Below, piece by piece: positions 1 through 64,000 of a stretch of 64,000 nucleotides of DNA (position 1 is its first letter; each line of letters starts with the position of its first letter). Source of the stretch: an uncultured bacterium (GTDB lineage Bacteria; Pseudomonadota; Alphaproteobacteria; Rhodospirillales; Rhodospirillaceae); the NCBI GenBank assembly GCA_903888485.1, contig CAISTS010000040.1:1-64000 (forward strand), given 5' to 3'. A program made the translations under genes and the position numbers. The notes beneath the pieces were generated by a model that was given only the letters and a program-made list of their open reading frames with translations, was not told where the DNA came from and did not search any database.

Positions 1-12
1 CCCGCCGATAGT

Positions 13-894
13 ATGGGAGGAGTTTCGCCGCCAACATGCAAAGGGGCCCGATCGGGCCCCTTTGCATGTCAGCGCATCCCCTCACTACTGGCCTGCTTTT
101 ACTCCGCCACGCTGGCCTGGAATCTCTCCGCCGTTGACATACGCACCATCGTCGATCACTTGCTGACGCGCCAGGGCGACTACCGCGATCTGTTTACAAC
201 GCCCAACACCTTCCTGACTCGTTCGCTCGCGGCGCTCTATAAGGTGCCGCTGGTGGAAACCACCGACAACGGCCAGCCGCATCATTGGCTGCCCTATACC
301 TATGCGGAGGGCGATCCGCGCGCCGGCATTTTGGCGCACGCCAGCTTCGTCGCCCTGCACTCACCGGGCGGACGCTCGTCCCCGACCAGCCGCGGCAAAG
401 CGCTGCGTGAAAATATCCTGTGCCAGCCGGTGCCGGCGCCTCCCGGCAACGTCGATTTCAAGTTCGTCCAGGACACCTCTAGCCCCACGCACAAGACAGC
501 CCGCCAACGCCTGACGGCGCATGCCACAGAAGCGATGTGCACGGGATGTCACAAGATCACCGATCCGATTGGTCTGGCGCTCGAGAATTTTGATTCTTCG
601 GGCTCGTTCCGCACGACCGAGAACGGCGCCGACATCGATACCAGCGGTGACTTCTCGGGCGCTAAGTTCGACGGTCCGGCGAACCTGTTCAAGGTTCTGC
701 ACGATACGCCGGCGATAACCTCCTGTGTTTCCAAGCGCGCATTCGCGTTCGGCGCCGGGCGTCAGCCGTCGCCGCAAGATCCGCAATGGGCTGCGATCGA
801 CAAAGCCTTCAAGGACAGCAAGTACAATTTCGTGACGCTGTTGCGGGAGATCGCGCTCAGCGACCTCTATTACGCCGTGCCGGCAGCGAAGTAA
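13..894 (+). CDS. DUF1588/DUF1585 domain protein, 5'-truncated
   Basis: Only the C-terminal part of a large secreted protein of the DUF1592/DUF1588/DUF1585 group is present; full members usually run to several hundred more residues. Family-like sequence starts near base 130. It contains the DUF1588 stretch around bases 315-450 (an HSPGGRSSPTSRGKALRE block followed by LCQPVPAPPGNVDF), a haem-type CTGCH motif (bases 538-552) followed by ITDPIGLALENFD, and a DUF1585-like tail. The first 40 codons of the frame cross a perfect palindrome and resemble nothing in the family, so the true start is missing. The gene ends 23 bases before a DUF1552 gene, the usual partner of this family, so the two probably form an operon. 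The biochemical role of the family is not known to me; the CxxCH suggests a periplasmic haem protein. Confidence 0.7.
   Translation: MGGVSPPTCKGARSGPFACQRIPSLLACFYSATLAWNLSAVDIRTIVDHLLTRQGDYRDLFTTPNTFLTRSLAALYKVPLVETTDNGQPHHWLPYTYAEGDPRAGILAHASFVALHSPGGRSSPTSRGKALRENILCQPVPAPPGNVDFKFVQDTSSPTHKTARQRLTAHATEAMCTGCHKITDPIGLALENFDSSGSFRTTENGADIDTSGDFSGAKFDGPANLFKVLHDTPAITSCVSKRAFAFGAGRQPSPQDPQWAAIDKAFKDSKYNFVTLLREIALSDLYYAVPAAK
34..69. repeat. Perfect 36-bp palindrome at window edge
   Basis: The two 18-base halves are exact reverse complements, centred between 51 and 52, with a GGGGCCC core and no unpaired loop. It resembles a terminator hairpin but has no following T run, and it lies inside the open frame of the truncated gene beside it. 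It could be a terminator of a lost upstream gene, a recombination scar, or an assembly fold-back at a contig end. Confidence 0.7.
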
Positions 895-917
895 TTCAAG
901 AAAGCGAGGATATGAAC

Positions 918-2252
918 ATGAAATCCATGGATCGCAGACGCGTCTTGCGCGGCATGCTCGGCGGTACGGCCCTTTCGGTGGGCTTGCCCATTCTCGACTG
1001 CATGCTCAACACCAACGGCGACGCGTTCGCTGCTGACGGCGCGCCTATTCCGCCGCGCTTCGTCACCTGGTTTTGGGGCCTCGGCCTCGGCGAACAGGAT
1101 TGGCGCCCGAAAGCCACCGGCGCCAACTACGAGCTGCCGCCGCAGCTGCAGGTGCTGAACCCGATGAAGAAGAAGCTCAATCTCTTCAGCGGCGGCCAGG
1201 TGTTCCTCGACGGCCAGGCCAACAACACGCACTTCACTGGCGTGCAGGGCCATTTCACCGGCAAAGTGACCTCCGCGGCCGAATTCTACGGCAGCGTCGA
1301 TACGCTGATCGGCGACGTCATCGGCAGGGGCACGCGCTTTCGCTCACTCGAAGTCTCCTGCGACGGCGATCCGAAGGCCTGCTGGAGCGCGCGCCTGGAC
1401 ACCGGCAAGCTCTCGGCCGAGGTCTCGCCGGTTGCGCTCTATACGCGCATCTTTGGCCCTGAATTCAAAGACCCCAACGCCGCCGAATTCACGCCCGATC
1501 CGGAAGTCATGATCCGGCGCAGCGCGCTCTCGACCGTGACCGAAGACCGCCAGGACCTGATACGCGATCTCGGCGCCGCCGACCGCGCCAAGCTCGATAA
1601 CTTCTTCACGGCGCTGCGCTCGCTCGAACAAAAGCTCGACATTCAGTTGCAGAAGCCCGCGCCGCTGCCGTCCTGCACCCGGCCGGCCGCGCCGGGCGAG
1701 CAGGAGAAACTCTCGACGCTCGCTTCGGATGCCATGGAGCGCCACAACCTGTTTGTGAGCCTTCTGACTCATGCTCTTGCCTGCGGCCAGACGCGCGTGG
1801 CCAACCTTTGCATCACGCAGGGCATGTCGGGTCTGCGCCGCGAAGGTGAGGCCAGCAACCATCACACCTACACGCATGAAGAGCCCGTCGATCCGGTGCT
1901 TGGCTACCAGCCGAAAGCGGCGTGGTTCCAGTCCCTCTACATGAAGGGTCTGCTCGATTTCGCGACCGCGCTCGACGGCGTTCAGGAAGGCGACAAGACC
2001 CTGCTCGACCGCTCGATCCTCTACGGCTACACCGACCACGGCGCGCCCCGCCTGCACTCGGTGCACAACTTCCCTTTCCTCGTCCTTGGCACCGGCAACG
2101 GCCGCATCAAGACCGGTCAGCACATCTCGGCGCCGGGCGATGCCGCGACGCGCGTCGGTTTCACGATGATGCAGGCCATGGGCGTCTCGCTCAGCGCCTG
2201 GGGCACAGGTTCCAACCGCGTGACCTCGCCGTTCAGCGATATTCTGGTTTAA
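918..2252 (+). CDS. DUF1552 family protein, exported
   Basis: Protein of 444 residues. The N-terminus carries a twin-arginine-like signal (DRRRVLRGMLGGTALSVGLP) and then the typical DUF1552 opening with FVTWFWGLGLG and an NLFSGGQV block. Two in-frame ATG codons (912 and 918) are possible; 918 is preferred because the GAGGA at 906-910 then lies 7 bases upstream. DUF1552 proteins are widespread exported proteins of unknown activity that travel with DUF1588/DUF1585 proteins, as here (gap of 23 bases). A second full-length copy lies at 56379-57698 without that partner. The following COG4315-type gene starts only 13 bases downstream, so the three genes look co-transcribed up to the terminator at 3610. 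Confidence 0.85.
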   Translation: MKSMDRRRVLRGMLGGTALSVGLPILDCMLNTNGDAFAADGAPIPPRFVTWFWGLGLGEQDWRPKATGANYELPPQLQVLNPMKKKLNLFSGGQVFLDGQANNTHFTGVQGHFTGKVTSAAEFYGSVDTLIGDVIGRGTRFRSLEVSCDGDPKACWSARLDTGKLSAEVSPVALYTRIFGPEFKDPNAAEFTPDPEVMIRRSALSTVTEDRQDLIRDLGAADRAKLDNFFTALRSLEQKLDIQLQKPAPLPSCTRPAAPGEQEKLSTLASDAMERHNLFVSLLTHALACGQTRVANLCITQGMSGLRREGEASNHHTYTHEEPVDPVLGYQPKAAWFQSLYMKGLLDFATALDGVQEGDKTLLDRSILYGYTDHGAPRLHSVHNFPFLVLGTGNGRIKTGQHISAPGDAATRVGFTMMQAMGVSLSAWGTGSNRVTSPFSDILV

Positions 2253-2265
2253 GAGGGCCCGTTTG

Positions 2266-3585
2266 ATGAAGACCAAGTACCTCGTACTCGCCGGCGTTGC
2301 CGCTGTTGCCATGACGGCTGCCGCCGGAGCGGCCGACCGGCGCAGCGACGAAACGCCCTACAGCACGCCGCCCGGACTCACGCTGATCGACGTCGTCAAG
2401 ATCGTCGACGCCGCATCGAACCAGTTCCTTTGGAAGCGCCTCGGCGATGCCAACGGCAAGCCGCTCTATACCTTAAACGACGACACCGAGATCGGCAAAT
2501 CGAAGTGCGTGGCGGATTGCGCCAAGGAATTTCCGCCGTTTCCGGCTCCGGCCGGCACCGTAGCCACCGGCGACTGGTCGATCGTCAACCGTCCCGACGG
2601 CATCAAACAGCTCTCCTATCAAAACCGCCCGCTTTATTACTATTCAGGCCAGGATCCCGTCGGAGAGCCGGCGGCCATCAACACCGCTTCGCTCGGCGCC
2701 GACAATCCGGCATTCCTCGATCCCGGCAGCGAATTTTTCTCGCCAAAGAAAGGCTGGCGCCGCGCCGCCTTCACGCCTGAGATGAACACGCCGACGCCCG
2801 GCGAGATGGAACTGGTGAGTATCGCGACCGCCAACGGCTATGGCCTGATCGATCCTTTGACGCGCAAGAGCGTCTACGCGCTAAAGACTCCGCCGAAGAA
2901 TCCCAAAGGCTGGACACCGGTCTATGCGCCAGGTGTGGCTATCCCCATCGGCGACTTCAGCGTTGTCGAGCGCGAGGATGGCACGCGCCAGTGGAGCTAT
3001 AAGAACAAGCCGCTCTACACCTACACCGGCGACTATTCACTGGGCGACATGAACGGCCTCAAGGTCGAGCAGGGTGCCCAGGTCGCGCTGGTCTACAAAC
3101 ACTTCCTGCCCGCCGAGATCGGCATCCGCGTATTCGACGGCCGTCCGCCGCTGATGGTCGATAAGAACGGCATGTCGGTCTATACGCAGTCGCGTCAGCA
3201 TTTGCAGTACGGCGGTCGCGAAACGCGCGACGGCTATCGTTACCACTACACGGAAGGCAAAGCGGTCGGCACCCGCGGCTGCATCGGCGAATGCCTGCAA
3301 ACCTGGAAGCCAATTCTCGCGCCGGCCAACGCCAAGTCGTGGGGTTATTGGGAAGTCGCCGCGCGCGACGACGGTTCGCGCCAATGGTCCTATAAGGGCA
3401 GCCCCTTGTACACCTACGCCGGCGACAAGAAGCCCGGCGACGTCGATGGCAACAGCATCCACGACATCATCTACGGCGACCCCGAAGGCAAGGTCGATCT
3501 GACCGTTACCGGCGGCGACGTGCTGCAGGGCAAGAACCGCTACGGTTCCGGCTTCTATTGGCACCTCGCCGGGCTGTTCTATTAG
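2266..3585 (+). CDS. Secreted repeat protein (COG4315 / Lipoprotein_15 type)
   Basis: Protein of 439 residues with a Sec signal peptide (about residues 1-22, cleaved after AGA). The mature part holds several copies of the short 'secreted repeat of unknown function' (PF03640-like): recurring PLYTYxGD or PLYYYSGQD strands preceded by DG-x-x-QWSYK, and Cys pairs (SKCVADC, RGCIGEC) at the start of repeats. I see at least three such units, around residues 40-130, 185-265 and 300-410. There is no lipobox cysteine near the signal cleavage site, so it is probably a soluble periplasmic protein. ATG 2266 is chosen over the upstream TTG 2263. It closes the DUF1588-DUF1552 operon. Function unknown; heme or metal binding has been speculated for related proteins but nothing here proves it. 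Confidence 0.75.
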   Translation: MKTKYLVLAGVAAVAMTAAAGAADRRSDETPYSTPPGLTLIDVVKIVDAASNQFLWKRLGDANGKPLYTLNDDTEIGKSKCVADCAKEFPPFPAPAGTVATGDWSIVNRPDGIKQLSYQNRPLYYYSGQDPVGEPAAINTASLGADNPAFLDPGSEFFSPKKGWRRAAFTPEMNTPTPGEMELVSIATANGYGLIDPLTRKSVYALKTPPKNPKGWTPVYAPGVAIPIGDFSVVEREDGTRQWSYKNKPLYTYTGDYSLGDMNGLKVEQGAQVALVYKHFLPAEIGIRVFDGRPPLMVDKNGMSVYTQSRQHLQYGGRETRDGYRYHYTEGKAVGTRGCIGECLQTWKPILAPANAKSWGYWEVAARDDGSRQWSYKGSPLYTYAGDKKPGDVDGNSIHDIIYGDPEGKVDLTVTGGDVLQGKNRYGSGFYWHLAGLFY

Positions 3586-3609
3586 TCCAGGCGCCAAGCT
3601 CAAACGCAG

Positions 3610-3640
3610 ACGGCCCGCTCATCGAGCGGGCCGTTTTTCT
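3610..3640 (+). terminator. Rho-independent terminator
   Basis: Ten-base-pair stem (cggcccgctc at 3611-3620, gagcgggccg at 3624-3633, plus an A-T closing pair) with a 3-base loop, followed by TTTTTCTTT. It lies 25 bases after the COG4315-type gene and closes that operon. Confidence 0.85.
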
Positions 3641-4256
3641 TTGCTCTGATATGTGTGTTTGAGTTGGAATCTTACACCCGCCCGGAACACCCGGCCGATC
3701 GTGTCGTAAAGTATGGCTTTGGTGTTGAAGACCACGAACTGAATCGTGTGGTAGCCCGATGACCGGCGGGTCTCGGTTGGCCATGTTGCGGACACTGAAG
3801 AAGGCCTCGGCCCTTGTACCCGCGCCGAACGTTCGCTGATGGTACAGAGCCGCGTGCCCTGACAGGTGGCGCTCACTTCCGATAAAGTCATTGATTGAAT
3901 TGAGAAATTGCCCGGTGAAGCAGGCACATTGCCCTGCGCCGTGCAGGCCATGTCGTGTCCGTTCACTTAATATAATGTGAATATAATGTGAGTGGGGCGG
4001 AAACGCCTTGCGCACTGAAATTCGTTTCGAGTGGCGCGAATAGTTCCCAGGCATGGAGGTAAGGCGAGCGTTGCCAGAAGGACGCAGTCGCCCGCGAAGT
4101 GCGGCGGCCGGCCTGTCCTACATCGACATCCCTGGGTCGCATCTCTATGATTATTACGTACGATAGCCTCTCTGCGTGCTTGTTCCGTATAGGGGCACAC
4201 GGGAGAGGGGTGAGGCCTATTGTCGGTCAATCGCGCGGTTTAGGGAGGACTTCGCA
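3641..4256. other. 616-base stretch without a convincing gene
   Basis: Two minus-strand open frames overlap here (about 3619-3966 and 3506-4054), but neither has a recognisable domain, a good ribosome binding site or the codon usage of neighbouring genes. The block is locally AT-richer than its surroundings. It could be a decayed minus-strand gene split between frames, or the long regulatory leader of the gene at 4257. An 11-base tandem repeat lies at 3969-3990. Confidence 0.4.
3969..3990. repeat. Two tandem copies of aatataatgtg
   Basis: The unit aatataatgtg occurs at 3969-3979 and is repeated exactly at 3980-3990. It is strikingly AT-rich for this GC-rich region, and lies about 270 bases upstream of the first paralog. 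It could be a regulator site or part of a promoter. Confidence 0.5.
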
Positions 4257-6548
4257 ATGCAGTTTAGTCAACGATTCGTGCGGGCTCTGCTCGCTTCAAG
4301 CTATCTCGTTGCTGCCGCCGGCATGAGCACGAGCGCCATGGCCGCCGCCGCGACAGGTATTCCAACCGCAGCCGACGGCATCGGCGGCGTGGTCACCAGC
4401 AGCAAGGGCCCCGAAGCGGGCGTGTGGGTAATCGCTGAAACCCATGACCTGCCGACGCGCTTCATCAAAATTGTCGTCACCGACGACCAGGGCCGCTTCT
4501 TCCTGCCCGAGCTGCCGATCGCGAAATACGACCTCTTCGTGCGCGGTTACGGTCTCGTTGACTCCAAGCGTGTGGCCGGCGCGCCTGGCAAGAACCAGAA
4601 TTTGACCGCGGTGATCGCGCCCGACGCCAAGGCGGCCGCGCAGTACTATCCGCCGAACTACTGGTATTCGCTGATGCGGGTGCCGGCTGAAAGCGACTTC
4701 CCGGGCACAGGCCCGAAAGGCAACGGCATCGCGCCCGGCATGCGTACGCAACAGCTTTGGTTGCAGCAGGCCAGCAACGGCTGCCAGACCTGCCACCAGA
4801 TGGGCACGCCGGCCACGCGCTACATCGCCGACAACACGCCGGAAGGCTGGGCGGAGCGCATCACCAAGTCGCGCAGCGATGGCGACCAGGCCATCGGCAA
4901 CCATGGTCCGGACCACGCTGCGGCGATGGGCAACGGCATGACCGGCTTCGGCCGTCAGCGTGGCCTTGCCATGTGGGCCGATTGGACGCAGCGCGTCGAG
5001 AAGGGTGAACTGCCGGCCGAAGCGCCGCCGCGCCCGCAAGGCATCGAACGCAATCTCGTGCTGACCTCGTACGACTGGGCCAACGGCCGCTATACCCACG
5101 ACGTGTCGGGAACCGATCGCCATGATCCCACCGTCAACGCGCACGGTCCGGTGTACGGCGTGTCCTCGATGTGGGGCTACGTCCTCGCCCTCAATCCGTC
5201 CAATCCGGAGACGAAGGAATTCGGCTTCAAGGTCAACTACAACAAGGACGTGGAAGTGCTGCCGCCGGATAAGTTCCCGGATGCGTTCCCGCACAATCCG
5301 ATGGTCGACCGGCACGCGCGCCTGTGGGTGACCGATCTCGGCCGCTACGGCGCGCCGCGTCCCGGCACTGCGCCCTATCCTGAGCGCCTGCCCAATTGCA
5401 CCGATCCTGCCAACAAGTTCGCCAAATACTGGCCGCAACCGGGGCAGACGAAGAACACCACGCTGGTGTGGGATCCGAAGACCCAGAAGCTCGAGGGCGT
5501 GCCGATGTGCAGCGGCACCCACCACCTGATGTTCAACTCCAACCGCAAAGACCTCTATTTCACCAACGGTGATCAAAAGGTCCTCGGCTGGCTCGATATC
5601 GACGCCTGGGACAAAACCAAAGATCCGGCAAAGACGCTGGGTTGGTGCCCGATGGTGCTCGACACCAACGCGACCGATCCGACGAAACGCCCGGGCCCGA
5701 ACGACGTGACCATCACGCCTGATCGTACGCAATGGAACCAGCCGGCGGGACGGCGTGCCGGTGGCGGCGTTGACGGCGAGGAAGTCGGCGGCGCGGCAGC
5801 GAAAGTCGAGATCGATCCGAAGAAGGACACCCGCGTTGAGGGCGGCCTCTACGGCCTCGATGCCGACCCTTCCGACGGCGCGATGTGGTTTGCGAAGACC
5901 GGCCCGTTCCCGAGCCAGTTCGTCCGCTTCCACCCCGGCAACAATCCGCCGGAGACCTGCCACACCGAAATGTACGAACCGCCGCTCTTGGCTGACGGCA
6001 AGACATATCAGTCCTTCGGCGTGCGCGGCATCAGTGCGGACTCCAAGGGCGTGGCCTGGGGCTTCACCGGCAACGGCCAGCTGAGCCGTTTCGAGCGCGC
6101 CAAGTGCAAGAACGTTGCCGGCCCGACGGCCGCCAACGGTCAACAGTGTCCCGAGGGCTGGTCGGTATTCGACTCACCGGGCCCGCGTATTCAGGGCGCC
6201 AATGCTGCTTCCGGCACCGCTGACTTCTTCTACTTGGGTTGGGTCGATTGGTTCGATCTGATCGGCCTCGGCAAGGATACGGTGGTCGCCACCGGTTCCA
6301 ACTCCGACTCGCTGCTCGCTTTCAACGACACCACCAAGAAGTTCACCACTCTGCGCGTTCCCTATCCGCAAGGCTTCCGCACCCGCGGCGTCGATGGCCG
6401 CATCGACGACCCGAATACGGGATGGAAGGGCCGCGCCGGCTGGGCGACGTATTCCAATACCGCGGTCTGGCATCAGGAAGGCGGCGAGGACGGCACGGGT
6501 CCGCTCCTCGTGAAATTCCAGATGCGTCCGCATCCGCTGGCGAACTAG
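4257..6548 (+). CDS. Haem-motif propeller-like secreted protein, paralog A
   Basis: Protein of 763 residues, first of eight related genes. ATG 4257 follows GGGAGGA by 8 bases. Order of parts: signal peptide (about 1-31); a carboxypeptidase-regulatory-like beta-sandwich (about 38-120: GGVVTSSKGPEAGVWVIAET, TDDQGRFFLPELP, FVRGYGLVD); a conserved FPGTGPKGNG block; a single c-type haem motif CQTCH (176-180) in a short helical stretch ending MWADWTQR; then about 500 residues of repeated beta-strand blocks that look like a streptogramin-lyase/NHL-type propeller (PHNPMVD, HHLMF, LYFTNGD, GSNSDSLLAF). Six further cysteines (381, 418, 464, 568, 617, 631) recur in all paralogs and could form disulfides. 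Acts presumably in the periplasm. It precedes a TonB receptor. No reaction can be assigned; the domain reading is by eye. Confidence 0.8.
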   Translation: MQFSQRFVRALLASSYLVAAAGMSTSAMAAAATGIPTAADGIGGVVTSSKGPEAGVWVIAETHDLPTRFIKIVVTDDQGRFFLPELPIAKYDLFVRGYGLVDSKRVAGAPGKNQNLTAVIAPDAKAAAQYYPPNYWYSLMRVPAESDFPGTGPKGNGIAPGMRTQQLWLQQASNGCQTCHQMGTPATRYIADNTPEGWAERITKSRSDGDQAIGNHGPDHAAAMGNGMTGFGRQRGLAMWADWTQRVEKGELPAEAPPRPQGIERNLVLTSYDWANGRYTHDVSGTDRHDPTVNAHGPVYGVSSMWGYVLALNPSNPETKEFGFKVNYNKDVEVLPPDKFPDAFPHNPMVDRHARLWVTDLGRYGAPRPGTAPYPERLPNCTDPANKFAKYWPQPGQTKNTTLVWDPKTQKLEGVPMCSGTHHLMFNSNRKDLYFTNGDQKVLGWLDIDAWDKTKDPAKTLGWCPMVLDTNATDPTKRPGPNDVTITPDRTQWNQPAGRRAGGGVDGEEVGGAAAKVEIDPKKDTRVEGGLYGLDADPSDGAMWFAKTGPFPSQFVRFHPGNNPPETCHTEMYEPPLLADGKTYQSFGVRGISADSKGVAWGFTGNGQLSRFERAKCKNVAGPTAANGQQCPEGWSVFDSPGPRIQGANAASGTADFFYLGWVDWFDLIGLGKDTVVATGSNSDSLLAFNDTTKKFTTLRVPYPQGFRTRGVDGRIDDPNTGWKGRAGWATYSNTAVWHQEGGEDGTGPLLVKFQMRPHPLAN

Positions 6549-6563
6549 TTGTGAACTAGTTGG
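6542..6563. repeat. 11-base near-tandem repeat across a stop codon
   Basis: gaactagttgt (6542-6552) is followed directly by gaactagttgg (6553-6563). The first copy contains the TAG stop of paralog A, so this looks like a short slippage duplication at the gene end. Confidence 0.5.
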
Positions 6564-6605
6564 GGGTTTGCCGGTCATCGACTGAAGACCTGACTTTCGA
6601 AGAAT

Positions 6606-6634
6606 GCCCCTTCACGGAAACACCGTGAGGGGGC
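6606..6634 (+). terminator. Hairpin after paralog A
   Basis: A 12-base-pair stem (6606-6617 with 6623-6634, one G-T wobble) with a 5-base loop. There is no T run, so it may act as a weak terminator or an RNA-stabilising stem between paralog A and the TonB receptor. Confidence 0.45.
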
Positions 6635-6682
6635 CGCTAAACACACGCGTGACTCGTTTTCGTTTTTCCATTGGGGGAATTC

Positions 6683-9475
6683 ATGACTATCGCTAAAGCA
6701 ACTAGAGCCGCATTACTTGCGTCTGCGTCGATGCTGACCTTGCACGGGGCATACGCAGCTGAATCGCAGTCGGCTGAGCAGTCGATCGAAGAAATCTTCG
6801 TCTCCGCCACGCGCGTCGAGCGCGAAGGCTTCGAAGCGCCGACGCCCGTGACCGTCATGGCGCGCGAGCAGATCACCGAAGCGGCGACGCCTTACCTCGC
6901 CGACTACCTCTCGACCCTGCCGGCCTTCGGCGCGGCCATGAGCAACCGTAACCCGACGCCGAACCTCTCGGGCGGCAACACCGGCCTTTCGCTGGTCAAC
7001 CTGCGCAACCTCGGTGAAAAGCGCACGCTGGTGCTGTTCAACGGCCAGCGCGTCGTCAGCGCCAACCTCATCAACTCCGGCGTCGACATGAACCTCGTGC
7101 CGACCGCGCTCGTCGAGCGCGTCGACGTGGTGACCGGCGGCGCTTCGGCCGCGTGGGGCTCGGACGCCGTGTCCGGCGTCGTCAACGTCATCATCAACAA
7201 GAAGTTCACCGGCATCGAAGCCAGCGTCGAAGGCAGCATCACGACCTACGGCGACGCCGGCAACTACAAGCTCGATCTCGCCGGCGGCACGGACTTTGCC
7301 GGCGGCAAAGGCCACGTCCTGGGCAGCGCGACCTGGTCCCAAACCCCCGGCTTCGTGTTCACAGGCGACCGTCCCTGGTTCAAATACGTCACCCTGATGA
7401 ATAATCCGGGTGTCACCACGGCGAATCAAACCGCCGCCAACCCCCGCCTGATCGCGCGTTCCGCCTGTATGGGCACCGGTACGCGCTTCGGCGTCATCAC
7501 CTCCGGTCCTCTCAAGGGCACGCAGTTCCTTGGCCCGAATGGCACCCCCGCGCCGTTCGACTTCGGCATTGCCTCCGGCACGATGTCGACCGGTCCGGAC
7601 GCCGAATGCGACATGCAGGACACCGTCAACCTGTCGCAGCCGCTGTGGCGTATGAGCTCCCTCGGCCTGGTCAGCTATGACCTCACCGACGACATCACGG
7701 CGTCGCTCGAGATCGAATACAGCCATGTCGGTGGCCAGAACACCTCGACACCGTACTACCGCCTGAACAACCTGGTGATTCAGCGCGACAACCCCTTCCT
7801 CGATTCCGGGTTCCGCGACCGCATGACCACGCTGGGCCTGACCAGCTTCACCATGGGCACCAGCCAGATGAACATGGGCCTTCCCCAGCTGACGACGTGG
7901 CGCAAGTTGTTCCGCAGCGTCTTCACGGTCGATGGCCGCTTCGGCGACGGTTGGACCTGGAACGCCTACTATCAGCGCGGCCGTTCACAGGCCAAGTCCA
8001 TCGGCACGCTGATCTCGCACATCGCGCGCTACAACGCCGCGGTCGATTCCGTGCGTGCGGCGAACGGTCAGATCCAGTGCCGCGTCAACACCGACGCCAG
8101 CACGACCAACGACATGCCGGGTTGCGTTCCGCTCAATCCCTTTGGCGTGCCGTCCTCGTCGGCGATCAACTACACCAGCGGTCTCGATACCTACCAGTTG
8201 ATGCGCAACTGGCAGAACGTGGCCGCGGCCTCGATCTCGGGCGAGCCCGTCGACACGTGGGCTGGCCCGGTCTCGTTGGCAACGGGCCTCGAATACCGCG
8301 CAGAATCCGCCTTCGGCATTGCCGATTCGGAATCGCTGGTCAATGCGTTCTTCGCCGGTAACCCGAAGGGCTTCAAAGGTAAGTACAACGTGAAGGAAGG
8401 CTTCGCCGAAGTCGTCGTTCCGCTGGCCAAGGATTCGTCCTTCGCGCGGAACCTCGACTTCAACGGCGCCGTCCGTGTCACCGACTACAGCACCAGCGGT
8501 GTCGTTACGACATGGAAGGCCGGTATGACTTGGTCGATCACGAATGAATACCGCCTGCGCGGTACGCGTTCGCGCGACATCCGTGCGCCGAACCTGGACG
8601 AATTGTTCCAGACCGGCTCGGTCCGCATCTCGGTTCTGACGGACCTCTTCGCCACTCCGCCGACGACGGCCACGGGCTTCTTCAACACCACCGGCAACCC
8701 GAAGCTGAGGCCTGAGAAGGCCGATACATGGTCGCTCGGTGGCGTGTGGTCGCCGGACTTCATCCCCGGCTTCCAGGCGTCGATCGACTGGTATTCGATC
8801 AACGTCAAGGACGCGATCTTCAGCACCGGCGCGGTGCAGGTGGTCGAGAACTGCTTCAAGGGCGTGACCATCTTCTGCAAACAGTTGGTCCGTAACTCGG
8901 CGGGCGTTCTAACCCAGGTCGACCTGTTCCCCGAGAACATCGCCTTCGCGAAGACCAGCGGCATCGACTATGAGGCCAGCTACACCTTCGACCTCGGCCC
9001 CGGCCGCATGAATACCCGCTTCCTCGGCACGTACTATCTCGAGCAATCGTCGCTGCAGAACGGCGTCTTCATCGACAACAACGGCGCCATCGGTGGCGAC
9101 ACCGGCGGTCCTTCGGGTTTCCCCAAGGTCCGTGCGACCGCGACGGCGTCCTATGACCTGAACCCGGTCACCGCGACGCTGCAGGCTCGTTTCGTCGGCA
9201 AGGCCGTGCTGAACAACGCCTGGACGGCGGCCGATGTGGACGACAACACAGTTCCTGCGGTCGTCTACCTCGATCTGCGCGGCTCCTACAGCTTCCCGGT
9301 GGGCGGCGTCGATACGCGCCTCTACCTGTCGATCGACAACCTGCTCGACAAGGATCCGCCGACGATCCCGATCACGTCGACCAGCGCTCTGCCCTTCCTG
9401 AACGCCGCCATGAGCCGTTCGATTCACGACTCCCTTGGCCGTACGTTCCGCCTGGGCGTTCGCGCGAAGATCTAA
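6683..9475 (+). CDS. TonB-dependent outer-membrane receptor
   Basis: Protein of 930 residues. Signal peptide about 1-26 (ending AYAAE), then a short linker with IEEIFVSATRVER, which serves as the TonB-box region, and a plug domain (about 45-170) with RVERVDVVTGGASAAWGSDAVSGVVNVIINK. The rest is a beta-barrel rich in alternating aromatic strands, finishing with a terminal aromatic-type strand (TFRLGVRAKI). ATG 6683 is chosen because GGGGGA lies 6 bases upstream; an in-frame TTG at 6671 is less likely. The barrel has large cysteine-containing extracellular loops. It imports a substrate across the outer membrane using TonB-ExbBD energy; the ligand is unknown. Its position after paralog A suggests shared substrate use, but a hairpin lies between them. 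A strong terminator follows. Confidence 0.9.
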   Translation: MTIAKATRAALLASASMLTLHGAYAAESQSAEQSIEEIFVSATRVEREGFEAPTPVTVMAREQITEAATPYLADYLSTLPAFGAAMSNRNPTPNLSGGNTGLSLVNLRNLGEKRTLVLFNGQRVVSANLINSGVDMNLVPTALVERVDVVTGGASAAWGSDAVSGVVNVIINKKFTGIEASVEGSITTYGDAGNYKLDLAGGTDFAGGKGHVLGSATWSQTPGFVFTGDRPWFKYVTLMNNPGVTTANQTAANPRLIARSACMGTGTRFGVITSGPLKGTQFLGPNGTPAPFDFGIASGTMSTGPDAECDMQDTVNLSQPLWRMSSLGLVSYDLTDDITASLEIEYSHVGGQNTSTPYYRLNNLVIQRDNPFLDSGFRDRMTTLGLTSFTMGTSQMNMGLPQLTTWRKLFRSVFTVDGRFGDGWTWNAYYQRGRSQAKSIGTLISHIARYNAAVDSVRAANGQIQCRVNTDASTTNDMPGCVPLNPFGVPSSSAINYTSGLDTYQLMRNWQNVAAASISGEPVDTWAGPVSLATGLEYRAESAFGIADSESLVNAFFAGNPKGFKGKYNVKEGFAEVVVPLAKDSSFARNLDFNGAVRVTDYSTSGVVTTWKAGMTWSITNEYRLRGTRSRDIRAPNLDELFQTGSVRISVLTDLFATPPTTATGFFNTTGNPKLRPEKADTWSLGGVWSPDFIPGFQASIDWYSINVKDAIFSTGAVQVVENCFKGVTIFCKQLVRNSAGVLTQVDLFPENIAFAKTSGIDYEASYTFDLGPGRMNTRFLGTYYLEQSSLQNGVFIDNNGAIGGDTGGPSGFPKVRATATASYDLNPVTATLQARFVGKAVLNNAWTAADVDDNTVPAVVYLDLRGSYSFPVGGVDTRLYLSIDNLLDKDPPTIPITSTSALPFLNAAMSRSIHDSLGRTFRLGVRAKI

Positions 9476-9506
9476 AGCTTAGCTGGAGAGAAAGCCTAAA
9501 ACGGAG

Positions 9507-9538
9507 AGCCCGGTCCCTTTCGAGGGGCCGGGCTTTTT
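9507..9538 (+). terminator. Rho-independent terminator
   Basis: Stem agcccgg-t-ccc with ggg-g-ccgggct (9507-9533), followed by TTTTTG. It ends the TonB receptor transcript and faces the converging protease gene at 9558. Confidence 0.85.
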
Positions 9539-9557
9539 GTTGGCTGTGCGTGAGCGT

Positions 9558-10541
9558 CTATTCCGCGGGCGGCGCGGCTTGGGCGACGGGAACTGGTTCA
9601 CGCGGCTGGCCCGACCAGCGGAAGCCCACTTCCTTCGAGCGGTAGTCCAGGGACACCTGGTCGAAATAGCGCAGCACATCCATGCCCAGGATGAGTGCCG
9701 GTGTGCGCGTCATACCCAGGATCTGGAACGGATGCACGTTGGCGAAGGCGAGGGGGAGGTTGCTAACCTCCATATTCGCGACGCGCAGGCGGTCGACGAC
9801 GGTGAAGTCGACTTGAACCGTATCGCCGGTGACGCCCTCGAGGGTGATGACCTGCCAGCGGCCCGCTTTCGCCTCGCCTTGATTGAACAGCCGGCGCCGC
9901 AAGGCCTCGTTGCCGATGCTGACCTCAAGGCCCGTATCCACCAGCACGTCCACCGAACTGTTGCCGACTGTGGCCTGCGTGATAATCAACTGGCCGAAGC
10001 GCTGGCGCGCGTTGACGATGATGGTCTCGCCGACAAAGTCGTCCTTCCATTCCTTGCTGAGGCGCAAGGAGGGCGTAAGAGTCATGGTGCGCGCGCGGAA
10101 GTCCATCAAGACGCGCCGCGATTCCAGGACGTCGATCCCGAGAATGCCCGCGGCGCCCATATCGGCCCGACTGAGCGACGAGGCTTGGATCGACTTCACC
10201 TTGAGGCTGTTGACCGCAAGCTCCGGAATGATCGCCGTCTCGACGATGTCGGCGCCGGTCATCGTATGCAGCTTGATCTCTCTGCCCTTCTTGAGCGCCA
10301 GCGTACGTGCAAGGTCACGCGAAATCGCCGAGCGCGGCGCGCCCGTGTCGACGATGAAAGGGAAGGGTCCCTTGTCGCCGATGGTGACATCGACGGTCAT
10401 GCGCAGTTGGTTCTGCGCGTCGAAGGTAAAGGTTTCTTCGGGTTGCGTGGCGGCATCGGAAACGAGCGCCGGTTCGTTCGCCCAAACGCCACCTGGGGCC
10501 GCCATCGCGAGCGCCAGTACTGCCGCCGCCACGAAACGCAT
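9558..10541 (-). CDS. Secreted two-lobed retropepsin-like aspartyl protease
   Basis: Protein of 327 residues with a Sec signal peptide (about 1-22). It has two retroviral-type aspartyl protease lobes, each with an active-site DTG: D65-T66-G67 (FIVDTGAPRS) and D202-T203-G204 (VLVDTGLEVS), each followed by the ILGID or ILGMD block typical of the fold (about residues 133 and 286). The family is common in Alphaproteobacteria, where it is annotated as aspartyl protease family protein; targets are unknown and it would act in the periplasm or at the surface. It is monocistronic, about 100 bases from the aldolase gene on the same strand. Confidence 0.85.
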   Translation of the reverse strand: MRFVAAAVLALAMAAPGGVWANEPALVSDAATQPEETFTFDAQNQLRMTVDVTIGDKGPFPFIVDTGAPRSAISRDLARTLALKKGREIKLHTMTGADIVETAIIPELAVNSLKVKSIQASSLSRADMGAAGILGIDVLESRRVLMDFRARTMTLTPSLRLSKEWKDDFVGETIIVNARQRFGQLIITQATVGNSSVDVLVDTGLEVSIGNEALRRRLFNQGEAKAGRWQVITLEGVTGDTVQVDFTVVDRLRVANMEVSNLPLAFANVHPFQILGMTRTPALILGMDVLRYFDQVSLDYRSKEVGFRWSGQPREPVPVAQAAPPAE

Positions 10542-10641
10542 CGCGAGCCCCCTTAAAAGAAGGTCTGCCGACTATAGCGCCGAACCGCCTGAGCCAACAA
10601 GGCGCCGGCCGGCGAATGTCCGGTCAATGGGATGGCGCTGT

Positions 10642-11526
10642 TTACTGGGCGTCACGCAGTTCGAGAATGTAACGGGCCTGTTTCAGGTGAGGCTGGTCGA
10701 TCATCGCGCCGTCGAGCGTCGCCACGCCGTCCGCGGCGGACTTGAACGCGGCAAGCACGCGCTCCGCATAGACGATGTCCTCGGCGGGCGGGCGAAAGCC
10801 TTCATGGATGACGGGCACTTGCGCCGGGTGAATGGCAAGCTTGCCCATCCAGCCCTGGCGGCGGATGTCTTTGCACAGGGCCAGCAATCCGCGCTCGTCC
10901 TTGTAGTCACTGTAGACCGTGTCGATGGCTTCGACACCGGCGGCCTTCGCCGCCAGCAGAGTCAAAGACATGGCCAGCTGATACGTGAAATCGAATTTGC
11001 CGTCCGGTCCCTTGTGACTGCTCGCGCCGACATCCACGGTAAGGTCCCAGACGCCCCAGGTCAGCGCGGCCAGGCGGGGTATATGCGTGCGCTCACGCGC
11101 ATAACTCTCCATGGCGAGTACGCCGCGCGCGCTCTCTCCGGCGATCGGCGCGATCTTGATGCTGCCCGCAGGCACGCCGCTCCGCGCTTCGATAGTGTCC
11201 AGCAGACCGGAACACCGCATGACGTCCGCCGCGCCCGCGCATTTGGGAATCATAATGCCATCCGGTGCACCGGCACCGACCACGGCGATATCTTTCTCGG
11301 CCTCCGGCATCGTAAGCGGATTGATACGCACAAAGACCTTGCTCGGGCGTGAACCGCGTGGCCGCGCCTTGAGGTATTCGAAGGCCATATCGCGGGCGAT
11401 GGCCTTGCGCGGCGGCGCGACCGCATCTTCGAGGTCGAGGATGAGGACGTCGGCCTTCACGTCATCGGACTTCGCCAGCTTCTTGTCGCTGTCTGCGGGG
11501 ACAAACAGCATGGAACGCATCGGCAT
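10642..11526 (-). CDS. HpcH/HpaI aldolase / CitE-like lyase
   Basis: Protein of 294 residues of the CitE-like branch of HpcH/HpaI aldolases, which cleave or form beta-hydroxyacyl-CoA esters such as malyl-CoA or citramalyl-CoA. Family hallmarks: MRSMLFVPADSDKKL at the start, DVLILDLEDAV (metal and substrate site region, about residues 27-37), KVFVRINPL, and GKLAIHPAQVPVI near 230. The start is ATG 11526. A MaoC-type dehydratase is the usual upstream partner of such genes, and a wrecked MaoC gene is indeed found 4 bases upstream, so the operon seems to have lost its first member. Exact substrate not determinable. Confidence 0.85.
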   Translation of the reverse strand: MPMRSMLFVPADSDKKLAKSDDVKADVLILDLEDAVAPPRKAIARDMAFEYLKARPRGSRPSKVFVRINPLTMPEAEKDIAVVGAGAPDGIMIPKCAGAADVMRCSGLLDTIEARSGVPAGSIKIAPIAGESARGVLAMESYARERTHIPRLAALTWGVWDLTVDVGASSHKGPDGKFDFTYQLAMSLTLLAAKAAGVEAIDTVYSDYKDERGLLALCKDIRRQGWMGKLAIHPAQVPVIHEGFRPPAEDIVYAERVLAAFKSAADGVATLDGAMIDQPHLKQARYILELRDAQ

Positions 11527-11530
11527 GGGG

Positions 11531-11807
11531 CTAGTCCTTCTTCTTGCGGTGTATCAGCGCCGAGCGCTTGCACGAGGCGACGAGTTCATTCTTCTGATTG
11601 AAGGTGCGATGGGCGAAGACGACAATCCCTTGCTCGGGACGCGACTTGCCCGGATTTCGTCAGGCAGCTGTTGACGATGTGCGTGGCGAACTCGGTGGTC
11701 TTGCAGTACTCCTCGTCGAGGCGCAAGGCCCCGGGGTTGCGCCGGGCCGTGCGCATGACGCGGCGCGCGATCTCCCCACGGGTAGCGACCAGGACACTTC
11801 TGAACAT
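11531..11807 (-). pseudogene. Fused biotin-carboxylase start and MaoC dehydratase remnants
   Basis: Reading on the minus strand, the first 23 codons (11807-11739) match the start of a biotin carboxylase (MFRSVLVATRGEIARRVMRT). They run directly into an internal MaoC-type dehydratase piece (NPGALRLDEEYCKTTEF, then IVNSCLT). After about base 11655 the frame changes, and the proper C-terminus of a MaoC protein follows (KSRPEQGIVVFAHRTFNQK ending in HRKKKD and TAG at 11531). The middle of MaoC (about 50 residues in relatives) and its N-terminus are missing, as is all of the carboxylase beyond its first residues. The mosaic cannot encode an active enzyme. The close abutment to the CitE-like gene fits an original MaoC-CitE operon. 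Confidence 0.75.
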
Positions 11808-11877
11808 GCGCAAATCTAGCACGGGGCTGGCCCGGCTTGGTATCATGCGCCGCAGGCAAAAACGGGGGAGCATCAGC

Positions 11878-13350
11878 GTGCAGAACTACGACCTTTATAT
11901 CGACGGCGCGTTCGTAAAGGCCGCTGCCGGCCGCACGTTCGAATCCCGTAATCCTTACACCGGCGAGGTTTGGGCCCAGATCGCTCATGCCGACGCCACC
12001 GATGTCGACCGCGCCGTTACCGCCGCCAAGGCGGCTTTTCCCGGCTGGTCGGGCCTGAAACCCCACCTGCGCGCGCGCCAACTTCTAAAATTAGCCGACC
12101 TGGTCGACGAGAAGGCCGAATTCCTGGCCGAAATTGAAGTGCGCGACAACGGCAAGCTTTACGCCGAGATGGTGGCCCAGTGCCGCTACCTCTCGTCCTG
12201 GTATCGCTACTACGCCGGCCTTGCCGACAAGATCGAGGGTACCGTCCCGCCCGTGGATAAGGCGAACATGTTCGCCTTCACCAGAAGCGAGCCTTACGGC
12301 GTGGTCGCGCTCATCACGGCCTGGAATTCGCCGCTCTTGATGTTGGCGTTCAAGCTGGCGCCATCGCTGGCGGCCGGGAACACCGCCGTCGTCAAACCCT
12401 CCGAGTTCACCTCGGCATCGACGCTCGAGTTCATGAAGATTGTTGAGAAGGCCGGTATTCCCAAGGGTGTGGTCAACGTCGTCGCCGGCTTTGGCGCCGA
12501 TGTCGGCAGTGCGCTCGTGGCGCATCCGGATGTGGCCAAGATTTCTTTCACCGGCTCCGACACGTCAGGGCAGAAGGTCTACGAGACCGCAGCCAAAGGC
12601 ATCAAGCGCGTCGCACTGGAGCTCGGCGGTAAGTCGCCAAACATCGTGTTCGAGGATGCGGACATGGAGTCTGCGGTGATGGGCGCCATCTCGGGCATCT
12701 TCGCCGCCACCGGTCAGACCTGCATCGCAGGCTCGCGCCTGCTGCTGCAGCGTTCCATTCACGATAAGTTCGTTGAGAGACTGGTCGAGGTCGCACGCGC
12801 CGCCAAGATCGGCGATCCGATGCATCCCGATACCAATATCTCGCCGGTGGCCAACGAGCCGCAGTACAACAAAATCCTTCAGTACATCGACATCGCCAAG
12901 AAGGAGGGCGCGCGTTGCGTTCTTGGCGGTGGTCCGCACGAGGGCGCGGGGCACAACCGCAGTCTCTTCGTGCAGCCGACGATTTTCACAGGTGTCCGCA
13001 ATGACATGCGCATCGCGCAGGAAGAGGTCTTCGGTCCGGTGCTCGGTGTAATCCCTTTCGATGACGAACAGCACGCACTGACGATTGCCAACGACATCCG
13101 CTTCGGCCTGGCGGCGGGCGTATGGACGCGCGACGTCGGGCGCATGTTCCGCATGTCCGAGAAGCTGCATGTCGGAACCGTGTGGGTGAATACCTACCGC
13201 ACGGTGAGTTTCCACGCGCCCTTCGGCGGCACGAAGCGCAGCGGTGTCGGCCGCGAGAACGGCATCGAAGGCATGAAGGAATTCCTGCAAACCAAGACGG
13301 TCTACATCGCCACGGAGACCGCGCCGGTGAACCCCTTCATCATCCGCTGA
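11878..13350 (+). CDS. Aldehyde dehydrogenase (NAD(P)+-dependent)
   Basis: Protein of 490 residues, the normal length of the ALDH superfamily. Catalytic cysteine C282 in GQTCIAGSR and general-base E248 in LELGGKSPN are present with the canonical 34-residue spacing; SFTGSDTSGQKV provides the cofactor-binding turn and ITAWNSPLL the N-terminal Rossmann signature. It oxidises an aldehyde to the acid in the cytoplasm. The closest family feel is betaine-aldehyde or hydroxymuconic-semialdehyde type, but the substrate cannot be fixed. The start chosen is GTG 11878, 7 bases after GGGGGAG; an in-frame ATG at 11845 would add an unusual basic leader. It is divergent from the broken MaoC remnant. Confidence 0.9.
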   Translation: MQNYDLYIDGAFVKAAAGRTFESRNPYTGEVWAQIAHADATDVDRAVTAAKAAFPGWSGLKPHLRARQLLKLADLVDEKAEFLAEIEVRDNGKLYAEMVAQCRYLSSWYRYYAGLADKIEGTVPPVDKANMFAFTRSEPYGVVALITAWNSPLLMLAFKLAPSLAAGNTAVVKPSEFTSASTLEFMKIVEKAGIPKGVVNVVAGFGADVGSALVAHPDVAKISFTGSDTSGQKVYETAAKGIKRVALELGGKSPNIVFEDADMESAVMGAISGIFAATGQTCIAGSRLLLQRSIHDKFVERLVEVARAAKIGDPMHPDTNISPVANEPQYNKILQYIDIAKKEGARCVLGGGPHEGAGHNRSLFVQPTIFTGVRNDMRIAQEEVFGPVLGVIPFDDEQHALTIANDIRFGLAAGVWTRDVGRMFRMSEKLHVGTVWVNTYRTVSFHAPFGGTKRSGVGRENGIEGMKEFLQTKTVYIATETAPVNPFIIR

Positions 13351-13602
13351 GGCCTCTCGATTCAGCTCCGCAATTAACTGTAAGTAATTGCTGTCCTTTT
13401 TAATTCCGGCCGCGGCAATGGCCGGAAAAGGTTGCGTTTCTACGTACCAATGGTACCGGCCTCGCAACAGTCTTTTTGCTGACCGGGCAGCGCCTTTACT
13501 GAAGGCGCACAAGGTTGTTCGCCTACCCGGGGCAAACGCGCTTTACATCACTTTGACGGTCTCGCAAGCTGTTACAATCGAGACATCCAGAGGAGGGGAC
13601 CC

Positions 13603-15879
13603 ATGCGCAGCCAAGTCATCCGTGCCTTATTTGCGTCGACGTATTTGTGTGCCGCGACTGTTGTGGGTGGTGCGACTTGGGCCGCGGACGCGGCGGGCGT
13701 ACCGACGGTGGCCGATGGCATCGGCGGTGTCGTGACGGGACCGAAAGGACCGGAAGCCGGCGTCTGGGTGATCGCCGAATCCTTCGACCTCGGCAACCGC
13801 TACATCAAGATCGTCGTGACCGACGATCAGGGCCGCTATCTCATCCCCGATCTGCCGAAGGCGAGCTACGATGTGTGGGTGCGTGGCTATGGTCTTGTGG
13901 ATTCTGCGCACCTCAAGGGCACGCCCGGCAAGAATATCAATCACACCGCGGTCGTCGCGCCTGATCTGAAGGCCGCTTCGAAGTATTATCCCGCGAACTA
14001 CTGGTTCGCCCTGATAAACCTCCCGGCCGAAAGCGAGTTCCCGGGTACAGGTCCGAAGGGCAACGGCGTAGCCCCGACCATGAAGACCCAGCAGATGTGG
14101 ATCAGTCAGATGAAGGGCTGCATCGTCTGCCATCAGCAGGGCGACATCGCGACCCGCACGCTGATCGACAACACACCCGAGGGCTGGGCGGACCGTATCA
14201 ACCGCCAGCGTCCCGACGGCGACCACGTGCTCGGCGATCACGGCAAAGATTTCGCCGCCGGCATGAGCAACGCCATGACCCAGTTCGGTCGCAGCCGTGG
14301 CCTGCAGATGTGGGCTGATTGGACCAAGAGCGTCTCGGAAGGCGCCCTGCCGAAGGAAGCGCCGCCGCGGCCCGAGGGTCGGGAGCGCAATCTCGTACTG
14401 ACGATGTGGGACTGGGCCAATGGCCGCTACGTGCATGACAACGTCGTCTCCGACCGCCACGATCCAAAGAAGTTTCCCAACGGCTACATCTATGGTGTGA
14501 TCGGCATGCTCGGCTACATCGAGATGATCGATCCCGTGACCGGCAAACAAAAGGAAGTCGGCTACAAGGTCAATTTGAACAAGAACGTCGAAATCCTGCC
14601 GCCCGATCAGGTTCCCGATGCCTTCCCGCACAATCCCATGCTCGACAGCAAGGGCCGGCTGTGGATGACCGACCTGGGCCGCTTCGGCGCACCGAAGCCC
14701 AACGGCGCCCCGCCGCCCGACAAGATGCCCTACTGCACCGATCCGTCGAACAAGTATGCCAAGTACTGGCCGCAGCCGGGCAAGACCACCAACACGCTGG
14801 TGGTTTACGACGATGCCAATCAGAAGATCGACGGCCTGCCGATGTGCAACGGCATGCACCACCTTCAGTTCAACGTCGATCAAAAGACGCTCTATCTCAG
14901 TGGTGGCGGCAACCAGGTCGTCAGTTGGGCCGATACGGACGTGTTCGACAAAACGCACGATCCGGGCAAGGCGCTCGGCTGGTGCCCGATGGTGCTCGAC
15001 ACCAACTCGGCTCATCCCGAAAAGGCCGCTGCGCGGGACGAAGTTTCGATCACGCCGGACCGCACGCAGTGGAACGACAATGCTGGCACCGGCGGCGGTG
15101 GCGGCGAAGAAGCCGGCGGCGCGGCGGCGGCAAAAGCCATTGATCCCAAGAAGGATACGCGTATCGCCGGGTTCCTCTATGGCGTCGATGCCGACGTCTC
15201 CGACGGCGGCATGTGGTTCGCCAAGACCGGGCCGTTCCCGACGGGCCTGGTCAAGTTCCACACCGGCACCAACCCGCCGGAGACCTGCCACACCGAGTAC
15301 TTCGAGCCGCCGAAGCTTCCCGACGGCAAGAACTACGCGGCCTTCGTCTGCCGCGGCGTGAGCGCAGACTCGAAGGGTGTCGCCTGGGCCGCCTGCGCTA
15401 GCGGGTCCTTCGGTCGCTTCGATCCCAAGGCCTGCAAGACGCGTAGCGGCATTAAAGTCGCCGATGGTCAGCATTGCCCCGAAGGCTGGTCGATTTACAA
15501 GTCGCCGGGCCCCAGCATGGGGTCCGTTGCCGGTATCGGTGTTTCCACCGACATGCACTACCTTGATTGGGTAGATATCCACGACACGCTCGGCCTCGGC
15601 AAGGACACGCCGATCCTCGCGGGCAGCAACTCGGACTCTCTACTCGCTTTCGACGATAGCGCCAAGAAGTTCATCATCATGCGCGTGCCGTATCCAATGT
15701 CGTTCCATACCCGCGGCATGGACGGACGTTTCGATGATCTGTCGAAAGGCTGGAAGGGCAAAGGCATCTACGCGACCTACGCCACCGAGCCGGTCTGGCA
15801 CCAGGAAGGCGGCGAAGACGGTACGTATGGCCCGTCGATCGTGCGCTTCCAGATGCGTCCGAGTCCGCTGACGCCGTAA
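13603..15879 (+). CDS. Haem-motif propeller-like secreted protein, paralog B
   Basis: Protein of 758 residues with the same layout as the copy at 4257: signal peptide (about 1-29), regulatory-like beta-sandwich (GGVVTGPKGPEAGVWVIAES), haem motif CIVCH at 173-177, then the propeller-like region. Strong AGGAGGGG just upstream of the ATG. Distinctive points: the beta-sandwich replaces the usual VTSSKG by VTGPKG, the haem motif is followed by QQGD, and two extra cysteines appear late in the protein (FVCRGVS and WAACASG), which could add a disulfide not found in the other copies. The acidic glycine-rich linker (GGGGGEEAGGAAAAK) is unusually long. It is flanked by its own terminator and has no close operon partner. 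Confidence 0.8.
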   Translation: MRSQVIRALFASTYLCAATVVGGATWAADAAGVPTVADGIGGVVTGPKGPEAGVWVIAESFDLGNRYIKIVVTDDQGRYLIPDLPKASYDVWVRGYGLVDSAHLKGTPGKNINHTAVVAPDLKAASKYYPANYWFALINLPAESEFPGTGPKGNGVAPTMKTQQMWISQMKGCIVCHQQGDIATRTLIDNTPEGWADRINRQRPDGDHVLGDHGKDFAAGMSNAMTQFGRSRGLQMWADWTKSVSEGALPKEAPPRPEGRERNLVLTMWDWANGRYVHDNVVSDRHDPKKFPNGYIYGVIGMLGYIEMIDPVTGKQKEVGYKVNLNKNVEILPPDQVPDAFPHNPMLDSKGRLWMTDLGRFGAPKPNGAPPPDKMPYCTDPSNKYAKYWPQPGKTTNTLVVYDDANQKIDGLPMCNGMHHLQFNVDQKTLYLSGGGNQVVSWADTDVFDKTHDPGKALGWCPMVLDTNSAHPEKAAARDEVSITPDRTQWNDNAGTGGGGGEEAGGAAAAKAIDPKKDTRIAGFLYGVDADVSDGGMWFAKTGPFPTGLVKFHTGTNPPETCHTEYFEPPKLPDGKNYAAFVCRGVSADSKGVAWAACASGSFGRFDPKACKTRSGIKVADGQHCPEGWSIYKSPGPSMGSVAGIGVSTDMHYLDWVDIHDTLGLGKDTPILAGSNSDSLLAFDDSAKKFIIMRVPYPMSFHTRGMDGRFDDLSKGWKGKGIYATYATEPVWHQEGGEDGTYGPSIVRFQMRPSPLTP

Positions 15880-15900
15880 GGCACGGCGCGCGCTTAAGCA

Positions 15901-15938
15901 ACGGGAGGGGACCGCGTCCGCGCCCCCTCCCGTTTCGT
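15901..15938 (+). terminator. Rho-independent terminator
   Basis: Ten-base-pair stem acgggagggg (15901-15910) with cccctcccgt (15924-15933), followed by TTTCGTTTTG. It ends paralog B. Confidence 0.8.
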
Positions 15939-16083
15939 TTTGCGAGGAATTTGAAGCCGTTGCGCACGTGCTAACGCCGCTTCAGTCCATTTTGCGGACT
16001 TCAATTCAGAGATGACTCCCGCCCGCCCGTCCCGGGGCGTAGGATTTCGAGACGGGACGCCCGGAATCGTTTGGGAGGACGAA

Positions 16084-16385
16084 ATGATTCGCGCTGGTGC
16101 CTTTGGTTCTTTCTGCGCCGTGGCCATGGTCATGTCGGCCGCGCCCGCTGCCGCGCTCGAAACCCGCGGCTACGCCATCAGCTATCTCTATGCTGCGAGC
16201 TACGCCGAAGACGGCGATTGCCCGAACGGCTTCAATCCCTCGACGACCGCGGGCTGGATCAATGGCATGCGCGCGCTGGGTCTGCCTGAGGACAAGATCA
16301 CGTCCTACTTCGACGGCGGCACCAACATGAAACAGAGCGAACGCCAGCAGATCGGCAATGAATACATCAGCAACCGCGGCCGCGG
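16084..16385 (+). pseudogene. Truncated N-terminus of a secreted protein
   Basis: ATG 16084 follows GGGAGGA by 6 bases and starts a signal peptide (about residues 1-24, ending AAA-LE). Some 75 residues of mature protein follow (RGYAISYLYAASYAEDGDCPNGFNPS). This opening resembles exported proteins that I associate, from memory, with DUF1592/DUF1552 clusters. At about base 16385 the sequence switches abruptly to the reverse complement of an IclR regulator gene; the open frame continues to 16560 only as an arginine- and proline-rich antisense reading. The functional protein is therefore lost or replaced by a chimera. Confidence 0.6.
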
Positions 16386-16528
16386 TGCGCGGTGGGCTTG
16401 GTCAGTTTGGTTTTGGCGACAACATCGGCCAGGCGTGCGCCGGCGGTGTAGCCGCCCACGGTGCGCAGCACGGCCGCCGCCCGCCCAATGCTCTGCGCGC
16501 CGCTCGCCTTGCCCTCTACTTCGGACAT
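16385..16528 (-). pseudogene. IclR-family regulator, N-terminal remnant
   Basis: On the minus strand, ATG 16528 with GGGAGGA upstream opens a 48-codon stretch nearly parallel to the intact regulator at 50188: shared GKASG, QSI-RAAAVLRTV, GARLADVVAKT and LTKPT-HR. It stops in the middle of the helix-turn-helix, at the junction with the truncated gene on the other strand, around a CCGCGGCCGCGG sequence. The remaining winged helix and the whole effector domain are absent. It shares its upstream sequence with the intact copy (24 of 29 bases at 16675-16703 versus 50294-50322), so the two were true paralogs. Confidence 0.8.
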
Positions 16529-16634
16529 TCTATCCTCCCATATTCCACATCATGGACTGATATCTCCCATAAGGGATTCCCTGATGCCAATCCATGTTCG
16601 AAGTGCCACAAATTGTCCGCGAGTTTCCTGGTGA

Positions 16635-16690
16635 GGACCGAAATATGGACCCCGGCGAACATTTTTCCGTACTAGACCATATGGTGGACC
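16635..16690. promoter_or_regulatory. Candidate IclR-type operator pair
   Basis: GGACC-N7-GGACC at 16635-16651 and AGACC-N7-GGACC at 16674-16690, both with an ATAT-containing spacer. The same element occurs upstream of the intact IclR gene at 50293-50309. It lies 107-162 bases upstream of the remnant's start. Confidence 0.45.
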
Positions 16691-16804
16691 AGACGCATTG
16701 ACGGCGACTTATACGAGGATTACGCGTGAAGATGACATCCTGAGGCTGTTCTACCCGAAGACAGTGCTCAGACGGGTCATCGGACAATCTCCCCCGGCGA
16801 CCTA

Positions 16805-16834
16805 TTAGGGCGGACCCTAACGGGTCCGCCCTAA
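16805..16834. terminator. Perfect hairpin without an upstream gene
   Basis: Thirteen-base-pair stem (ttagggcggaccc with gggtccgccctaa) and a TAAC loop. No T run follows and no intact gene ends here, so it may mark the 3' end of a deleted gene. It stands 48 bases before the acyl-CoA dehydrogenase start. Confidence 0.5.
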
Positions 16835-16881
16835 GTTCATTCTGTGGTAGCGTCGCCGCAATTCCAGCAGCGGGACGGCGC

Positions 16882-18048
16882 ATGAACTTCGCATTGTCCT
16901 CCGACCAGGAGGCCATCCGGGACAGCATTAGCGGAATCTGCTCGCGCTTCGGCGAGGACTACTGGCTGAAGCACGATCAGGGCGCGGGTTTTCCGAACGA
17001 CTTCCACGCCGCCATTGCCGCAGGCGGTTGGCTCGGCATCTGCATTCCTGAAGCTTACGGCGGCTCGGGCCTCGGCATGACCGAAGCCTGCGTCATGATG
17101 CAGGCCATCGCCCAATCGGGCGCGGGCATGTCGGGCGCCAGCGCCGTGCATCTCAATATCTTCGGGCTGAATCCGGTGGTGGTCTTCGGCACCGACGAGC
17201 AGAAGCGCCGCATGCTGCCGCCGATTGCGCAAGGCGAGGTCAAAGCATGTTTCGCGGTTACCGAGCCCAACACCGGCCTCAATACCACGCAGCTCAAGAC
17301 CATGGCGGTGCGTAAGGGCGACCGCTACGTCGTGCACGGCCAGAAGGTTTGGATCTCGGCCGCGCAGAACGCCGACAAGCTGCTGCTGCTCGCGCGCACC
17401 ACGCCGCTCGCTGAGGTGAAAGCGCCGACCCAGGGACTCAGCCTGTTCTACACCGACCTCGACCGCACGCGCATCGCCGTGCACGAAATTGAAAAAATGG
17501 GCCGCAAGGCGGTCGACTCAAACGAGCTCTTCATAGACGGTCTCGAAATCCCGCTCACCGACCGTATCGGCGAGGAAGGCGAGGGCTTCCGCTATATCCT
17601 GCATGGGCTCAATCCCGAACGCGCACTGATCGCCGCCGAGGCCTGCGGGCTCGGCTTCGTCGCCATCGAACGCGCCGCGGCCTATGCGCGCGAGCGCGTC
17701 GTTTTCAACCGGCCCATCGGCATGAATCAATCCGTGCAGCATCCGCTGGCCAAATGCTGGATGCAGCTGGAGGCCGCGCGGCTGATGACCATGAAAGCGG
17801 CGTGGGAGTACGACCAGGGTCAGGATTGCGGCGCGTCGGCCAACGCCGCGAAGTACCTCGCCGCCGAAGCCGGGCGCGAGGCGTGCCAGACCGCGGTGAT
17901 GACGCACGGGGGATTTGGATACGCCAAGGAATTCCACGTCGAGCGCTTCTTGCGAGAATCCCTGATTCCCTGGATCGTGCCCGTCAGCCCCAACCTGATC
18001 CTCTGCTATATCGCCGAGAAGGTCCTGGGCCAGCCCAAGTCCTACTGA
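16882..18048 (+). CDS. Acyl-CoA dehydrogenase
   Basis: Protein of 388 residues with the normal N-terminal helical, middle beta and C-terminal helical layout of the family: GGWLGICIPEAYGGSGLGM (about 49-67), FAVTEPNTGLNT (about 124-135, FAD and substrate site), KVWISAAQ, and the C-terminal MTHGGFGYAKEFHVERFLRES. It would introduce a 2,3-double bond into an acyl-CoA with FAD, passing electrons to ETF. The position that carries the catalytic glutamate in medium-chain enzymes (YEGT) here reads VPVSPN, as in a known subgroup of bacterial FadE-like proteins, so a different base is expected. Preceded by the orphan hairpin; followed after 94 bases by the hydrolase at 18143. Confidence 0.9.
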   Translation: MNFALSSDQEAIRDSISGICSRFGEDYWLKHDQGAGFPNDFHAAIAAGGWLGICIPEAYGGSGLGMTEACVMMQAIAQSGAGMSGASAVHLNIFGLNPVVVFGTDEQKRRMLPPIAQGEVKACFAVTEPNTGLNTTQLKTMAVRKGDRYVVHGQKVWISAAQNADKLLLLARTTPLAEVKAPTQGLSLFYTDLDRTRIAVHEIEKMGRKAVDSNELFIDGLEIPLTDRIGEEGEGFRYILHGLNPERALIAAEACGLGFVAIERAAAYARERVVFNRPIGMNQSVQHPLAKCWMQLEAARLMTMKAAWEYDQGQDCGASANAAKYLAAEAGREACQTAVMTHGGFGYAKEFHVERFLRESLIPWIVPVSPNLILCYIAEKVLGQPKSY

Positions 18049-18142
18049 TTCCAGGGGTTTCGGCGCCGCCCAATCACCTTGGATTCACCCCCTGTAAGTA
18101 TGATCTAATCCTGACGCGAACCTTGGGAGAGGGAGAAGCAGC

Positions 18143-19555
18143 ATGTCCAAAGTGATCTGTGCCGCGCTCGCGCTGTCGTTGTGCTGCGCGGCGCCGGCGT
18201 TTGCGCAGGATGCCAAGAGCGTCATCGGCAAGGCGCAAGCCGCCATCGGCAATCCCGCGTCGCTGAAGATCGAGGGCGCAGGCATGAACGCCTTCTTCGG
18301 TCAGGCGCTCACCGCCGGCAAGGAATGGCCGCGCCGCGATCTTGAGAGCTTCAAGCTCGACATCAACTACGATCAGACTTCATCGAGCCAGGAATTGGTT
18401 TTCACGCGCCCTGTGTTCGGCGGCCAGCGTCAGAACAGTCATGTCTACGGCACCAAGGCCTGGTCGATGGGACCGAACGGCGCCAACCCGCAGATCGCCG
18501 CCGCAGAGGAACGCCAACTTCAGATATGGATGACGCCGCACGGTTTCCTACGCGCCGCCGTTGCCGCAAGTGATGCGACCGTCACGCCCATCGCGGGCGG
18601 CAGCACCGTCAGCTTCACCACGCTCGCCAAATACAAGCTCACCGGCACCATCGACGCCCAAGGCCAAGTGGTGCGGATTGAGACCGTAATGCCTAACGTC
18701 GTCCTCGGCGATATGCCGGTGGTTACCACCTTCGAAGGCTACAAGGACTTCAGCGGCGTCAAATTCCCGACACGGATCGTCCAAATGCAGGGCGGCTTCA
18801 CCAGCAACGAGTTCACCGTCACCAAAGTCCAACCCAACGCGCGTGTCGATATCGTCGCCCCCGCGAACGTGCAATCGGCCACCATCCCGCCCGTCCGGGT
18901 CGAGAGCAGCAAGATCGGCGACGGCATCTGGTTCGTGGGCGGCGGCTCGCACCACAGCGTGGTCGTGGAATTCGCCGACTTCATCACCGTCATCGAAGCG
19001 CCGCAGCACGAGCAGCGTTCGCTGGCGGTGATCGCCGAAGCCAAGAAGCTCGTGCCCGGCAAACCCGTTCGTTATGTCGTCAGCACGCACCACCACTTCG
19101 ACCATTCCGGCGGCTTGCGCACCTATGTCGCCGAAGGTGCAACCGTGGTCAGCCACGAGTCCAACACGCCCTATTGGCAGAAGTCATTCGTGGCGCCGGC
19201 GACCCTGGTCCCGGATGCGCAATCGGCGGCCAAGAAGTCGCCCATCATTCAGGGTGTGAAGGACAAGTACGTCATCACCGACGGCAAGCAGACCGTCGAG
19301 GTCTACAACACCATCGGCGATGACCACACCGACGAGTTGCTGATCGCCTATCTGCCGTCGATCAAGGCGATTGTCGAAGCCGACAGCTTCAGTCCGGGGC
19401 CCGCCGGAGCGGCGCCGCCGCGCCCGGCGCCGGCCAATGCCGTGGTGCTCTACGACAATATTCAGCGCCTGAAGCTCGATGTTGCGACCGTCATTGGCGT
19501 GCACGGCCGCGGGCCGGTGCCGGTGGCCGAACTCAGAACCTTTGTTGGAAAGTAA
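18143..19555 (+). CDS. Secreted metallo-beta-lactamase-fold hydrolase
   Basis: Protein of 470 residues with a signal peptide (about 1-23, ending AFA-QD). The C-terminal half is a metallo-beta-lactamase-fold domain with the zinc motif HHHFDH at 316-321, further metal-ligand candidates in GDDHTDELLIAYLP (about 393-406) and IGVHGRG near the end. The N-terminal 230 residues are a beta-rich domain that often precedes this fold in periplasmic hydrolases. Substrate unknown; lactone, ester or phosphoester hydrolysis are the usual options. The start ATG 18143 follows GGGAGAGGGAG. The gene ends 54 bases before paralog C and no terminator is visible between them, so read-through into paralog C is possible. 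Confidence 0.85.
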   Translation: MSKVICAALALSLCCAAPAFAQDAKSVIGKAQAAIGNPASLKIEGAGMNAFFGQALTAGKEWPRRDLESFKLDINYDQTSSSQELVFTRPVFGGQRQNSHVYGTKAWSMGPNGANPQIAAAEERQLQIWMTPHGFLRAAVAASDATVTPIAGGSTVSFTTLAKYKLTGTIDAQGQVVRIETVMPNVVLGDMPVVTTFEGYKDFSGVKFPTRIVQMQGGFTSNEFTVTKVQPNARVDIVAPANVQSATIPPVRVESSKIGDGIWFVGGGSHHSVVVEFADFITVIEAPQHEQRSLAVIAEAKKLVPGKPVRYVVSTHHHFDHSGGLRTYVAEGATVVSHESNTPYWQKSFVAPATLVPDAQSAAKKSPIIQGVKDKYVITDGKQTVEVYNTIGDDHTDELLIAYLPSIKAIVEADSFSPGPAGAAPPRPAPANAVVLYDNIQRLKLDVATVIGVHGRGPVPVAELRTFVGK

Positions 19556-19609
19556 GTGGGGATATTCGGGAAGGTCGTTACTTCATTCATCGCTTAAGGG
19601 AGAGGGACC

Positions 19610-21748
19610 ATGCGTAAGCAATTTCTATTCGCCCTGTGTGCGTCGACATCGCTGATGCTCTCGGGCAACGCTTTAGCCGCCGCTGCCGCGCCGGCGATTG
19701 ACGTCGATGATATCGGTGGCGTGGTCACCGGAGCGGCCGGGCCTGAGGCCGGCGTCTGGGTCATCGCCGAGACACGCGATACGAATACGCCCTTCACCAA
19801 GATCGTCATCACCGATGACCAGGGCCGCTACGTGCTGCCCGATCTGCCGAGCGGCACCTACAAAGTCTTCGTGCGCGGCTACGGCATCAAGCAGTCCAAT
19901 CCGTCGGAAGTCGCGCGCGGCAAGACCGCCAACTTCACGGTCGAGACCGAGACCGACGCGCGCGCGGACGCGCAATTCTACCCGGCCAACTACTGGTCTT
20001 CCATGATCCGCCCGCCCGCCGCCTCGGAGTTTCCGGGCACGGGCCCGAAAGGCAACGGCATATCGCCGACCATGGCGGTTCAGCAGCAGTGGATGGCGCA
20101 CCTGAAAGAGAACTGCCACTACTGCCATCAACTCGGCACTAAGACGACGCGCGAGGGGGCGACCACCGAGGAAGAATGGTCCGAGCGCATCAGCAAGTTC
20201 CGCAATCTCGGCGACCACGTGCTCGCCGATCACGGCGAACGCTATGCCGGCGTGATGAACAATCAGATGACCGGCTTTGGGCGTTCCCGCGCGCTCGCCA
20301 TGTATGCCGACTGGACCAAGCGTATCGCTGCCGGTGAAATCCCCAAGGAGAAGCCGCCACGTCCGGCGGGCATCGAGCGCAATCTCGTGCTCTCCATGTG
20401 GGATTGGGCCGACGGCCACTACATCCATGATGAAGCGACTTCCGACAAGCGCAACCCGACGGTCAATGCCAAGGGTCCGACCTACGGCGTGACGACCTTG
20501 CAGGGTTATCTTGCGGTGCTCGATCCTGTCACCCACGGCACCGATCTCGTGCCGGTGCCGGGCCTCGATCCTAACGTCAAGCGCATCAACTACGACGTGA
20601 CCGTGCACAACCCCATGCTCGATCAGAAGGGCCGCGTGTGGTCGACGATCCAGAGCGGCGAACTCACGCCGCCCGAAGAGTGCACCGACGGCAATAAGAA
20701 TAAATTCGCCAAGTTCTATCCGAACGGCGGCAAGACCGCGAAACGCATCTCCGTCTATGATCCAAAAGCCAAGGACATGAAGACGATCCCGGTGTGCTTC
20801 GGCAACCACCACCTTGCCTTCGGCTGGGACAAGGGCAACACGTTGTACTTCAGCGGCGACACCAACGTCGTCGGCTGGATCAACACGCGCATTTACGACG
20901 AGACCAAGGATTCGCTGAAAGCCATAGGCTGGTGTCCGATGGTCTTGGACACCAGCGGCGACGGCAAGGTCGACGCCGACCGCAACAACTGGAATCAGCC
21001 CAGCGGCGAGAATATTGTCATGGCCGATCCCAAGAAGGACACCCGCATTTCGGGCTTCCTCTACGGCATGAACACCGCGCCGATGGATGACTCGGTGTGG
21101 CTGGTGAAACAACGACCGATCTTCCCGACGGGCGTCGTGCGTATGAGCCCCGGCACCAATGCGCCCGCGACCTGCATGACCGAGTACTACGAGCCGCCGA
21201 AGAAGCCTGACGGCACCTACGCCGGTTACGGCGCGCGCGGCGTCGATATCGACTCAAAAGGCATCGCCTGGGTCGGCCTCGGCAGCGGCCAGCTCGGCCG
21301 TTTCGACCGCTCGCTGTGCAAGACCAAGAACGGTCCCACCGCCATCGGCCAGCAGTGCCCGACCGGTTGGAAGTTCTATGACTCGCCCGGTCCGCGCATC
21401 GCCGGCCAGACCATCGGCAGCAACGACTTCCACTACCTCGCTTGGGTGGATCTGCATGACAGTTTCGGACTCGGCAAAGACACACCGATGATGCCGGGCT
21501 CGAACTCGGATTCGATCATCGCCTTCCAGCCGAAGGAAGAGAAATGGGTGGTGCTGCGCGTACCCTATCCGATGGGCTTCTATACCCGCGGTCTTGACGG
21601 CCGTATCGACGACCCCAAGACGGGTTGGAAGGGCAAAGGACTCTGGGCCACATACGGCGAAGCGCCGGTCTGGCACCAGGAGGACGGCGAAGGGGCCTCC
21701 AGCAAGATGATTCAGTTCCAGTACCGCCCCGATCCGCTCGCGCACTAA
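19610..21748 (+). CDS. Haem-motif propeller-like secreted protein, paralog C (divergent)
   Basis: Protein of 712 residues, shortest and most divergent of the eight. Signal peptide about 1-25; regulatory-like domain with GGVVTGAAGPEAGVWVIAET; haem motif CHYCH at 169-173 (with an extra histidine between the cysteines). The six conserved cysteines of the propeller-like part are all kept (EECTDG, PVCFGNHH, GWCPMV, ATCMTEY, SLCKTK, QQCPTG). The glycine- and acid-rich linker before DPKKDTR is nearly absent, and the block equivalent to LPDAFPHNPMVD is reduced to DVTVHNPMLD, which accounts for the shorter length. It may be the outgroup within this set. AGGGAGAGG precedes the ATG; a strong terminator follows. 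Confidence 0.8.
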   Translation: MRKQFLFALCASTSLMLSGNALAAAAAPAIDVDDIGGVVTGAAGPEAGVWVIAETRDTNTPFTKIVITDDQGRYVLPDLPSGTYKVFVRGYGIKQSNPSEVARGKTANFTVETETDARADAQFYPANYWSSMIRPPAASEFPGTGPKGNGISPTMAVQQQWMAHLKENCHYCHQLGTKTTREGATTEEEWSERISKFRNLGDHVLADHGERYAGVMNNQMTGFGRSRALAMYADWTKRIAAGEIPKEKPPRPAGIERNLVLSMWDWADGHYIHDEATSDKRNPTVNAKGPTYGVTTLQGYLAVLDPVTHGTDLVPVPGLDPNVKRINYDVTVHNPMLDQKGRVWSTIQSGELTPPEECTDGNKNKFAKFYPNGGKTAKRISVYDPKAKDMKTIPVCFGNHHLAFGWDKGNTLYFSGDTNVVGWINTRIYDETKDSLKAIGWCPMVLDTSGDGKVDADRNNWNQPSGENIVMADPKKDTRISGFLYGMNTAPMDDSVWLVKQRPIFPTGVVRMSPGTNAPATCMTEYYEPPKKPDGTYAGYGARGVDIDSKGIAWVGLGSGQLGRFDRSLCKTKNGPTAIGQQCPTGWKFYDSPGPRIAGQTIGSNDFHYLAWVDLHDSFGLGKDTPMMPGSNSDSIIAFQPKEEKWVVLRVPYPMGFYTRGLDGRIDDPKTGWKGKGLWATYGEAPVWHQEDGEGASSKMIQFQYRPDPLAH

Positions 21749-21767
21749 AGTTCTGATCCGACGATTG

Positions 21768-21803
21768 GCGGGGCCAGAGATTTCTCTGGCCCCGCTTGTT
21801 TTT
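21768..21803 (+). terminator. Rho-independent terminator
   Basis: Twelve-base-pair perfect stem (21768-21779 with 21784-21795), 4-base loop, followed by TTGTTTTTG. It separates paralog C from the next operon. Confidence 0.9.
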
Positions 21804-21831
21804 GCGCGCACTCGGTAGTCATATACCGCGC

Positions 21832-22746
21832 ATGAAACTCTCTCGCGCGTTCGTCGCCATCCCGCATTTTTTCGACCGCAGCGGCGTTGCCGACACCCGC
21901 CATGACTCCGCCGACCCCGCCAGCGCCGCCCGCCGCGCCCAGGCGCTGTCCACCGTGATCGCGCGCCTGCAGGAGTTGTTCGGCCAGCCGGCGCTCGTCG
22001 CCGACCATAAGAACGGCAGAACGCGCGAGGTTGCGCTGGGGGGACGCATGGAGATCGACATTTCGGTCATCACCAACGGCGACAACCATCTTGTGGACCA
22101 GCTGACTTGCCCGCCTTCGCTTTACAAGCATGTTCCCGCCGAGGGCGATCCGCGCTGGCTTGGGCTTTCGGCCCACAAAGCCATCGCTCAGTCGCTCGGC
22201 CGCTATGACTGGCACTGCTATCTGGAGGACGATACCGCCGTCGAAGACGCAATGTTTTTTGCCAAACTGCGGCACGCCTACGATCTGTTCGATGCACAGG
22301 TAGGCACAGATGCGATCTTGCAGCCCGCGCGCTATGAAACCGTCCTCGATGCGCCGGGCACGGCACTTTCTCTGCCGCACAAGCTCTATCCGGATTATGA
22401 GTGCGACGGCATGCCGTACTTCCAGGCGCCTGACGTGAGTATCGACATGCTCGGCCGGCGCTGGACGCTGGAGCCCGCGCGCCATCCGCATGCCGGGTGT
22501 TTTTTCCTCGATCAACGCCGCGCCGAAATCTTCGCGCGCTCGAAATACTGCGGCGAACAGGTGGAGTTGTGGGTCACCCCGCCCGATACGACTGCGACCT
22601 GGTCGATCTTGAACACCTTCCGTCTGTATAAGGCCACGCTCGACTGCTTCGATTTTCTCGAAGTACGCCACTTGCGTCCCTCGATGATCCGCCAGCTCCG
22701 CGCCGTGGACGGCGCTTACACCTGGCGCAAGGCGCGCCCGTCATGA
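21832..22746 (+). CDS. Glycosyltransferase-like protein of unknown function
   Basis: Protein of 304 residues without a signal peptide. I do not recognise a named family with certainty. The stretch RYDWHCYLEDDTAVEDAMFF (about residues 124-143) has the form of the metal-binding acidic motif of GT-A glycosyltransferases, and the later part (HPHAGCFFLDQRRAEIF, CGEQVELWV, TWSILNTFRLYK) also reads like such enzymes. ATG 21832 is chosen because it follows the end of the terminator region; no strong ribosome binding site is visible. Its stop overlaps the start of the phosphotransferase gene (ATGA), so the two are probably translationally coupled and may share a pathway. Cytoplasmic by prediction. Confidence 0.6.
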   Translation: MKLSRAFVAIPHFFDRSGVADTRHDSADPASAARRAQALSTVIARLQELFGQPALVADHKNGRTREVALGGRMEIDISVITNGDNHLVDQLTCPPSLYKHVPAEGDPRWLGLSAHKAIAQSLGRYDWHCYLEDDTAVEDAMFFAKLRHAYDLFDAQVGTDAILQPARYETVLDAPGTALSLPHKLYPDYECDGMPYFQAPDVSIDMLGRRWTLEPARHPHAGCFFLDQRRAEIFARSKYCGEQVELWVTPPDTTATWSILNTFRLYKATLDCFDFLEVRHLRPSMIRQLRAVDGAYTWRKARPS

Positions 22747-23774
22747 ATAACCTAGCGCAACAGTCCGAACCCCTGTCGCGCGCCGCCGATGAATGGCTCG
22801 CGGCGAACCTGCCGGGCTATCGCGGGCCAGGCATGCTCGCGAAATTTGGCTTCGGTCAATCGAATCCGACATTCAAGTTGTCTTCGCCTTCCGGCGATTA
22901 CGTTCTGCGCCGCAAGCCCTTCGGCACGCTTCTGCCCAAGGCTCACGCCATCGAACGTGAATTCAAGGTCATGCGGGCGCTCGCCAGCACGGACGTGCCG
23001 GTGCCGCGCATGCACGTCTTGTGCGAAGACCCGTCGCTTCTGGGCGCGGCCTTCTTCGTCATGGAGTTCGTCCAGGGCCGCATGTTTGAGGACCAGCGTT
23101 TGCCGGGTCAGACACCTACAGAGCGTGGCGCCATCTTCGATGCCATGAACGATGCCATCGCGCGGCTGCACCGCGTCGATCCCATGGCGATCGGCCTTTC
23201 GGATTACGGCCGGCCCGAGAACTTCGTCGCCCGCCAGGTCGATACTTGGACCAAGCAGTACCGCGCCAGCGAAGGCGCAAAGGTCCCGGCCATGGAAAAC
23301 TTGATCGCCTGGCTGCCGCAGAACCTGCCGCCGCAGCAACCGCCGGCGATCTTCCACGGCGATTTGCGCATCGACAACATGCTCTTTCATCCCGCCGAAC
23401 CGCGCGTTGTCGCCATCCTCGATTGGGAGCTTTCGACCCTCGGTGATCCCGTCGCCGACTTTGCTTATAACTGCATGTTTTGGCGCATCGGCGCCGATCT
23501 CTTCCGCGGCTTTGGCGGCCTTGACCTGGCCGCCCTTGGCATTCCTGCTGAAGCGGACTATGTGAAGCGCTACTGTTCGCGCGTGGGTCGCTCCCAGTTG
23601 CCGCATTTCGATTTCTATCTCGCGTTCAGCCTGTTCCGGATGGCCGCGATCCTGCAAGGTGTGTGGCGCCGGGCGCAGGACGGCAACGCCAGTGCCACCG
23701 ATGCTGCCGAAGTGGGCGCCAAGGCGGGCCCGCTCGCGGTGATTGGCTGGGATATCGCGCGCGGCGCGTCGTAA
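22743..23774 (+). CDS. APH-fold phosphotransferase (LvaA/ACAD10-kinase type)
   Basis: Protein of 343 residues of the aminoglycoside-phosphotransferase-like kinase fold. Visible: the nucleotide loop region GFGQSNPTFKL (about 36-46), DYVLRRKPFG, the catalytic-loop HGDLRIDNMLF (about 204-214) and the metal-binding DWELSTLGDPVADF (about 226-239). The family includes LvaA of levulinate catabolism and the kinase half of ACAD10/ACAD11, which phosphorylate 4-hydroxyacyl-CoA esters. The next gene, 14 bases downstream, encodes an acyl-CoA dehydrogenase of the matching type, so the pair likely handles 4-hydroxyacyl-CoA. Starts inside the stop of the preceding gene (ATGA overlap). Confidence 0.8.
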   Translation: MNNLAQQSEPLSRAADEWLAANLPGYRGPGMLAKFGFGQSNPTFKLSSPSGDYVLRRKPFGTLLPKAHAIEREFKVMRALASTDVPVPRMHVLCEDPSLLGAAFFVMEFVQGRMFEDQRLPGQTPTERGAIFDAMNDAIARLHRVDPMAIGLSDYGRPENFVARQVDTWTKQYRASEGAKVPAMENLIAWLPQNLPPQQPPAIFHGDLRIDNMLFHPAEPRVVAILDWELSTLGDPVADFAYNCMFWRIGADLFRGFGGLDLAALGIPAEADYVKRYCSRVGRSQLPHFDFYLAFSLFRMAAILQGVWRRAQDGNASATDAAEVGAKAGPLAVIGWDIARGAS

Positions 23775-23788
23775 GGTCGGGGGACACT

Positions 23789-25060
23789 ATGGATTTTGCG
23801 TATTCACCTAAGGTCGAAGGCCTGCGCCGCCGCGTGCAGGACTTCATGGATGCCAATGTCGTCCCGGCCGTCGCATCCTGGGAACACGATGTCGCTAAGG
23901 GCATCCATCCGCCCAAGGTCCTCGAACCCCTGAAGGCCAAAGCCAAGGCCGAGGGCCTATGGAATCTGTTCCTGCCGACGTTGCCCAAGGACGCACCCGG
24001 CATGGGTCTGCCCGTGATGGAATACGCGCCACTGGCCGAGATCATGGGCCGCGTGTTCTGGGCGCCCGAGGTGTTCAACTGCAATGCGCCCGACACCGGC
24101 AACATGGAGCTGCTGCACATCGCCGCCACGCCGGCGCAGCGCAAAGCCTTTCTCGATCCGCTCCTGAACGGCGACATCCGTTCCGCCTTCAGCATGACCG
24201 AGCCCGACACGGCGTCGTCGGACCCGACCAACATCGCCACGCGCATCGAGCGCCAGGGCAAGGACTACGTCATCAACGGACGCAAATGGTTTGTCAGCAA
24301 CGGCGCCGATCCGCGCTGCAAGTTCATCATCCTGATGGGCGTTACCGATCCAGCCGCCGAGCGCCACGCGCGCCATTCGATGATCATCGTGCCGATGGAC
24401 TCCCCCGGGCTTACCAATGTCCGCCAGATCCCGATCCTCAATCACGCCACCGGAGATCTCATCGCCGAAATCTTCTTCAAGGATGTGCGCGTGCCGGCGG
24501 AAAATCTCCTTGGGCAGGAAGGGCAGGGCTTCGCGCTCGCTCAGGCGCGCCTCGGGCCCGGCCGCATCCACCACTGCATGCGTACGATCGGCCAGTGCGA
24601 ACTGGCCCTCGAACTGATGGCCGAACGCGCCATGGAGCGTGTCACTTTCGGAAAACCCCTGGCTGAGCGCGACAATGTGCGCGAATGGATCGCCGAGAGC
24701 CGGCTCGAGATCGACCAGGCGCGCCTTCTGGTGATGCGCGCCGCCTGGATCATCGACAATCAAGGCAACAAGGCCGCCCGCACCGACGTCTCGGCCATCA
24801 AGATCGTCACCGCCCGCATGCAGGTGAAGATTTTCGACCGCGCCATCCAGGTGTTCGGCGCGGCGGGCCTGACACCCGACACACCGCTCGCCAATCTGTT
24901 CACCTGGGGCCGCGCGCTGCGCTTTATTGACGGCCCCGACGAAGTGCACTTGCGCGGTGTGGCCAAGGCCGAGCTCGATCGCATCAAGAATATGCCGCTC
25001 AAAGCGTCACGCTATCTCACCAGTTATCATGCGGTCTTCGGCGACCCGACGCGCGCCTAA
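23789..25060 (+). CDS. Acyl-CoA dehydrogenase (LvaC/ACAD11 type)
   Basis: Protein of 423 residues. ATG 23789 follows CGGGGGAC; an upstream in-frame ATG would overlap the kinase gene and adds unrelated residues. Family features: AFSMTEPDTASSDPTNI (about 133-149) for FAD and substrate, GRKWFVSNGADPRC, and the C-terminal VFGAAGLTPDTPLANLF and RFIDGPDEVHLRGVAK, typical of the ACAD10/ACAD11 branch rather than straight-chain beta-oxidation enzymes. In LvaC and ACAD11 such proteins act on 4-phosphoacyl-CoA made by the partner kinase, yielding an enoyl-CoA or 3-hydroxyacyl-CoA entry to beta-oxidation. That role is inferred here from the kinase neighbour. No terminator is obvious after it. Confidence 0.85.
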   Translation: MDFAYSPKVEGLRRRVQDFMDANVVPAVASWEHDVAKGIHPPKVLEPLKAKAKAEGLWNLFLPTLPKDAPGMGLPVMEYAPLAEIMGRVFWAPEVFNCNAPDTGNMELLHIAATPAQRKAFLDPLLNGDIRSAFSMTEPDTASSDPTNIATRIERQGKDYVINGRKWFVSNGADPRCKFIILMGVTDPAAERHARHSMIIVPMDSPGLTNVRQIPILNHATGDLIAEIFFKDVRVPAENLLGQEGQGFALAQARLGPGRIHHCMRTIGQCELALELMAERAMERVTFGKPLAERDNVREWIAESRLEIDQARLLVMRAAWIIDNQGNKAARTDVSAIKIVTARMQVKIFDRAIQVFGAAGLTPDTPLANLFTWGRALRFIDGPDEVHLRGVAKAELDRIKNMPLKASRYLTSYHAVFGDPTRA

Positions 25061-25179
25061 CGGGTTGTAGTCACACGCTGAGACAACTGCGTTGGCACAA
25101 CCAACAGGCGCACATGAGCACGTAAGTGTTCAGCAGCTTTTACACTGGGCGCATCGCGCGTAAAGGCTTCATAAAAAAC

Positions 25180-25204
25180 GGAACTTTCAGATTGCACGCT
25201 CGTT
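25180..25204 (+). promoter_or_regulatory. EcfG-type promoter
   Basis: Exact GGAAC (25180-25184), 16-base spacer, CGTT (25201-25204). This is the general-stress sigma (EcfG) consensus of Alphaproteobacteria. It ends 24 bases before ATG 25229 of the small secreted protein, and the sigma gene itself lies just downstream. Confidence 0.7.
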
Positions 25205-25228
25205 CCGAGCAGGCAAGGAGGGTTCGTG

Positions 25229-25585
25229 ATGAAGCATTTCTGGTTTGGTATCGCCGCGGCGCTTGTCGCCAGTCTGACCTTCAGCATCGCGCAGACGGCC
25301 TTTGCCGCCATGGCCGCGGTGGATGAGAAGCTTTTCAGCGCGTGCATGGTCCTGGAGACGTCCGAGATGAAAGGCAACGCGGAGTGCATGGGCTTCTTCA
25401 AGCGCATGAACGTCGTAACCGAGGACATCGAAATGCTGCGCACCTGCCGCGGCATGCAGCCCGCGCTCCTGACCAATGACAAGGAATGCGCCGTGCTTCT
25501 GGCCAAGCATCCTGACCTCGTGCTCTTCGGCAGCGCGCCGACCGTTACCCCGAATGGTCCCAATGCGGCGCGCCTCCAGAACTAG
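25229..25585 (+). CDS. Small secreted stress-type protein, unknown function
   Basis: Protein of 118 residues with a signal peptide (about 1-26, ending AFA). The mature part has four cysteines (FSACMV, NAECMG, RTCRG, KECAV) spaced so that two disulfides are possible, and no known domain. ATG 25229 (preceded by an in-frame GTG at 25226) follows AAGGAGGG at ideal spacing. An exact EcfG-type promoter lies 24 bases upstream, so it is probably induced in the general stress response; the ECF sigma gene lies convergently 165 bases downstream. Confidence 0.75.
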   Translation: MKHFWFGIAAALVASLTFSIAQTAFAAMAAVDEKLFSACMVLETSEMKGNAECMGFFKRMNVVTEDIEMLRTCRGMQPALLTNDKECAVLLAKHPDLVLFGSAPTVTPNGPNAARLQN

Positions 25586-25749
25586 CAGCAAAGGCAAGCC
25601 GCGGCGCAAAGACGCCGCCGCGCCACCCCGCGAACAGCGTGGACCGGAGACGGGTCCCGGGCTTGAGGTTGAGGTCGCGCCGCCGGGCGTGTCGCAGCGC
25701 TCCGGCCAGGGGAAAAGCGAGAATTTCGACGACGGTGAAGTGCGCTAGG

Positions 25750-26373
25750 TTAGATGGCCGCGCCGCCCAGCGCGGCCAGCCGCAGGCTGCTGCCCAGCGC
25801 AGCGTCATCACCCTCTTCATCCCTGCCGCCGCCCTGATCAAGCAGGGCTTTCATATCTTGCCGGGCGCGAGAGATGCGGCTCTTAACCGTGCCGACCGCG
25901 CAGTTCTGGACTTCGGCGATCTCTTCATAGCTGAGACCGTCGACCGACAGCAGGTAAAGCGCTTCGCGGTGAATATGGGTGAGCGCGTTGATGGCGCGCA
26001 GCACATCCCGCATCTCCAAAGCGTCTTCCTGCGTACCCGGCTTCTTCAAATATTCGTCGGGTACGTCGTCGAGGCGCGCGGCATTGCGGTCGCGCAGGCG
26101 CACCATATCAATGAACTCGTTGCGCATGATGCGGTAGAGCCAAGCGCGCATGTTCGTGCCCAGCGCGAACTGCTGATGCGCGGCAAGCGCGCGCGCCGCT
26201 GTTGTTTGCAGGAGATCGTCTGCATCGGCGCGAATGCGGCCCATCATCACGGCGGCGCCGCGCAGACGGGGAAGCTCCCCAATCAATTCATCGAGAAAGG
26301 CGCGGCTGGGCGCGTCGCCCCGTCCGCTGGGACCGGCCTGCGCGCTTATCAGGGAGCCCTTGTCATCCAGCAT
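25750..26373 (-). CDS. ECF sigma factor, EcfG-like
   Basis: Protein of 207 residues. Region sigma-2 spans about residues 28-95, with DADDLLQTTAARAL and GTNMRAWLYRIMRNEFID, very like the EcfG family (GTNLRAWLYTILRN type). Region sigma-4 spans about 120-180, with REALYLLSVDGLSYEEIAEVQNCAVGTVKSRISRAR, again the EcfG pattern of sigma-4. A 20-residue N-terminal extension and a glycine/acidic C-terminal tail are atypical. No anti-sigma NepR or PhyR gene is next to it, so it may be a secondary EcfG paralog. It directs RNA polymerase to GGAAC/CGTT promoters; exact matches sit on both sides of this gene (25180 and 26539). Confidence 0.85.
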   Translation of the reverse strand: MLDDKGSLISAQAGPSGRGDAPSRAFLDELIGELPRLRGAAVMMGRIRADADDLLQTTAARALAAHQQFALGTNMRAWLYRIMRNEFIDMVRLRDRNAARLDDVPDEYLKKPGTQEDALEMRDVLRAINALTHIHREALYLLSVDGLSYEEIAEVQNCAVGTVKSRISRARQDMKALLDQGGGRDEEGDDAALGSSLRLAALGGAAI

Positions 26374-26538
26374 TCACCGATTCTAGGCCTCGAATCTGCG
26401 AGCGGCAATCGCCCGACGGTGGCATGACGATGAAGAAATGATGCGTAAGTACCGTGAGACGCTCCCGCTTTAACACGCAGAGATGGATTAACTGTCATCA
26501 ATTAACTGTCGTCGCGCCCGAAAAATCCAATGAATTGA

Positions 26539-26563
26539 GGAACCTCCTGTTCGCGTGATCGTT
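26539..26563 (+). promoter_or_regulatory. EcfG-type promoter
   Basis: Exact GGAAC (26539-26543), 16-base spacer, CGTT (26560-26563). It is 24 bases before the ATG of a 28-residue membrane peptide gene and divergent from the ECF sigma gene. Confidence 0.7.
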
Positions 26564-26587
26564 GCATTGGCAACAGGGAGTACATTC

Positions 26588-26674
26588 ATGATGCTTTTGA
26601 TTTCCGCCGCGCTCGGTTCGACGATCGTTGTCGCCAGCGGCGTTATCGCCGCGCTTTTGGTGCTGCGCGACTAG
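26588..26674 (+). CDS. 28-residue single-span membrane peptide
   Basis: The frame MMLLISAALG...LVLRD is one continuous hydrophobic helix with a charged RD end, i.e. a probable single-pass inner-membrane peptide. Support: an AGGGAG ribosome binding site at 26575-26580 with 7-base spacing, and an exact EcfG-type promoter placed to give a leader of roughly 15-20 bases. Small hydrophobic proteins are frequent EcfG targets. No function can be assigned. It fills what would otherwise be a 416-base gap (26374-26789). Confidence 0.5.
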   Translation: MMLLISAALGSTIVVASGVIAALLVLRD

Positions 26675-26789
26675 CGCGCACACCCTAGGCCCAAAAAACG
26701 GCCCGTATATTCAACAGCTTGGCGCTTTGGCGGCGCTGAAGCTTGGGTTACTCTTCCGGTAGGCACACTTGCAGTCAGGGGAGAGTCGC

Positions 26790-28412
26790 ATGCGCCGTTT
26801 TTCGACATTCTTATTGGGATTCGCCGCGCCGCTGGCGCTGTTGCCGCAGGTGGCGGCCGCCGAAACAGGATCGAGCGCTTGCGACAAGGTGGCAGCAGTC
26901 ACACTCCCGAACACATCGGTGAAAGCGACATACCTGACGACCCAGACGCAGGTAGACGCGGCCTTCGCATCGCCCGACAGCCGTGTCGGCTCGACCCCGA
27001 TGAAGGCAACGCTGCCGTTGTGCCGCATCGAGGTGACCATCACGCCGGCGCCGGGCGCTGAGATCAAGTCTGAGTTCTGGCTGCCGCCGGCCGAGAAGTG
27101 GAACAGGCGCTTCCTCAGCATCGGTGCCGGCGGTTCCGCCGGCTTCATCGACCGGCGCGCGCTCGCGTCAGGCTCGGCGCAAGGCTATGCCGTATCGACC
27201 TCCGACGCCGGCAGCCACTCGCCCGTGCTGCTGCAGATGGCCTTCGGACAGAACCCCGAATGGCGCGAGAACTTCGCCCACCGCGGCGTGCACCTGACCG
27301 CCGTCGCCGGCAAGGCGCTGGTGCAAGCCTTCTACCAAGCCCCGCCCAAGGCCTCGCTGTTCATGGGTTGCTCGGGCGGCGGCTACGAAGCCATGAGCCT
27401 CGTCAATCACCACCCCGACGACTACGACGGCGTCATCGCCGGCGACCCCGCGCTCGATTGGGAGAAAACGTCGTTGTGGCAGGGCACGGTCTACAACGCC
27501 ACCAGCGCGCCCGGTGCGGCGATTCCGCGCGCCAAGCTCGCCAGTCTCAATAAGGCGTTGGTCGCGCAGTGTGATGCCCTCGACGGCGTCAAGGACGGCG
27601 TGCTCGACGATCCGCGTAAGTGCAAGCCCGACTTCAAAGCCCTGCTGTGCAAAGCTGGCGATGCGAACGATTGCATGACAGCGCCACAGATCACCGCGCT
27701 CGAGAAGATCTACGCGCCCTTCAAGCATCCGCGGACGGGCGAGCTACTGTTCCCCGGCTTCACTGTGGGCGCCGAAGATATGCCGGCGACGCGCTCGCGT
27801 CTGGCCGGCGAGCCCGACGGCTCCACCGTGACGGTGCACCAGCCGGGACCGCTCGTGTGGTTCAAACCGGACTTCACGGCCAAGGACTGGGCGAGCTTCG
27901 ACTTCGACAAGGGCACCGACAAGGCCATCAAAGACTTCGCGCCATGGGTCAACTCAAACCCCGACCTCAAGGCGTTCAAGGCCTCGGGCGGCAAGTTCAT
28001 CATGTACACCGGCTGGGCCGATCCCAACCTCAACCCCGAGAATATGGTGAACTACTACGAGAAGCTGAAGATGACGATGGGCGAGGGCGAAGCGCAGGCC
28101 TTCAGCCGCGCCTTCATGGTGCCCGGCATGGGCCACTGCAGCGGCGGTCCGGGACCGAACGTGTTCGGCCAGGATATCGGCGGCTCGCTCGGCCGGCAGA
28201 ACGACGCGGGCAACAATATCCTGATGGCGCTTGACCGCTGGGTGGTGGACGGCGTCGCGCCTGAGCAGATCATCGCGACCCGGTACGTCGACAACGACCG
28301 CAACAAGGGTGTGCAGCGGACCCGGCCGCTCTGCGCCTATCCGAAGGTCGCGCGCTATAGCGGCATGGGCAGTACCGACGAGGCCAAGAATTTCTCCTGC
28401 GTCGCGCCGTAG
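26790..28412 (+). CDS. Tannase/feruloyl esterase family hydrolase (canonical CS-D-HC)
   Basis: Protein of 540 residues with a signal peptide (about 1-25, ending VAA-AE). Member of the tannase/feruloyl esterase family, periplasmic or extracellular alpha/beta hydrolases that cleave ester bonds of aromatic acids. The nucleophile is S195 in MGCSGGGYE, next to C194; the catalytic His is H449 followed by C450 in GMGHCSGG, so the family disulfide C194-C450 linking serine and histidine neighbours can form. Substrate could be gallate, ferulate or a terephthalate-like ester. ATG 26790 follows GGGGAGAG. It is followed after about 100 bases by a nitroreductase gene. Confidence 0.85.
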   Translation: MRRFSTFLLGFAAPLALLPQVAAAETGSSACDKVAAVTLPNTSVKATYLTTQTQVDAAFASPDSRVGSTPMKATLPLCRIEVTITPAPGAEIKSEFWLPPAEKWNRRFLSIGAGGSAGFIDRRALASGSAQGYAVSTSDAGSHSPVLLQMAFGQNPEWRENFAHRGVHLTAVAGKALVQAFYQAPPKASLFMGCSGGGYEAMSLVNHHPDDYDGVIAGDPALDWEKTSLWQGTVYNATSAPGAAIPRAKLASLNKALVAQCDALDGVKDGVLDDPRKCKPDFKALLCKAGDANDCMTAPQITALEKIYAPFKHPRTGELLFPGFTVGAEDMPATRSRLAGEPDGSTVTVHQPGPLVWFKPDFTAKDWASFDFDKGTDKAIKDFAPWVNSNPDLKAFKASGGKFIMYTGWADPNLNPENMVNYYEKLKMTMGEGEAQAFSRAFMVPGMGHCSGGPGPNVFGQDIGGSLGRQNDAGNNILMALDRWVVDGVAPEQIIATRYVDNDRNKGVQRTRPLCAYPKVARYSGMGSTDEAKNFSCVAP

Positions 28413-28515
28413 GCGCCGCGCAGGTTCTGTCGTAAGGGCCGGGCTGCGTCCGTAGTGTCTCTAGGATCGGCGTGTTGGCGATGCCAATATGCCGCTCCTT
28501 CGTTCGGAGACAGCT

Positions 28516-29067
28516 ATGGACGTTCTGACCGCCATCAAGACCCGTGCTTCCGCCGTGCGCCTGACCGCGCCGGGGCCGACCCCGGCGCAACTCGATGAAA
28601 TCCTGAAGGCCGGTATTCAGGCGCCCGATCATGGGCGCCTGCAGCCCTGGCGCTTCGTCGTGCTCTGCGGTGATGACCGTAAAATCCTCGCCAAGGCCAT
28701 GGCCGACATGCAGCGCCGCAAGACGCCGGACGCGCCGGCCGACGAGATCGAGCGCACGGGCCTCAAGGCCCTGCGCGCGCCCACCATCCTCGTCGTCGCG
28801 GCGCGCATCACACCTTCACCTAAGATTCCGGACGTCGAGCAGATCGTGGCCGCCGGCGCCGCCACCCAGAACATGTTCCTGGCCGCCCACGGACTTGGCC
28901 TCGGCGCCATGTGGAAAACCGGCGGCGCGGCTTATGATTCTCAGGTGAAAGCGGCCATCGGTCTTCAGTCTTCCGATCACATCGTGGCTTACCTTTACCT
29001 GGGCACGCCGGCGACACCGGGCACGCCCCGTGAAAACACGCTGGACGGTTACGTAATCCGCCGTTAG
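28516..29067 (+). CDS. Nitroreductase family protein (YdjA-like)
   Basis: Protein of 183 residues of the small FMN-dependent nitroreductase group related to YdjA. Features: an N-terminal RASAVRL in place of the usual RRSxR FMN-phosphate motif, APDHGRLQPWRFVVL (about 37-51) and the C-terminal ATQNMFLAAHGLGLGAMWKTG (about 116-136) with DHIVAYLYLGTP. Such enzymes reduce quinones, nitro compounds or enones with NAD(P)H; the physiological substrate here is unknown. It lies 29 bases before the TonB receptor start, so the two may share a transcript. Confidence 0.85.
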   Translation: MDVLTAIKTRASAVRLTAPGPTPAQLDEILKAGIQAPDHGRLQPWRFVVLCGDDRKILAKAMADMQRRKTPDAPADEIERTGLKALRAPTILVVAARITPSPKIPDVEQIVAAGAATQNMFLAAHGLGLGAMWKTGGAAYDSQVKAAIGLQSSDHIVAYLYLGTPATPGTPRENTLDGYVIRR

Positions 29068-29095
29068 CACTCTAGGTTGGGATATGGGGGATGTT

Positions 29096-31780
29096 ATGAC
29101 TCACTCTTGGCGTATGACTGTATCGGCCTGCGCGTTGATGGCGGGCGGTATTCCGATGGCTGAAGCTGCCGAGCTGGCGCGCGGGGCGGTGTTCGAAGAG
29201 ATCGTCGTCACGGCGCGCAAACGGGCCGAGAACATCCAGGCCGTGCCCATCGCCATTACGGCGTTATCGGCCCAGGACCTCGAACGCCAGAACGTGCAGA
29301 CCCTGGCCGACTTGCGCTTCATCACACCGTCGCTTTCGGTGCAGCCCGACACCTTCCGCCAGGACACCATCAACATCACCATCCGCGGCCTGCGCAACTT
29401 CCCGCGCAGCGGCATCCAGTTCGACACCGCGGCGGCGGTCTATGTGAACGGCGTCTACTTTGCGCGCACCAATGGCCTGACGGGCGCGCTCTTCGACGTC
29501 GATAACGTCCAGGTCCTGAAAGGCCCGCAAGGCACGCTGGTCGGCCGCAACGCCACCGGCGGCGCGGTGCTCTACAGCACGCGCGAGCCCGAAGACCGCT
29601 TCGGCGGCCACGTCACGCTCACCGGCGGCGACTATGGTCGCTACGAAGCGCAAGGCGTGATCAATGTGCCCTTCGGCGACAAAGTCGCGGCGCGCATCGG
29701 CTACTCCTACACCGAGGCCGGCGGCTACTTGAAAAACATCTACCGCGATCCGGCGACGGGCGAGCGCAACGACACCAAGCCCTTCGGCTCGCGCAAGACT
29801 GCGATGCTGGGCGTGCTGAAGTGGCTGCCCGACGATGACTCCAAGCTAGTGCTGCGCGGCGACTTCAGCGCCGAGCATTACAACGGCTCGTCCTACCATC
29901 TGATCAATTCGTTTGAGGGAACCAACCCCTCGACGGGCGCCACTGGCGCAATCGTGACGCCGGGCCCGCGGCCTTCGATCTGCAATATCCCGATGACCTG
30001 CAACCAGGTCACCGACCTGCGCGGCCGCATCATTGCGCCGTACTACAGCGATGTGGCCACGCGCACGGTCAACACCGATCCGCGCGCGTACAACGCACTC
30101 CTGAATTCGCTCGCGCGCCAGCAGGGTGATTTCTGGTCCGTCGATCAGTCGGAGAACAACTACAACGTCGGGAAATACCAGTCCGTCTCCGGCGTCTACG
30201 ACCGCACGTTTGGCGACATCTCAATGAAACTCCTCGGTGGCTACCGCTGGACGGCCACCGAAGGCTTCTACGCCAGCCGCGGCGCGCCTTACGATACGCT
30301 GCAGAATGAAGCCGAGGACCCCGACTACGACGCAACTACCGCCGAAATCACGTTCAACGGCAACGCACTCGACGATTCTTTGCAGTGGACGACCGGCGCC
30401 TTCTTCTTCGCCGAAAGCGTATCGCGCCAGGGCAACCGCGACTACTTGTTCTCGACCAACCAGGTGCGCCCGCAGCCGGTGTCCGGCCGCCAGATCACGC
30501 TGACGGACACCACCGGTAATTCCGGTAAAAACACCAGCTACGCCGGGTACGCGCAAGCCACCTACAAAGTCACCGACGATTTCCGCGTCACCGGCGGCGT
30601 GCGCTACACCATCGACAAGCGCCAAGCCCACATCGCCCCTCTCAGCACGCGCTTCCCGGCGACGGCCGCGACCACGGCCGCGGTTCCGAACAGCGTGTTC
30701 AATCCGGGCAACTATGTCTTCAACGGCATCACCTACAACGGTTACACGCAGACCTGCGCGCTGACCGAGACCAACGGCACGCCGCGCCCCATCACTTCGT
30801 GCTTCCTCGATGTCGAGCGCACGTTCAAGGACCCGACCTGGACCGTTTCCCTCGACTACGACATTGTCGACGGCACGTTGATCTATGCAACGGCGCGCCG
30901 CGGCTACAAGTCGGGCGCGCTCAACAGCGGGGCGAACAACGCCGCCGCCGTCGTCGCGCAGCCCGAGAAGGTGCAGGACTACGAAGTCGGCCTGAAGTCC
31001 GATTGGTCGCTGGGCGGCATGGCGGTGCGCAGCAACTTCGCGGCCTACTGGACGTCTTACAAAAACATTCAGGTGCAGGTCGGCCTGCCGTTCATCGTCT
31101 TCGCCAACGGACCCGGCGGCAGCGCGTGCACGCAGACCCTGTTCAATGCCGGTCAGTGCACCGGCGTCAGCACCGAGAACGTCACGCTGAACGCGCGTTC
31201 GGCACGTGTGTACGGCGGAGAGTGGGACATCGCCCTCAAGCCCGTCCCTGAACTCACGCTCTCGTGGAACGGCAGCTACCTCAACACCAAGTACACCGAC
31301 TTCAGCTACACGCCGCCGGGCGGCTATCTGCAGCCGGCGACCGGCTCGACGCTCACCGGCCAACCGTTCCCGCTGCCGGCCTGGAGCATGTCGGCGGCCG
31401 CGACCTATGCGCTTACGGGTGAACAAGTCGGATTGCCGGTCGAAGAAGTCGCGCTGACGGCCAGCGCCTACAACCAGAGCAACTACCGGACGGTGCTCAC
31501 CGGCTATCATGCGTCGCAGAAGGTGTTCGGCTACACGCTCGCCAACTTCCGTCTCGCCGTGCGGGACATCGTAGGCAGGGGCGTCGATCTGTCCGCCAAT
31601 GTCAGCAACGTCTTTAACAAAAAGGCCTGTTTGGCTGAGCCGGGTGGCACCGGCGGCGGCGCGGGTGTGCTGGCCTCGACCCCCAATGCGACCTTCGGCG
31701 TGCCCAATGCCAGCGGCATCACCCAGTGCGTGCCTCTGGCGCCGCGTATGATTGCCGCCACGTTGCGCTACGCGTTCTAG
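29096..31780 (+). CDS. TonB-dependent outer-membrane receptor
   Basis: Protein of 894 residues. Signal peptide about 1-25 (AEAAELARG), then FEEIVVTARKRAENIQAVPIAITALS, the TonB-box region and plug start typical of the IroN/FyuA-like 'VTARKR' receptors common in aromatic- and plant-polymer-using proteobacteria. The plug continues to VQVLKGPQGTLVGRNATGGAVLYSTREP (about 140-167); the barrel ends in MIAATLRYAF with the terminal phenylalanine expected for outer-membrane insertion. ATG 29096 is chosen for its GGGGGA; an ATG at 29084 is possible. It lies between a nitroreductase and the tandem paralogs D and E. Ligand unknown. Confidence 0.9.
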   Translation: MTHSWRMTVSACALMAGGIPMAEAAELARGAVFEEIVVTARKRAENIQAVPIAITALSAQDLERQNVQTLADLRFITPSLSVQPDTFRQDTINITIRGLRNFPRSGIQFDTAAAVYVNGVYFARTNGLTGALFDVDNVQVLKGPQGTLVGRNATGGAVLYSTREPEDRFGGHVTLTGGDYGRYEAQGVINVPFGDKVAARIGYSYTEAGGYLKNIYRDPATGERNDTKPFGSRKTAMLGVLKWLPDDDSKLVLRGDFSAEHYNGSSYHLINSFEGTNPSTGATGAIVTPGPRPSICNIPMTCNQVTDLRGRIIAPYYSDVATRTVNTDPRAYNALLNSLARQQGDFWSVDQSENNYNVGKYQSVSGVYDRTFGDISMKLLGGYRWTATEGFYASRGAPYDTLQNEAEDPDYDATTAEITFNGNALDDSLQWTTGAFFFAESVSRQGNRDYLFSTNQVRPQPVSGRQITLTDTTGNSGKNTSYAGYAQATYKVTDDFRVTGGVRYTIDKRQAHIAPLSTRFPATAATTAAVPNSVFNPGNYVFNGITYNGYTQTCALTETNGTPRPITSCFLDVERTFKDPTWTVSLDYDIVDGTLIYATARRGYKSGALNSGANNAAAVVAQPEKVQDYEVGLKSDWSLGGMAVRSNFAAYWTSYKNIQVQVGLPFIVFANGPGGSACTQTLFNAGQCTGVSTENVTLNARSARVYGGEWDIALKPVPELTLSWNGSYLNTKYTDFSYTPPGGYLQPATGSTLTGQPFPLPAWSMSAAATYALTGEQVGLPVEEVALTASAYNQSNYRTVLTGYHASQKVFGYTLANFRLAVRDIVGRGVDLSANVSNVFNKKACLAEPGGTGGGAGVLASTPNATFGVPNASGITQCVPLAPRMIAATLRYAF

Positions 31781-31785
31781 GACAC

Positions 31786-31813
31786 TTGCTGCGGCACGGT
31801 GGTGCCGCAGCAA
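31786..31813 (+). terminator. Hairpin after TonB receptor
   Basis: Perfect 12-base-pair stem (31786-31797 with 31802-31813) and GGTG loop directly after the receptor stop. No T run follows, so termination efficiency is uncertain. Confidence 0.55.
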
Positions 31814-31948
31814 GGAACGCGCCTACCGGAAAACGGCTACGCGACAATTCATGCTGCCGTGTTAAAATTTGGAATCGGCCGGGCTGGGAGTAACGCCTGT
31901 CGCCCGAAAAGCTATCGTCATAACCCGCGTGGTTTGGAGGAGGAAGAC

Positions 31949-34210
31949 ATGTCACGGCACTTCGCTCAGTCTCTACTAGTATCGACGTTCTTGGTCGCTG
32001 CAAATGCTGCATTCGCGGCGCCGGCCGCAAGTGTTCCGACCTCCCCCGACGGCATCGGTGGTGTCGTCACCAGCAGCAAAGGTCCGGAAGCTGGCGTCTG
32101 GGTGATCGCCGAAACGCGCGACACGCCGACGCACATGCTGAAGATCGTCGTCACCGACGATCAAGGGCGCTTCTACGTTCCCGAATTGCCTCAGGGGAAG
32201 TACGAGCTCTTCGTGCGCGGTTATGGTCTCGTGGACTCCGCACGCGTGCCTGCCGAGCTCGGCAAGAACGTGAACCTCACCGCCGTGCTCGCGCCCGACG
32301 CCAAGACCGCGGCGCAGATCTATCCGCCGAACTACTGGCTCTCGCTGATCAAGGTGCCGGCTGAAAGCGATTTCCCCGGTACGGGTCCCAAGGGCAACGG
32401 CATCTCCCCGCGCATGGCGACCCAGCAGCAGTGGCTGCAGCAGATGGGCGATCAGTGCCAGCAGTGTCACCAGCAGGGCGACCACACCACACGCAATCTC
32501 GAGAACAACACCGCTGAGGGCTGGGCGGAACGCATCAACAAGGCGCGCGGCGATGAAGACCAGGCGCTGCGCGATCATGGCGCTCAGTATGCGACGGCCA
32601 TGAACAACGCCATGTCGCAGTTCGGTCGTCAGCGTGGCCTTGCCATGTGGACCGATTGGACGAAGCGCATCGCCGAGGGCGAACTGCCCAAGGAAGCGCC
32701 GCCGCGTCCGGTGGGCATCGAGCGCAACGTCGTGCTCACGTCCTACGACTGGGCGAACGGGCGCTACGTCCATGACATCACGGCGGGCAATCGTCACAAC
32801 CCGACGGCGAACGCCAATGGTCCCGTCTACGGCGTCGTGTTGTGGTGGGGCTATCTCGAAGCGCTCGATGCGAAAACGGGCAAGACGAACGAGTACGGCT
32901 ATAAGGTCACGCCCAATAAGGGCGCCGAAATATTGCCGGCGGATATTCTGCCCGACGACCGCCCCCACAATCCGATGATCGACAAGAACGGTAACGTCTG
33001 GATGACCGATCTCGGTCAGTCGGGTCCGCCGAAGCCGGGCGCGCTGCCGATTCCAGACCGTCTTCCGTACTGCACCGATCCGTCCAACAAGTTCGCGAAG
33101 TACTTCCCACAGCCGGGCAAGGCCCGCACCACCGCGGTGCAGTTCATCGCCGAGACGAAAAAGGGCGATGGCGTGCCGATGTGCAACGGCATCCACCACC
33201 TGATGTTCAATCAGAACCAGAAGGATCTTTACTTCTCGGGCGGCGACCAGAAAGTCGTCAGCTGGATCGACATCGACGAGTGGGCCAAGAGCCACGATCC
33301 TGCAAAGGCGGTCAGCTGGTGCCCGATGGTGCTCGACAGCAACGCGACTGACCCCACCAAGCGCCCGGCACCTGGCGACGTCACCATCACGCCGGATATG
33401 AAGGCATGGAACCAGCCAGCGGCGGCGCGGTCCATGGGCGACGAAGGCGGCGAAGACCCGACCGAGAAAGTAGCGCTCGATCCTAAGAAGGATACGCGCG
33501 TACAGGGCTTCTTGTACGGCATCGATGCCGACGTCACCGATGGCAGCATGTGGGCGGCCAAGACCAATCCGTTCCCCGGCCAGTTCATCCGCTTCCACCC
33601 TGGCAGCAATCCCCCGGAAACCTGCCACACCGAAATGTACGAGGTGCCGAAGATGCCTGATGGCGTCAACTACATCTCGTTCAACGGGCGCGGCATCAGC
33701 GCGGACTCGAAGGGCGTGACCTGGGGCTTCTCCGGTAACGGCCAGCTGCAGCGTTTCGAGCGTAAGCTCTGCAAGAACATTGCGGGTCCCGCGGCCGCGA
33801 CGGGCCAACAGTGCCCTGAAGGCTGGTCGGTTTACGACGCCCCCGGTCCGAAGATCGCCGGCACCAAAAACGGCACCGCCGACTTCCACTACCTCGGCTG
33901 GGTCGACCTGCACGACACGCTGGGCATGGGTAAGGACATGGTGATCACCACTGGTTCGAACTCCGACTCGCTGCTGGCGTTCAACGATGCGACCAAGAAG
34001 TACACCGTGCTGCGCGTGCCCTATCCGATGGGCTTCCGCACCCGCGGCGTCGATGGCCGCATCGATGATCCGAAGGCGGGTTGGAAGGGCCGCGGCGCCT
34101 GGGCGACCTACTCGTCAGCGCCCGTCTGGCACGTGGAAGGCGGCGAGGACAACACGTCGGGTCCGTTCCTGGTGAAGTTCCAGGTCCGTCCGGATCCGCT
34201 CGCGAAATAA
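31949..34210 (+). CDS. Haem-motif propeller-like secreted protein, paralog D
   Basis: Protein of 753 residues, first of a tandem pair. ATG 31949 follows GGAGGAGGAAG; an earlier in-frame start would include an unlikely 50-residue leader. Signal peptide about 1-23 (AFA-AP); regulatory-like domain with DTPTHMLKIVVTDDQGRF; haem motif CQQCH at 170-174 followed by QQGDHTTRNL. Together with the next copy it shares features absent elsewhere: THMLK instead of TRFIK, LPDDRPHNPM instead of LPDAFPHNPM, GVVLWW, and WHVEGGEDNTSGPFLVKFQ at the C-terminus. The latter replaces WHQEGGEDG found in the other copies. The sequence around the haem is identical in D and E. Confidence 0.8.
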   Translation: MSRHFAQSLLVSTFLVAANAAFAAPAASVPTSPDGIGGVVTSSKGPEAGVWVIAETRDTPTHMLKIVVTDDQGRFYVPELPQGKYELFVRGYGLVDSARVPAELGKNVNLTAVLAPDAKTAAQIYPPNYWLSLIKVPAESDFPGTGPKGNGISPRMATQQQWLQQMGDQCQQCHQQGDHTTRNLENNTAEGWAERINKARGDEDQALRDHGAQYATAMNNAMSQFGRQRGLAMWTDWTKRIAEGELPKEAPPRPVGIERNVVLTSYDWANGRYVHDITAGNRHNPTANANGPVYGVVLWWGYLEALDAKTGKTNEYGYKVTPNKGAEILPADILPDDRPHNPMIDKNGNVWMTDLGQSGPPKPGALPIPDRLPYCTDPSNKFAKYFPQPGKARTTAVQFIAETKKGDGVPMCNGIHHLMFNQNQKDLYFSGGDQKVVSWIDIDEWAKSHDPAKAVSWCPMVLDSNATDPTKRPAPGDVTITPDMKAWNQPAAARSMGDEGGEDPTEKVALDPKKDTRVQGFLYGIDADVTDGSMWAAKTNPFPGQFIRFHPGSNPPETCHTEMYEVPKMPDGVNYISFNGRGISADSKGVTWGFSGNGQLQRFERKLCKNIAGPAAATGQQCPEGWSVYDAPGPKIAGTKNGTADFHYLGWVDLHDTLGMGKDMVITTGSNSDSLLAFNDATKKYTVLRVPYPMGFRTRGVDGRIDDPKAGWKGRGAWATYSSAPVWHVEGGEDNTSGPFLVKFQVRPDPLAK

Positions 34211-34231
34211 GTCCTTCGTTTTGAACTGAAT

Positions 34232-34263
34232 TTGCGCGGCGTCACCACAGTGGCGCCGCGCAA
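34232..34263 (+). terminator. Hairpin terminator after paralog D
   Basis: Arms ttgcgcggcg and cgccgcgcaa (32 bases overall) followed by TGCTTTGGG. The same arms and flank recur after paralog E. The remaining 247 bases up to 34510 hold no gene that I can see. Confidence 0.65.
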
Positions 34264-34510
34264 TGCTTTGGGACCCTGGAGGTCGCGCCGCCGGTGTCCC
34301 GTGTGGCGAGACAGGAATATGCCCGGGCTATCCACAGCGCTTAAAACGAATTTTAGCCGAGCGGAACGCATCGTTTTGCCTAGGCCGCTGATACGAAAGT
34401 TCTGGTATTCTGTGGGCAATTCCGAGAGAGCGGGGCGCAGGTAGGGCGCGTCTCGCCCGAGAGTCTTGGAGTTTTCGCCACAAACGCATTGTCTTGAGGA
34501 GGGAGTCATT

Positions 34511-36772
34511 ATGTCGCGTTATTTTGCTCAATCTCTACTCGTATCGACGTTCCTGGTTGCCGCACATGCAGCGATCGCTGCACCGGCTGCCGGCGTCCCG
34601 ACGGCGCCGGACGGCATCGGCGGCGTTGTCACCAGCAGCAAGGGTCCGGAAGCGGGCGTCTGGGTGATCGCCGAAACGCGCGACACGCCGACGCACATGC
34701 TGAAGATCGTCGTCACCGACGATCAGGGCCGCTACTTCATTCCCGAATTGCAGAAGGCGAAATACAAGCTCTTCGTGCGCGGCTACGGTCTCGTTGATTC
34801 CGAGCGCGTCGATGGCGAACCCGGCAAGACCGTGAACCTCACCGCGGTCGTTGCGCCGGATGCGAAAGCCGCCGCGCAGTACTATCCGCCGAACTACTGG
34901 CTCTCGCTGATCAAGGTGCCGGCTGAAAGCGAATTCCCGGGCACGGGTCCGAAGGGCAACGGCATCGCGCCGCGCATGGCCTCGCAGCAGATGTGGCTGC
35001 AGCAGATGGGCGACCAGTGCCAGCAGTGCCATCAGCAGGGTGACCACACGACCCGCAATCTGCAAGGCAGCAGCCTCGAAGCCTGGGCCGAGCGCATCAA
35101 CAAGGCGCGCGGCGACGAGGATCAGGCGCTGCGCGACCATGGCATCGACTACGCCAAGAACATGAACAACGCCATGACGGGCTTCGGCCGTGCGCGTGGC
35201 CTGGCCATGTGGAGCGACTGGACCGGCCGCATCGAGAAGGGCGAACTCCCGAAGGAAGCGCCGCCGCGTCCGGCGGGCATCGAGCGCAACGTTGTGCTCA
35301 CGTCTTATGACTGGGCGAACGGCCGCTACGTTCACGATATCTCGGTATCGGACCGTCACGATCCGACCGTCAATGCCAATGGTCCGGTCTACGGCGTCGT
35401 TCTGTGGTGGGCCTATCTCGAGTCACTCAACCCCAAGACCGGCAAGACCGACGAGTACGGCTACAAGGTGATCCCGAACAAGACCGCCGAAGTCCTGCCG
35501 CCGGAAGTCCTGCCGGATGATCGTCCGCACAATCCGATGGTCGACAAGTACAGCAACGTCTGGATGACCGACCGCGGCCGCTCCGGCGCGCCGAAGCCGG
35601 GTTGGCTGCCGTATCCGGATCGCCTCGCGTTCTGCACCGATCCTTCGAACAAGTATGCCAAGTACTTCCCGATGCCGGGCAAGGCGCGCGGCATGGCGGT
35701 GCAGTTCATCTCGAGCACGCAGAAGGGCGATGGCGTGCCGATGTGCAATGGCATCCATCACCTGCAGTTCCATAAGAACCGCAAGGACCTCTACTTCTCG
35801 GACGGCGACCAGAAGGTTGTCAGCTGGATCGACATCGACGAGTGGGCCAAGAGCCACGACCCCGCGAAGGCCGTGAACTGGTGCCCGATGGTGCTCGACA
35901 GCAACGCGACCGATCCCTCCAAGCGTCCGGGGCCGAACGACATCACTATCACGCCGGACCTGACGGCGTGGAACAACCCGCCTCCGCCGCGTTCGCTCGG
36001 TGAGGAAGGCGGCGGCGATGCGGTCGACGAAAAGTCGCTCGATCCGAAGAAGGACACCCGCGTGCAGGGCTTCCTCTACGGCATCGACGCCGACATCTCC
36101 GACGGCAGCATATGGGCGGCCAAGACCGGTCCGTTCCCGGGGCAGTTCATCCGCTTCGAGCCCGGCAACAACCCGCCGCAGACCTGCCACACCGAAATGT
36201 ACCAGCCGCCGAAGGCGCCGGATGGCGTCAACTATATCTCCTTCAACGCCCGCGGCATCAGTGCGGACTCGAAGGGTGTGGCTTGGGGCTTCTCGGGCAA
36301 CGGCCAGCTGCAGCGTTTCGATCGTAAGCTCTGTAAGAACGTTGGCGGCGCGGCTGCCGCCACCGGCAACCAGTGCCCCGAAGGCTGGTCGGTCTATGAC
36401 GCGCCCGGTCCGAAGATCGGCGGCATCAAGATCGGCACCGCCGACTTCCACTACCTCGGCTGGGTCGACCTGCACGACACGCTCGGCATGGGTAAGGACA
36501 CGGTGCTGACCGCCGGTTCGAACTCCGACTCGATCCTGGCGTTCAACGACACGACCAAGAAGTACTCCGTGCTGCGCGTGCCCTATCCGATGGGCTTCCG
36601 CACCCGCGGTATGGATGGCCGTATCGACGATCCGAACGCCGGTTGGAAGGGCCGCGGCACCTGGGCGACCTATTCGTCCGCGCCCGTTTGGCACGTCGAA
36701 GGCGGCGAAGACAACACGTCCGGTCCGTTCCTGGTGAAGTTCCAGGTGCGTCCGGATCCGCTCGCGAAGTAA
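34511..36772 (+). CDS. Haem-motif propeller-like secreted protein, paralog E
   Basis: Protein of 753 residues, the same length as the preceding copy and clearly its duplicate. Signal peptide about 1-23 (MSRYFAQSLLVSTFLVAAHAAIA), haem motif CQQCH at 170-174. Differences from D are scattered substitutions (for example the SSLEAWAERI block versus NTAEGWAERI) and an RGRSGAPKPGW block where D has LGQSGPPKPGA. No frameshifts or premature stops, so both copies appear under selection. GAGGAGGGAG precedes the ATG. Separate promoter region (34264-34510) and terminator suggest independent expression. Confidence 0.8.
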   Translation: MSRYFAQSLLVSTFLVAAHAAIAAPAAGVPTAPDGIGGVVTSSKGPEAGVWVIAETRDTPTHMLKIVVTDDQGRYFIPELQKAKYKLFVRGYGLVDSERVDGEPGKTVNLTAVVAPDAKAAAQYYPPNYWLSLIKVPAESEFPGTGPKGNGIAPRMASQQMWLQQMGDQCQQCHQQGDHTTRNLQGSSLEAWAERINKARGDEDQALRDHGIDYAKNMNNAMTGFGRARGLAMWSDWTGRIEKGELPKEAPPRPAGIERNVVLTSYDWANGRYVHDISVSDRHDPTVNANGPVYGVVLWWAYLESLNPKTGKTDEYGYKVIPNKTAEVLPPEVLPDDRPHNPMVDKYSNVWMTDRGRSGAPKPGWLPYPDRLAFCTDPSNKYAKYFPMPGKARGMAVQFISSTQKGDGVPMCNGIHHLQFHKNRKDLYFSDGDQKVVSWIDIDEWAKSHDPAKAVNWCPMVLDSNATDPSKRPGPNDITITPDLTAWNNPPPPRSLGEEGGGDAVDEKSLDPKKDTRVQGFLYGIDADISDGSIWAAKTGPFPGQFIRFEPGNNPPQTCHTEMYQPPKAPDGVNYISFNARGISADSKGVAWGFSGNGQLQRFDRKLCKNVGGAAAATGNQCPEGWSVYDAPGPKIGGIKIGTADFHYLGWVDLHDTLGMGKDTVLTAGSNSDSILAFNDTTKKYSVLRVPYPMGFRTRGMDGRIDDPNAGWKGRGTWATYSSAPVWHVEGGEDNTSGPFLVKFQVRPDPLAK

Positions 36773-36796
36773 GTCTTTCGCACTAAATTGATCGTG

Positions 36797-36830
36797 TTGC
36801 GCGGCGTCACTTAACTGTGGCGCCGCGCAA
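36797..36830 (+). terminator. Hairpin terminator after paralog E
   Basis: Arms ttgcgcggcg (36797-36806) and cgccgcgcaa (36821-36830) with an inner GTCAC/GTGG pairing, followed by TGCTTTTGGGG. It is the counterpart of the hairpin after paralog D. Confidence 0.65.
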
Positions 36831-36940
36831 TGCTTTTGGGGCGGTTACATCCCGTTCACGAACCCATTGCCGGGGCGCAGCGCAGGTCCATATAATTCGT
36901 GCGGGGCGTATCAATCACAAATCGATGGAGGAGGATCACA

Positions 36941-37606
36941 ATGAAGAAGGTATCGCTTTTTCTCGCCGCTTCGGCTGTAGCCGTTCTTGGGGGCGTCGCC
37001 ATCGCGCAGCAGGCGCCGCCGCAGCCGATGTCGTTCTTCGTGACCAGCGTCGGGCTTGGCAAAGGCGCGGATCTCGGCGGTCTCGCCGGCGCCGATAAAC
37101 ACTGCCAGGCGCTCGCGACAGCCGCCGGCAGCAAGTTCACCTGGCACGCTTACCTCAGCACGCAAGGGGCGGGTGCCGTGAACGCGCGCGACCGCATCGG
37201 CCAAGGCCCGTGGTTCAGCGCCAAGGGCGCGCGCATCGCGGGCAACCTCGCCGAGCTTCACGGCGATACGCTCGATCTTGCACGCCTTGGCAATTCCGTC
37301 ACGCGCGTCACCGCCATCAGCGAGAAGGGCGATCCGATCAACGGCGTCGGCGCGACGCCCAACCAGCACGACATCCTGACCGGCTCCAAGCCCGACGGCA
37401 CCGCCTATACCGACGCCGCCGATCACACCTGCAAGAACTGGACGAGCAGCGGCGAGGGCAGCGCCCAGCTCGGTCACCACGACCGCGCCGGCGGTGGCAA
37501 TATCTCGTGGAACTCGACCCACCCCAGCCGCGGCTGCAGCCAGGAGAACCTGGTCGCCACCGGCGGCGCCGGGCTGATGTATTGTTTCGCCATCGACGCG
37601 AAATAA
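36941..37606 (+). CDS. Secreted C-type-lectin/endostatin-like protein
   Basis: Protein of 221 residues. ATG 36941 follows GGAGGAGGATC. Signal peptide about 1-22 (ending AIA-QQ). The mature part (about 30-221) reads like the bacterial lectin/endostatin-like fold: GGLAGADKHCQALA, WHAYLSTQ, ARDRIGQGPWF, then CKNWTSSGEGSAQLGHHDR, SRGCSQENL and MYCFAID, with four cysteines in the usual C-type-lectin-like pairing. It may bind carbohydrate or another ligand in the periplasm. Close relatives that I recall occur singly near TonB receptors. It has its own strong terminator, so it is probably monocistronic. Confidence 0.7.
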   Translation: MKKVSLFLAASAVAVLGGVAIAQQAPPQPMSFFVTSVGLGKGADLGGLAGADKHCQALATAAGSKFTWHAYLSTQGAGAVNARDRIGQGPWFSAKGARIAGNLAELHGDTLDLARLGNSVTRVTAISEKGDPINGVGATPNQHDILTGSKPDGTAYTDAADHTCKNWTSSGEGSAQLGHHDRAGGGNISWNSTHPSRGCSQENLVATGGAGLMYCFAIDAK

Positions 37607-37630
37607 ACCGTTAACTCAAGACCGTACAAA

Positions 37631-37670
37631 GCATCCCGGTCCGTCCCTCGGACCGGGATGCGCCTATTTT
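37631..37670 (+). terminator. Rho-independent terminator
   Basis: Perfect 13-base-pair stem (37631-37643 with 37649-37661), TCCCT loop, followed by GCCTATTTT. It isolates the lectin-like gene from the molybdenum hydroxylase operon. Confidence 0.85.
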
Positions 37671-37730
37671 GGGGACCCTTTACGCGATATACTGCGGCCT
37701 TCCAGCGATCCAGCAAGGGGAGGGCTGCCC

Positions 37731-38189
37731 GTGGCTGTCCAACTAACCGTCAATAACCAGGTTCAAAACGTCGATGCTGATCCATCGACGCCGCTGCTGT
37801 GGGTGCTGCGCGACCACCTCGGCATGACAGGCACCAAGTTCGGTTGCGGTCTTGCCCAATGCGGCGCCTGCACCGTGCACATCGACGGCATCGCGACGCG
37901 CTCCTGCCAGGTGCCGCTCGAGGCTGTCGCCGGCGCGAACATCACCACCATCGAAGGCTTGGCGGTCAACTCCGACCACGTGCTGCAGAAGCTCTGGGTC
38001 GAGATGAATGTCCCGCAGTGCGGTTACTGCCAAACGGGCGTACTCATGGCCGCCGCGGCGCTCTTGAAGCAAGTGCCCAAGCCCACCGACCAAGAGATCG
38101 ACCTGCACGTCAGCAACATCTGCCGCTGCGGCACCTACCCGCGCATCCGCGCGGCGATCCACAAAGCCGCCGAAATGATGTCGGCGTAA
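37731..38189 (+). CDS. [2Fe-2S] subunit of periplasmic molybdenum hydroxylase (IorA-like)
   Basis: Protein of 152 residues starting at GTG 37731 behind GGGGAGG. It carries all eight cysteines for two [2Fe-2S] clusters: C39, C44, C47 and C59 (plant-ferredoxin type, CGLAQCGAC) and C97, C100, C131 and C133 (CGYCQTG and CRCGTY). This is the small subunit of the xanthine-oxidase family enzymes of the isoquinoline 1-oxidoreductase type. It has no signal peptide and would be co-exported with the Tat-dependent large subunit, which starts 11 bases downstream. It passes electrons from the molybdenum centre to an external acceptor. Confidence 0.92.
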   Translation: MAVQLTVNNQVQNVDADPSTPLLWVLRDHLGMTGTKFGCGLAQCGACTVHIDGIATRSCQVPLEAVAGANITTIEGLAVNSDHVLQKLWVEMNVPQCGYCQTGVLMAAAALLKQVPKPTDQEIDLHVSNICRCGTYPRIRAAIHKAAEMMSA

Positions 38190-38200
38190 AGGGGCGGATC

Positions 38201-40450
38201 ATGGGAAACATTGAAGCGCTCGACCGCCGTCAGTTCCTGGTCACCACCGCCGTTGTCGGCGGCGGGTTCTCGCTGGGCCTGACATTCGGGACAGGTGAAG
38301 CCAACGCCAGCTTGGAGGCTCCGTGGGGCAAAACCCCGGCAGCGCCCGAGTTCACGCCGTGGCTGTCCATCGCCGCCGACGACACCATCACCGTACGCGT
38401 CGCCACGCCGGAGATCGGCAACGGCGTCATGACGCAAGCGGCCATGACCATCGCCGAGGAGTTGGGCTGCGACTGGACCAAGGTGCGCTGCGAGTTCGCG
38501 CCGCCCGCGCGTAATCTCGCCGAAAACGGCGTCTATGCCAAAGCAGGCGCCGGGCTGGCTTATTTCAGCGGCCGTTCGACGGTCGAAGATCGCCTGCAGC
38601 TTGGCCTGCAAGTCGGCGCCAGCGCGCGCGAGCGCTTAAAGACCGCTGCGGCGCAGCAGTGGAAGATTCCGGTTTCCGGAGTTGAAGTGGCGAACAGTGT
38701 CCTCACTCACAAGGCCACGGGCCGCACGCTGACCTTCGGCCAGGTTGCCGCGAAGGCCGCGGGCGTGAAACTCGCTCAAGAACCAACGCCGAAGCCGCAG
38801 GAAGAGTGGACGCTGCTCGGCAAGAAATCCGTCGGCAAGATCAACAACGCCGCCATCGTCAACGGCACCGCCGTCTACGGCATGGACGTGATTTTGCCCG
38901 GCATGCTTTACGCCGCGCTCAAGCAGGCGCCGGTGCACGGCGGCAAGCTCAAGAGCTATGACGCCTCGAAGGTCGAAAAGATGCCGGGCGTCGTTGCGGT
39001 CGTGGTCGTCGATCCCGAGGCGCCGCTGGCCGAGCTCAAGATCCCCTTCGGCATGGCCAACAGCGCCGCGCAGCATGGCATCGCCGTTGTCGCGGAGCAT
39101 TACTGGCAAGCGGTCAAGGCGCTCGAAGCGCTGCCCGTGGAGTGGGACTCAGGTCCCGGCGGCCAATGGAAGACCACGTCGCAGGTTTATGATGCCGCCC
39201 GTAAGGCGCTCGATAAGCCGGGCAGCAAGGTCGATAAGGAAGCCGGCGATATCGCTTCGCTCGACCGCCAGCCGAAAATCGTCGAAGCCACCTACCTGAC
39301 GCCTTACAGCGAGCACGCGTTCATTGAGCCGCTCAACGGCACCGCGCTCGTCACCGCCGATGGCGTCGAGGTCTGGCATCCGTCGCAGCATTCCGAGAAT
39401 GGCCTTTGGGTTGCCGCCCACGAAGCGGGCGTCGCGCCGGAGAAGGTGAAGTTCAACCAAACCTACGTCGGCGGCGCTTTCGGCCGGCGCGTATTCGGCA
39501 ACGACCTTCGCATGGTCGTCGCGGTCGCCAAGAAGGTGCCGGGCCGTCCCGTGCACGTCATCTGGAGCCGCGAGGAAACCACGCGCCAGGGCCGCTACCG
39601 CCACATGATCGCCGCGCGTTTCAAGGCCGGCCTCGATGCCGACGGCAAACCGCAGGCGTTCCTTGCGCGCAGCGCTTCGACGCCAGGCCTGTCCGGGGCG
39701 GGACTGCTCAACACACCCTTTGCCGGCGGCCAGATCAAGAACGTGCGTTATGAGTCCGAGATGCTGCCCTTGCACATCATGACGGGCCCATACCGCGGCC
39801 CCAGCTACAACTCCTATGCCTTCATGATGGAAACCTTCATTGATGAATGCGCGCATGCGTGCGGGGCCGATCCGCTCGCCTACCGGCTGAAGCTGCTGGA
39901 AGGCTGGGACGATGAAGGTTGGGCCAAGACTCTGAAGGAAGTCGCCGCCAAGGCCGAGTGGGGCAAGAAACTCCCCAAGGGCATGGGGCAGGGCATCGCC
40001 ATCGCCAACTGGGGCGGCAACGGCAAGCCCAAGACCGGCACCACCGTCGCCATCGTCGCGCTGGCCGAGGTCACCACCCAAGGCGCGCTCAAGGTGCATC
40101 AGATCGATGTGGCCTTCGATACCGGCCGCATCGTCAACCAGGATGCCGTGCACACCGAGCTCGTCGGCGGCACCATCTTCGGCCTCAACATGGCGCTGAA
40201 TGAAGAGCTGACCATCAAGGACGGCCGGATCGTCGAAGGCAACTACGACACCTATCCGACGCTCAAGATCGGCGACATTCCGAAGATCAATATCCACTTC
40301 GGCGCGCTCACCGGGCACGACCGCTTCGCCGAAGTGGGCGAGCCGCCCGTCGGCCCCGTGGGACCGGCCATCGGCAATGCGATATTCAAGGCTACGGGCC
40401 AGCGCATCCGCCAGATGCCATTCCGCAAGCTTGATCTGGCTTGGGCGTAA
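38201..40450 (+). CDS. Molybdopterin-binding subunit (IorB-like), Tat-exported
   Basis: Protein of 749 residues. It begins with a Tat-type signal (LDRRQFLVTTAVVGGGFSLG, about 8-27), so the complex works in the periplasm. Family marks: repeated molybdopterin-binding domains, GGAFGRRVFGND (about 426-437), and GPYRGPSYNSYAFMMETFID (about 529-548). The GEPPVGPVGPAIGNAIF near the C-terminus contains the glutamate region of the active site. Relatives oxidise N-heterocycles or aldehydes using water as the oxygen source. Such two-subunit forms usually deliver electrons to a c-type cytochrome; none is encoded next to it, which makes the haem-motif paralogs D and E nearby possible acceptors (speculative). 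Ends with a strong terminator. Confidence 0.9.
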   Translation: MGNIEALDRRQFLVTTAVVGGGFSLGLTFGTGEANASLEAPWGKTPAAPEFTPWLSIAADDTITVRVATPEIGNGVMTQAAMTIAEELGCDWTKVRCEFAPPARNLAENGVYAKAGAGLAYFSGRSTVEDRLQLGLQVGASARERLKTAAAQQWKIPVSGVEVANSVLTHKATGRTLTFGQVAAKAAGVKLAQEPTPKPQEEWTLLGKKSVGKINNAAIVNGTAVYGMDVILPGMLYAALKQAPVHGGKLKSYDASKVEKMPGVVAVVVVDPEAPLAELKIPFGMANSAAQHGIAVVAEHYWQAVKALEALPVEWDSGPGGQWKTTSQVYDAARKALDKPGSKVDKEAGDIASLDRQPKIVEATYLTPYSEHAFIEPLNGTALVTADGVEVWHPSQHSENGLWVAAHEAGVAPEKVKFNQTYVGGAFGRRVFGNDLRMVVAVAKKVPGRPVHVIWSREETTRQGRYRHMIAARFKAGLDADGKPQAFLARSASTPGLSGAGLLNTPFAGGQIKNVRYESEMLPLHIMTGPYRGPSYNSYAFMMETFIDECAHACGADPLAYRLKLLEGWDDEGWAKTLKEVAAKAEWGKKLPKGMGQGIAIANWGGNGKPKTGTTVAIVALAEVTTQGALKVHQIDVAFDTGRIVNQDAVHTELVGGTIFGLNMALNEELTIKDGRIVEGNYDTYPTLKIGDIPKINIHFGALTGHDRFAEVGEPPVGPVGPAIGNAIFKATGQRIRQMPFRKLDLAWA

Positions 40451-40465
40451 GGCTTTAGGAGACCC

Positions 40466-40504
40466 GCGCCGCCCGCGTCGTTCGCGCGGGCGGCGCTTTC
40501 TTTT
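40466..40504. terminator. Bidirectional terminator between convergent genes
   Basis: Twelve-base-pair stem (40466-40477 with 40485-40496) followed by TTTCTTTT on the plus strand. It serves the molybdenum hydroxylase operon and touches the end of the converging gene at 40503. Confidence 0.8.
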
Positions 40505-41021
40505 AGTCGGTGCAGCTCAGAACTTTGCTTGAGTCGTGGCCGATCAGCATGACGATACGCCACTTCCCATCCTTGCCCTTGTTGAACATGTAGGTCGATG
40601 AGCCGGCCGAATGCGGTGAGCCATCGGTCTTAACGCGCGTGTAGCTGCTCACGGCGAAGGCAACGTTGGGGTTCATGACGCAGACCGATACGCTCTGCGT
40701 CTGCGATTTCTGCCAGCCCGACTTCTCGAGGTTGCCGATGTTGTTCTTGTAGCGCGCCTCGACGGCGGCAGTGTCATCGACGGTCACGCCGTTTGCACCC
40801 ATGTTGACGGCCGGGTTCGAAAAGACGTCGTCGGCGATGCCCTTCGGGTTGCGGGCGTTAAACGCCGCGATATAGTTCGCCATGGCCTGGGTCACGTCGG
40901 CTTTATATTTGGCGACGTCGGCGGCCGACATGCGGGCCTGTTGCGCCTCCGCGCCCACGGCGATGAAAACCGATCCCCCGATTACCAATCCCATGACCAG
41001 CGCGCGTAAAAGATTCCCCAT
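40503..41021 (-). CDS. Secreted SnoaL/NTF2-like protein
   Basis: Protein of 172 residues with a signal peptide (about 1-27, ending AEA-QQ). The remainder has the alternating helix and strand pattern of the NTF2-like fold (ANYIAAFNARNPKGIADDVFSNPAVNMG, VDDTAAVEARYKNNI, YMFNKGKDGKWRIVMLIGHDSS), as in DUF4440/SnoaL proteins. Members range from enzymes to ligand-binding proteins, so no activity is proposed. Two cysteines (VSVCVM and LSCTD) could form a disulfide. Upstream it is separated by 68 bases from the ribbon-helix-helix-like gene on the same strand; no terminator between them is visible. Confidence 0.7.
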   Translation of the reverse strand: MGNLLRALVMGLVIGGSVFIAVGAEAQQARMSAADVAKYKADVTQAMANYIAAFNARNPKGIADDVFSNPAVNMGANGVTVDDTAAVEARYKNNIGNLEKSGWQKSQTQSVSVCVMNPNVAFAVSSYTRVKTDGSPHSAGSSTYMFNKGKDGKWRIVMLIGHDSSKVLSCTD

Positions 41022-41089
41022 ATGTGTCCTCCCATGCTGAACGTAAGGCCCAAGACTAATCGGTCGGGGAGACGAATTCGAGAGGCGCT

Positions 41090-41299
41090 TTAGGCCTTTT
41101 TGGACTTCCCGCGGTCGTTGGCGGGGATGCTCCGCAGGCTCTGGCGCAGGGCGTCTTTCAGGTTTGTGGGCCGCCCATGTTTCTTCAAGAGGTCACGGAA
41201 GGCCTCGTCCGCAAGCTCCTGGATCGAACTGGTGCGGTCGCTGGCCAGGAGCTTGAGCGCGCTATAACTCGCTTCGTCGAATTCGATAATCTTGCGCAA
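41090..41299 (-). CDS. Small ribbon-helix-helix-like protein, Ku-operon partner
   Basis: Protein of 69 residues. The opening MRKIIEFDEASYSALKLLASDRTSSIQELADEAFRDLLKKH has the beta-strand then two-helix form of a ribbon-helix-helix DNA-binding protein; the tail is basic (NDRGKSKKA). It starts at TTG 41299, 2 bases after the Ku stop, so it is in the same operon and probably translated by coupling. Similar small genes sit beside ku in many Alphaproteobacteria, as I recall. It may act as a local regulator or a DNA-binding accessory to end joining. Confidence 0.7.
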   Translation of the reverse strand: MRKIIEFDEASYSALKLLASDRTSSIQELADEAFRDLLKKHGRPTNLKDALRQSLRSIPANDRGKSKKA

Positions 41300-41301
41300 G
41301 A

Positions 41302-42204
41302 CTACTTCCGCGCGGCTTTCTTTTTGGGGAATTTGCGCACGGTTGCCGTTCCTCCTTCGCCCGCTGGGTTTTTGGCATTGAGGCTCTTCTTCAGCGCATC
41401 CATCAGATCGACGACATTTCCCTTCACCGGGGCCTCGCGCACCGCCTTGATCTTGTGACCGCGGCGTTTCTCCTCGATCAGATCGCGCAGCGCGTCTTCA
41501 TAGCGGTCGACGAACAGCTTGGTGTCGAAGGTCCCCTTCTGCTGCTCGATGATGCGTGTGGCGATGTCGACCATCTGCTTGTCGGGCTTGCCGTGGGGCA
41601 GGGATTCCAGCGCCTCGGCAGTGTTGACGACTTCGTCGTTCATGCGCAGGGTCGTCGCGAGCAGGCCCTCATCGCGCGGTTCGATGGCCATCAGCCGCTC
41701 GCGCGTGTGCATGGTCACGCGGCCCAGCGCGATCTTGCCGGCGCTCGCCATGGCTTCGCGGATCACGCTGTAGGCTTCGACGGCTTCCTCGTCGGACGGC
41801 ACGAGGATATACGGCTGGTCCCAATAGAGGCGGTCGATGGTGTCCGCATCGACGAAGCGCTCGATGTCGAGCGTGCGCGTGGTCTCCAGCTTGACCGCCT
41901 TCAGCTCCTCGTCGTCGAAAAGCACGTATTTGCCGTCATCGACCTCGAAGCCCTTCACCAAGGTCGAGCGATCGACGGGCTCGTTGGTCTCGGGATCGGT
42001 CGGCACCATCTTGATGCGGTTGCCGGTCTCGGGATTGATCAGGTTAAAACCGATGTCGGCCTTGGTCGTGGTAGCGCGGTAAAGACCGACGGCGCAGCTC
42101 ACCAGCGACAGGCGCAAGTGTCCCTGCCAAGCCGGGCGCGACGTCAGTCCGAGCAGACGGGCAACGCTACGGGGTTCGGAGTCTTTTCGCTTGGCGCGTG
42201 CCAT
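41302..42204 (-). CDS. ku: Ku protein (non-homologous end joining)
   Basis: Protein of 300 residues, typical of bacterial Ku. It opens with RPAWQGHLRLSLVSCAVGLYRA and continues through the beta-barrel core (IDRLYWDQPYILVPSD, KIALGRVTMHTRERLMAIEPRDEGL), the bridge region and a lysine-rich tail (VRKFPKKKAARK). It binds double-strand DNA ends as a homodimer and recruits ligase LigD; no ligD is in this window. An exact EcfG-type promoter lies 32 bases upstream of its ATG on the same strand, which points to stress-phase expression. A short N-terminal extension (about 25 residues) precedes the usual start of the fold. Confidence 0.95.
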   Translation of the reverse strand: MARAKRKDSEPRSVARLLGLTSRPAWQGHLRLSLVSCAVGLYRATTTKADIGFNLINPETGNRIKMVPTDPETNEPVDRSTLVKGFEVDDGKYVLFDDEELKAVKLETTRTLDIERFVDADTIDRLYWDQPYILVPSDEEAVEAYSVIREAMASAGKIALGRVTMHTRERLMAIEPRDEGLLATTLRMNDEVVNTAEALESLPHGKPDKQMVDIATRIIEQQKGTFDTKLFVDRYEDALRDLIEEKRRGHKIKAVREAPVKGNVVDLMDALKKSLNAKNPAGEGGTATVRKFPKKKAARK

Positions 42205-42235
42205 GATGTCCCTTCCTTGATTGGGTCACCGACTC

Positions 42236-42260
42236 AACGGGCAATTTGAAGGCAAGTTCC
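42236..42260 (-). promoter_or_regulatory. EcfG-type promoter for ku
   Basis: On the minus strand GGAAC (42260-42256), 16-base spacer, CGTT (42239-42236), an exact consensus match. Ku starts at 42204, giving a leader of about 20-25 bases. Confidence 0.7.
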
Positions 42261-42350
42261 GGGCCATGGCAGCGCGGCGCGCGAGCGCGAGATCAACCAA
42301 CCCGAGTGCTAAACGGAAATATCGGGGGTGCGATGTCGCCAAGCCACAAG

Positions 42351-43341
42351 CTATGGATCGTCACCATAAAGACCAACGCTGAGCGGCATGTTCGCGGCGA
42401 TGCGCGCGCGGTACATGCCTTCGGTATTGAAGCCCCAGGCCAGGGTGCCGTCGGGTGCGACCGCAATGACCCCGCCAGTATCGGTCCCGCCCAGCGCACG
42501 CAGTTCCTGCTGCACTACACGATCGACGGCCGCTTGCAGGGAGAGCCTCTTCAATTCCACCAAGGCGCAAATCTGACGCGCGACGCCCAGGCGGATGAAG
42601 TATTCGCCGGTGCCGGTCCCGGACACCGCGCAGGACGCGTTTGACGCATAGGTTCCCGCCCCGATGATGGGGCTATCGCCGACACGGCCCCAGCGTTTGC
42701 CGGTCATGCCACCGGTGGACGTCGCCGCCGCGACGTTGCCGTGCACGTCGCAGGCCACCGCGCCGATGGTCCCTTGCGCGCCTTCCTCGTAGGCAAGGAC
42801 GGCTTTTGCATCCGCCGCCACCGGGTGATGACTGGGGCGGGGTGGAATGGGTAGGTTGCGCGCCTGTAAGAATTTCTCCAGCGCACGCCAGCGTTGCTCG
42901 TTGAAGAAGTATCCGGGGTCCACGCATTCGATGCCTTGTTCGCGGCCGAAGGCCTCGGCCGGTTCGCCGATGAGCATGACGTGGGGCGAGTGCTCCATCA
43001 CAGTGCGCGCCAGCGAAATGGGGTTGCGCGTATGGCGAATGCCCGCCACCGCGCAAGGTCGCGCCGTCCATGATGGCGGCGTCCAGTTCATTGCGCCCCT
43101 CGGCGGTGAAAACCGCGCCGCGCCCGGCATTAAACAGCGGATCGTCCTCCAGCACACGCGCCACGGCCTCGACAACGTCCAGCGCGCTTTTGCCGTCCTT
43201 CAGCAGCAGCGCGCCTATCTGCGCGACCTGTGCCAGGGTGCCGCGATAGACGGTCTCTTGCGCAGCGCTCAGAGCATCGCGGCGGATCACGCCGGCGCCG
43301 CCATGCAAGGCCCGGGCCCAGGATTTAGCTGAAACGGTCAT
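42351..43341 (-). pseudogene. Isoaspartyl peptidase/asparaginase (IaaA-like), frameshifted
   Basis: The N-terminal part (43341 to about 43060) reads ALHGGAGVIRRD, LVEAVARVLEDDPLFNAGRGAVFT and AAIMDGATL in one frame. The family continues in a second frame with AVAGIRHTRNPISLARTVMEHSPHVML and on to 42351. The break lies near 43050-43065 around the codons after DGATL, and a one- or two-base indel explains it. The catalytic threonine motif GTIGAVACD and the later TSTGGMTGKRWGRVGDSP are intact. N-terminal nucleophile hydrolases of this family self-cleave before this threonine and hydrolyse beta-aspartyl peptides or asparagine. A sequencing error cannot be excluded, since the rest is unblemished. 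Confidence 0.75.
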
Positions 43342-43427
43342 CGTCTATGCAAACGCAAGAACACGGCGAATCTCCCGCCCACAATAACGTGTGAGCGCGG
43401 TGCCTCACAAATTGAGGCGTGCATTCG

Positions 43428-43452
43428 CGAACATTGAGGGCTGAGCTTCGTT
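43428..43452 (+). promoter_or_regulatory. Probable EcfG-type promoter (one mismatch)
   Basis: CGAAC (43428-43432), 16-base spacer, CGTT (43449-43452); the first base differs from the GGAAC consensus. It ends 27 bases before the ATG of a small hydrophilic protein gene, matching the layout of the exact sites at 25180, 26539 and 42260. Confidence 0.5.
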
Positions 43453-43479
43453 TGTTCCATACAGCCAAGGAGATACGTC

Positions 43480-43677
43480 ATGAATGCCATCCGCAACAGC
43501 GATCAGCCGATTCCTACTAACACGCCGCTTGCGCGCAAAGATCAAACTTCGGGCGCGGACCTCGCGCGGCTTAACGAGACCGAGAGCGCCGCCGGCGGTC
43601 CACTGGACAATGCCCTGCGCGGCCAGCCCGATGCCAACATCAACACGCGCCGCGGCGGCCCCGTGGTCGAACGATAA
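43480..43677 (+). CDS. Small hydrophilic protein, unknown function
   Basis: Protein of 65 residues behind a textbook AAGGAGAT ribosome binding site. It is highly polar, without cysteine or a hydrophobic segment (IRNSDQPIPTNTPLARKD, LRGQPDANINTRRGG), and probably intrinsically disordered. The EcfG-like site upstream and the adjacent SFPASDPPS protein suggest a general-stress role. No homolog recognised. Confidence 0.6.
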   Translation: MNAIRNSDQPIPTNTPLARKDQTSGADLARLNETESAAGGPLDNALRGQPDANINTRRGGPVVER

Positions 43678-43887
<210 letters not shown>

Positions 43888-43977
43888 CTTTAATTCAGCG
43901 CGCCGAATCAAGCTGTTGACCCGGAGCGCCACTTCCTCTGCTAAGCTTTTGGCAAGCTTGGGGAGAGGGAGGCGGCC

Positions 43978-45777
43978 ATGCAGATTCATTTCACGCGCGC
44001 GGCGCGTATTCTCAGCGTGTGTGCGGGTGTCAGCGCGGGAGCGCAGGCTGCCGAAACGCCATACGCGCCCGACACCAAGTTCTCCGAGATTTTCGGGCGC
44101 GCCGTCACAGTTACGCACGCCGGCAAACCGGTCACCGATCCAACGTTCGCAGATATCCTGGCGTCCGATGCCTCCGGCGCGTCGAACAGCTTCGCGCGCG
44201 ATGCCGTGAAAGCGCTTGAGGCTGCGGCCCCTTCGGACTGCAAGAGTCTGACATCTCTCAAGCTGCCCTGGACGCGCATCCTCTCCGTAGAGGAAGTGCC
44301 CGCCGCGCCCGAAGCCATGGCGCATTGCAAGGTGCTGGGTGTCATCGACAAGGAAATCAACTTCGAAGTCGACCTGCCGATTGTCACGGGATGGAACGGC
44401 AAATTCCTCATGGGCGGCGGCGGCGGATTCCTCGGCACACTGCAGAGCCAGATCAAGCCCGCGGCGCTGCACCGGGGCTACGCCACGGCCTCGACCGACA
44501 CCGGCCATTCTATTCCGGATGACGTCGGCGGCTCCTGGGCGCTACGCGATCCCGAGCGCCTCGCCAACTTCGGCCATCGCGGCACGCATCTCACCCAGGC
44601 CACGGCGAAGATCATCATCCGGGCCTACTACAAGAAGCCCATCGCCAAGTCCTACTACTACGGCTCCTCGGGCAGCGGGCGCGTCGCCATGGTGCAAGCG
44701 CAACGCTACCCTGAAGACTTCGACGGCATTGTGGCGGCTTGCCCGGCTTACAGCTGGAGCAAGGGCATGGCCCTCAGCATGGCCTGGACGCAGCAGGCTA
44801 TGTACCGCACCGCCGAGGATCAGTACGCCTTCCGCTCGGTGGTGCCGCCGTCCAAGGTCGCCAAGATGGATGACGCCATCTATGCCAAGTGCGACGCCAT
44901 CGACGGACTTAAGGATGATCTGATCACCACGCCGGCCGCGTGCAAGTTCGATCCCTACGAGGATCTCCCGCGCTGCGCCGCTGGCAAGGACAGCGCCGCG
45001 TGCTTCACGCGCGACGAGATCGAAGTCATCGCCAAAGTTCACGCCGGCCCTTCCAACAGCACGGGACAACTCTGGTCCGGCTGGCCCTACGGCGGCGAGA
45101 GCATCGACGGTGCTTGGACCGCGCCCAAAGGGTCCGCCTATGTGATCGGCACGCGCCTGGATGAGAGCGGGAAAGAGAAGGCGCCCGGCGTCTACGCCAG
45201 CCGCCACTACCTGCTCGGCAACGAGACCATGCGTTATCTGATGTTCAACGACCCCACCTACGACCTGCACCGCTTCAACTTCGAGACCGACACTGCGGCG
45301 GTCCTGCCGATGGCGGCCCAAGTGGACGGCGACAACCCCGATCTTTCGGGCCTCAAGAGTCGCGGCGGCAAGCTGCTGATGTGGGTCGGCTATTCCGACT
45401 GGGCTGTGAACGCCTATTCGACCATCGACTACTACGAACGCGTACTCGCCAAGATGGGCGGGCAGGGTGCGGTCGGCGATACCGCGCGCCTGTTTCTGAT
45501 GCCGGGCACCGGTCACTGCAATTCGAGCGATCCCAAGCGCAAGACTCCGACCACGGCGGACTTCCTCACCGCGCTCGAGGAATGGGTCGAGCAGGGTCGC
45601 GCGCCGGAGCGAATTTTGGCATCACACGTGAACGGTGATGCGGGGCGTGGTCAAAGCATGCCGATCAAGGGCACCATCGACCGCACCCGCCCGCTGTGTC
45701 CTTATCCCGCCGTCGCGACATATGTCGGCAAGGGCAACACCAACGACGCCGCCAATTTCCGCTGCGCCACGCCGTAA
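43978..45777 (+). CDS. Tannase/feruloyl esterase family hydrolase, variant active site
   Basis: Protein of 599 residues with a signal peptide (about 1-23, ending AQA-AE). The fold matches the tannase/feruloyl esterase family along its length (LMGGGGGFLGTLQ, GYATASTDTGHS, FGHRGTHLTQATAKIIIRAYY, DPKRKTPTTADFLTALEEWVEQG). The nucleophile is S231 in GSSGSGR, but its neighbour is S230, where most members have a cysteine. The catalytic His H513 is still followed by C514 (GTGHC). The family disulfide joining these neighbours therefore cannot form in the usual way. It is about 40% larger in the lid region than its relative at 26790 by rough comparison. A TonB receptor gene follows after 156 bases. 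Confidence 0.85.
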   Translation: MQIHFTRAARILSVCAGVSAGAQAAETPYAPDTKFSEIFGRAVTVTHAGKPVTDPTFADILASDASGASNSFARDAVKALEAAAPSDCKSLTSLKLPWTRILSVEEVPAAPEAMAHCKVLGVIDKEINFEVDLPIVTGWNGKFLMGGGGGFLGTLQSQIKPAALHRGYATASTDTGHSIPDDVGGSWALRDPERLANFGHRGTHLTQATAKIIIRAYYKKPIAKSYYYGSSGSGRVAMVQAQRYPEDFDGIVAACPAYSWSKGMALSMAWTQQAMYRTAEDQYAFRSVVPPSKVAKMDDAIYAKCDAIDGLKDDLITTPAACKFDPYEDLPRCAAGKDSAACFTRDEIEVIAKVHAGPSNSTGQLWSGWPYGGESIDGAWTAPKGSAYVIGTRLDESGKEKAPGVYASRHYLLGNETMRYLMFNDPTYDLHRFNFETDTAAVLPMAAQVDGDNPDLSGLKSRGGKLLMWVGYSDWAVNAYSTIDYYERVLAKMGGQGAVGDTARLFLMPGTGHCNSSDPKRKTPTTADFLTALEEWVEQGRAPERILASHVNGDAGRGQSMPIKGTIDRTRPLCPYPAVATYVGKGNTNDAANFRCATP

Positions 45778-45859
45778 CGTCCCGAGACACTGTTCCGTCT
45801 GGCGAGCCACGCTGCCACGCAGTTGTGACCGGCTTTTATTTTGGAAAGTTGGGCGGAAA

Positions 45860-45880
45860 TGACGTTAGACTGTAACGTCA
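45860..45880. promoter_or_regulatory. Perfect 8+8 inverted repeat, candidate operator
   Basis: TGACGTTA (45860-45867), 5-base spacer, TAACGTCA (45873-45880), followed by another CGTAACG. It lies 54 bases before the GTG start of the short TonB receptor, a normal place for a repressor or activator site. Confidence 0.5.
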
Positions 45881-45933
45881 CGTAACGACGGGGAGAACCG
45901 CCGCTTCACAGCGCCGGTATTTTTGGGGGTTTT

Positions 45934-47874
45934 GTGTTTCGTAAAAGTTGGTTCTTTGGTTGCCTGACAGCCGTCGGGCTGGTGTCCTTGAGTCAAACGG
46001 CCATCGCGCAACGCGCGGATGAGAACGCCGTCAATGCGGCGGAGGATGCGTTCGGCACGCGTGTCGGCACGGAAGGTGTAGGCCTATACGACTCACGCAA
46101 CGTCCGCGGCTTCGATCCCCAGCAAGCCGGCAACATGCGTCTCGACGGAATGTACTTCGACCAGCAGGCCGTGTTCGGCACCCGTCTGCAGCGCACCCAA
46201 TCCATGCGCGTCGGCATCACCGCGCAATCTTATCCTTTTCCGGCGCCCACCGGCATTGTCGACACGGCGCTGATCCGGCCTGCCAATCACCCCGTCACCA
46301 GCGCGTCGGTGCAGTACAGCGTGCCGGTCGGACAAAGGTCCTACACGCTCGATTATTCGACGCCGCTGATCCAGGACAAGCTCGGCATGTTCATCGGCAC
46401 GAATTACATGCCGGCGATCAGCGACTGGCACGGCAAGAACCCGTTCTGGACAGTGGCGACGCTCTGGCGCTGGACGCCAAGCGACAATTTCGAAGCCATC
46501 CCATTCCTCTACTATAACCAGCAGCTCGACGGCGAAGTGCAGCCGCAGATATTCACCTCCGGTGCCTATCGTCCGCCCCGCTTCGACCGCGACGTGTTCT
46601 TCGGACAGGATTGGGCCGACCGTCGCTACAACGACCGCAACTACGGTCTCATCATGCGCGGCACGCCGTTCAAAAATTGGCGCCTGCAGGGGGCGATCTT
46701 CCACTCTGATCAGGAGCGCCTCGACAACTACGTGGTGTTCTTCCGCAACACCCAGCCGAACGGTGTTGCCGACCTCGCCGTGCGGCGCGACCCGCACCAT
46801 CGCCTGACGTCGAACTCGGGCGAAGCGCGCGCCTCGGGCGTCTACACGCAAGGCAAATACCGTCACACCATTCACCTCGACGTGCGCGGGCGCGACACCG
46901 ACCGCCTCTTCGGGGGCGGCCAGACGCTCCCCTTTGGGCAAGCCACCATCGGCGTCGAGAAGCCGGTCGTGCGTCCGAACTACACCTACGGCGTGCGCGA
47001 TCGTGACGTAGTCAAGCAGATCACGCCGGGCATTTCCTACGGCGGCCAGTGGGCCGGTGTCGGCGAGTTTAGCGTTGGGCTGCAGAAGAGTTTCTATGAC
47101 CGCGAGTTCGGCAAGGAGAACGCCGCCGTGCCGACGCCGACCAAGAGCAGGCCCTGGCTCTACAACGCCACCGCCGCGGCAAACCCAACGCGCGATCTGG
47201 CGATCTATGCTGGTTATACGCGCGGTATCGAAGAGTTCGGCACCGCGCCCGACAACGCCGCCAATGCCGGCGCGCCGGTGCCCGCCGCGCTCACCAAGCA
47301 GATCGATGCCGGTCTGCGCTATCGCATCATCCCCGGCATGAACCTGGTCGCCGGTGTGTTCGAAGTCAGCAAACCGTACTTCGATCGCGACACGGCCAAC
47401 ATCTATACCAATGTCGGCAGTATCAAGCATCGCGGCATCGAGATATCGCTGACGGGACAGCCGATACCAGGACTCACGGTCGTTGCCGGCTCGGTGCTTC
47501 TGAAAGCCCGCATCTCGGGATTGTCGGTCGACCGTGGTTTGATCGGCAAGATTCCGATGGGCACGCCGCCCAAGATTTTCCGTCTCAGCCTGCAGTACGG
47601 CCCCGCGTCGTGGCACGGATTCTCGATCGACACGCAGACCGACTACACGTCGTCGCAATACGCCAACCGCTTGGACACTTTGCGTATTCCGGCGGCCATG
47701 ACGCTCGACCTCGGCATGCGCTACGCGTTCAAGATCAGCGAGATCACCGCCAATATCCGCGCGCAGATGCGTAACGCGTTCAATTCCTACGATTGGAACG
47801 TCGACGGCGCATCCGGGCGCTTTTATGTGAACGCGCCGCGCCGTTTCTCGGTGCGTCTCGCCGCCGACTTCTAG
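45934..47874 (+). CDS. Short TonB-dependent receptor-like protein
   Basis: Protein of 646 residues starting at GTG 45934 behind GGGGGT. Signal peptide about 1-25 (ending AIA-QR). The plug is unusually short: NAVNAAEDAFGTRVGTEGVGLYDSRNVRGFDPQQAGNMRLDGMYFDQQ occupies the place of the normal TonB box and plug start, and no typical VTAR-type box is visible. The barrel is recognisable (alternating aromatic strands, ending RRFSVRLAADF with terminal Phe). It could be a TonB receptor of a reduced subgroup. Its stop overlaps the convergent CoA ligase stop by 4 bases. Confidence 0.75.
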   Translation: MFRKSWFFGCLTAVGLVSLSQTAIAQRADENAVNAAEDAFGTRVGTEGVGLYDSRNVRGFDPQQAGNMRLDGMYFDQQAVFGTRLQRTQSMRVGITAQSYPFPAPTGIVDTALIRPANHPVTSASVQYSVPVGQRSYTLDYSTPLIQDKLGMFIGTNYMPAISDWHGKNPFWTVATLWRWTPSDNFEAIPFLYYNQQLDGEVQPQIFTSGAYRPPRFDRDVFFGQDWADRRYNDRNYGLIMRGTPFKNWRLQGAIFHSDQERLDNYVVFFRNTQPNGVADLAVRRDPHHRLTSNSGEARASGVYTQGKYRHTIHLDVRGRDTDRLFGGGQTLPFGQATIGVEKPVVRPNYTYGVRDRDVVKQITPGISYGGQWAGVGEFSVGLQKSFYDREFGKENAAVPTPTKSRPWLYNATAAANPTRDLAIYAGYTRGIEEFGTAPDNAANAGAPVPAALTKQIDAGLRYRIIPGMNLVAGVFEVSKPYFDRDTANIYTNVGSIKHRGIEISLTGQPIPGLTVVAGSVLLKARISGLSVDRGLIGKIPMGTPPKIFRLSLQYGPASWHGFSIDTQTDYTSSQYANRLDTLRIPAAMTLDLGMRYAFKISEITANIRAQMRNAFNSYDWNVDGASGRFYVNAPRRFSVRLAADF

Positions 47875-49379
47875 CCGCGCAGAATATCTGTCGCACCGCC
47901 GGGCCAGCGCGGCTTGTCCAGCTCGCGCAGCGTGGTCTTTAGCACCTTGCCGTAGTGATTCTTCGGCAGCTCAGGCACGAAGACATAGTCCTTCGGCCGT
48001 TTGAAGCGTGCGATCCGGTCGAGGCAGAAGCGGTCGAGGGTCGCAGCATCGGTCTGGCCGACGATGTAGGCTACCGCGACTTCGCCCCACTCGCTATCGG
48101 GCCGGCCGATCACCGAAACTTCGGTGATGCCGGGATGCGTCAGCAGCACTTCTTCCACCTCGCGCGGATATATGTTGCTGCCGCCGGAAATGATCAGGTC
48201 CTTCGAGCGGTCGCGCAGCGTGAGATAGCCGTAGGCGTCCATGGAGCCGATATCGCCGGTGTGCAGCCAGCCGTCCTTAAGTGTTGCGGCGGTGGCGCGG
48301 TTGTCCTTCCAGTAGCCGGCCATGACGGTATCGCCGCGGATCAGCACCTCGCCGATCTCGCCGGCCGGCAGCGTTTCGTTGTCTTTACCGATACGCACTT
48401 CGACCGCGCCATTGGCGCTGCCGACCGAGGCGATGCGCGCGGCCCACTGCGGATGTGCGCGGTCAGCCATGTCCGCTTTCGTCAGAACCGTGCCGGTCAT
48501 CGGCGTCTCGCCTTGGGCATAGATCTGCACGATGCGCGGGCCGAAGCGGTCGAGGGCCTTGACCGCATCGGCCACATGCCACGGCCCGCCGCCGGTCACG
48601 AAGCTGCGGATATGTGCCGCCGGAAAATCAGGCGCCGCGGCAGTAAGGCGGCTCAGCATGGTCGGCGCGAGGAACATCGACGTGCCGGCGCGCCGCGCGA
48701 TGATGCGCGCGATCTCGTCGGGATCGAAGCTCTTGGATTCCGCGACGATGTTGAGTCCACGCTGCAGCACCAGCGCGAGAGAATAAAGTCCCGAACCGTG
48801 ACTCAGCGGCGCCGCATGCAACAATGCATCGCGCGATGTTGTCGGATCGACGCCCACCATCGCCGCATAAGTCATGGCCGCGAGGTTGCGGTGCGTCAGC
48901 ATCGCGGCCTTGGGGCGCCCCGTGGTGCCTGACGTGTAGAACAGCCAGGCGAGGTCCGACGCGGCACAGCTTTGCAGCGCCGCAGCATCTCCTGCGAACA
49001 GCGTTTCGCATTCTTCCATGGCAATGACCTTGCCGGCGTATTTCACGCCCGCGAAGTCCGAGCCGGCGATCAGCAGTCCGGCGCCGCTGTGATCAAGCAT
49101 CCAGGCGACTTCGTTCGCGTGCAGCTTGGCGTTGATCGGCAGGGCGACGCAGCCGGCCCACCAGATCCCGAAAAGGCATTCGAGATATTCAGGGGAATTG
49201 GGCGCGGCGATGGCGATGCGCGCGCCTTTGGACAGGCCCATACGGTTGAGCGCACCGGCAAAACCCGCCGCGCGCCGGGCGAAACCCTCGTAGCTGCGCG
49301 CGATACCGGTTCCCAAACCTAGAGCCGGCGCGTGGCCCTCGGCCCGCGCCGCGCGCTCCAGCCAAACCGCGAGGTTCAT
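47871..49379 (-). CDS. AMP-binding acyl-CoA synthetase
   Basis: Protein of 502 residues. ATG 49379 overlaps the IclR stop (ATGA), so the two genes are translationally coupled; a longer start at 49439 would lie inside the regulator. ANL-superfamily motifs are clear: LFYTSGTTGRPKAAMLTH (P-loop-like A3), GETPMTGT, DGWLHTGDIGSMDAYGYLTLRDRSKDLIISGGSNIYPREVEEVL (hinge and A8) and the catalytic lysine in KNHYGKVLKT. It activates a carboxylic acid as an acyl-adenylate and then as a CoA thioester. Aromatic or short-chain acids are plausible given the nearby esterase; the gene order says its regulator is the adjacent IclR protein. Confidence 0.9.
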   Translation of the reverse strand: MNLAVWLERAARAEGHAPALGLGTGIARSYEGFARRAAGFAGALNRMGLSKGARIAIAAPNSPEYLECLFGIWWAGCVALPINAKLHANEVAWMLDHSGAGLLIAGSDFAGVKYAGKVIAMEECETLFAGDAAALQSCAASDLAWLFYTSGTTGRPKAAMLTHRNLAAMTYAAMVGVDPTTSRDALLHAAPLSHGSGLYSLALVLQRGLNIVAESKSFDPDEIARIIARRAGTSMFLAPTMLSRLTAAAPDFPAAHIRSFVTGGGPWHVADAVKALDRFGPRIVQIYAQGETPMTGTVLTKADMADRAHPQWAARIASVGSANGAVEVRIGKDNETLPAGEIGEVLIRGDTVMAGYWKDNRATAATLKDGWLHTGDIGSMDAYGYLTLRDRSKDLIISGGSNIYPREVEEVLLTHPGITEVSVIGRPDSEWGEVAVAYIVGQTDAATLDRFCLDRIARFKRPKDYVFVPELPKNHYGKVLKTTLRELDKPRWPGGATDILRG

Positions 49380-50188
49380 CCGCCTTGCTTTCGCCGCTGC
49401 AAAAGGTTCGAGCTCTTGCCGAGCTGTTCGGAAAGCCACTTGGCTTCGCGCTTCAGCGCCACCGCCAGCTTCTTCTGGCGGTCGGGCTGCAGGCGGCTTT
49501 CGACGGCGGCGATATTGAGCGCGCCGACGGGGCGCCCGCCGGCGTCCTGGATGGCGACGCTGATGCCCCAGGATCCCGGCCAGATCAGGCCGGCGTTGAG
49601 GGCATAGCCCATGCTGCGCGCCTGGGTGACCATCTTGCGCAGTCGTACGGGGGAATAGCGGGGGTAGAACTCGGCGATGCGTTTAGCGTTGGCCGCGATG
49701 ACCCGCTCGACAGCCTCATCGTCCATGGCGGCGAGGATCGCCTGGCCGGCCGAGCTCACCCCGAGGGGGTGGCGGTCGCCGACTTTAAGGACGTGGGTGC
49801 GGATGGGGAAAGCGCCTTCCTCACGCTGGACGTAGACCACGTCCAGGCCCCGCACGACGGACAGGAAGGCGGTGTCCTGCGAGATCTCGGCCAAGCGGGT
49901 CAGCGCCGGCAGAGCCAAGTCCTGCACGTCGTAGCGGGCCGCCGCGATGGTGCCCAGGATGAAGGTTTCGGGCCCGAGGAAGTAGCACTTGCGCGTGGTT
50001 TCCTGTTCGATCAGGCCCTCGCGCATCAGGCCCGCCAGGATGCGGTGAACCGTGGGCTTGGTCAGGTTGGTTTTGGCGACGACATCGGCCAGGCGCGCGC
50101 CCGCGCCGAACGTCGCTACCGTCCGCAGCACCGCGGCGGCGCGTTCGATGCTTTGCGAACCGCTTGCTTTGCCGTTGGAATCAGCCAT
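49376..50188 (-). CDS. IclR-family transcriptional regulator
   Basis: Protein of 270 residues. N-terminal winged helix-turn-helix (about 12-75, SIERAAAVLRTV, LADVVAKTNLTKPTVHRILAGLMREGLIE) and a C-terminal effector-binding domain (about 85-255, LGVSSAGQAILAAMDDE and the closing GALNIAAVESRL). IclR proteins commonly control catabolic operons in response to aromatic or acyl ligands; here it is the first gene of an operon with a CoA ligase. A truncated paralog with the same N-terminus is found at 16528. The element GGACC-N7-GGACC upstream (50293-50309) is shared with that remnant and is the likely operator. Confidence 0.9.
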   Translation of the reverse strand: MADSNGKASGSQSIERAAAVLRTVATFGAGARLADVVAKTNLTKPTVHRILAGLMREGLIEQETTRKCYFLGPETFILGTIAAARYDVQDLALPALTRLAEISQDTAFLSVVRGLDVVYVQREEGAFPIRTHVLKVGDRHPLGVSSAGQAILAAMDDEAVERVIAANAKRIAEFYPRYSPVRLRKMVTQARSMGYALNAGLIWPGSWGISVAIQDAGGRPVGALNIAAVESRLQPDRQKKLAVALKREAKWLSEQLGKSSNLLQRRKQGG

Positions 50189-50789
50189 GGTTCCCCATCA
50201 GGCCACTATGTGGACCGGCGCGCCTTCTCATTAGCGGAAGTATAAGCTCAGATTATTATAAGTAAATTTTTCCGCGCGGTTTTTTGGGCACAGGACCATA
50301 TATTGGACCGGCAGCATTGACGCTCGCGCTCGCCGCCCGCTAAAGCTCCCCTGTTACACACATCTGCGCCGCGCATTGCGGGCCCGTGGGTGTCCATGGA
50401 ACCGGGGATCGTCGATGGGGTGGGGGATGAGCGCCAACCCTGCGCAGGCAGGTCGTGCGACCGTCAGTCGGGGTCGCAGGAAGAGCGCGACCTTCCAACA
50501 GTTCTCCTCAATCCGGTGCAGAAAAGCACCGCCCGTGCGGCGCTCAACATTTTGCGAAACTGATGGCGCTGGTGAGGCGGTATTCACCTGCAAATTTGAT
50601 CGTCTACTGCATCTCACATACACGAAAGCTTGTGTGGCGGAATGGCTGAAGACATGGCATCCATTTGGAGCGCCGTCGGGAGCGGTCGCATCAAGATTTG
50701 GAAATACCGCACGTATCGGCAAAGCGTGCACCAATCACAATCATCCATCGAACAGTCAGCGGCATTGAGCCGTATTCAGGAGGAGAGAC
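50189..50789. other. 601-base regulatory/intergenic stretch
   Basis: Apart from the candidate operator at 50293-50309 I see no gene; open frames here lack ribosome binding sites and recognisable domains. It holds the divergent upstream regions of the IclR operon and paralog F. The part from 50560 on is AT-richer and contains CACGAAAGCTTGTG, an imperfect dyad. Confidence 0.5.
50293..50309. promoter_or_regulatory. Candidate IclR operator
   Basis: GGACC-ATATATT-GGACC direct repeat, 105-121 bases upstream of the IclR start at 50188. The surrounding 29 bases (50294-50322) match 24 of 29 upstream of the truncated IclR copy at 16528. Confidence 0.45.
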
Positions 50790-53069
50790 ATGACTAGTTG
50801 TTTTGTTCGGTCACTACTTGCTACCACCTGCTTCGTTGCTGTCACCGGCATCGCCGCGAGCAGCTTCGCCGCTGATACGTCGGGCATCCCGACCGCGGCG
50901 GACGGCATTGGTGGCGTTGTCACCAGCAGCAAAGGCCCGGAAGCCGGCGTGTGGGTCGTCGCTGAAACCAACGATCTGCCGACCCGCATGATCAAGATCG
51001 TCGTCACGGACGATCAAGGCCGCTTCTTCCTGCCGGAACTGCCGAAGGCGAAGTACAAGCTGTTCGTGCGCGGCTACGGCCTCGTCGACAGCGCGCGCGT
51101 CGATGGCGAACTCGGCAAGAACATCAATCTTACCGCTGTGGTCGCGCCCGATGCGAAGGCCGCCGCGCAGTACTATCCGCCGAACTACTGGCTTTCGCTG
51201 ATTAAACCGCCGGCCGAGAACGAATTCCCCGGTACCGGTCCGAAGGGCAACGGCATCGCGCCCGCGATGCTCACCCAGCAGCTCTGGTCGCAGCAGATGG
51301 GCGACATCTGCCAGATGTGCCACCAGGTCGGCGACGCCGCGACGCGTAACCTTCATGGCAACAACACCATCGAAGGCTGGGCCGAGCGCGTGACCATGGC
51401 GCGTGGCCCGGGCGACCAGGCCATCGGCGACCACGGCCCCGACTACGCCAACATCATGAACAACGGCATGACGGCTTTCGGCCGTCAGCGCGGTTTGGCC
51501 ATGTGGGCCGACTGGACGCAGCGCATCGAAAAGGGTGAGCTGCCGAAGGAAACCCCGCCGCGTCCGCAAGGCATCGAGCGCAACCTCGTGCTGACCTCGT
51601 ACGACTGGGCCAACGGACGCTATACCCACGACATCTCGGGTACCGACCGTCATGACCCGACCGTCAACGCCAACGGTCCGATTTACGGCGTGACCGCGAT
51701 GTGGGGCTTCGTCGAAGCCCTCGACGTGAAGAAGGCCCAGCCCTTCGAGTTCGCCTACGAAGTTACGCCGAACAAGAGCGTGAAGGTCCTGCCGCCCGAT
51801 CAGCTGCCCGACGCCTTCCCGCACAACCCGATGGTCGACAAGCATGCGCGCCTGTGGGCCACCGACCTCGGCCGCTACGGCGCGCCGAAGCCGGGCAAGG
51901 AAGGCCCGCCCGATAAGCTGCCGTACTGCACGGACGCCTCGAACAAGTTCGCCAAGTACTTCCCGCAGCCCGGCAAAGCCCGCAACACCGCCATTCTCTG
52001 GGATCCCAAGACCCAGAAGATCGACGGCGTGCCGATGTGCAACGGCATCCATCACCTGCAGTTCAACGTCAACCGCAAGGACCTCTACCTTTCGGGCGGC
52101 GACAACAAGGTGTTCAGCTGGATCGACATCGACGAGTGGGACAAGTCGCACGACCCGCAGAAGGCCGTGAGCTGGTGCCCGATGGTGCTCGACACCAACA
52201 CCAAGGAACCCGGTAAGCGTCCGGGCCCGAACGACATCACCATCGCGCCGGACTACACGGCGTGGAACGAACCGCCGGTGCTGCGTCCGCAGGCCGCTGG
52301 CGCTGAAGGCGATAACTCCGTCGCTGAAAAGCAGAAGGTCGATCCGGCGAAGGACACCCGTGTTCAGGGCTTCCTCTACGGTATCGACGCCGACATCTCC
52401 GACGGCGCCATGTGGGCCGCGAAGACCGGCCCGTTCCCGAGCCAGCTCGTGCGCTTCCATCCCGGCGCCAACCCGCCGGAAACCTGCCACACGGAAATGT
52501 ACTCGCCGCCGCTGCTTCCGGACGGCAAGAACTACCTCACCTACAACAACCGCGGGGTCTCCGCGGACTCGAAGGGTGTTGCCTATGGCTTCACCGGCAA
52601 CGGTCAGACCAGCCGCTTCGATCGCAAGCTCTGCAAGAACGTCGCCGGTCTCGCCGCCGCCGACGGTCAGCAGTGCCCCGAAGGTTGGTCGGTCTATGAC
52701 GCGCCCGGCCCGAAGATCCAGGGCATGAAGTGGGGCACGGCCGACTTCCATTACCTCGGCTGGGTCGACTTGCACGACACCATCGGCCTCGGCAAGGATA
52801 CCGTCATCACGGCTGGTTCGAACTCTGACTCGCTCCTGGCCTTCAACGACACCACGAAGAAGTGGACCATCCTGCGCGTGCCGTATCCGATGGGCTTTCG
52901 TACCCGCGGCGCCGACGGCCGTATCGATGATCCGAAGGCTGGCTGGAAAGGCAAGGGCGGTTGGGGCACGTACTCCAACGCTCCGGTCTGGCATCAGGAA
53001 GGCGGCGAAGACGGCTCGGGTCCGCTCATCGTTAAGTTCCAGATCCGTCCGAACCCGCTCGCGAACTAA
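50790..53069 (+). CDS. Haem-motif propeller-like secreted protein, paralog F
   Basis: Protein of 759 residues; AGGAGGAGAG precedes the ATG. Signal peptide about 1-28 (ending SFA-AD). Haem motif CQMCH at 174-178 followed by QVGDAATRNLHGNNT, which has a two-residue insertion relative to G. It pairs most closely with paralog G by shared blocks (TPPRPQGIERNLVLTSYDWANGRYTHDISGTDRHDPTVNANGPI region, MVDKHARLWATDLGRYGAPKPG, KWGTADFHYLGW). The linker before DPAKDTR (AAGAEGDNSVAEKQ) differs from all others. No partner gene is co-oriented upstream; a terminator follows. Confidence 0.8.
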   Translation: MTSCFVRSLLATTCFVAVTGIAASSFAADTSGIPTAADGIGGVVTSSKGPEAGVWVVAETNDLPTRMIKIVVTDDQGRFFLPELPKAKYKLFVRGYGLVDSARVDGELGKNINLTAVVAPDAKAAAQYYPPNYWLSLIKPPAENEFPGTGPKGNGIAPAMLTQQLWSQQMGDICQMCHQVGDAATRNLHGNNTIEGWAERVTMARGPGDQAIGDHGPDYANIMNNGMTAFGRQRGLAMWADWTQRIEKGELPKETPPRPQGIERNLVLTSYDWANGRYTHDISGTDRHDPTVNANGPIYGVTAMWGFVEALDVKKAQPFEFAYEVTPNKSVKVLPPDQLPDAFPHNPMVDKHARLWATDLGRYGAPKPGKEGPPDKLPYCTDASNKFAKYFPQPGKARNTAILWDPKTQKIDGVPMCNGIHHLQFNVNRKDLYLSGGDNKVFSWIDIDEWDKSHDPQKAVSWCPMVLDTNTKEPGKRPGPNDITIAPDYTAWNEPPVLRPQAAGAEGDNSVAEKQKVDPAKDTRVQGFLYGIDADISDGAMWAAKTGPFPSQLVRFHPGANPPETCHTEMYSPPLLPDGKNYLTYNNRGVSADSKGVAYGFTGNGQTSRFDRKLCKNVAGLAAADGQQCPEGWSVYDAPGPKIQGMKWGTADFHYLGWVDLHDTIGLGKDTVITAGSNSDSLLAFNDTTKKWTILRVPYPMGFRTRGADGRIDDPKAGWKGKGGWGTYSNAPVWHQEGGEDGSGPLIVKFQIRPNPLAN

Positions 53070-53099
53070 ACGCGGGAGCGTACAGCTCTAAAGAGAAGG

Positions 53100-53134
53100 G
53101 GCGCTGCGTCATCCGACGCGGCGCCTTTTCTTTT
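53100..53134 (+). terminator. Rho-independent terminator
   Basis: Stem of GGCGC-T-GCGTC with GACGC-G-GCGCC (one T-G wobble, loop ATCC), followed by TTTTCTTTTG. It ends paralog F. Confidence 0.8.
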
Positions 53135-53182
53135 GTGGCGGCTGTGTCTCCTATACTCTCAAGGGATTCGGGGGAGGGATAT

Positions 53183-53839
53183 ATGGATCACCGCGTCACG
53201 CTCTATTGGTCGTTTCGTAGCCCGTACTCCTATGTCATCACGCCGCGCATCGTCGACTTGGGGGCGCGTTATCGGGTCGAAATAGATCTGCGCATTGTCC
53301 ATCCCGCCGCTATCCGCAATCCGACCTACTTCGCGCGCATGGATCCTTTGGCGCGTCCTTACTTCATGAAGGACAGCGCCCGCGCCGCCGCTTTCCAGGG
53401 CATGCCCTTCCACCGTCCCGTGCCCGATCCGATCGCACAAGATCCGGTGACGTTGGCCATCGCCGCGGAGCAGCCGCTGGCGCGGCGCCTCAGTCACCTC
53501 GGTATCGTTGCCGTCGAACGCGGTCGCGGGCTGCCCTTCGCATCGGAAGTCGCGCGCTTACTCTGGGACGGAAAGACATCCGGTTGGGACCAGGGCACGC
53601 ATCTTGCCGATGCGGCGGCGCGGGCGGGCTTGCGTTTGGCCGAACTCGAAGCCGACATCGCTGCGGATCCCGCGCGGACCGAAGAGCGCCTTGCTTACAA
53701 CGACCGCACGTTGCGCGCGGCCGGACACTGGGGCGTACCGACCATGGTGTTTGAGGACGAAGTGTTCTTTGGCCAGGACCGTTTCGACGTGCTGGTCTGG
53801 CGCATGAAACAGCGCGGCCTCGCGCTGCGCACGTCGTGA
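53183..53839 (+). CDS. DsbA-fold 2-hydroxychromene-2-carboxylate isomerase-like protein
   Basis: Protein of 218 residues of the DsbA-like HCCA isomerase/kappa-GST group. It opens VTLYWSFRSPYSYVITPRI, where the catalytic serine replaces the CxxC of true DsbA, and closes HWGVPTMVFEDEVFFGQDRFDVLVWRM, both family signatures. Members isomerise aromatic ring-cleavage intermediates with glutathione, or act as glutathione transferases. ATG 53183 follows GGGGGAGGGA. Its stop overlaps the GTG of the oxidoreductase gene by 4 bases, so the two are coupled, and the flavin monooxygenase follows: a probable three-gene catabolic operon. Confidence 0.85.
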   Translation: MDHRVTLYWSFRSPYSYVITPRIVDLGARYRVEIDLRIVHPAAIRNPTYFARMDPLARPYFMKDSARAAAFQGMPFHRPVPDPIAQDPVTLAIAAEQPLARRLSHLGIVAVERGRGLPFASEVARLLWDGKTSGWDQGTHLADAAARAGLRLAELEADIAADPARTEERLAYNDRTLRAAGHWGVPTMVFEDEVFFGQDRFDVLVWRMKQRGLALRTS

Positions 53840-54810
53840 CGCACGCCATCATTTTGCGCGAACCGGGCGGCCCGGAACGATTGCTTTGGGAAAAAGTCGA
53901 TGTGCCTGCGCCGGGGCCTGGTCAGTTGCGCGTGCGCCATACCGCCATTGGCGTCAACTTCCACGACACCTACGTGCGCTCGGGTTTGTACAAGACCTTG
54001 CCATTGCCGGGTACGCCCGGCCTGGAAGCGGCTGCGGTTGTCGAGGACGTCGGTCCAGGCGTCACCGGATTTTCCATCGGCGACCGCATCACCTACATCG
54101 ACAAGAGTTACGGTGCGTACAGTCAGGCGCGCGTGCTGCCTGCGGCCCTCGCGCTGCGCATTCCCCCATCCTTCGGTGACGAAGCCGCCGCCGCGCTGAC
54201 GCTGAAAGCCATGACGGTCTGTATGTTAGTGCGCTACGTACACAACATTTGCGCTGGCAAGACAGTTGTCGTGCACGCCGCCGCAGGCGGCGTTGGCCAA
54301 CCGCTCGTGAGATGGGCTAAACATCTTGGGGCGACGGTGATTGCCACCGTCGGTAGCGCGGAGAAGGCCGAGATCGCGCGCAGTTGTGGGGCCGATCACG
54401 TCATTCTGTATCGGCAGGAGAAGTTTCCCGCCCGCGTGCGCGAGATCACGGCGGGCCGGGGCGCCGATGTAGTCTACGATGCTGTCGGAAAAGACACTTT
54501 CATGGGATCGCTCGAATGCCTCGCGCCCTTGGGCCATCTGGTGAACTACGGCCAGGCGTCGGGTCCGGTGGATCCGATCAACGTGCAGATATTTGCCGCC
54601 AAATCGAACACCTTCACGCGCCCCATGCTCTTTCACTACATCCAAAGCCGCGCCGCCCTCCAAGAGACCATGGCGGCGGTGCTGGACGTGGTGGGCGCCG
54701 GTGTGATCAAACCCGAGATCGGATTGCGAGTGGACCTGAAAGATGCCGGTGCCGCGCACCGTGCCCTCGAAGCGCGTGCGACCACCGGTTCAATCGTACT
54801 CATTCCTTGA
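53836..54810 (+). CDS. Quinone oxidoreductase (zinc-free MDR family)
   Basis: Protein of 324 residues, initiated at GTG 53836 within the stop of the previous gene. It belongs to the zinc-independent medium-chain dehydrogenase/reductase family (QOR type): an N-terminal GroES-like domain (GVNFHDTYVRSGLY, PGLEAAAVVEDVG) and a Rossmann domain with VVVHAAAGGVGQPLVRWAKHLGATVIATVG (about 147-175) for NADPH. It reduces quinones or alpha,beta-unsaturated carbonyls. No structural zinc cysteines are present. The next gene starts 16 bases downstream. Confidence 0.9.
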   Translation: MTHAIILREPGGPERLLWEKVDVPAPGPGQLRVRHTAIGVNFHDTYVRSGLYKTLPLPGTPGLEAAAVVEDVGPGVTGFSIGDRITYIDKSYGAYSQARVLPAALALRIPPSFGDEAAAALTLKAMTVCMLVRYVHNICAGKTVVVHAAAGGVGQPLVRWAKHLGATVIATVGSAEKAEIARSCGADHVILYRQEKFPARVREITAGRGADVVYDAVGKDTFMGSLECLAPLGHLVNYGQASGPVDPINVQIFAAKSNTFTRPMLFHYIQSRAALQETMAAVLDVVGAGVIKPEIGLRVDLKDAGAAHRALEARATTGSIVLIP

Positions 54811-54826
54811 TGCGGAGTGCCTAGAT

Positions 54827-56167
54827 ATGCCCTCACGGCAGATGACACTGATCGCCTTTCTTCAGGCGCAGAACTGTTCCAACTTCCCGGCCTCCTGGCG
54901 CCATCCGGCGGCGGCCAGCGACTTCCTGACGGCTGAGTATTATCAGCGCATCGGGCGCATTCTCGAGGACGCGAAGTTCCATCTCGCCTTTTTCGACGAT
55001 CGCTTGGCGATCCCGGACGTCTACGCCGATGATTTCAAGATCACCGTCAAGGAAGGCGTCCGCGCCGTGAAGCTGGATCCGGTGCTGTGCGCGCACGCCA
55101 TTGCATTCGCCACCCAGAACCTCGGCATCGGCGTCACGTATTCCACGACGTATTACGAACCGATTCATGTCGCGCGCGTTTTTGCCTCCCTCGATCAACT
55201 CACCGGCGGGCGTTCGGCCTGGAACGTGGTGACGTCGCTGAACAACTCCGAGGCCGCCAACTTTGGCGTCGATGAAGTGCTGGAACATGACCTGCGCTAC
55301 GACCGCGCCGAGGAGTTCATGGAGATCGTGCGCGGACACTGGCGCAGTTGGGACGACGACGCCCTCGTGGTCGACAAACAAAGCGGTCTCTTTGCCGATC
55401 CGAACAAGGTGCGCCGCCTCGAGCATCAGGGAAAGTGGTTCAAGTCGCGCGGGCCCTTCACGGTTCCGCGCTCGCCGCAGGGCGAACCGGTTCTCATCCA
55501 GGCCGGCCAGAGTGGGCGCGGGCGCGCCTTCGCCGCCAAATGGGGTGACCTGGTTTTCGTCATCTATCCCAACCTCAAGGTCGGGCAAAAGTCCTACGCC
55601 GAGTTCAAGGATCACTTGGAAAAGACCGGACGTGGGCGCGATTCCGTCAAGCTTGCCCCGGCCATCTACGCGGTCGTCGGCGAGACCCAGATGGAAGCCG
55701 AAGACAAACGCGCCGCCATCGACAAGCTGGTCAAGCCGATCGATGGTCTGGTGCTGCTGTCGGAGGTGCTTAATTTCGACTTCGCCAAGAAGGGCTACGA
55801 CGAGCCTTTCACGACCGAAGAAATGGATGGCATCTCGGGGATCCAGGCTTTCCGCGACCGGGTCGTGATGCTCAGCGGGCGCAAGAATCCGACACCGCGC
55901 GACTTCGTCGAGTTCACGCGCCGGGGAACGCTCGATGAATTTGCGGTATTCACCGGCACGCCCAAGAAGATCGCCGACGAGATGGAAGAGTGGTTCAACA
56001 CCGCCTGCGACGGCTTCGTGCTAGCGGCCACCCACGTACCGTCGGCCTACGAGGATTTCAGCCGCCTGGTGATTCCCGAGCTGCAGCGCCGCGGGCTTTT
56101 CCGGACCGAATTCGCCGGCAAGACCCTGCGTGAGAACCTGGGTCTGGCCCGGCCACGGGTCGGTTAA
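54827..56167 (+). CDS. FMN-dependent monooxygenase, NtaA/SnaA/DszA family
   Basis: Protein of 446 residues of the bacterial-luciferase-like flavin monooxygenases. Typical stretches: SNFPASWRHP, YYQRIGRILEDAKFHLAFFDDRL, TGGRSAWNVVTSLNNSEAANFG (about 117-138), LRYDRAEEFMEIVRGHW, and GQSGRGRAFAAKWGDLVFV (flavin phosphate site, about 229-247). These two-component enzymes oxygenate small molecules using reduced flavin supplied by a separate reductase; nitrilotriacetate, dibenzothiophene sulfone and pristinamycin precursors are known substrates of relatives. No flavin reductase is next to it. ATG 54827 is preferred to an upstream frame that overlaps the oxidoreductase gene. Confidence 0.9.
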   Translation: MPSRQMTLIAFLQAQNCSNFPASWRHPAAASDFLTAEYYQRIGRILEDAKFHLAFFDDRLAIPDVYADDFKITVKEGVRAVKLDPVLCAHAIAFATQNLGIGVTYSTTYYEPIHVARVFASLDQLTGGRSAWNVVTSLNNSEAANFGVDEVLEHDLRYDRAEEFMEIVRGHWRSWDDDALVVDKQSGLFADPNKVRRLEHQGKWFKSRGPFTVPRSPQGEPVLIQAGQSGRGRAFAAKWGDLVFVIYPNLKVGQKSYAEFKDHLEKTGRGRDSVKLAPAIYAVVGETQMEAEDKRAAIDKLVKPIDGLVLLSEVLNFDFAKKGYDEPFTTEEMDGISGIQAFRDRVVMLSGRKNPTPRDFVEFTRRGTLDEFAVFTGTPKKIADEMEEWFNTACDGFVLAATHVPSAYEDFSRLVIPELQRRGLFRTEFAGKTLRENLGLARPRVG

Positions 56168-56378
56168 GGGCTAAAGTTGAATTTAATCGCTGGGTTAAGA
56201 GGCCACTCAGGCGGTTTACGGAATGTCCGGACAAGCGTAAGCTTTGTCCCGGGGGAGACGTGCCGGCGCGCCGGCATCGGGAGCGGGAGATGATCCTGTA
56301 AACGTACATATTTCACGTCTGTGGCCGCGACCGCCGCGGGACGGAATGTGGTTTGGATTTTAGAAAAGGAGCAGGCAG

Positions 56379-57698
56379 ATGAATTCTCAGTCGCGTCGCA
56401 ATGTGTTGCGGGGCCTGATGGGCGGCACCGCCGTGACCTTGGCGCTGCCGCTGCTCGATTGTGTCCTTAATTCCAACGGCGATGCCTTCGCCGACGGCCA
56501 GGCGCTACCGGTCGGTTTCGTGACCTGGTTCCAGGGCCTCGGTTTCGCGCCCGGCTTTTGGGAGCCCAAGACCCTCGGCGCCGGCTTTGAATTCGGCCCG
56601 CACCTGCGCGCCATGAAGCCCATGCGCGACCACGTCAATCTTTATAGCGGCATGAAGGTCTACCTCGACGGCCATGCGGCCGGCGCGCATACCATCGGCC
56701 CCACCTGCATCACCCAGGGCGGTATCGCCGATCCGTCGTTGCCCTCTGTCGATCAAATTGTCGCCGACGTCATCGGCACGCGCACGCGCTTCCGTTCGAT
56801 CGAAGTCTCCTGCGAAGGCACGCAAGACGGCTTCAGTCGGCGCAGCGCCACGGCCATCAACCCGTCCGAGCCTTCACCGTTAGCCTTATATGGCCGCATC
56901 TTCGGGCCGGAGTTCCGCGATCCCAACGCCGCCGACTTTACGCCCGATCCCGCACTGCTTGCGCGCAAGAGTGTGCTGTCCATGGTTAAGGAACAGCGCC
57001 AGGATTTCGCGCGTCAGATGGGCGCGGCCGACAAGGCGCGGCTCGATGAATACTTCACGTCGCTGCGCGCGCTTGAGAACCGGTTGGTGCTCGAGACGCA
57101 GAAACCGGCGCCGATGCCGTCCTGCAGCGTGCCTAAGACCGCCGAGCAGGCGAACCCGGGCCTGGTCATCGACGACGCGCTGGTCAATCACAAGCTATTC
57201 GCCGAACTGCTGGCTCACGCCATTGCCTGCGGCCAGACGCAGGTCGCGTCGGTCAACTTCGGCGGATCGGGCTCGAACCTGCGCCGGCCCGGCAGCCAAC
57301 AGACCTTCCATATGTACACCCACGAGGAGCAGATCGATCCCGTCGTCGGTTACCAGGTCAATGTGGAGTGGTTCAGCAACAAGGTGGCGGAATCGCTGTG
57401 CCAGTTCTGCCAGACCTTCCAGGGCATCAGGGAAGGCGCGGGCACGCTGCTCGACCGCACGCTCATTATGTATGCGACCGACGGGGGCTATGCCCGTACG
57501 CACTCCACCGAGAACATCCCGCTGATGACCATCGGCAAGGCGGGTGGGCGGGTGAAGACTGGCATGCACCTCTCGGCCAAGGGCGACACGGTCTCGCGTT
57601 TTGGCCTGACCATCATGCAATCTCTCGGCGTGCCTATCGGCGCCTGGGGCGCGGAGTCGAACCGAACGTCGAAAACATTCACTGAAGTGCTTGCGTAG
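56379..57698 (+). CDS. DUF1552 family protein, exported (second copy)
   Basis: Protein of 439 residues, clearly paralogous to the one at 918: a Tat-like start (SRRNVLRGLMGGTAVTLALPLLDCVLNSNGDAFA), FVTWFQGLGFAPGFW, and shared FGPEFRDPNAADFTPDPALLARKS and AHAIACGQTQVA blocks. AAAAGGAGC precedes the ATG. Unlike the first copy it lacks a DUF1588/DUF1585 partner gene and is followed by a strong terminator, so it is monocistronic. Activity unknown; these proteins are exported and contain a conserved TRxRSIEVS segment. Confidence 0.85.
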   Translation: MNSQSRRNVLRGLMGGTAVTLALPLLDCVLNSNGDAFADGQALPVGFVTWFQGLGFAPGFWEPKTLGAGFEFGPHLRAMKPMRDHVNLYSGMKVYLDGHAAGAHTIGPTCITQGGIADPSLPSVDQIVADVIGTRTRFRSIEVSCEGTQDGFSRRSATAINPSEPSPLALYGRIFGPEFRDPNAADFTPDPALLARKSVLSMVKEQRQDFARQMGAADKARLDEYFTSLRALENRLVLETQKPAPMPSCSVPKTAEQANPGLVIDDALVNHKLFAELLAHAIACGQTQVASVNFGGSGSNLRRPGSQQTFHMYTHEEQIDPVVGYQVNVEWFSNKVAESLCQFCQTFQGIREGAGTLLDRTLIMYATDGGYARTHSTENIPLMTIGKAGGRVKTGMHLSAKGDTVSRFGLTIMQSLGVPIGAWGAESNRTSKTFTEVLA

Positions 57699-57812
57699 CT
57701 ACCTTGAAAAGGGGGGCGTGAGAGGTATGTGAGGAATTCGGCCGGGAAGGGGACTTTCCGCGCCAAGGCAGAACGGGCCTGCCGCATTCCCTCCTAATCC
57801 CGCAGCAGGTCC

Positions 57813-57855
57813 AAGGACCGGCCACCCTCTCCCCGGTGGCCGGTCCTTCCTTTTT
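57813..57855 (+). terminator. Rho-independent terminator
   Basis: Perfect 14-base-pair stem (57813-57826 with 57835-57848), 8-base loop, followed by CCTTTTTGGG. The rest of the 57699-58035 interval carries no visible gene and should contain the promoter of paralog G. Confidence 0.9.
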
Positions 57856-58035
57856 GGGCCATTTTCAGTGCAACCCTTTGTAATTCCTCGGTAACAGGTC
57901 CAGCATGCGGCCCTTAAATTTGATGTGAAACTGATGCCAACAATAGCCAAGGATGGGGCGAAGGCAGTATCCTGCGGTCCGGTTTCGCACCGAACCTGCG
58001 GATTTCCCCGGTTTCCATTGTGGAGGATTGGCGTG

Positions 58036-60309
58036 ATGAATAAGCAATTCGTTCGTGTCCTGCTGGCGTCGACATGTTTGGCCGCCGCTGCAAGCAGCGC
58101 TAGCTTCGCCGCAGGCGCGCCTGCCGGCATTCCGAACGCGGCCGACGGTATCGGCGGCGTCGTCACCAGCAGCAAAGGCCCCGAGGCCGGCGTATGGGTG
58201 ATCGCCGAGACGCGCGATCTGCCGACGCGCTTCATCAAGATCGTCGTCACCGACGACCAGGGCCGCTTCTTCCTGCCTGAGCTGCCGAAAGCGAACTACG
58301 AGTTGTTCGTGCGCGGCTACGGCCTCGTCGATTCTGCCCGCGTCGCCGGCACGCCGGGCAAGAACCAGAACCTTACTGCCGTGATCGCGCCTGACGCCAA
58401 GACCGCTGCGGAGATCTATCCCGCCAACTACTGGTACTCACTGATCCGCGTCCCGGCCGAAACCGAGTTCCCGGGCACAGGCCCCAAGGGCAACGGCATA
58501 GCGCCCCAGATGTTCAGCCAGCAGGTCTGGGTGCAACAGATGGGCGATCGCTGCCAGATGTGCCACCAGATCGGCACGAAGATCACACGTACCCTGGCCG
58601 ATAACACCGTCGAAGGCTGGGCCGAGCGCGTGCAGCAGGCGCGTGGCATGGGCGACCAGGCCATCGGCGACCACGGCCCCGACTACGCCAACGTCATGAA
58701 CAACTCGATGACCGGCTTCGGCCGTCAGCGCGGTTTGGCGATGTGGACCGACTGGACGCAGCGTATCGCCAAGGGCGAACTGCCGAAGGAAACTCCCCCG
58801 CGTCCGCAGGGCATCGAGCGCAACCTCGTCCTGACCTCGTGGGATTGGGCCAATGGCCGCTACACCCATGACATCTCGGGCACCGACCGTCACGACCCGA
58901 CCGTCAACGCCAACGGCCCGATCTGGGGCGTGACCGCCATGTGGGGTTTCATGGAAGGCCTCAATCCCGGCAAGTCCGAGCAATTCGAGTTCGGCTACAA
59001 GGTGAACTACAACAAGAGCGTCGAGGTTCTCCCGCCGGATCAATTGCCCGACGCGTTCCCGCACAACCCGATGGTCGACAAGCACGCCCGTCTGTGGGCC
59101 ACGGACCTCGGCCGCTACGGCGCGCCGAAGCCGGGCACCGCGCCGTATCCGGCGAAGCTGCCGTACTGTACGGACGCGGGCAACAAGTTCGCCAAGTACT
59201 ATCCGCAACCCGGCCAGACCAAGAACACGGCCGTGCTCTACGATCCCAAGACGCAGAAGATAGAAGGCGTGCCGATGTGCAACGGCATCCACCACCTGAT
59301 GTTCAACGTCAACCGCAAGGACCTCTACTTCTCTGGCGGCGACAACAAGGTGTTCAGCTGGGTCGACATCGACGTGTGGGATAAGACCAAAGACCCCGCG
59401 AAGTCGGTCAGCTGGTGCCCGATGGTGCTCGACAGCAACTCGACCGATCCGGCCAAGCGTCCGAGCCTTACCGACGTGACGATCACCGCCGACCACACCC
59501 AATGGAATGAGCCGGCGGCCAGCCGCAGTCTCGCCCAGGGTGAAGAAGGCGGCGGCGAAGCCGCAGTGAAGGTGGCGATCGATCCGAAGAAGGACACCCG
59601 CGTCGAGGGCTTCCTCTACGGTATCGATGCCGACATCTCCGACGGTGCCATGTGGGCCGCGAAGACCGGTCCTTTCCCGGGCCAGCTCGTGCGCTTCCAC
59701 CCCGGCGCCAACCCGCCGGAAACCTGCCGCACGGAAATGTACGAGCCGCCGCTGCTCGCGGATGGCAAGAACTACCAGAGCTTCAACGCCCGCGGCGTGA
59801 CCGCGGACTCGAAGGGAGTGGCGTGGGGCTTCACCGGCAACGGACAGCTTAGCCGCTTCGAGCGCAAGCTCTGCAAGAACGTCGGCGGCGCCGCTGCAGC
59901 CAAGGGTCAGCAGTGCCCCGAAGGCTGGTCGGTGTATGACGCGCCCGGCCCGAAGATCGAAGGCACCAAGTGGGGCACGGCCGACTTCCACTATCTCGGC
60001 TGGTCGGATCTCCACGACACCATCGGCCTCGGCAAGGACATGATCATCACCGCCGGTTCGAACTCCGACTCGCTGCTGGCGTTCGATGACAAGGCCAAGA
60101 AGTACACCATCCTGCGCGTGCCTTATCCGCTCGGCTTCCGCACCCGCGGCGCCGACGGCCGTATTGATGATCCGAAAGCCGGCTGGAAAGGCAAGGGCGG
60201 TTGGGCGACCTACTCCAACGCCCCGGTCTGGCACCAGGAAGGCGGCGAGGACGGCTCTGGTCCGCTGCTGGTGAAGTTCCAGATGCGTCCGAGCCCGCTC
60301 GCGAACTAA
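58036..60309 (+). CDS. Haem-motif propeller-like secreted protein, paralog G
   Basis: Protein of 757 residues. ATG 58036 (next to an in-frame GTG) is 8 bases after TGGAGGA; a far-upstream in-frame start at 57925 would add a non-signal leader. Signal peptide about 1-27. Haem motif CQMCH at 173-177 followed by QIGTKITRTLADNT. In the otherwise constant ETCHTEMY block this copy reads ETCRTEMY, losing a histidine that most other copies keep, which is useful when judging whether that residue is a metal ligand. Followed by an exceptionally strong UUCG-loop terminator. Confidence 0.8.
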   Translation: MNKQFVRVLLASTCLAAAASSASFAAGAPAGIPNAADGIGGVVTSSKGPEAGVWVIAETRDLPTRFIKIVVTDDQGRFFLPELPKANYELFVRGYGLVDSARVAGTPGKNQNLTAVIAPDAKTAAEIYPANYWYSLIRVPAETEFPGTGPKGNGIAPQMFSQQVWVQQMGDRCQMCHQIGTKITRTLADNTVEGWAERVQQARGMGDQAIGDHGPDYANVMNNSMTGFGRQRGLAMWTDWTQRIAKGELPKETPPRPQGIERNLVLTSWDWANGRYTHDISGTDRHDPTVNANGPIWGVTAMWGFMEGLNPGKSEQFEFGYKVNYNKSVEVLPPDQLPDAFPHNPMVDKHARLWATDLGRYGAPKPGTAPYPAKLPYCTDAGNKFAKYYPQPGQTKNTAVLYDPKTQKIEGVPMCNGIHHLMFNVNRKDLYFSGGDNKVFSWVDIDVWDKTKDPAKSVSWCPMVLDSNSTDPAKRPSLTDVTITADHTQWNEPAASRSLAQGEEGGGEAAVKVAIDPKKDTRVEGFLYGIDADISDGAMWAAKTGPFPGQLVRFHPGANPPETCRTEMYEPPLLADGKNYQSFNARGVTADSKGVAWGFTGNGQLSRFERKLCKNVGGAAAAKGQQCPEGWSVYDAPGPKIEGTKWGTADFHYLGWSDLHDTIGLGKDMIITAGSNSDSLLAFDDKAKKYTILRVPYPLGFRTRGADGRIDDPKAGWKGKGGWATYSNAPVWHQEGGEDGSGPLLVKFQMRPSPLAN

Positions 60310-60331
60310 CATCTGAAACAAAGCTTGTTTC

Positions 60332-60370
60332 TTGCGGCGTGAGAGTTCGCTCTCACGCCGCAATTTTTTT
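60332..60370 (+). terminator. Rho-independent terminator with UUCG loop
   Basis: Perfect 14-base-pair stem (60332-60345 with 60350-60363), TTCG tetraloop and a run of seven T. Ends paralog G. Confidence 0.95.
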
Positions 60371-60516
60371 GCGCGCGGCGCGGCCTGTAACATCCGAACA
60401 AATGTAACAGGTGGTATGCAGTCACCTTCTGTTGCACGCCCGTCCTACGGTCCACAGCGTGGAGTGTGGTAAATTTTCCGCGCTGAATTTCTGGATCGAA
60501 AGAGGGAGATGGATCG

Positions 60517-62803
60517 ATGCGCATTGCAAAGCCATATCTGCCGACGTTGCTCGCGACCACGTGCTTCGTGGCGGCCAGCGCCGCGCTCGTGCAGCCTGCC
60601 CAAGCCGCCGCGCCCGCCGGTGTGCCCACCGTTGCGGACGGAATCGCCGGCACCGTCACCAGCGCCAAAGGCCCGGAGGCCGGCGTCTGGGTGATCGCCG
60701 AAACCAACGACCTGCCCACGCGTCTGATCAAGATCGTCGTCACCGACGATCAAGGCCGTTTCGTGCTGCCCGAACTGCCGAAGGCGAAGTATGAGGTATG
60801 GGTGCGCGGTTACGGCCTGGTTGACTCAGCCAAGATTCAGGGCGAGCCCGGAAAGAACCTCAATCTGAAGGCCACCGTCGCGCCCGACGCCAAGACCGCG
60901 GCGCAGATCTATCCCGCCAACTACTGGTTCTCATTGATCAAGCCGCCGGCCGAGAGCGAATTTCCCGGAACCGGCGTGAAGGGCAACGGCATCTCGGGGG
61001 CGATGCGCACCCAGCAGATGTGGGTGCAGCATATGAAGCACGGCTGCATCCAGTGTCATCAGCAGGGGGACGTGCCGACGCGCCAGCTGATCGACAACAC
61101 GCCCGAAGGCTGGGGCCGAGCGCATCGTCAAGGCGCGGCCTGACGGCGATCATGTCCTCGGTGACCACGGCAAGGATTTCGCCAACGACATGAGCAACCG
61201 CATGACGCTGTTCGGGCGCGCGCGCGGACTTGAGATGTGGAGCGACTGGACCAAGCGCATCGCCGCGGGCGAGCTGCCGAAGGAAGCGCCGCCGCGCCCC
61301 GCAGGCGTCGAGCGCAATCTCGTCATCACGTCGTGGGATTGGGCCAACGGGCGATACGTGCACGACAACATCTCGACCGACCGCCACAACCCGACGGTCA
61401 ACGCCAACGGACCGATCTACGGCATCATCGGTATGATCGGCTACATCGAGGTACTGCATCCGACCACCGGCAAGCAGGAGGAAATCGCCTATCAGGTGAA
61501 CCTCAACAAGAACGTCGAGCTTCTACCGGGCGACGTCGTGCCGGATGCTTTCCCGCACAACCCGATGCTCGATAAGAAGAACCGCCTATGGATCACCGAC
61601 CTCGGCCGTTACGGCGGTCCGAAGCCCGGTACGCCGCCGCGCCCGAACAAGATGGCCTACTGCACCGACCCGGGCTTCAAGTACGCCAAGTACTGGCCGC
61701 AGCCGGGCACGGCCAGCAACACGGCGGTCATCTACGACCACAATAAAAAGCACATCGAAGGCATTCCGCTGTGCAACGGGCAGCACCATCTGATGATGAA
61801 CGTGAATAATCGCGACATGTATTTCTCGGGCGGCGATAGCCGTGTCGCGAGCTGGGTGGACATCGACGCCTGGGATGCGACCAAGGATCCGACCAAGGCT
61901 TACGGTTGGTGCCCGCTGGTGCTCGATACAAACTCCAAGACCCCGGCGAAAGTCGGCGGCCTTTCCGAAGTATCGATCACGCCCGACCGCACGCAATGGA
62001 ATGAACCCGCCGTCGCCGGCGGCAGCATGCCGATGGGCGATGAAGGCGGCGGAGGTATCGCCGCCGATAAGCCGATCGATCCCAACAAGGACACGCGCAT
62101 CCAGGGCTTCCTCTACGGCATCGATGCCGACCCGAAAACGGGCGCCATGTGGTTCGCGCAGACCGATCCGTTCCCGTCGGGCCTGGTTGCGTTCCATGCC
62201 GGCACCAATCCACCGGAAACCTGCAAGACCGAGATGTATACGGCGCCGAAGATCGACGCCAACAACTACGCCGCCTACATCAATCGCGGTGTTTCGGTGG
62301 ACAGCAAGGGCATCGCTTATGCGTACTACGGCTCGGGCCAGCTCGGCCGCTTCGATCGCACCCAGTGTAAGGTCATGAGCGGTCCGACGATCGCCAAGGG
62401 CCAGCACTGCCCCGAAGGCTGGTCGTTCTTTGATGCGCCCGGTCCGAAGTTCGATGGTGTGAAGGTCGGCACCGCCGACTTCCACTACCTCGGCTGGGTC
62501 GATCTGCATGACACGCTCGGCATGGGTAAGGACATCTCGATCAGCACGGGCACCAACTCGGACTCGCTGTTGGCCTTTGACGATGCGACCAAGAAGTACA
62601 GCGTGCTGCGTGTGCCGTACCCGCGCGGTTTCCACACGCGCGGGCTCGACGGGCGCATTGATGATCCGAAGGCGGGCTGGAAGGGCAAGGGTGTCTACGC
62701 GACTTACGCCTCGCAGCCGGTCTGGCACCAGGAAGGCGGCGAAGACGCTTCCGGTCCGCAGCTGGTGAAGTTCCAGGTGCGTCCGAACCCGCTCGCCTAC
62801 TAA
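60517..62803 (+). pseudogene. Haem-motif propeller-like secreted protein, paralog H (frameshifted)
   Basis: Restored length about 761 residues. The first part (60517 to about 61112) has a signal peptide, regulatory-like domain (GIAGTVTSAKGPEAGVWVIAET) and haem motif CIQCH at 177-181. At the codons for NTPEGW the run TGGGG has one G more than expected. The frame then reads into a TGA at 61141-61143, while the family sequence AERIVKARPDGDHVLGDHGKDF continues in the next frame to TAA 62803. All downstream conserved cysteines (YCTDPG, PLCNGQHH, GWCPLV, ETCKTEM, TQCKVM, QHCPEG) are intact and no other damage is seen. This fits a recent mutation, a homopolymer sequencing error, or programmed slippage. 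It resembles paralog B most (KGxGxTMKTQQMW-like region and QQGD). Confidence 0.8.
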
Positions 62804-62823
62804 GAGCGATCCACCTTGAGATG

Positions 62824-62856
62824 AACCGGCCGCTGAAAGGCGGCCGGTTTTATTTT
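62824..62856. terminator. Bidirectional terminator
   Basis: Ten-base-pair stem aaccggccgc (62824-62833) with gcggccggtt (62840-62849), followed by TTATTTTA. It serves paralog H and abuts the end of the convergent GntR gene. Confidence 0.85.
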
Positions 62857-63511
62857 AGGCGGGCTTCGTCGCGCTGCTCACGCGCTCGAAGGCGTCCATC
62901 AGGTGATGGCGCATGAGTGACGTCGCCTGCGCGTCGTCGCCCGCGATCATCGCCTGCAGGATTTTCTCGTGCTGCTGCCAGACGGCTTCGGACATGCCGG
63001 GGTAGGCGAGCACCTGGCTCATGGCGCGGCGCAGATGATGCCAGTGCAGCCGCATGCTGTCGGCGATCAGCGTGTTGCCGGATAGATCGTAGATGAACGC
63101 ATGGAAGTCGATGTCCGCGGCAAGGCCGCCGCCCGGGTCCTGGCGCGCCACCATGTCGCGCCCGCGGGCGATGATGGCGTTCGCCGCCCCTTTAGCAGCG
63201 TCATCGAGACGCGGGATGGCCAGCGACACAGCTAAAGGTTCCACCGCTGTGCGCAGCTGATAGATCGCCTGGAAAAACTCCGGCTTGATGGCTGTCACGG
63301 TCAGGCCCCGTCGCCCGGTCTGGGCGAGGAAGCCCTGGGCTTTCAGCACCGCCAGCGCATGGGTCACCGGCTGACGCGAGACGTTTAGGCGCGCCGCGAT
63401 CTCCTCCTGGGTCAGGCGCTCGTCGGGCTTGAGCGTGCCGTCGCACAGGGCATTGAGGATCACCTCATAGGCCTGATCGACCAGACTTTTTGGCTGCTGC
63501 AGCGATTCCAT
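62855..63511 (-). CDS. GntR-family transcriptional regulator (FCD domain)
   Basis: Protein of 218 residues from ATG 63511; longer in-frame starts up to 63706 would run through the divergent promoter and the next gene. N-terminal GntR winged helix (about 8-75, LVDQAYEVILNALCDGTLKPDERLTQEEIAARLNVSRQPVTHALAVL) and a C-terminal all-helical FCD domain with the metal-ligand pattern D-x3-H (DIDFHAFIYDLSG) and later histidines (QQHEKIL, MRHHLMDAFE). It probably represses itself and the divergent metallo-hydrolase gene, with a dyad operator between them at 63543-63559. Ligands of FCD regulators are typically carboxylic acids. Confidence 0.9.
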   Translation of the reverse strand: MESLQQPKSLVDQAYEVILNALCDGTLKPDERLTQEEIAARLNVSRQPVTHALAVLKAQGFLAQTGRRGLTVTAIKPEFFQAIYQLRTAVEPLAVSLAIPRLDDAAKGAANAIIARGRDMVARQDPGGGLAADIDFHAFIYDLSGNTLIADSMRLHWHHLRRAMSQVLAYPGMSEAVWQQHEKILQAMIAGDDAQATSLMRHHLMDAFERVSSATKPA

Positions 63512-63542
63512 AAATCCTGCCCTTGACTCCTGGCCCATAGTT

Positions 63543-63559
63543 TTGAATTCTGAATTCAA
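63543..63559. promoter_or_regulatory. GntR operator candidate
   Basis: Perfect dyad TTGAATTC-T-GAATTCAA, 32 bases upstream of the GntR start and 29 bases upstream of the divergent hydrolase start. AT-rich dyads of this kind are typical FCD-GntR operators. Confidence 0.6.
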
Positions 63560-63587
63560 TAAAGTCAAATCATAAGGGGAGGGGCGC

Positions 63588-64000
63588 ATGAGGGTGGCCA
63601 GCGCACTGGCGGCACTTGGCGTGTTGGGGTTGGCGGTGAGCCACGCTGCGTCCGCGCAGACGGCCCCGGCCTGGGCCCAGATTGGCGCCTGCCAGACCTT
63701 GTCCATGGGCGCCGTCGGCGGCCCCGCGCCCGCCGGCGACGTCGCCGTGCTGCGCTATGCCGGCTCCTCCAACTACGAGCTGACCTATCGGGATACGGTG
63801 CTGCTGTTCAACGCCGAGTACACCAAGCGCCTGCCGCCCGCGCGTTCGCTCGGTGTCGAGGAACCACAGCTCACCAAGGCCACCGCCATCTACATCGGCC
63901 ACGGCCACTCCGACCACATGGCCTCGGTGCCCTTCGTCGCGCTGCAGTCAAAAGCGAAAGTCTACGGCGCGAAGCTATCAACCGACGCCGCCCTCGCCAT
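63588..64000 (+). CDS. Secreted metallo-beta-lactamase-fold hydrolase, 3'-truncated by window end
   Basis: ATG 63588 follows AAGGGGAGGGG. The visible 137 residues have a signal peptide (about 1-24, ending ASA-QT), a beta-rich start and the zinc motif GHGHSDHM (about residues 108-115, the HxHxDH signature). It differs from the hydrolase at 18143 in lacking the long N-terminal domain. The gene continues past the window. Divergent from, and probably controlled by, the adjacent GntR regulator. Confidence 0.85.
   Translation, partial: MRVASALAALGVLGLAVSHAASAQTAPAWAQIGACQTLSMGAVGGPAPAGDVAVLRYAGSSNYELTYRDTVLLFNAEYTKRLPPARSLGVEEPQLTKATAIYIGHGHSDHMASVPFVALQSKAKVYGAKLSTDAALA

Follow-up and report, generated by a model that had tools for sequence, protein, structure and literature searches.

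We describe here a tannase/feruloyl-esterase family protein, P0001 (599 aa), whose active-site disulfide, a hallmark of the MHETase/feruloyl esterase family, has probably been relocated rather than lost. In P0001 and five relatives (the swap clade), sequence comparisons point to C255 as the residue that replaces the β5 cysteine as partner of C514, the cysteine directly following the catalytic histidine. While family, fold and triad were already known, the relocated active-site disulfide would be new, and excerpts of the open-access literature yielded no description of it for the tannase family. On balance, though with less assurance, we also favor the wider scenario of a once-only natural move of a conserved disulfide from β5 to β6, with its His-loop end kept, the position before the catalytic serine (Ser-1) set free to vary among S, A, T and Q, and the substrate pocket retuned. 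If true, this would be a clean case of how disulfides move in evolution, would suggest a rule for designing enzymes with an open Ser-1 position and an intact fold, and would mean that evolution found its own way to the site that was engineered in PETase (Trp159).

The esterase and its cysteines

P0001 is encoded on the plus strand at positions 43978..45777 of the window (the whole stretch of 64,000 nucleotides analyzed) by an ORF with an ATG start. The protein matches Pfam PF07519 (Tannase) over residues 115-597 with 370.7 bits, passing the gathering cut-off of 29.8, and matched no NCBIfam family at E<=1e-5. Residues 1-25 (43978..44052, plus strand) read by eye as a likely Sec signal peptide, and P0001 is apparently a secreted esterase. 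By alignment its Ser-Asp-His triad is S231-D474-H513 (plus strand, as are all residues below), with the nucleophile S231 (44668..44670) aligned to MHETase S225 and invariant in the swap clade, the acid D474 (45397..45399) corresponding to MHETase D492 and H513 (45514..45516) to MHETase H528; the predicted model has the alpha/beta-hydrolase fold. P0001 would most likely act as a conventional serine esterase in which S231 attacks the ester while H513 and D474 relay protons, the substrate presumably being a phenolic or similar ester.

The sequence reads YYYGS230S231GSGR around the nucleophile, GTGH513C514N around the histidine and GIVAAC255PAY around C255. P0001 is a PF07519 member outside the CS-D-HC majority type: the residue directly before the catalytic serine is S230 (44665..44667), a position held by Cys in 175/197 family members, and a cysteine (C514, 45517..45519) directly follows the catalytic histidine. 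The first-pass annotation had reported this asymmetry, and ORF and alignment bear it out. It was equally right that a sister enzyme keeps both cysteines: the sister tannase (26790..28412, plus strand) reads GCSGGG and GHC, with C194 and C450 intact as counted from the ATG at 26790 (C201 and C457 from an upstream TTG).

P0001 contains 11 cysteines, one of which (C15) lies within the apparent signal peptide. MHETase has the disulfides C51-C92, C224-C529, C303-C320, C340-C348 and C577-C599 (PMC10546322; this and all further papers are cited from excerpts), and eight of these ten cysteines, making up the four non-active-site disulfides, are matched by position in P0001: C88 and C117 (44239..44328) are the counterparts of C51-C92, C305 and C322 (44890..44943) of C303-C320, C333 and C342 (44974..45003) of C340-C348, and C574 and C596 (45697..45765) of C577-C599. 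The pairwise alignment of P0001 with MHETase does not cover C88, which was placed through its conservation in the family alignment; there, both C88 and C117 occur in 6/6 swap proteins and in 175/175 intact ones. With these eight mature cysteines accounted for, C255 and C514 are left as a pair by elimination. C514 aligns with MHETase C529, and C255 (44740..44742), at the end of strand β6, aligns with MHETase Ala249 (S225 + 24); aligned in this way, the active-site region of P0001 has one cysteine lost and one gained.

Cysteine columns across the family

The cysteine columns 230, 255 and 514 (P0001 numbering) were counted over 197 distinct PF07519 proteins of more than 380 aa, which remained after removal of duplicates and three short pieces. 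The loci came from the genus (19 genomes), the family (73 and 72 genomes), class and phylum samples, six named records and 12 plasmid matches, so that the sample is weighted to the host family of genomes and to Pseudomonadota. Cysteines at 230 and 514 but not 255 were present in 175 proteins, 16 proteins had none of the three, and six combined C255 and C514 with another residue at 230; all other combinations were absent. C514 was thus found in exactly the 181 proteins with C230 or C255 and in 0/16 without both (Fisher test among the 22 proteins without C230, p=1.3e-5 with kinship ignored), while C230 never occurred together with C255 (0/197), leaving no three-cysteine intermediate (C230, C255 and C514) in this set. 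C255 itself marks 6/6 swap-clade members and 0/191 others. In the six, C255 and C514 are constant, whereas residue 230 is S, A, T, T, Q and Q.

These counts bear on the claim of the first-pass annotation that C514 is unpaired, which is probably wrong. On that claim, the disulfide would simply have been lost, with C514 left as a lone free thiol and stability or redox sensitivity altered. S230 does stand in place of a cysteine and the bond is known by inference only, yet 0/197 proteins carry C514 without C230 or C255, and all 16 proteins without those two also lack C514; we consider a lone C514 very unlikely. The presence of C255, together with the absence of any partnerless C514 among the 197 proteins, rules it out as the best reading. 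The annotation had proposed an alignment to look for another conserved cysteine that could pair with C514, and at the sequence level C255, which it had overlooked, is such a residue. Relocation of the bond to C255 therefore remains the preferred reading.

That the shifted cysteine reflects misalignment or misassembly is barely credible. The draft genome does consist of 89 contigs, and a nearby gene looks frameshifted. On the other hand, the spacing from the catalytic serine to column 255 is 24 residues in 6/6 swap proteins and in 184/191 others (25 in the remaining seven), and each of the 15 pairings of clade members has dN<dS. Artefact or sequencing noise was rejected, as six full-length genes from four genomes lack a cysteine at Ser-1 and carry four different residues there. 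Column 255 of the 175 intact proteins holds A in 124, D in 19, S in 10, N in 9, G in 8, E in 2, V in 2 and H in 1.

The first-pass annotation had also described the CS-D-HC arrangement as defining the family. The cysteine pair at Ser-1 and His+1 is typical (175/197 here) but not strictly defining. Conservation of the active-site pair in the family has been given as '>80%' (PMC6461665), a figure which implies members without the disulfide, and such members were also seen here. The 16 proteins without all three cysteines further indicate that the fold can do without the bond. Of note, the supplement of PMC7568301 covers cysteine conservation over 6,671 sequences, and relocated cases could figure there.

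Geometry of the proposed bond and related enzymes

In an AlphaFold model of P0001 (eight sequences, mean pLDDT 73.6), strands span residues 224-230 and 250-254, i.e. they end at S230 and one residue before C255, with middling confidence at both cysteines (block pLDDT 72 for 251-260 and 65 for 511-520). We take the Ser-1 partner of MHETase to lie at the end of β5 and PETase C203 at the end of β7, with β6 between them. Since the His loop is bonded to the β5 end in MHETase and to the β7 end in PETase, the β6 end, where C255 sits, is bracketed as a feasible partner. Besides, Asp176 of pancreatic lipase presumably sits on β6, and its distance from Ser152 (24) equals that from S231 to C255. The triad of that lipase is Ser152-Asp176-His263 (PMC7587340), and in alpha/beta hydrolases the triad acid usually lies at the β7 end but has moved to β6 in many clusters (PMC11878206). 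As for the two bonds that serve as reference points, the His+1 cysteine of MHETase is bonded to the Ser-1 cysteine, C224-C529 (PMC7568301), while in PETase the His+2 residue C239 is bonded to C203, three residues before the catalytic Asp206 (PMC10546322).

Taken together with the family counts, a C255-C514 disulfide would hold the His loop, keeping it pinned to the sheet near the active site as C224-C529 does in MHETase, with the partner of C514 shifted from the end of β5 to the end of the adjacent β6. With the β5 cysteine gone, Ser-1 would be free to vary, and the range of residues seen at 230 (S, A, T and Q) hints that this site contributes to the substrate pocket, which the freed position may now tune. 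The altered specificity raised by the first-pass annotation is possible for P0001 because position 230 is free to vary.

It is conceivable, if improbable, that C255 and C514, rather than being permanently bonded, serve reversibly as a redox switch or bind a metal next to the catalytic histidine. By homology both cysteines lie near that histidine, and two clade members add vicinal cysteines beside the catalytic aspartate. However, P0001 looks secreted, and in secreted proteins structural disulfides are the rule. Nor is any redox partner tied to the gene, and the equivalent bond is considered structural in MHETase and fungal esterases (PMC7568301, PMC6461665). A DSBA-like gene lies ~7 kb off at 53135. 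A structural C255-C514 disulfide thus remains the favored reading. How much such a bond can matter is illustrated by MHETase, where three full-length mutants altering only the active-site disulfide ended up in inclusion bodies or were not expressed, and the two lidless variants that could be produced in its absence had low activity (PMC7568301).

Structurally, the P0001 model resembles feruloyl esterases and MHETase (Z 35.6-38.8, rmsd 2.2-2.9) as well as Aspergillus niger tannase (Z 31.0). With Ideonella sakaiensis MHETase (PDB 6QG9, 6QZ1-4) it shares the fold over residues ~80-599 (Z ~36), the triad and, by position, 4/5 disulfides, but differs in having S230 at the C224 position and C255 at the A249 position; identity over the structural alignment is 32-33%, and MHET activity is not implied. 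Feruloyl esterase B of Aspergillus oryzae (3WMT; Z 38.8) and feruloyl esterase C of Fusarium oxysporum (6FAT; Z 38.5) share the triad and are among the best structural matches, at 26-27% identity. The 3WMT structure, in the 2014 account by Suzuki, reportedly includes a disulfide near the triad. Unlike P0001, 3WMT has a cysteine at Ser-1 (PMC6461665). The C203-C239 bond of IsPETase is likewise a disulfide tying the His loop, at His+2, to a residue close to another triad residue, yet its partner C203 precedes the catalytic aspartate by three residues (PMC10546322). PETase lacks the lid of MHETase and carries Trp159 at Ser-1, one of the two positions altered in a published improved PETase (PMC7568301). 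Finally, tannase-family members with both active-site cysteines absent (e.g. L046 from Alloalcanivorax, L236 from a Xanthomonas plasmid and L068-L072) resemble P0001 in lacking a Ser-1 cysteine, but differ from it in also lacking the His-side cysteine and a cysteine at column 255.

A second disulfide alternation exists within PF07519, namely between a GCGGFCG-type pair near the oxyanion hole (P0001 columns 148 and 152) and a C-terminal pair (574 and 596; MHETase C577-C599). The C-terminal pair only was present in 101 of the 197 proteins and the loop pair only in 91 (13 of them gapped at the C-terminal columns), whereas four had both and one truncated protein had neither. This alternation is much commoner than the active-site swap.

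Range, history and genomic surroundings of the swap clade

The swap proteins (P0001, L012, L013, L014, L023 and L024) stem from 4/19 genus genomes (G000, G014, G015 and G018); shared 31-mers identify L041 and L042, both from named records, with L012 and L014, respectively. Besides, G008 contains a 130-aa C-terminal piece at a contig end, 63% identical to P0001, in which His-Cys is kept and whose serine side lies beyond the contig. The searches further afield used overlapping genome samples, thresholds that cut weaker matches and, at the order, class and phylum levels, the best few candidates per genome; within this scope, swap-type relatives beyond the genus were absent from the family matches (73 genomes, E<=1e-80) and the order matches (317 genomes, 1e-80), the window's own genome was the sole one matched by a clade profile in a class sample (385 genomes, 1e-110), and the matches outside the genus in a second class sample searched with that profile (289 genomes, 1e-70) and in a phylum sample (200 genomes, 1e-60) included no swap-type protein. 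On plasmids, 161 records match P0001, all at <60% identity, and the swap type was absent from the 12 tannases inspected among the 30 matches listed of these 161. Across the genomes covered by these sequence searches, the swap type turned up in this genus alone.

In a maximum-likelihood tree of 47 proteins, calculated with columns 230, 254, 255 and 514 left out, the six swap proteins form one branch with support 100/100, and the swap label changes once. Since this makes the swap a single evolutionary event, the six proteins cannot be counted as separate pieces of evidence for the C255-C514 pairing. The both-absent state accounts for five changes on the same tree, which gives no direction, with C230 and C514 changing together each time. 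Outside the swap clade, five independent pairs that differ in C230 could be compared, and C514 follows in 5/5 (sign test p=0.06, the minimum possible with five pairs). The fork joining the clade to its putative sister group has support 90/51, and an earlier quick tree had joined the clade to mainly both-absent proteins with support 33. The swap may have arisen by loss and regain or via a three-cysteine intermediate. Within the clade, dN is 0.14-0.43 and dS 0.79-1.97, with dN<dS in 15/15 pairs; this purifying selection makes the swap-clade genes look like working genes. The vicinal cysteines mentioned above occur as DWCCN after the catalytic aspartate in L014 and L024, so that other pairings are possible in those two. 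A vicinal pair in the same place (SDPCC) is found outside the clade in L238, a Croceicoccus plasmid tannase.

Just 3' of P0001 lies a gene for a TonB-receptor-like protein (45934..47874, plus strand), which scores 92.6 bits with TIGR01783, below the cut-off of 223.5, matches no Pfam family and has an orthologue of 61% identity in the same place beside L012/L041. The gene order of the window (Ku, asparaginase, esterase, receptor) is retained there. L014 likewise adjoins a TonB-dependent receptor, while the surroundings of L013 and L023 include gyrA-like and uvrA-like genes, and two Abhydrolase_10 genes lie close to L024. As neighbors thus differ between swap-clade members, no substrate is drawn from this context. 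The Asparaginase_2 family gene of the window (42351-43341, minus strand) is split into two overlapping frames, whereas the L041 orthologue (2417-3388) is one 323-aa frame; this comparison suggests a frameshift or a misreading in the copy of the window. Further downstream, two adjacent ORFs (60517-62803, plus strand) are possibly one interrupted receptor-like gene; the first weakly matches CarboxypepD_reg, and the second has no Pfam match. Rfam at gathering scores found nothing within the window.

PF07519 genes are present in 30/72 genomes of the host family, with up to 10 per genome. The genome that carries P0001 (G000), a 3.5 Mb draft, has ten, on contigs 10, 29, 32, 40, 61 and 74, three of them consecutive on contig 32. 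Besides, the catalytic serine itself is replaced in 12/185 tannase-family proteins: by Asp in L127 and L135, by Ala in L025, L027 and L207, and by Gly, along with a change of the catalytic Asp to Glu, in L166, L167, L170, L172, L173, L178 and L185, the histidine being changed in five. Serine-replaced copies on contig 97 of G006 and contig 25 of G017 stand in tandem beside intact copies, and by sequence all 12 are candidates for pseudoenzymes or altered chemistries.
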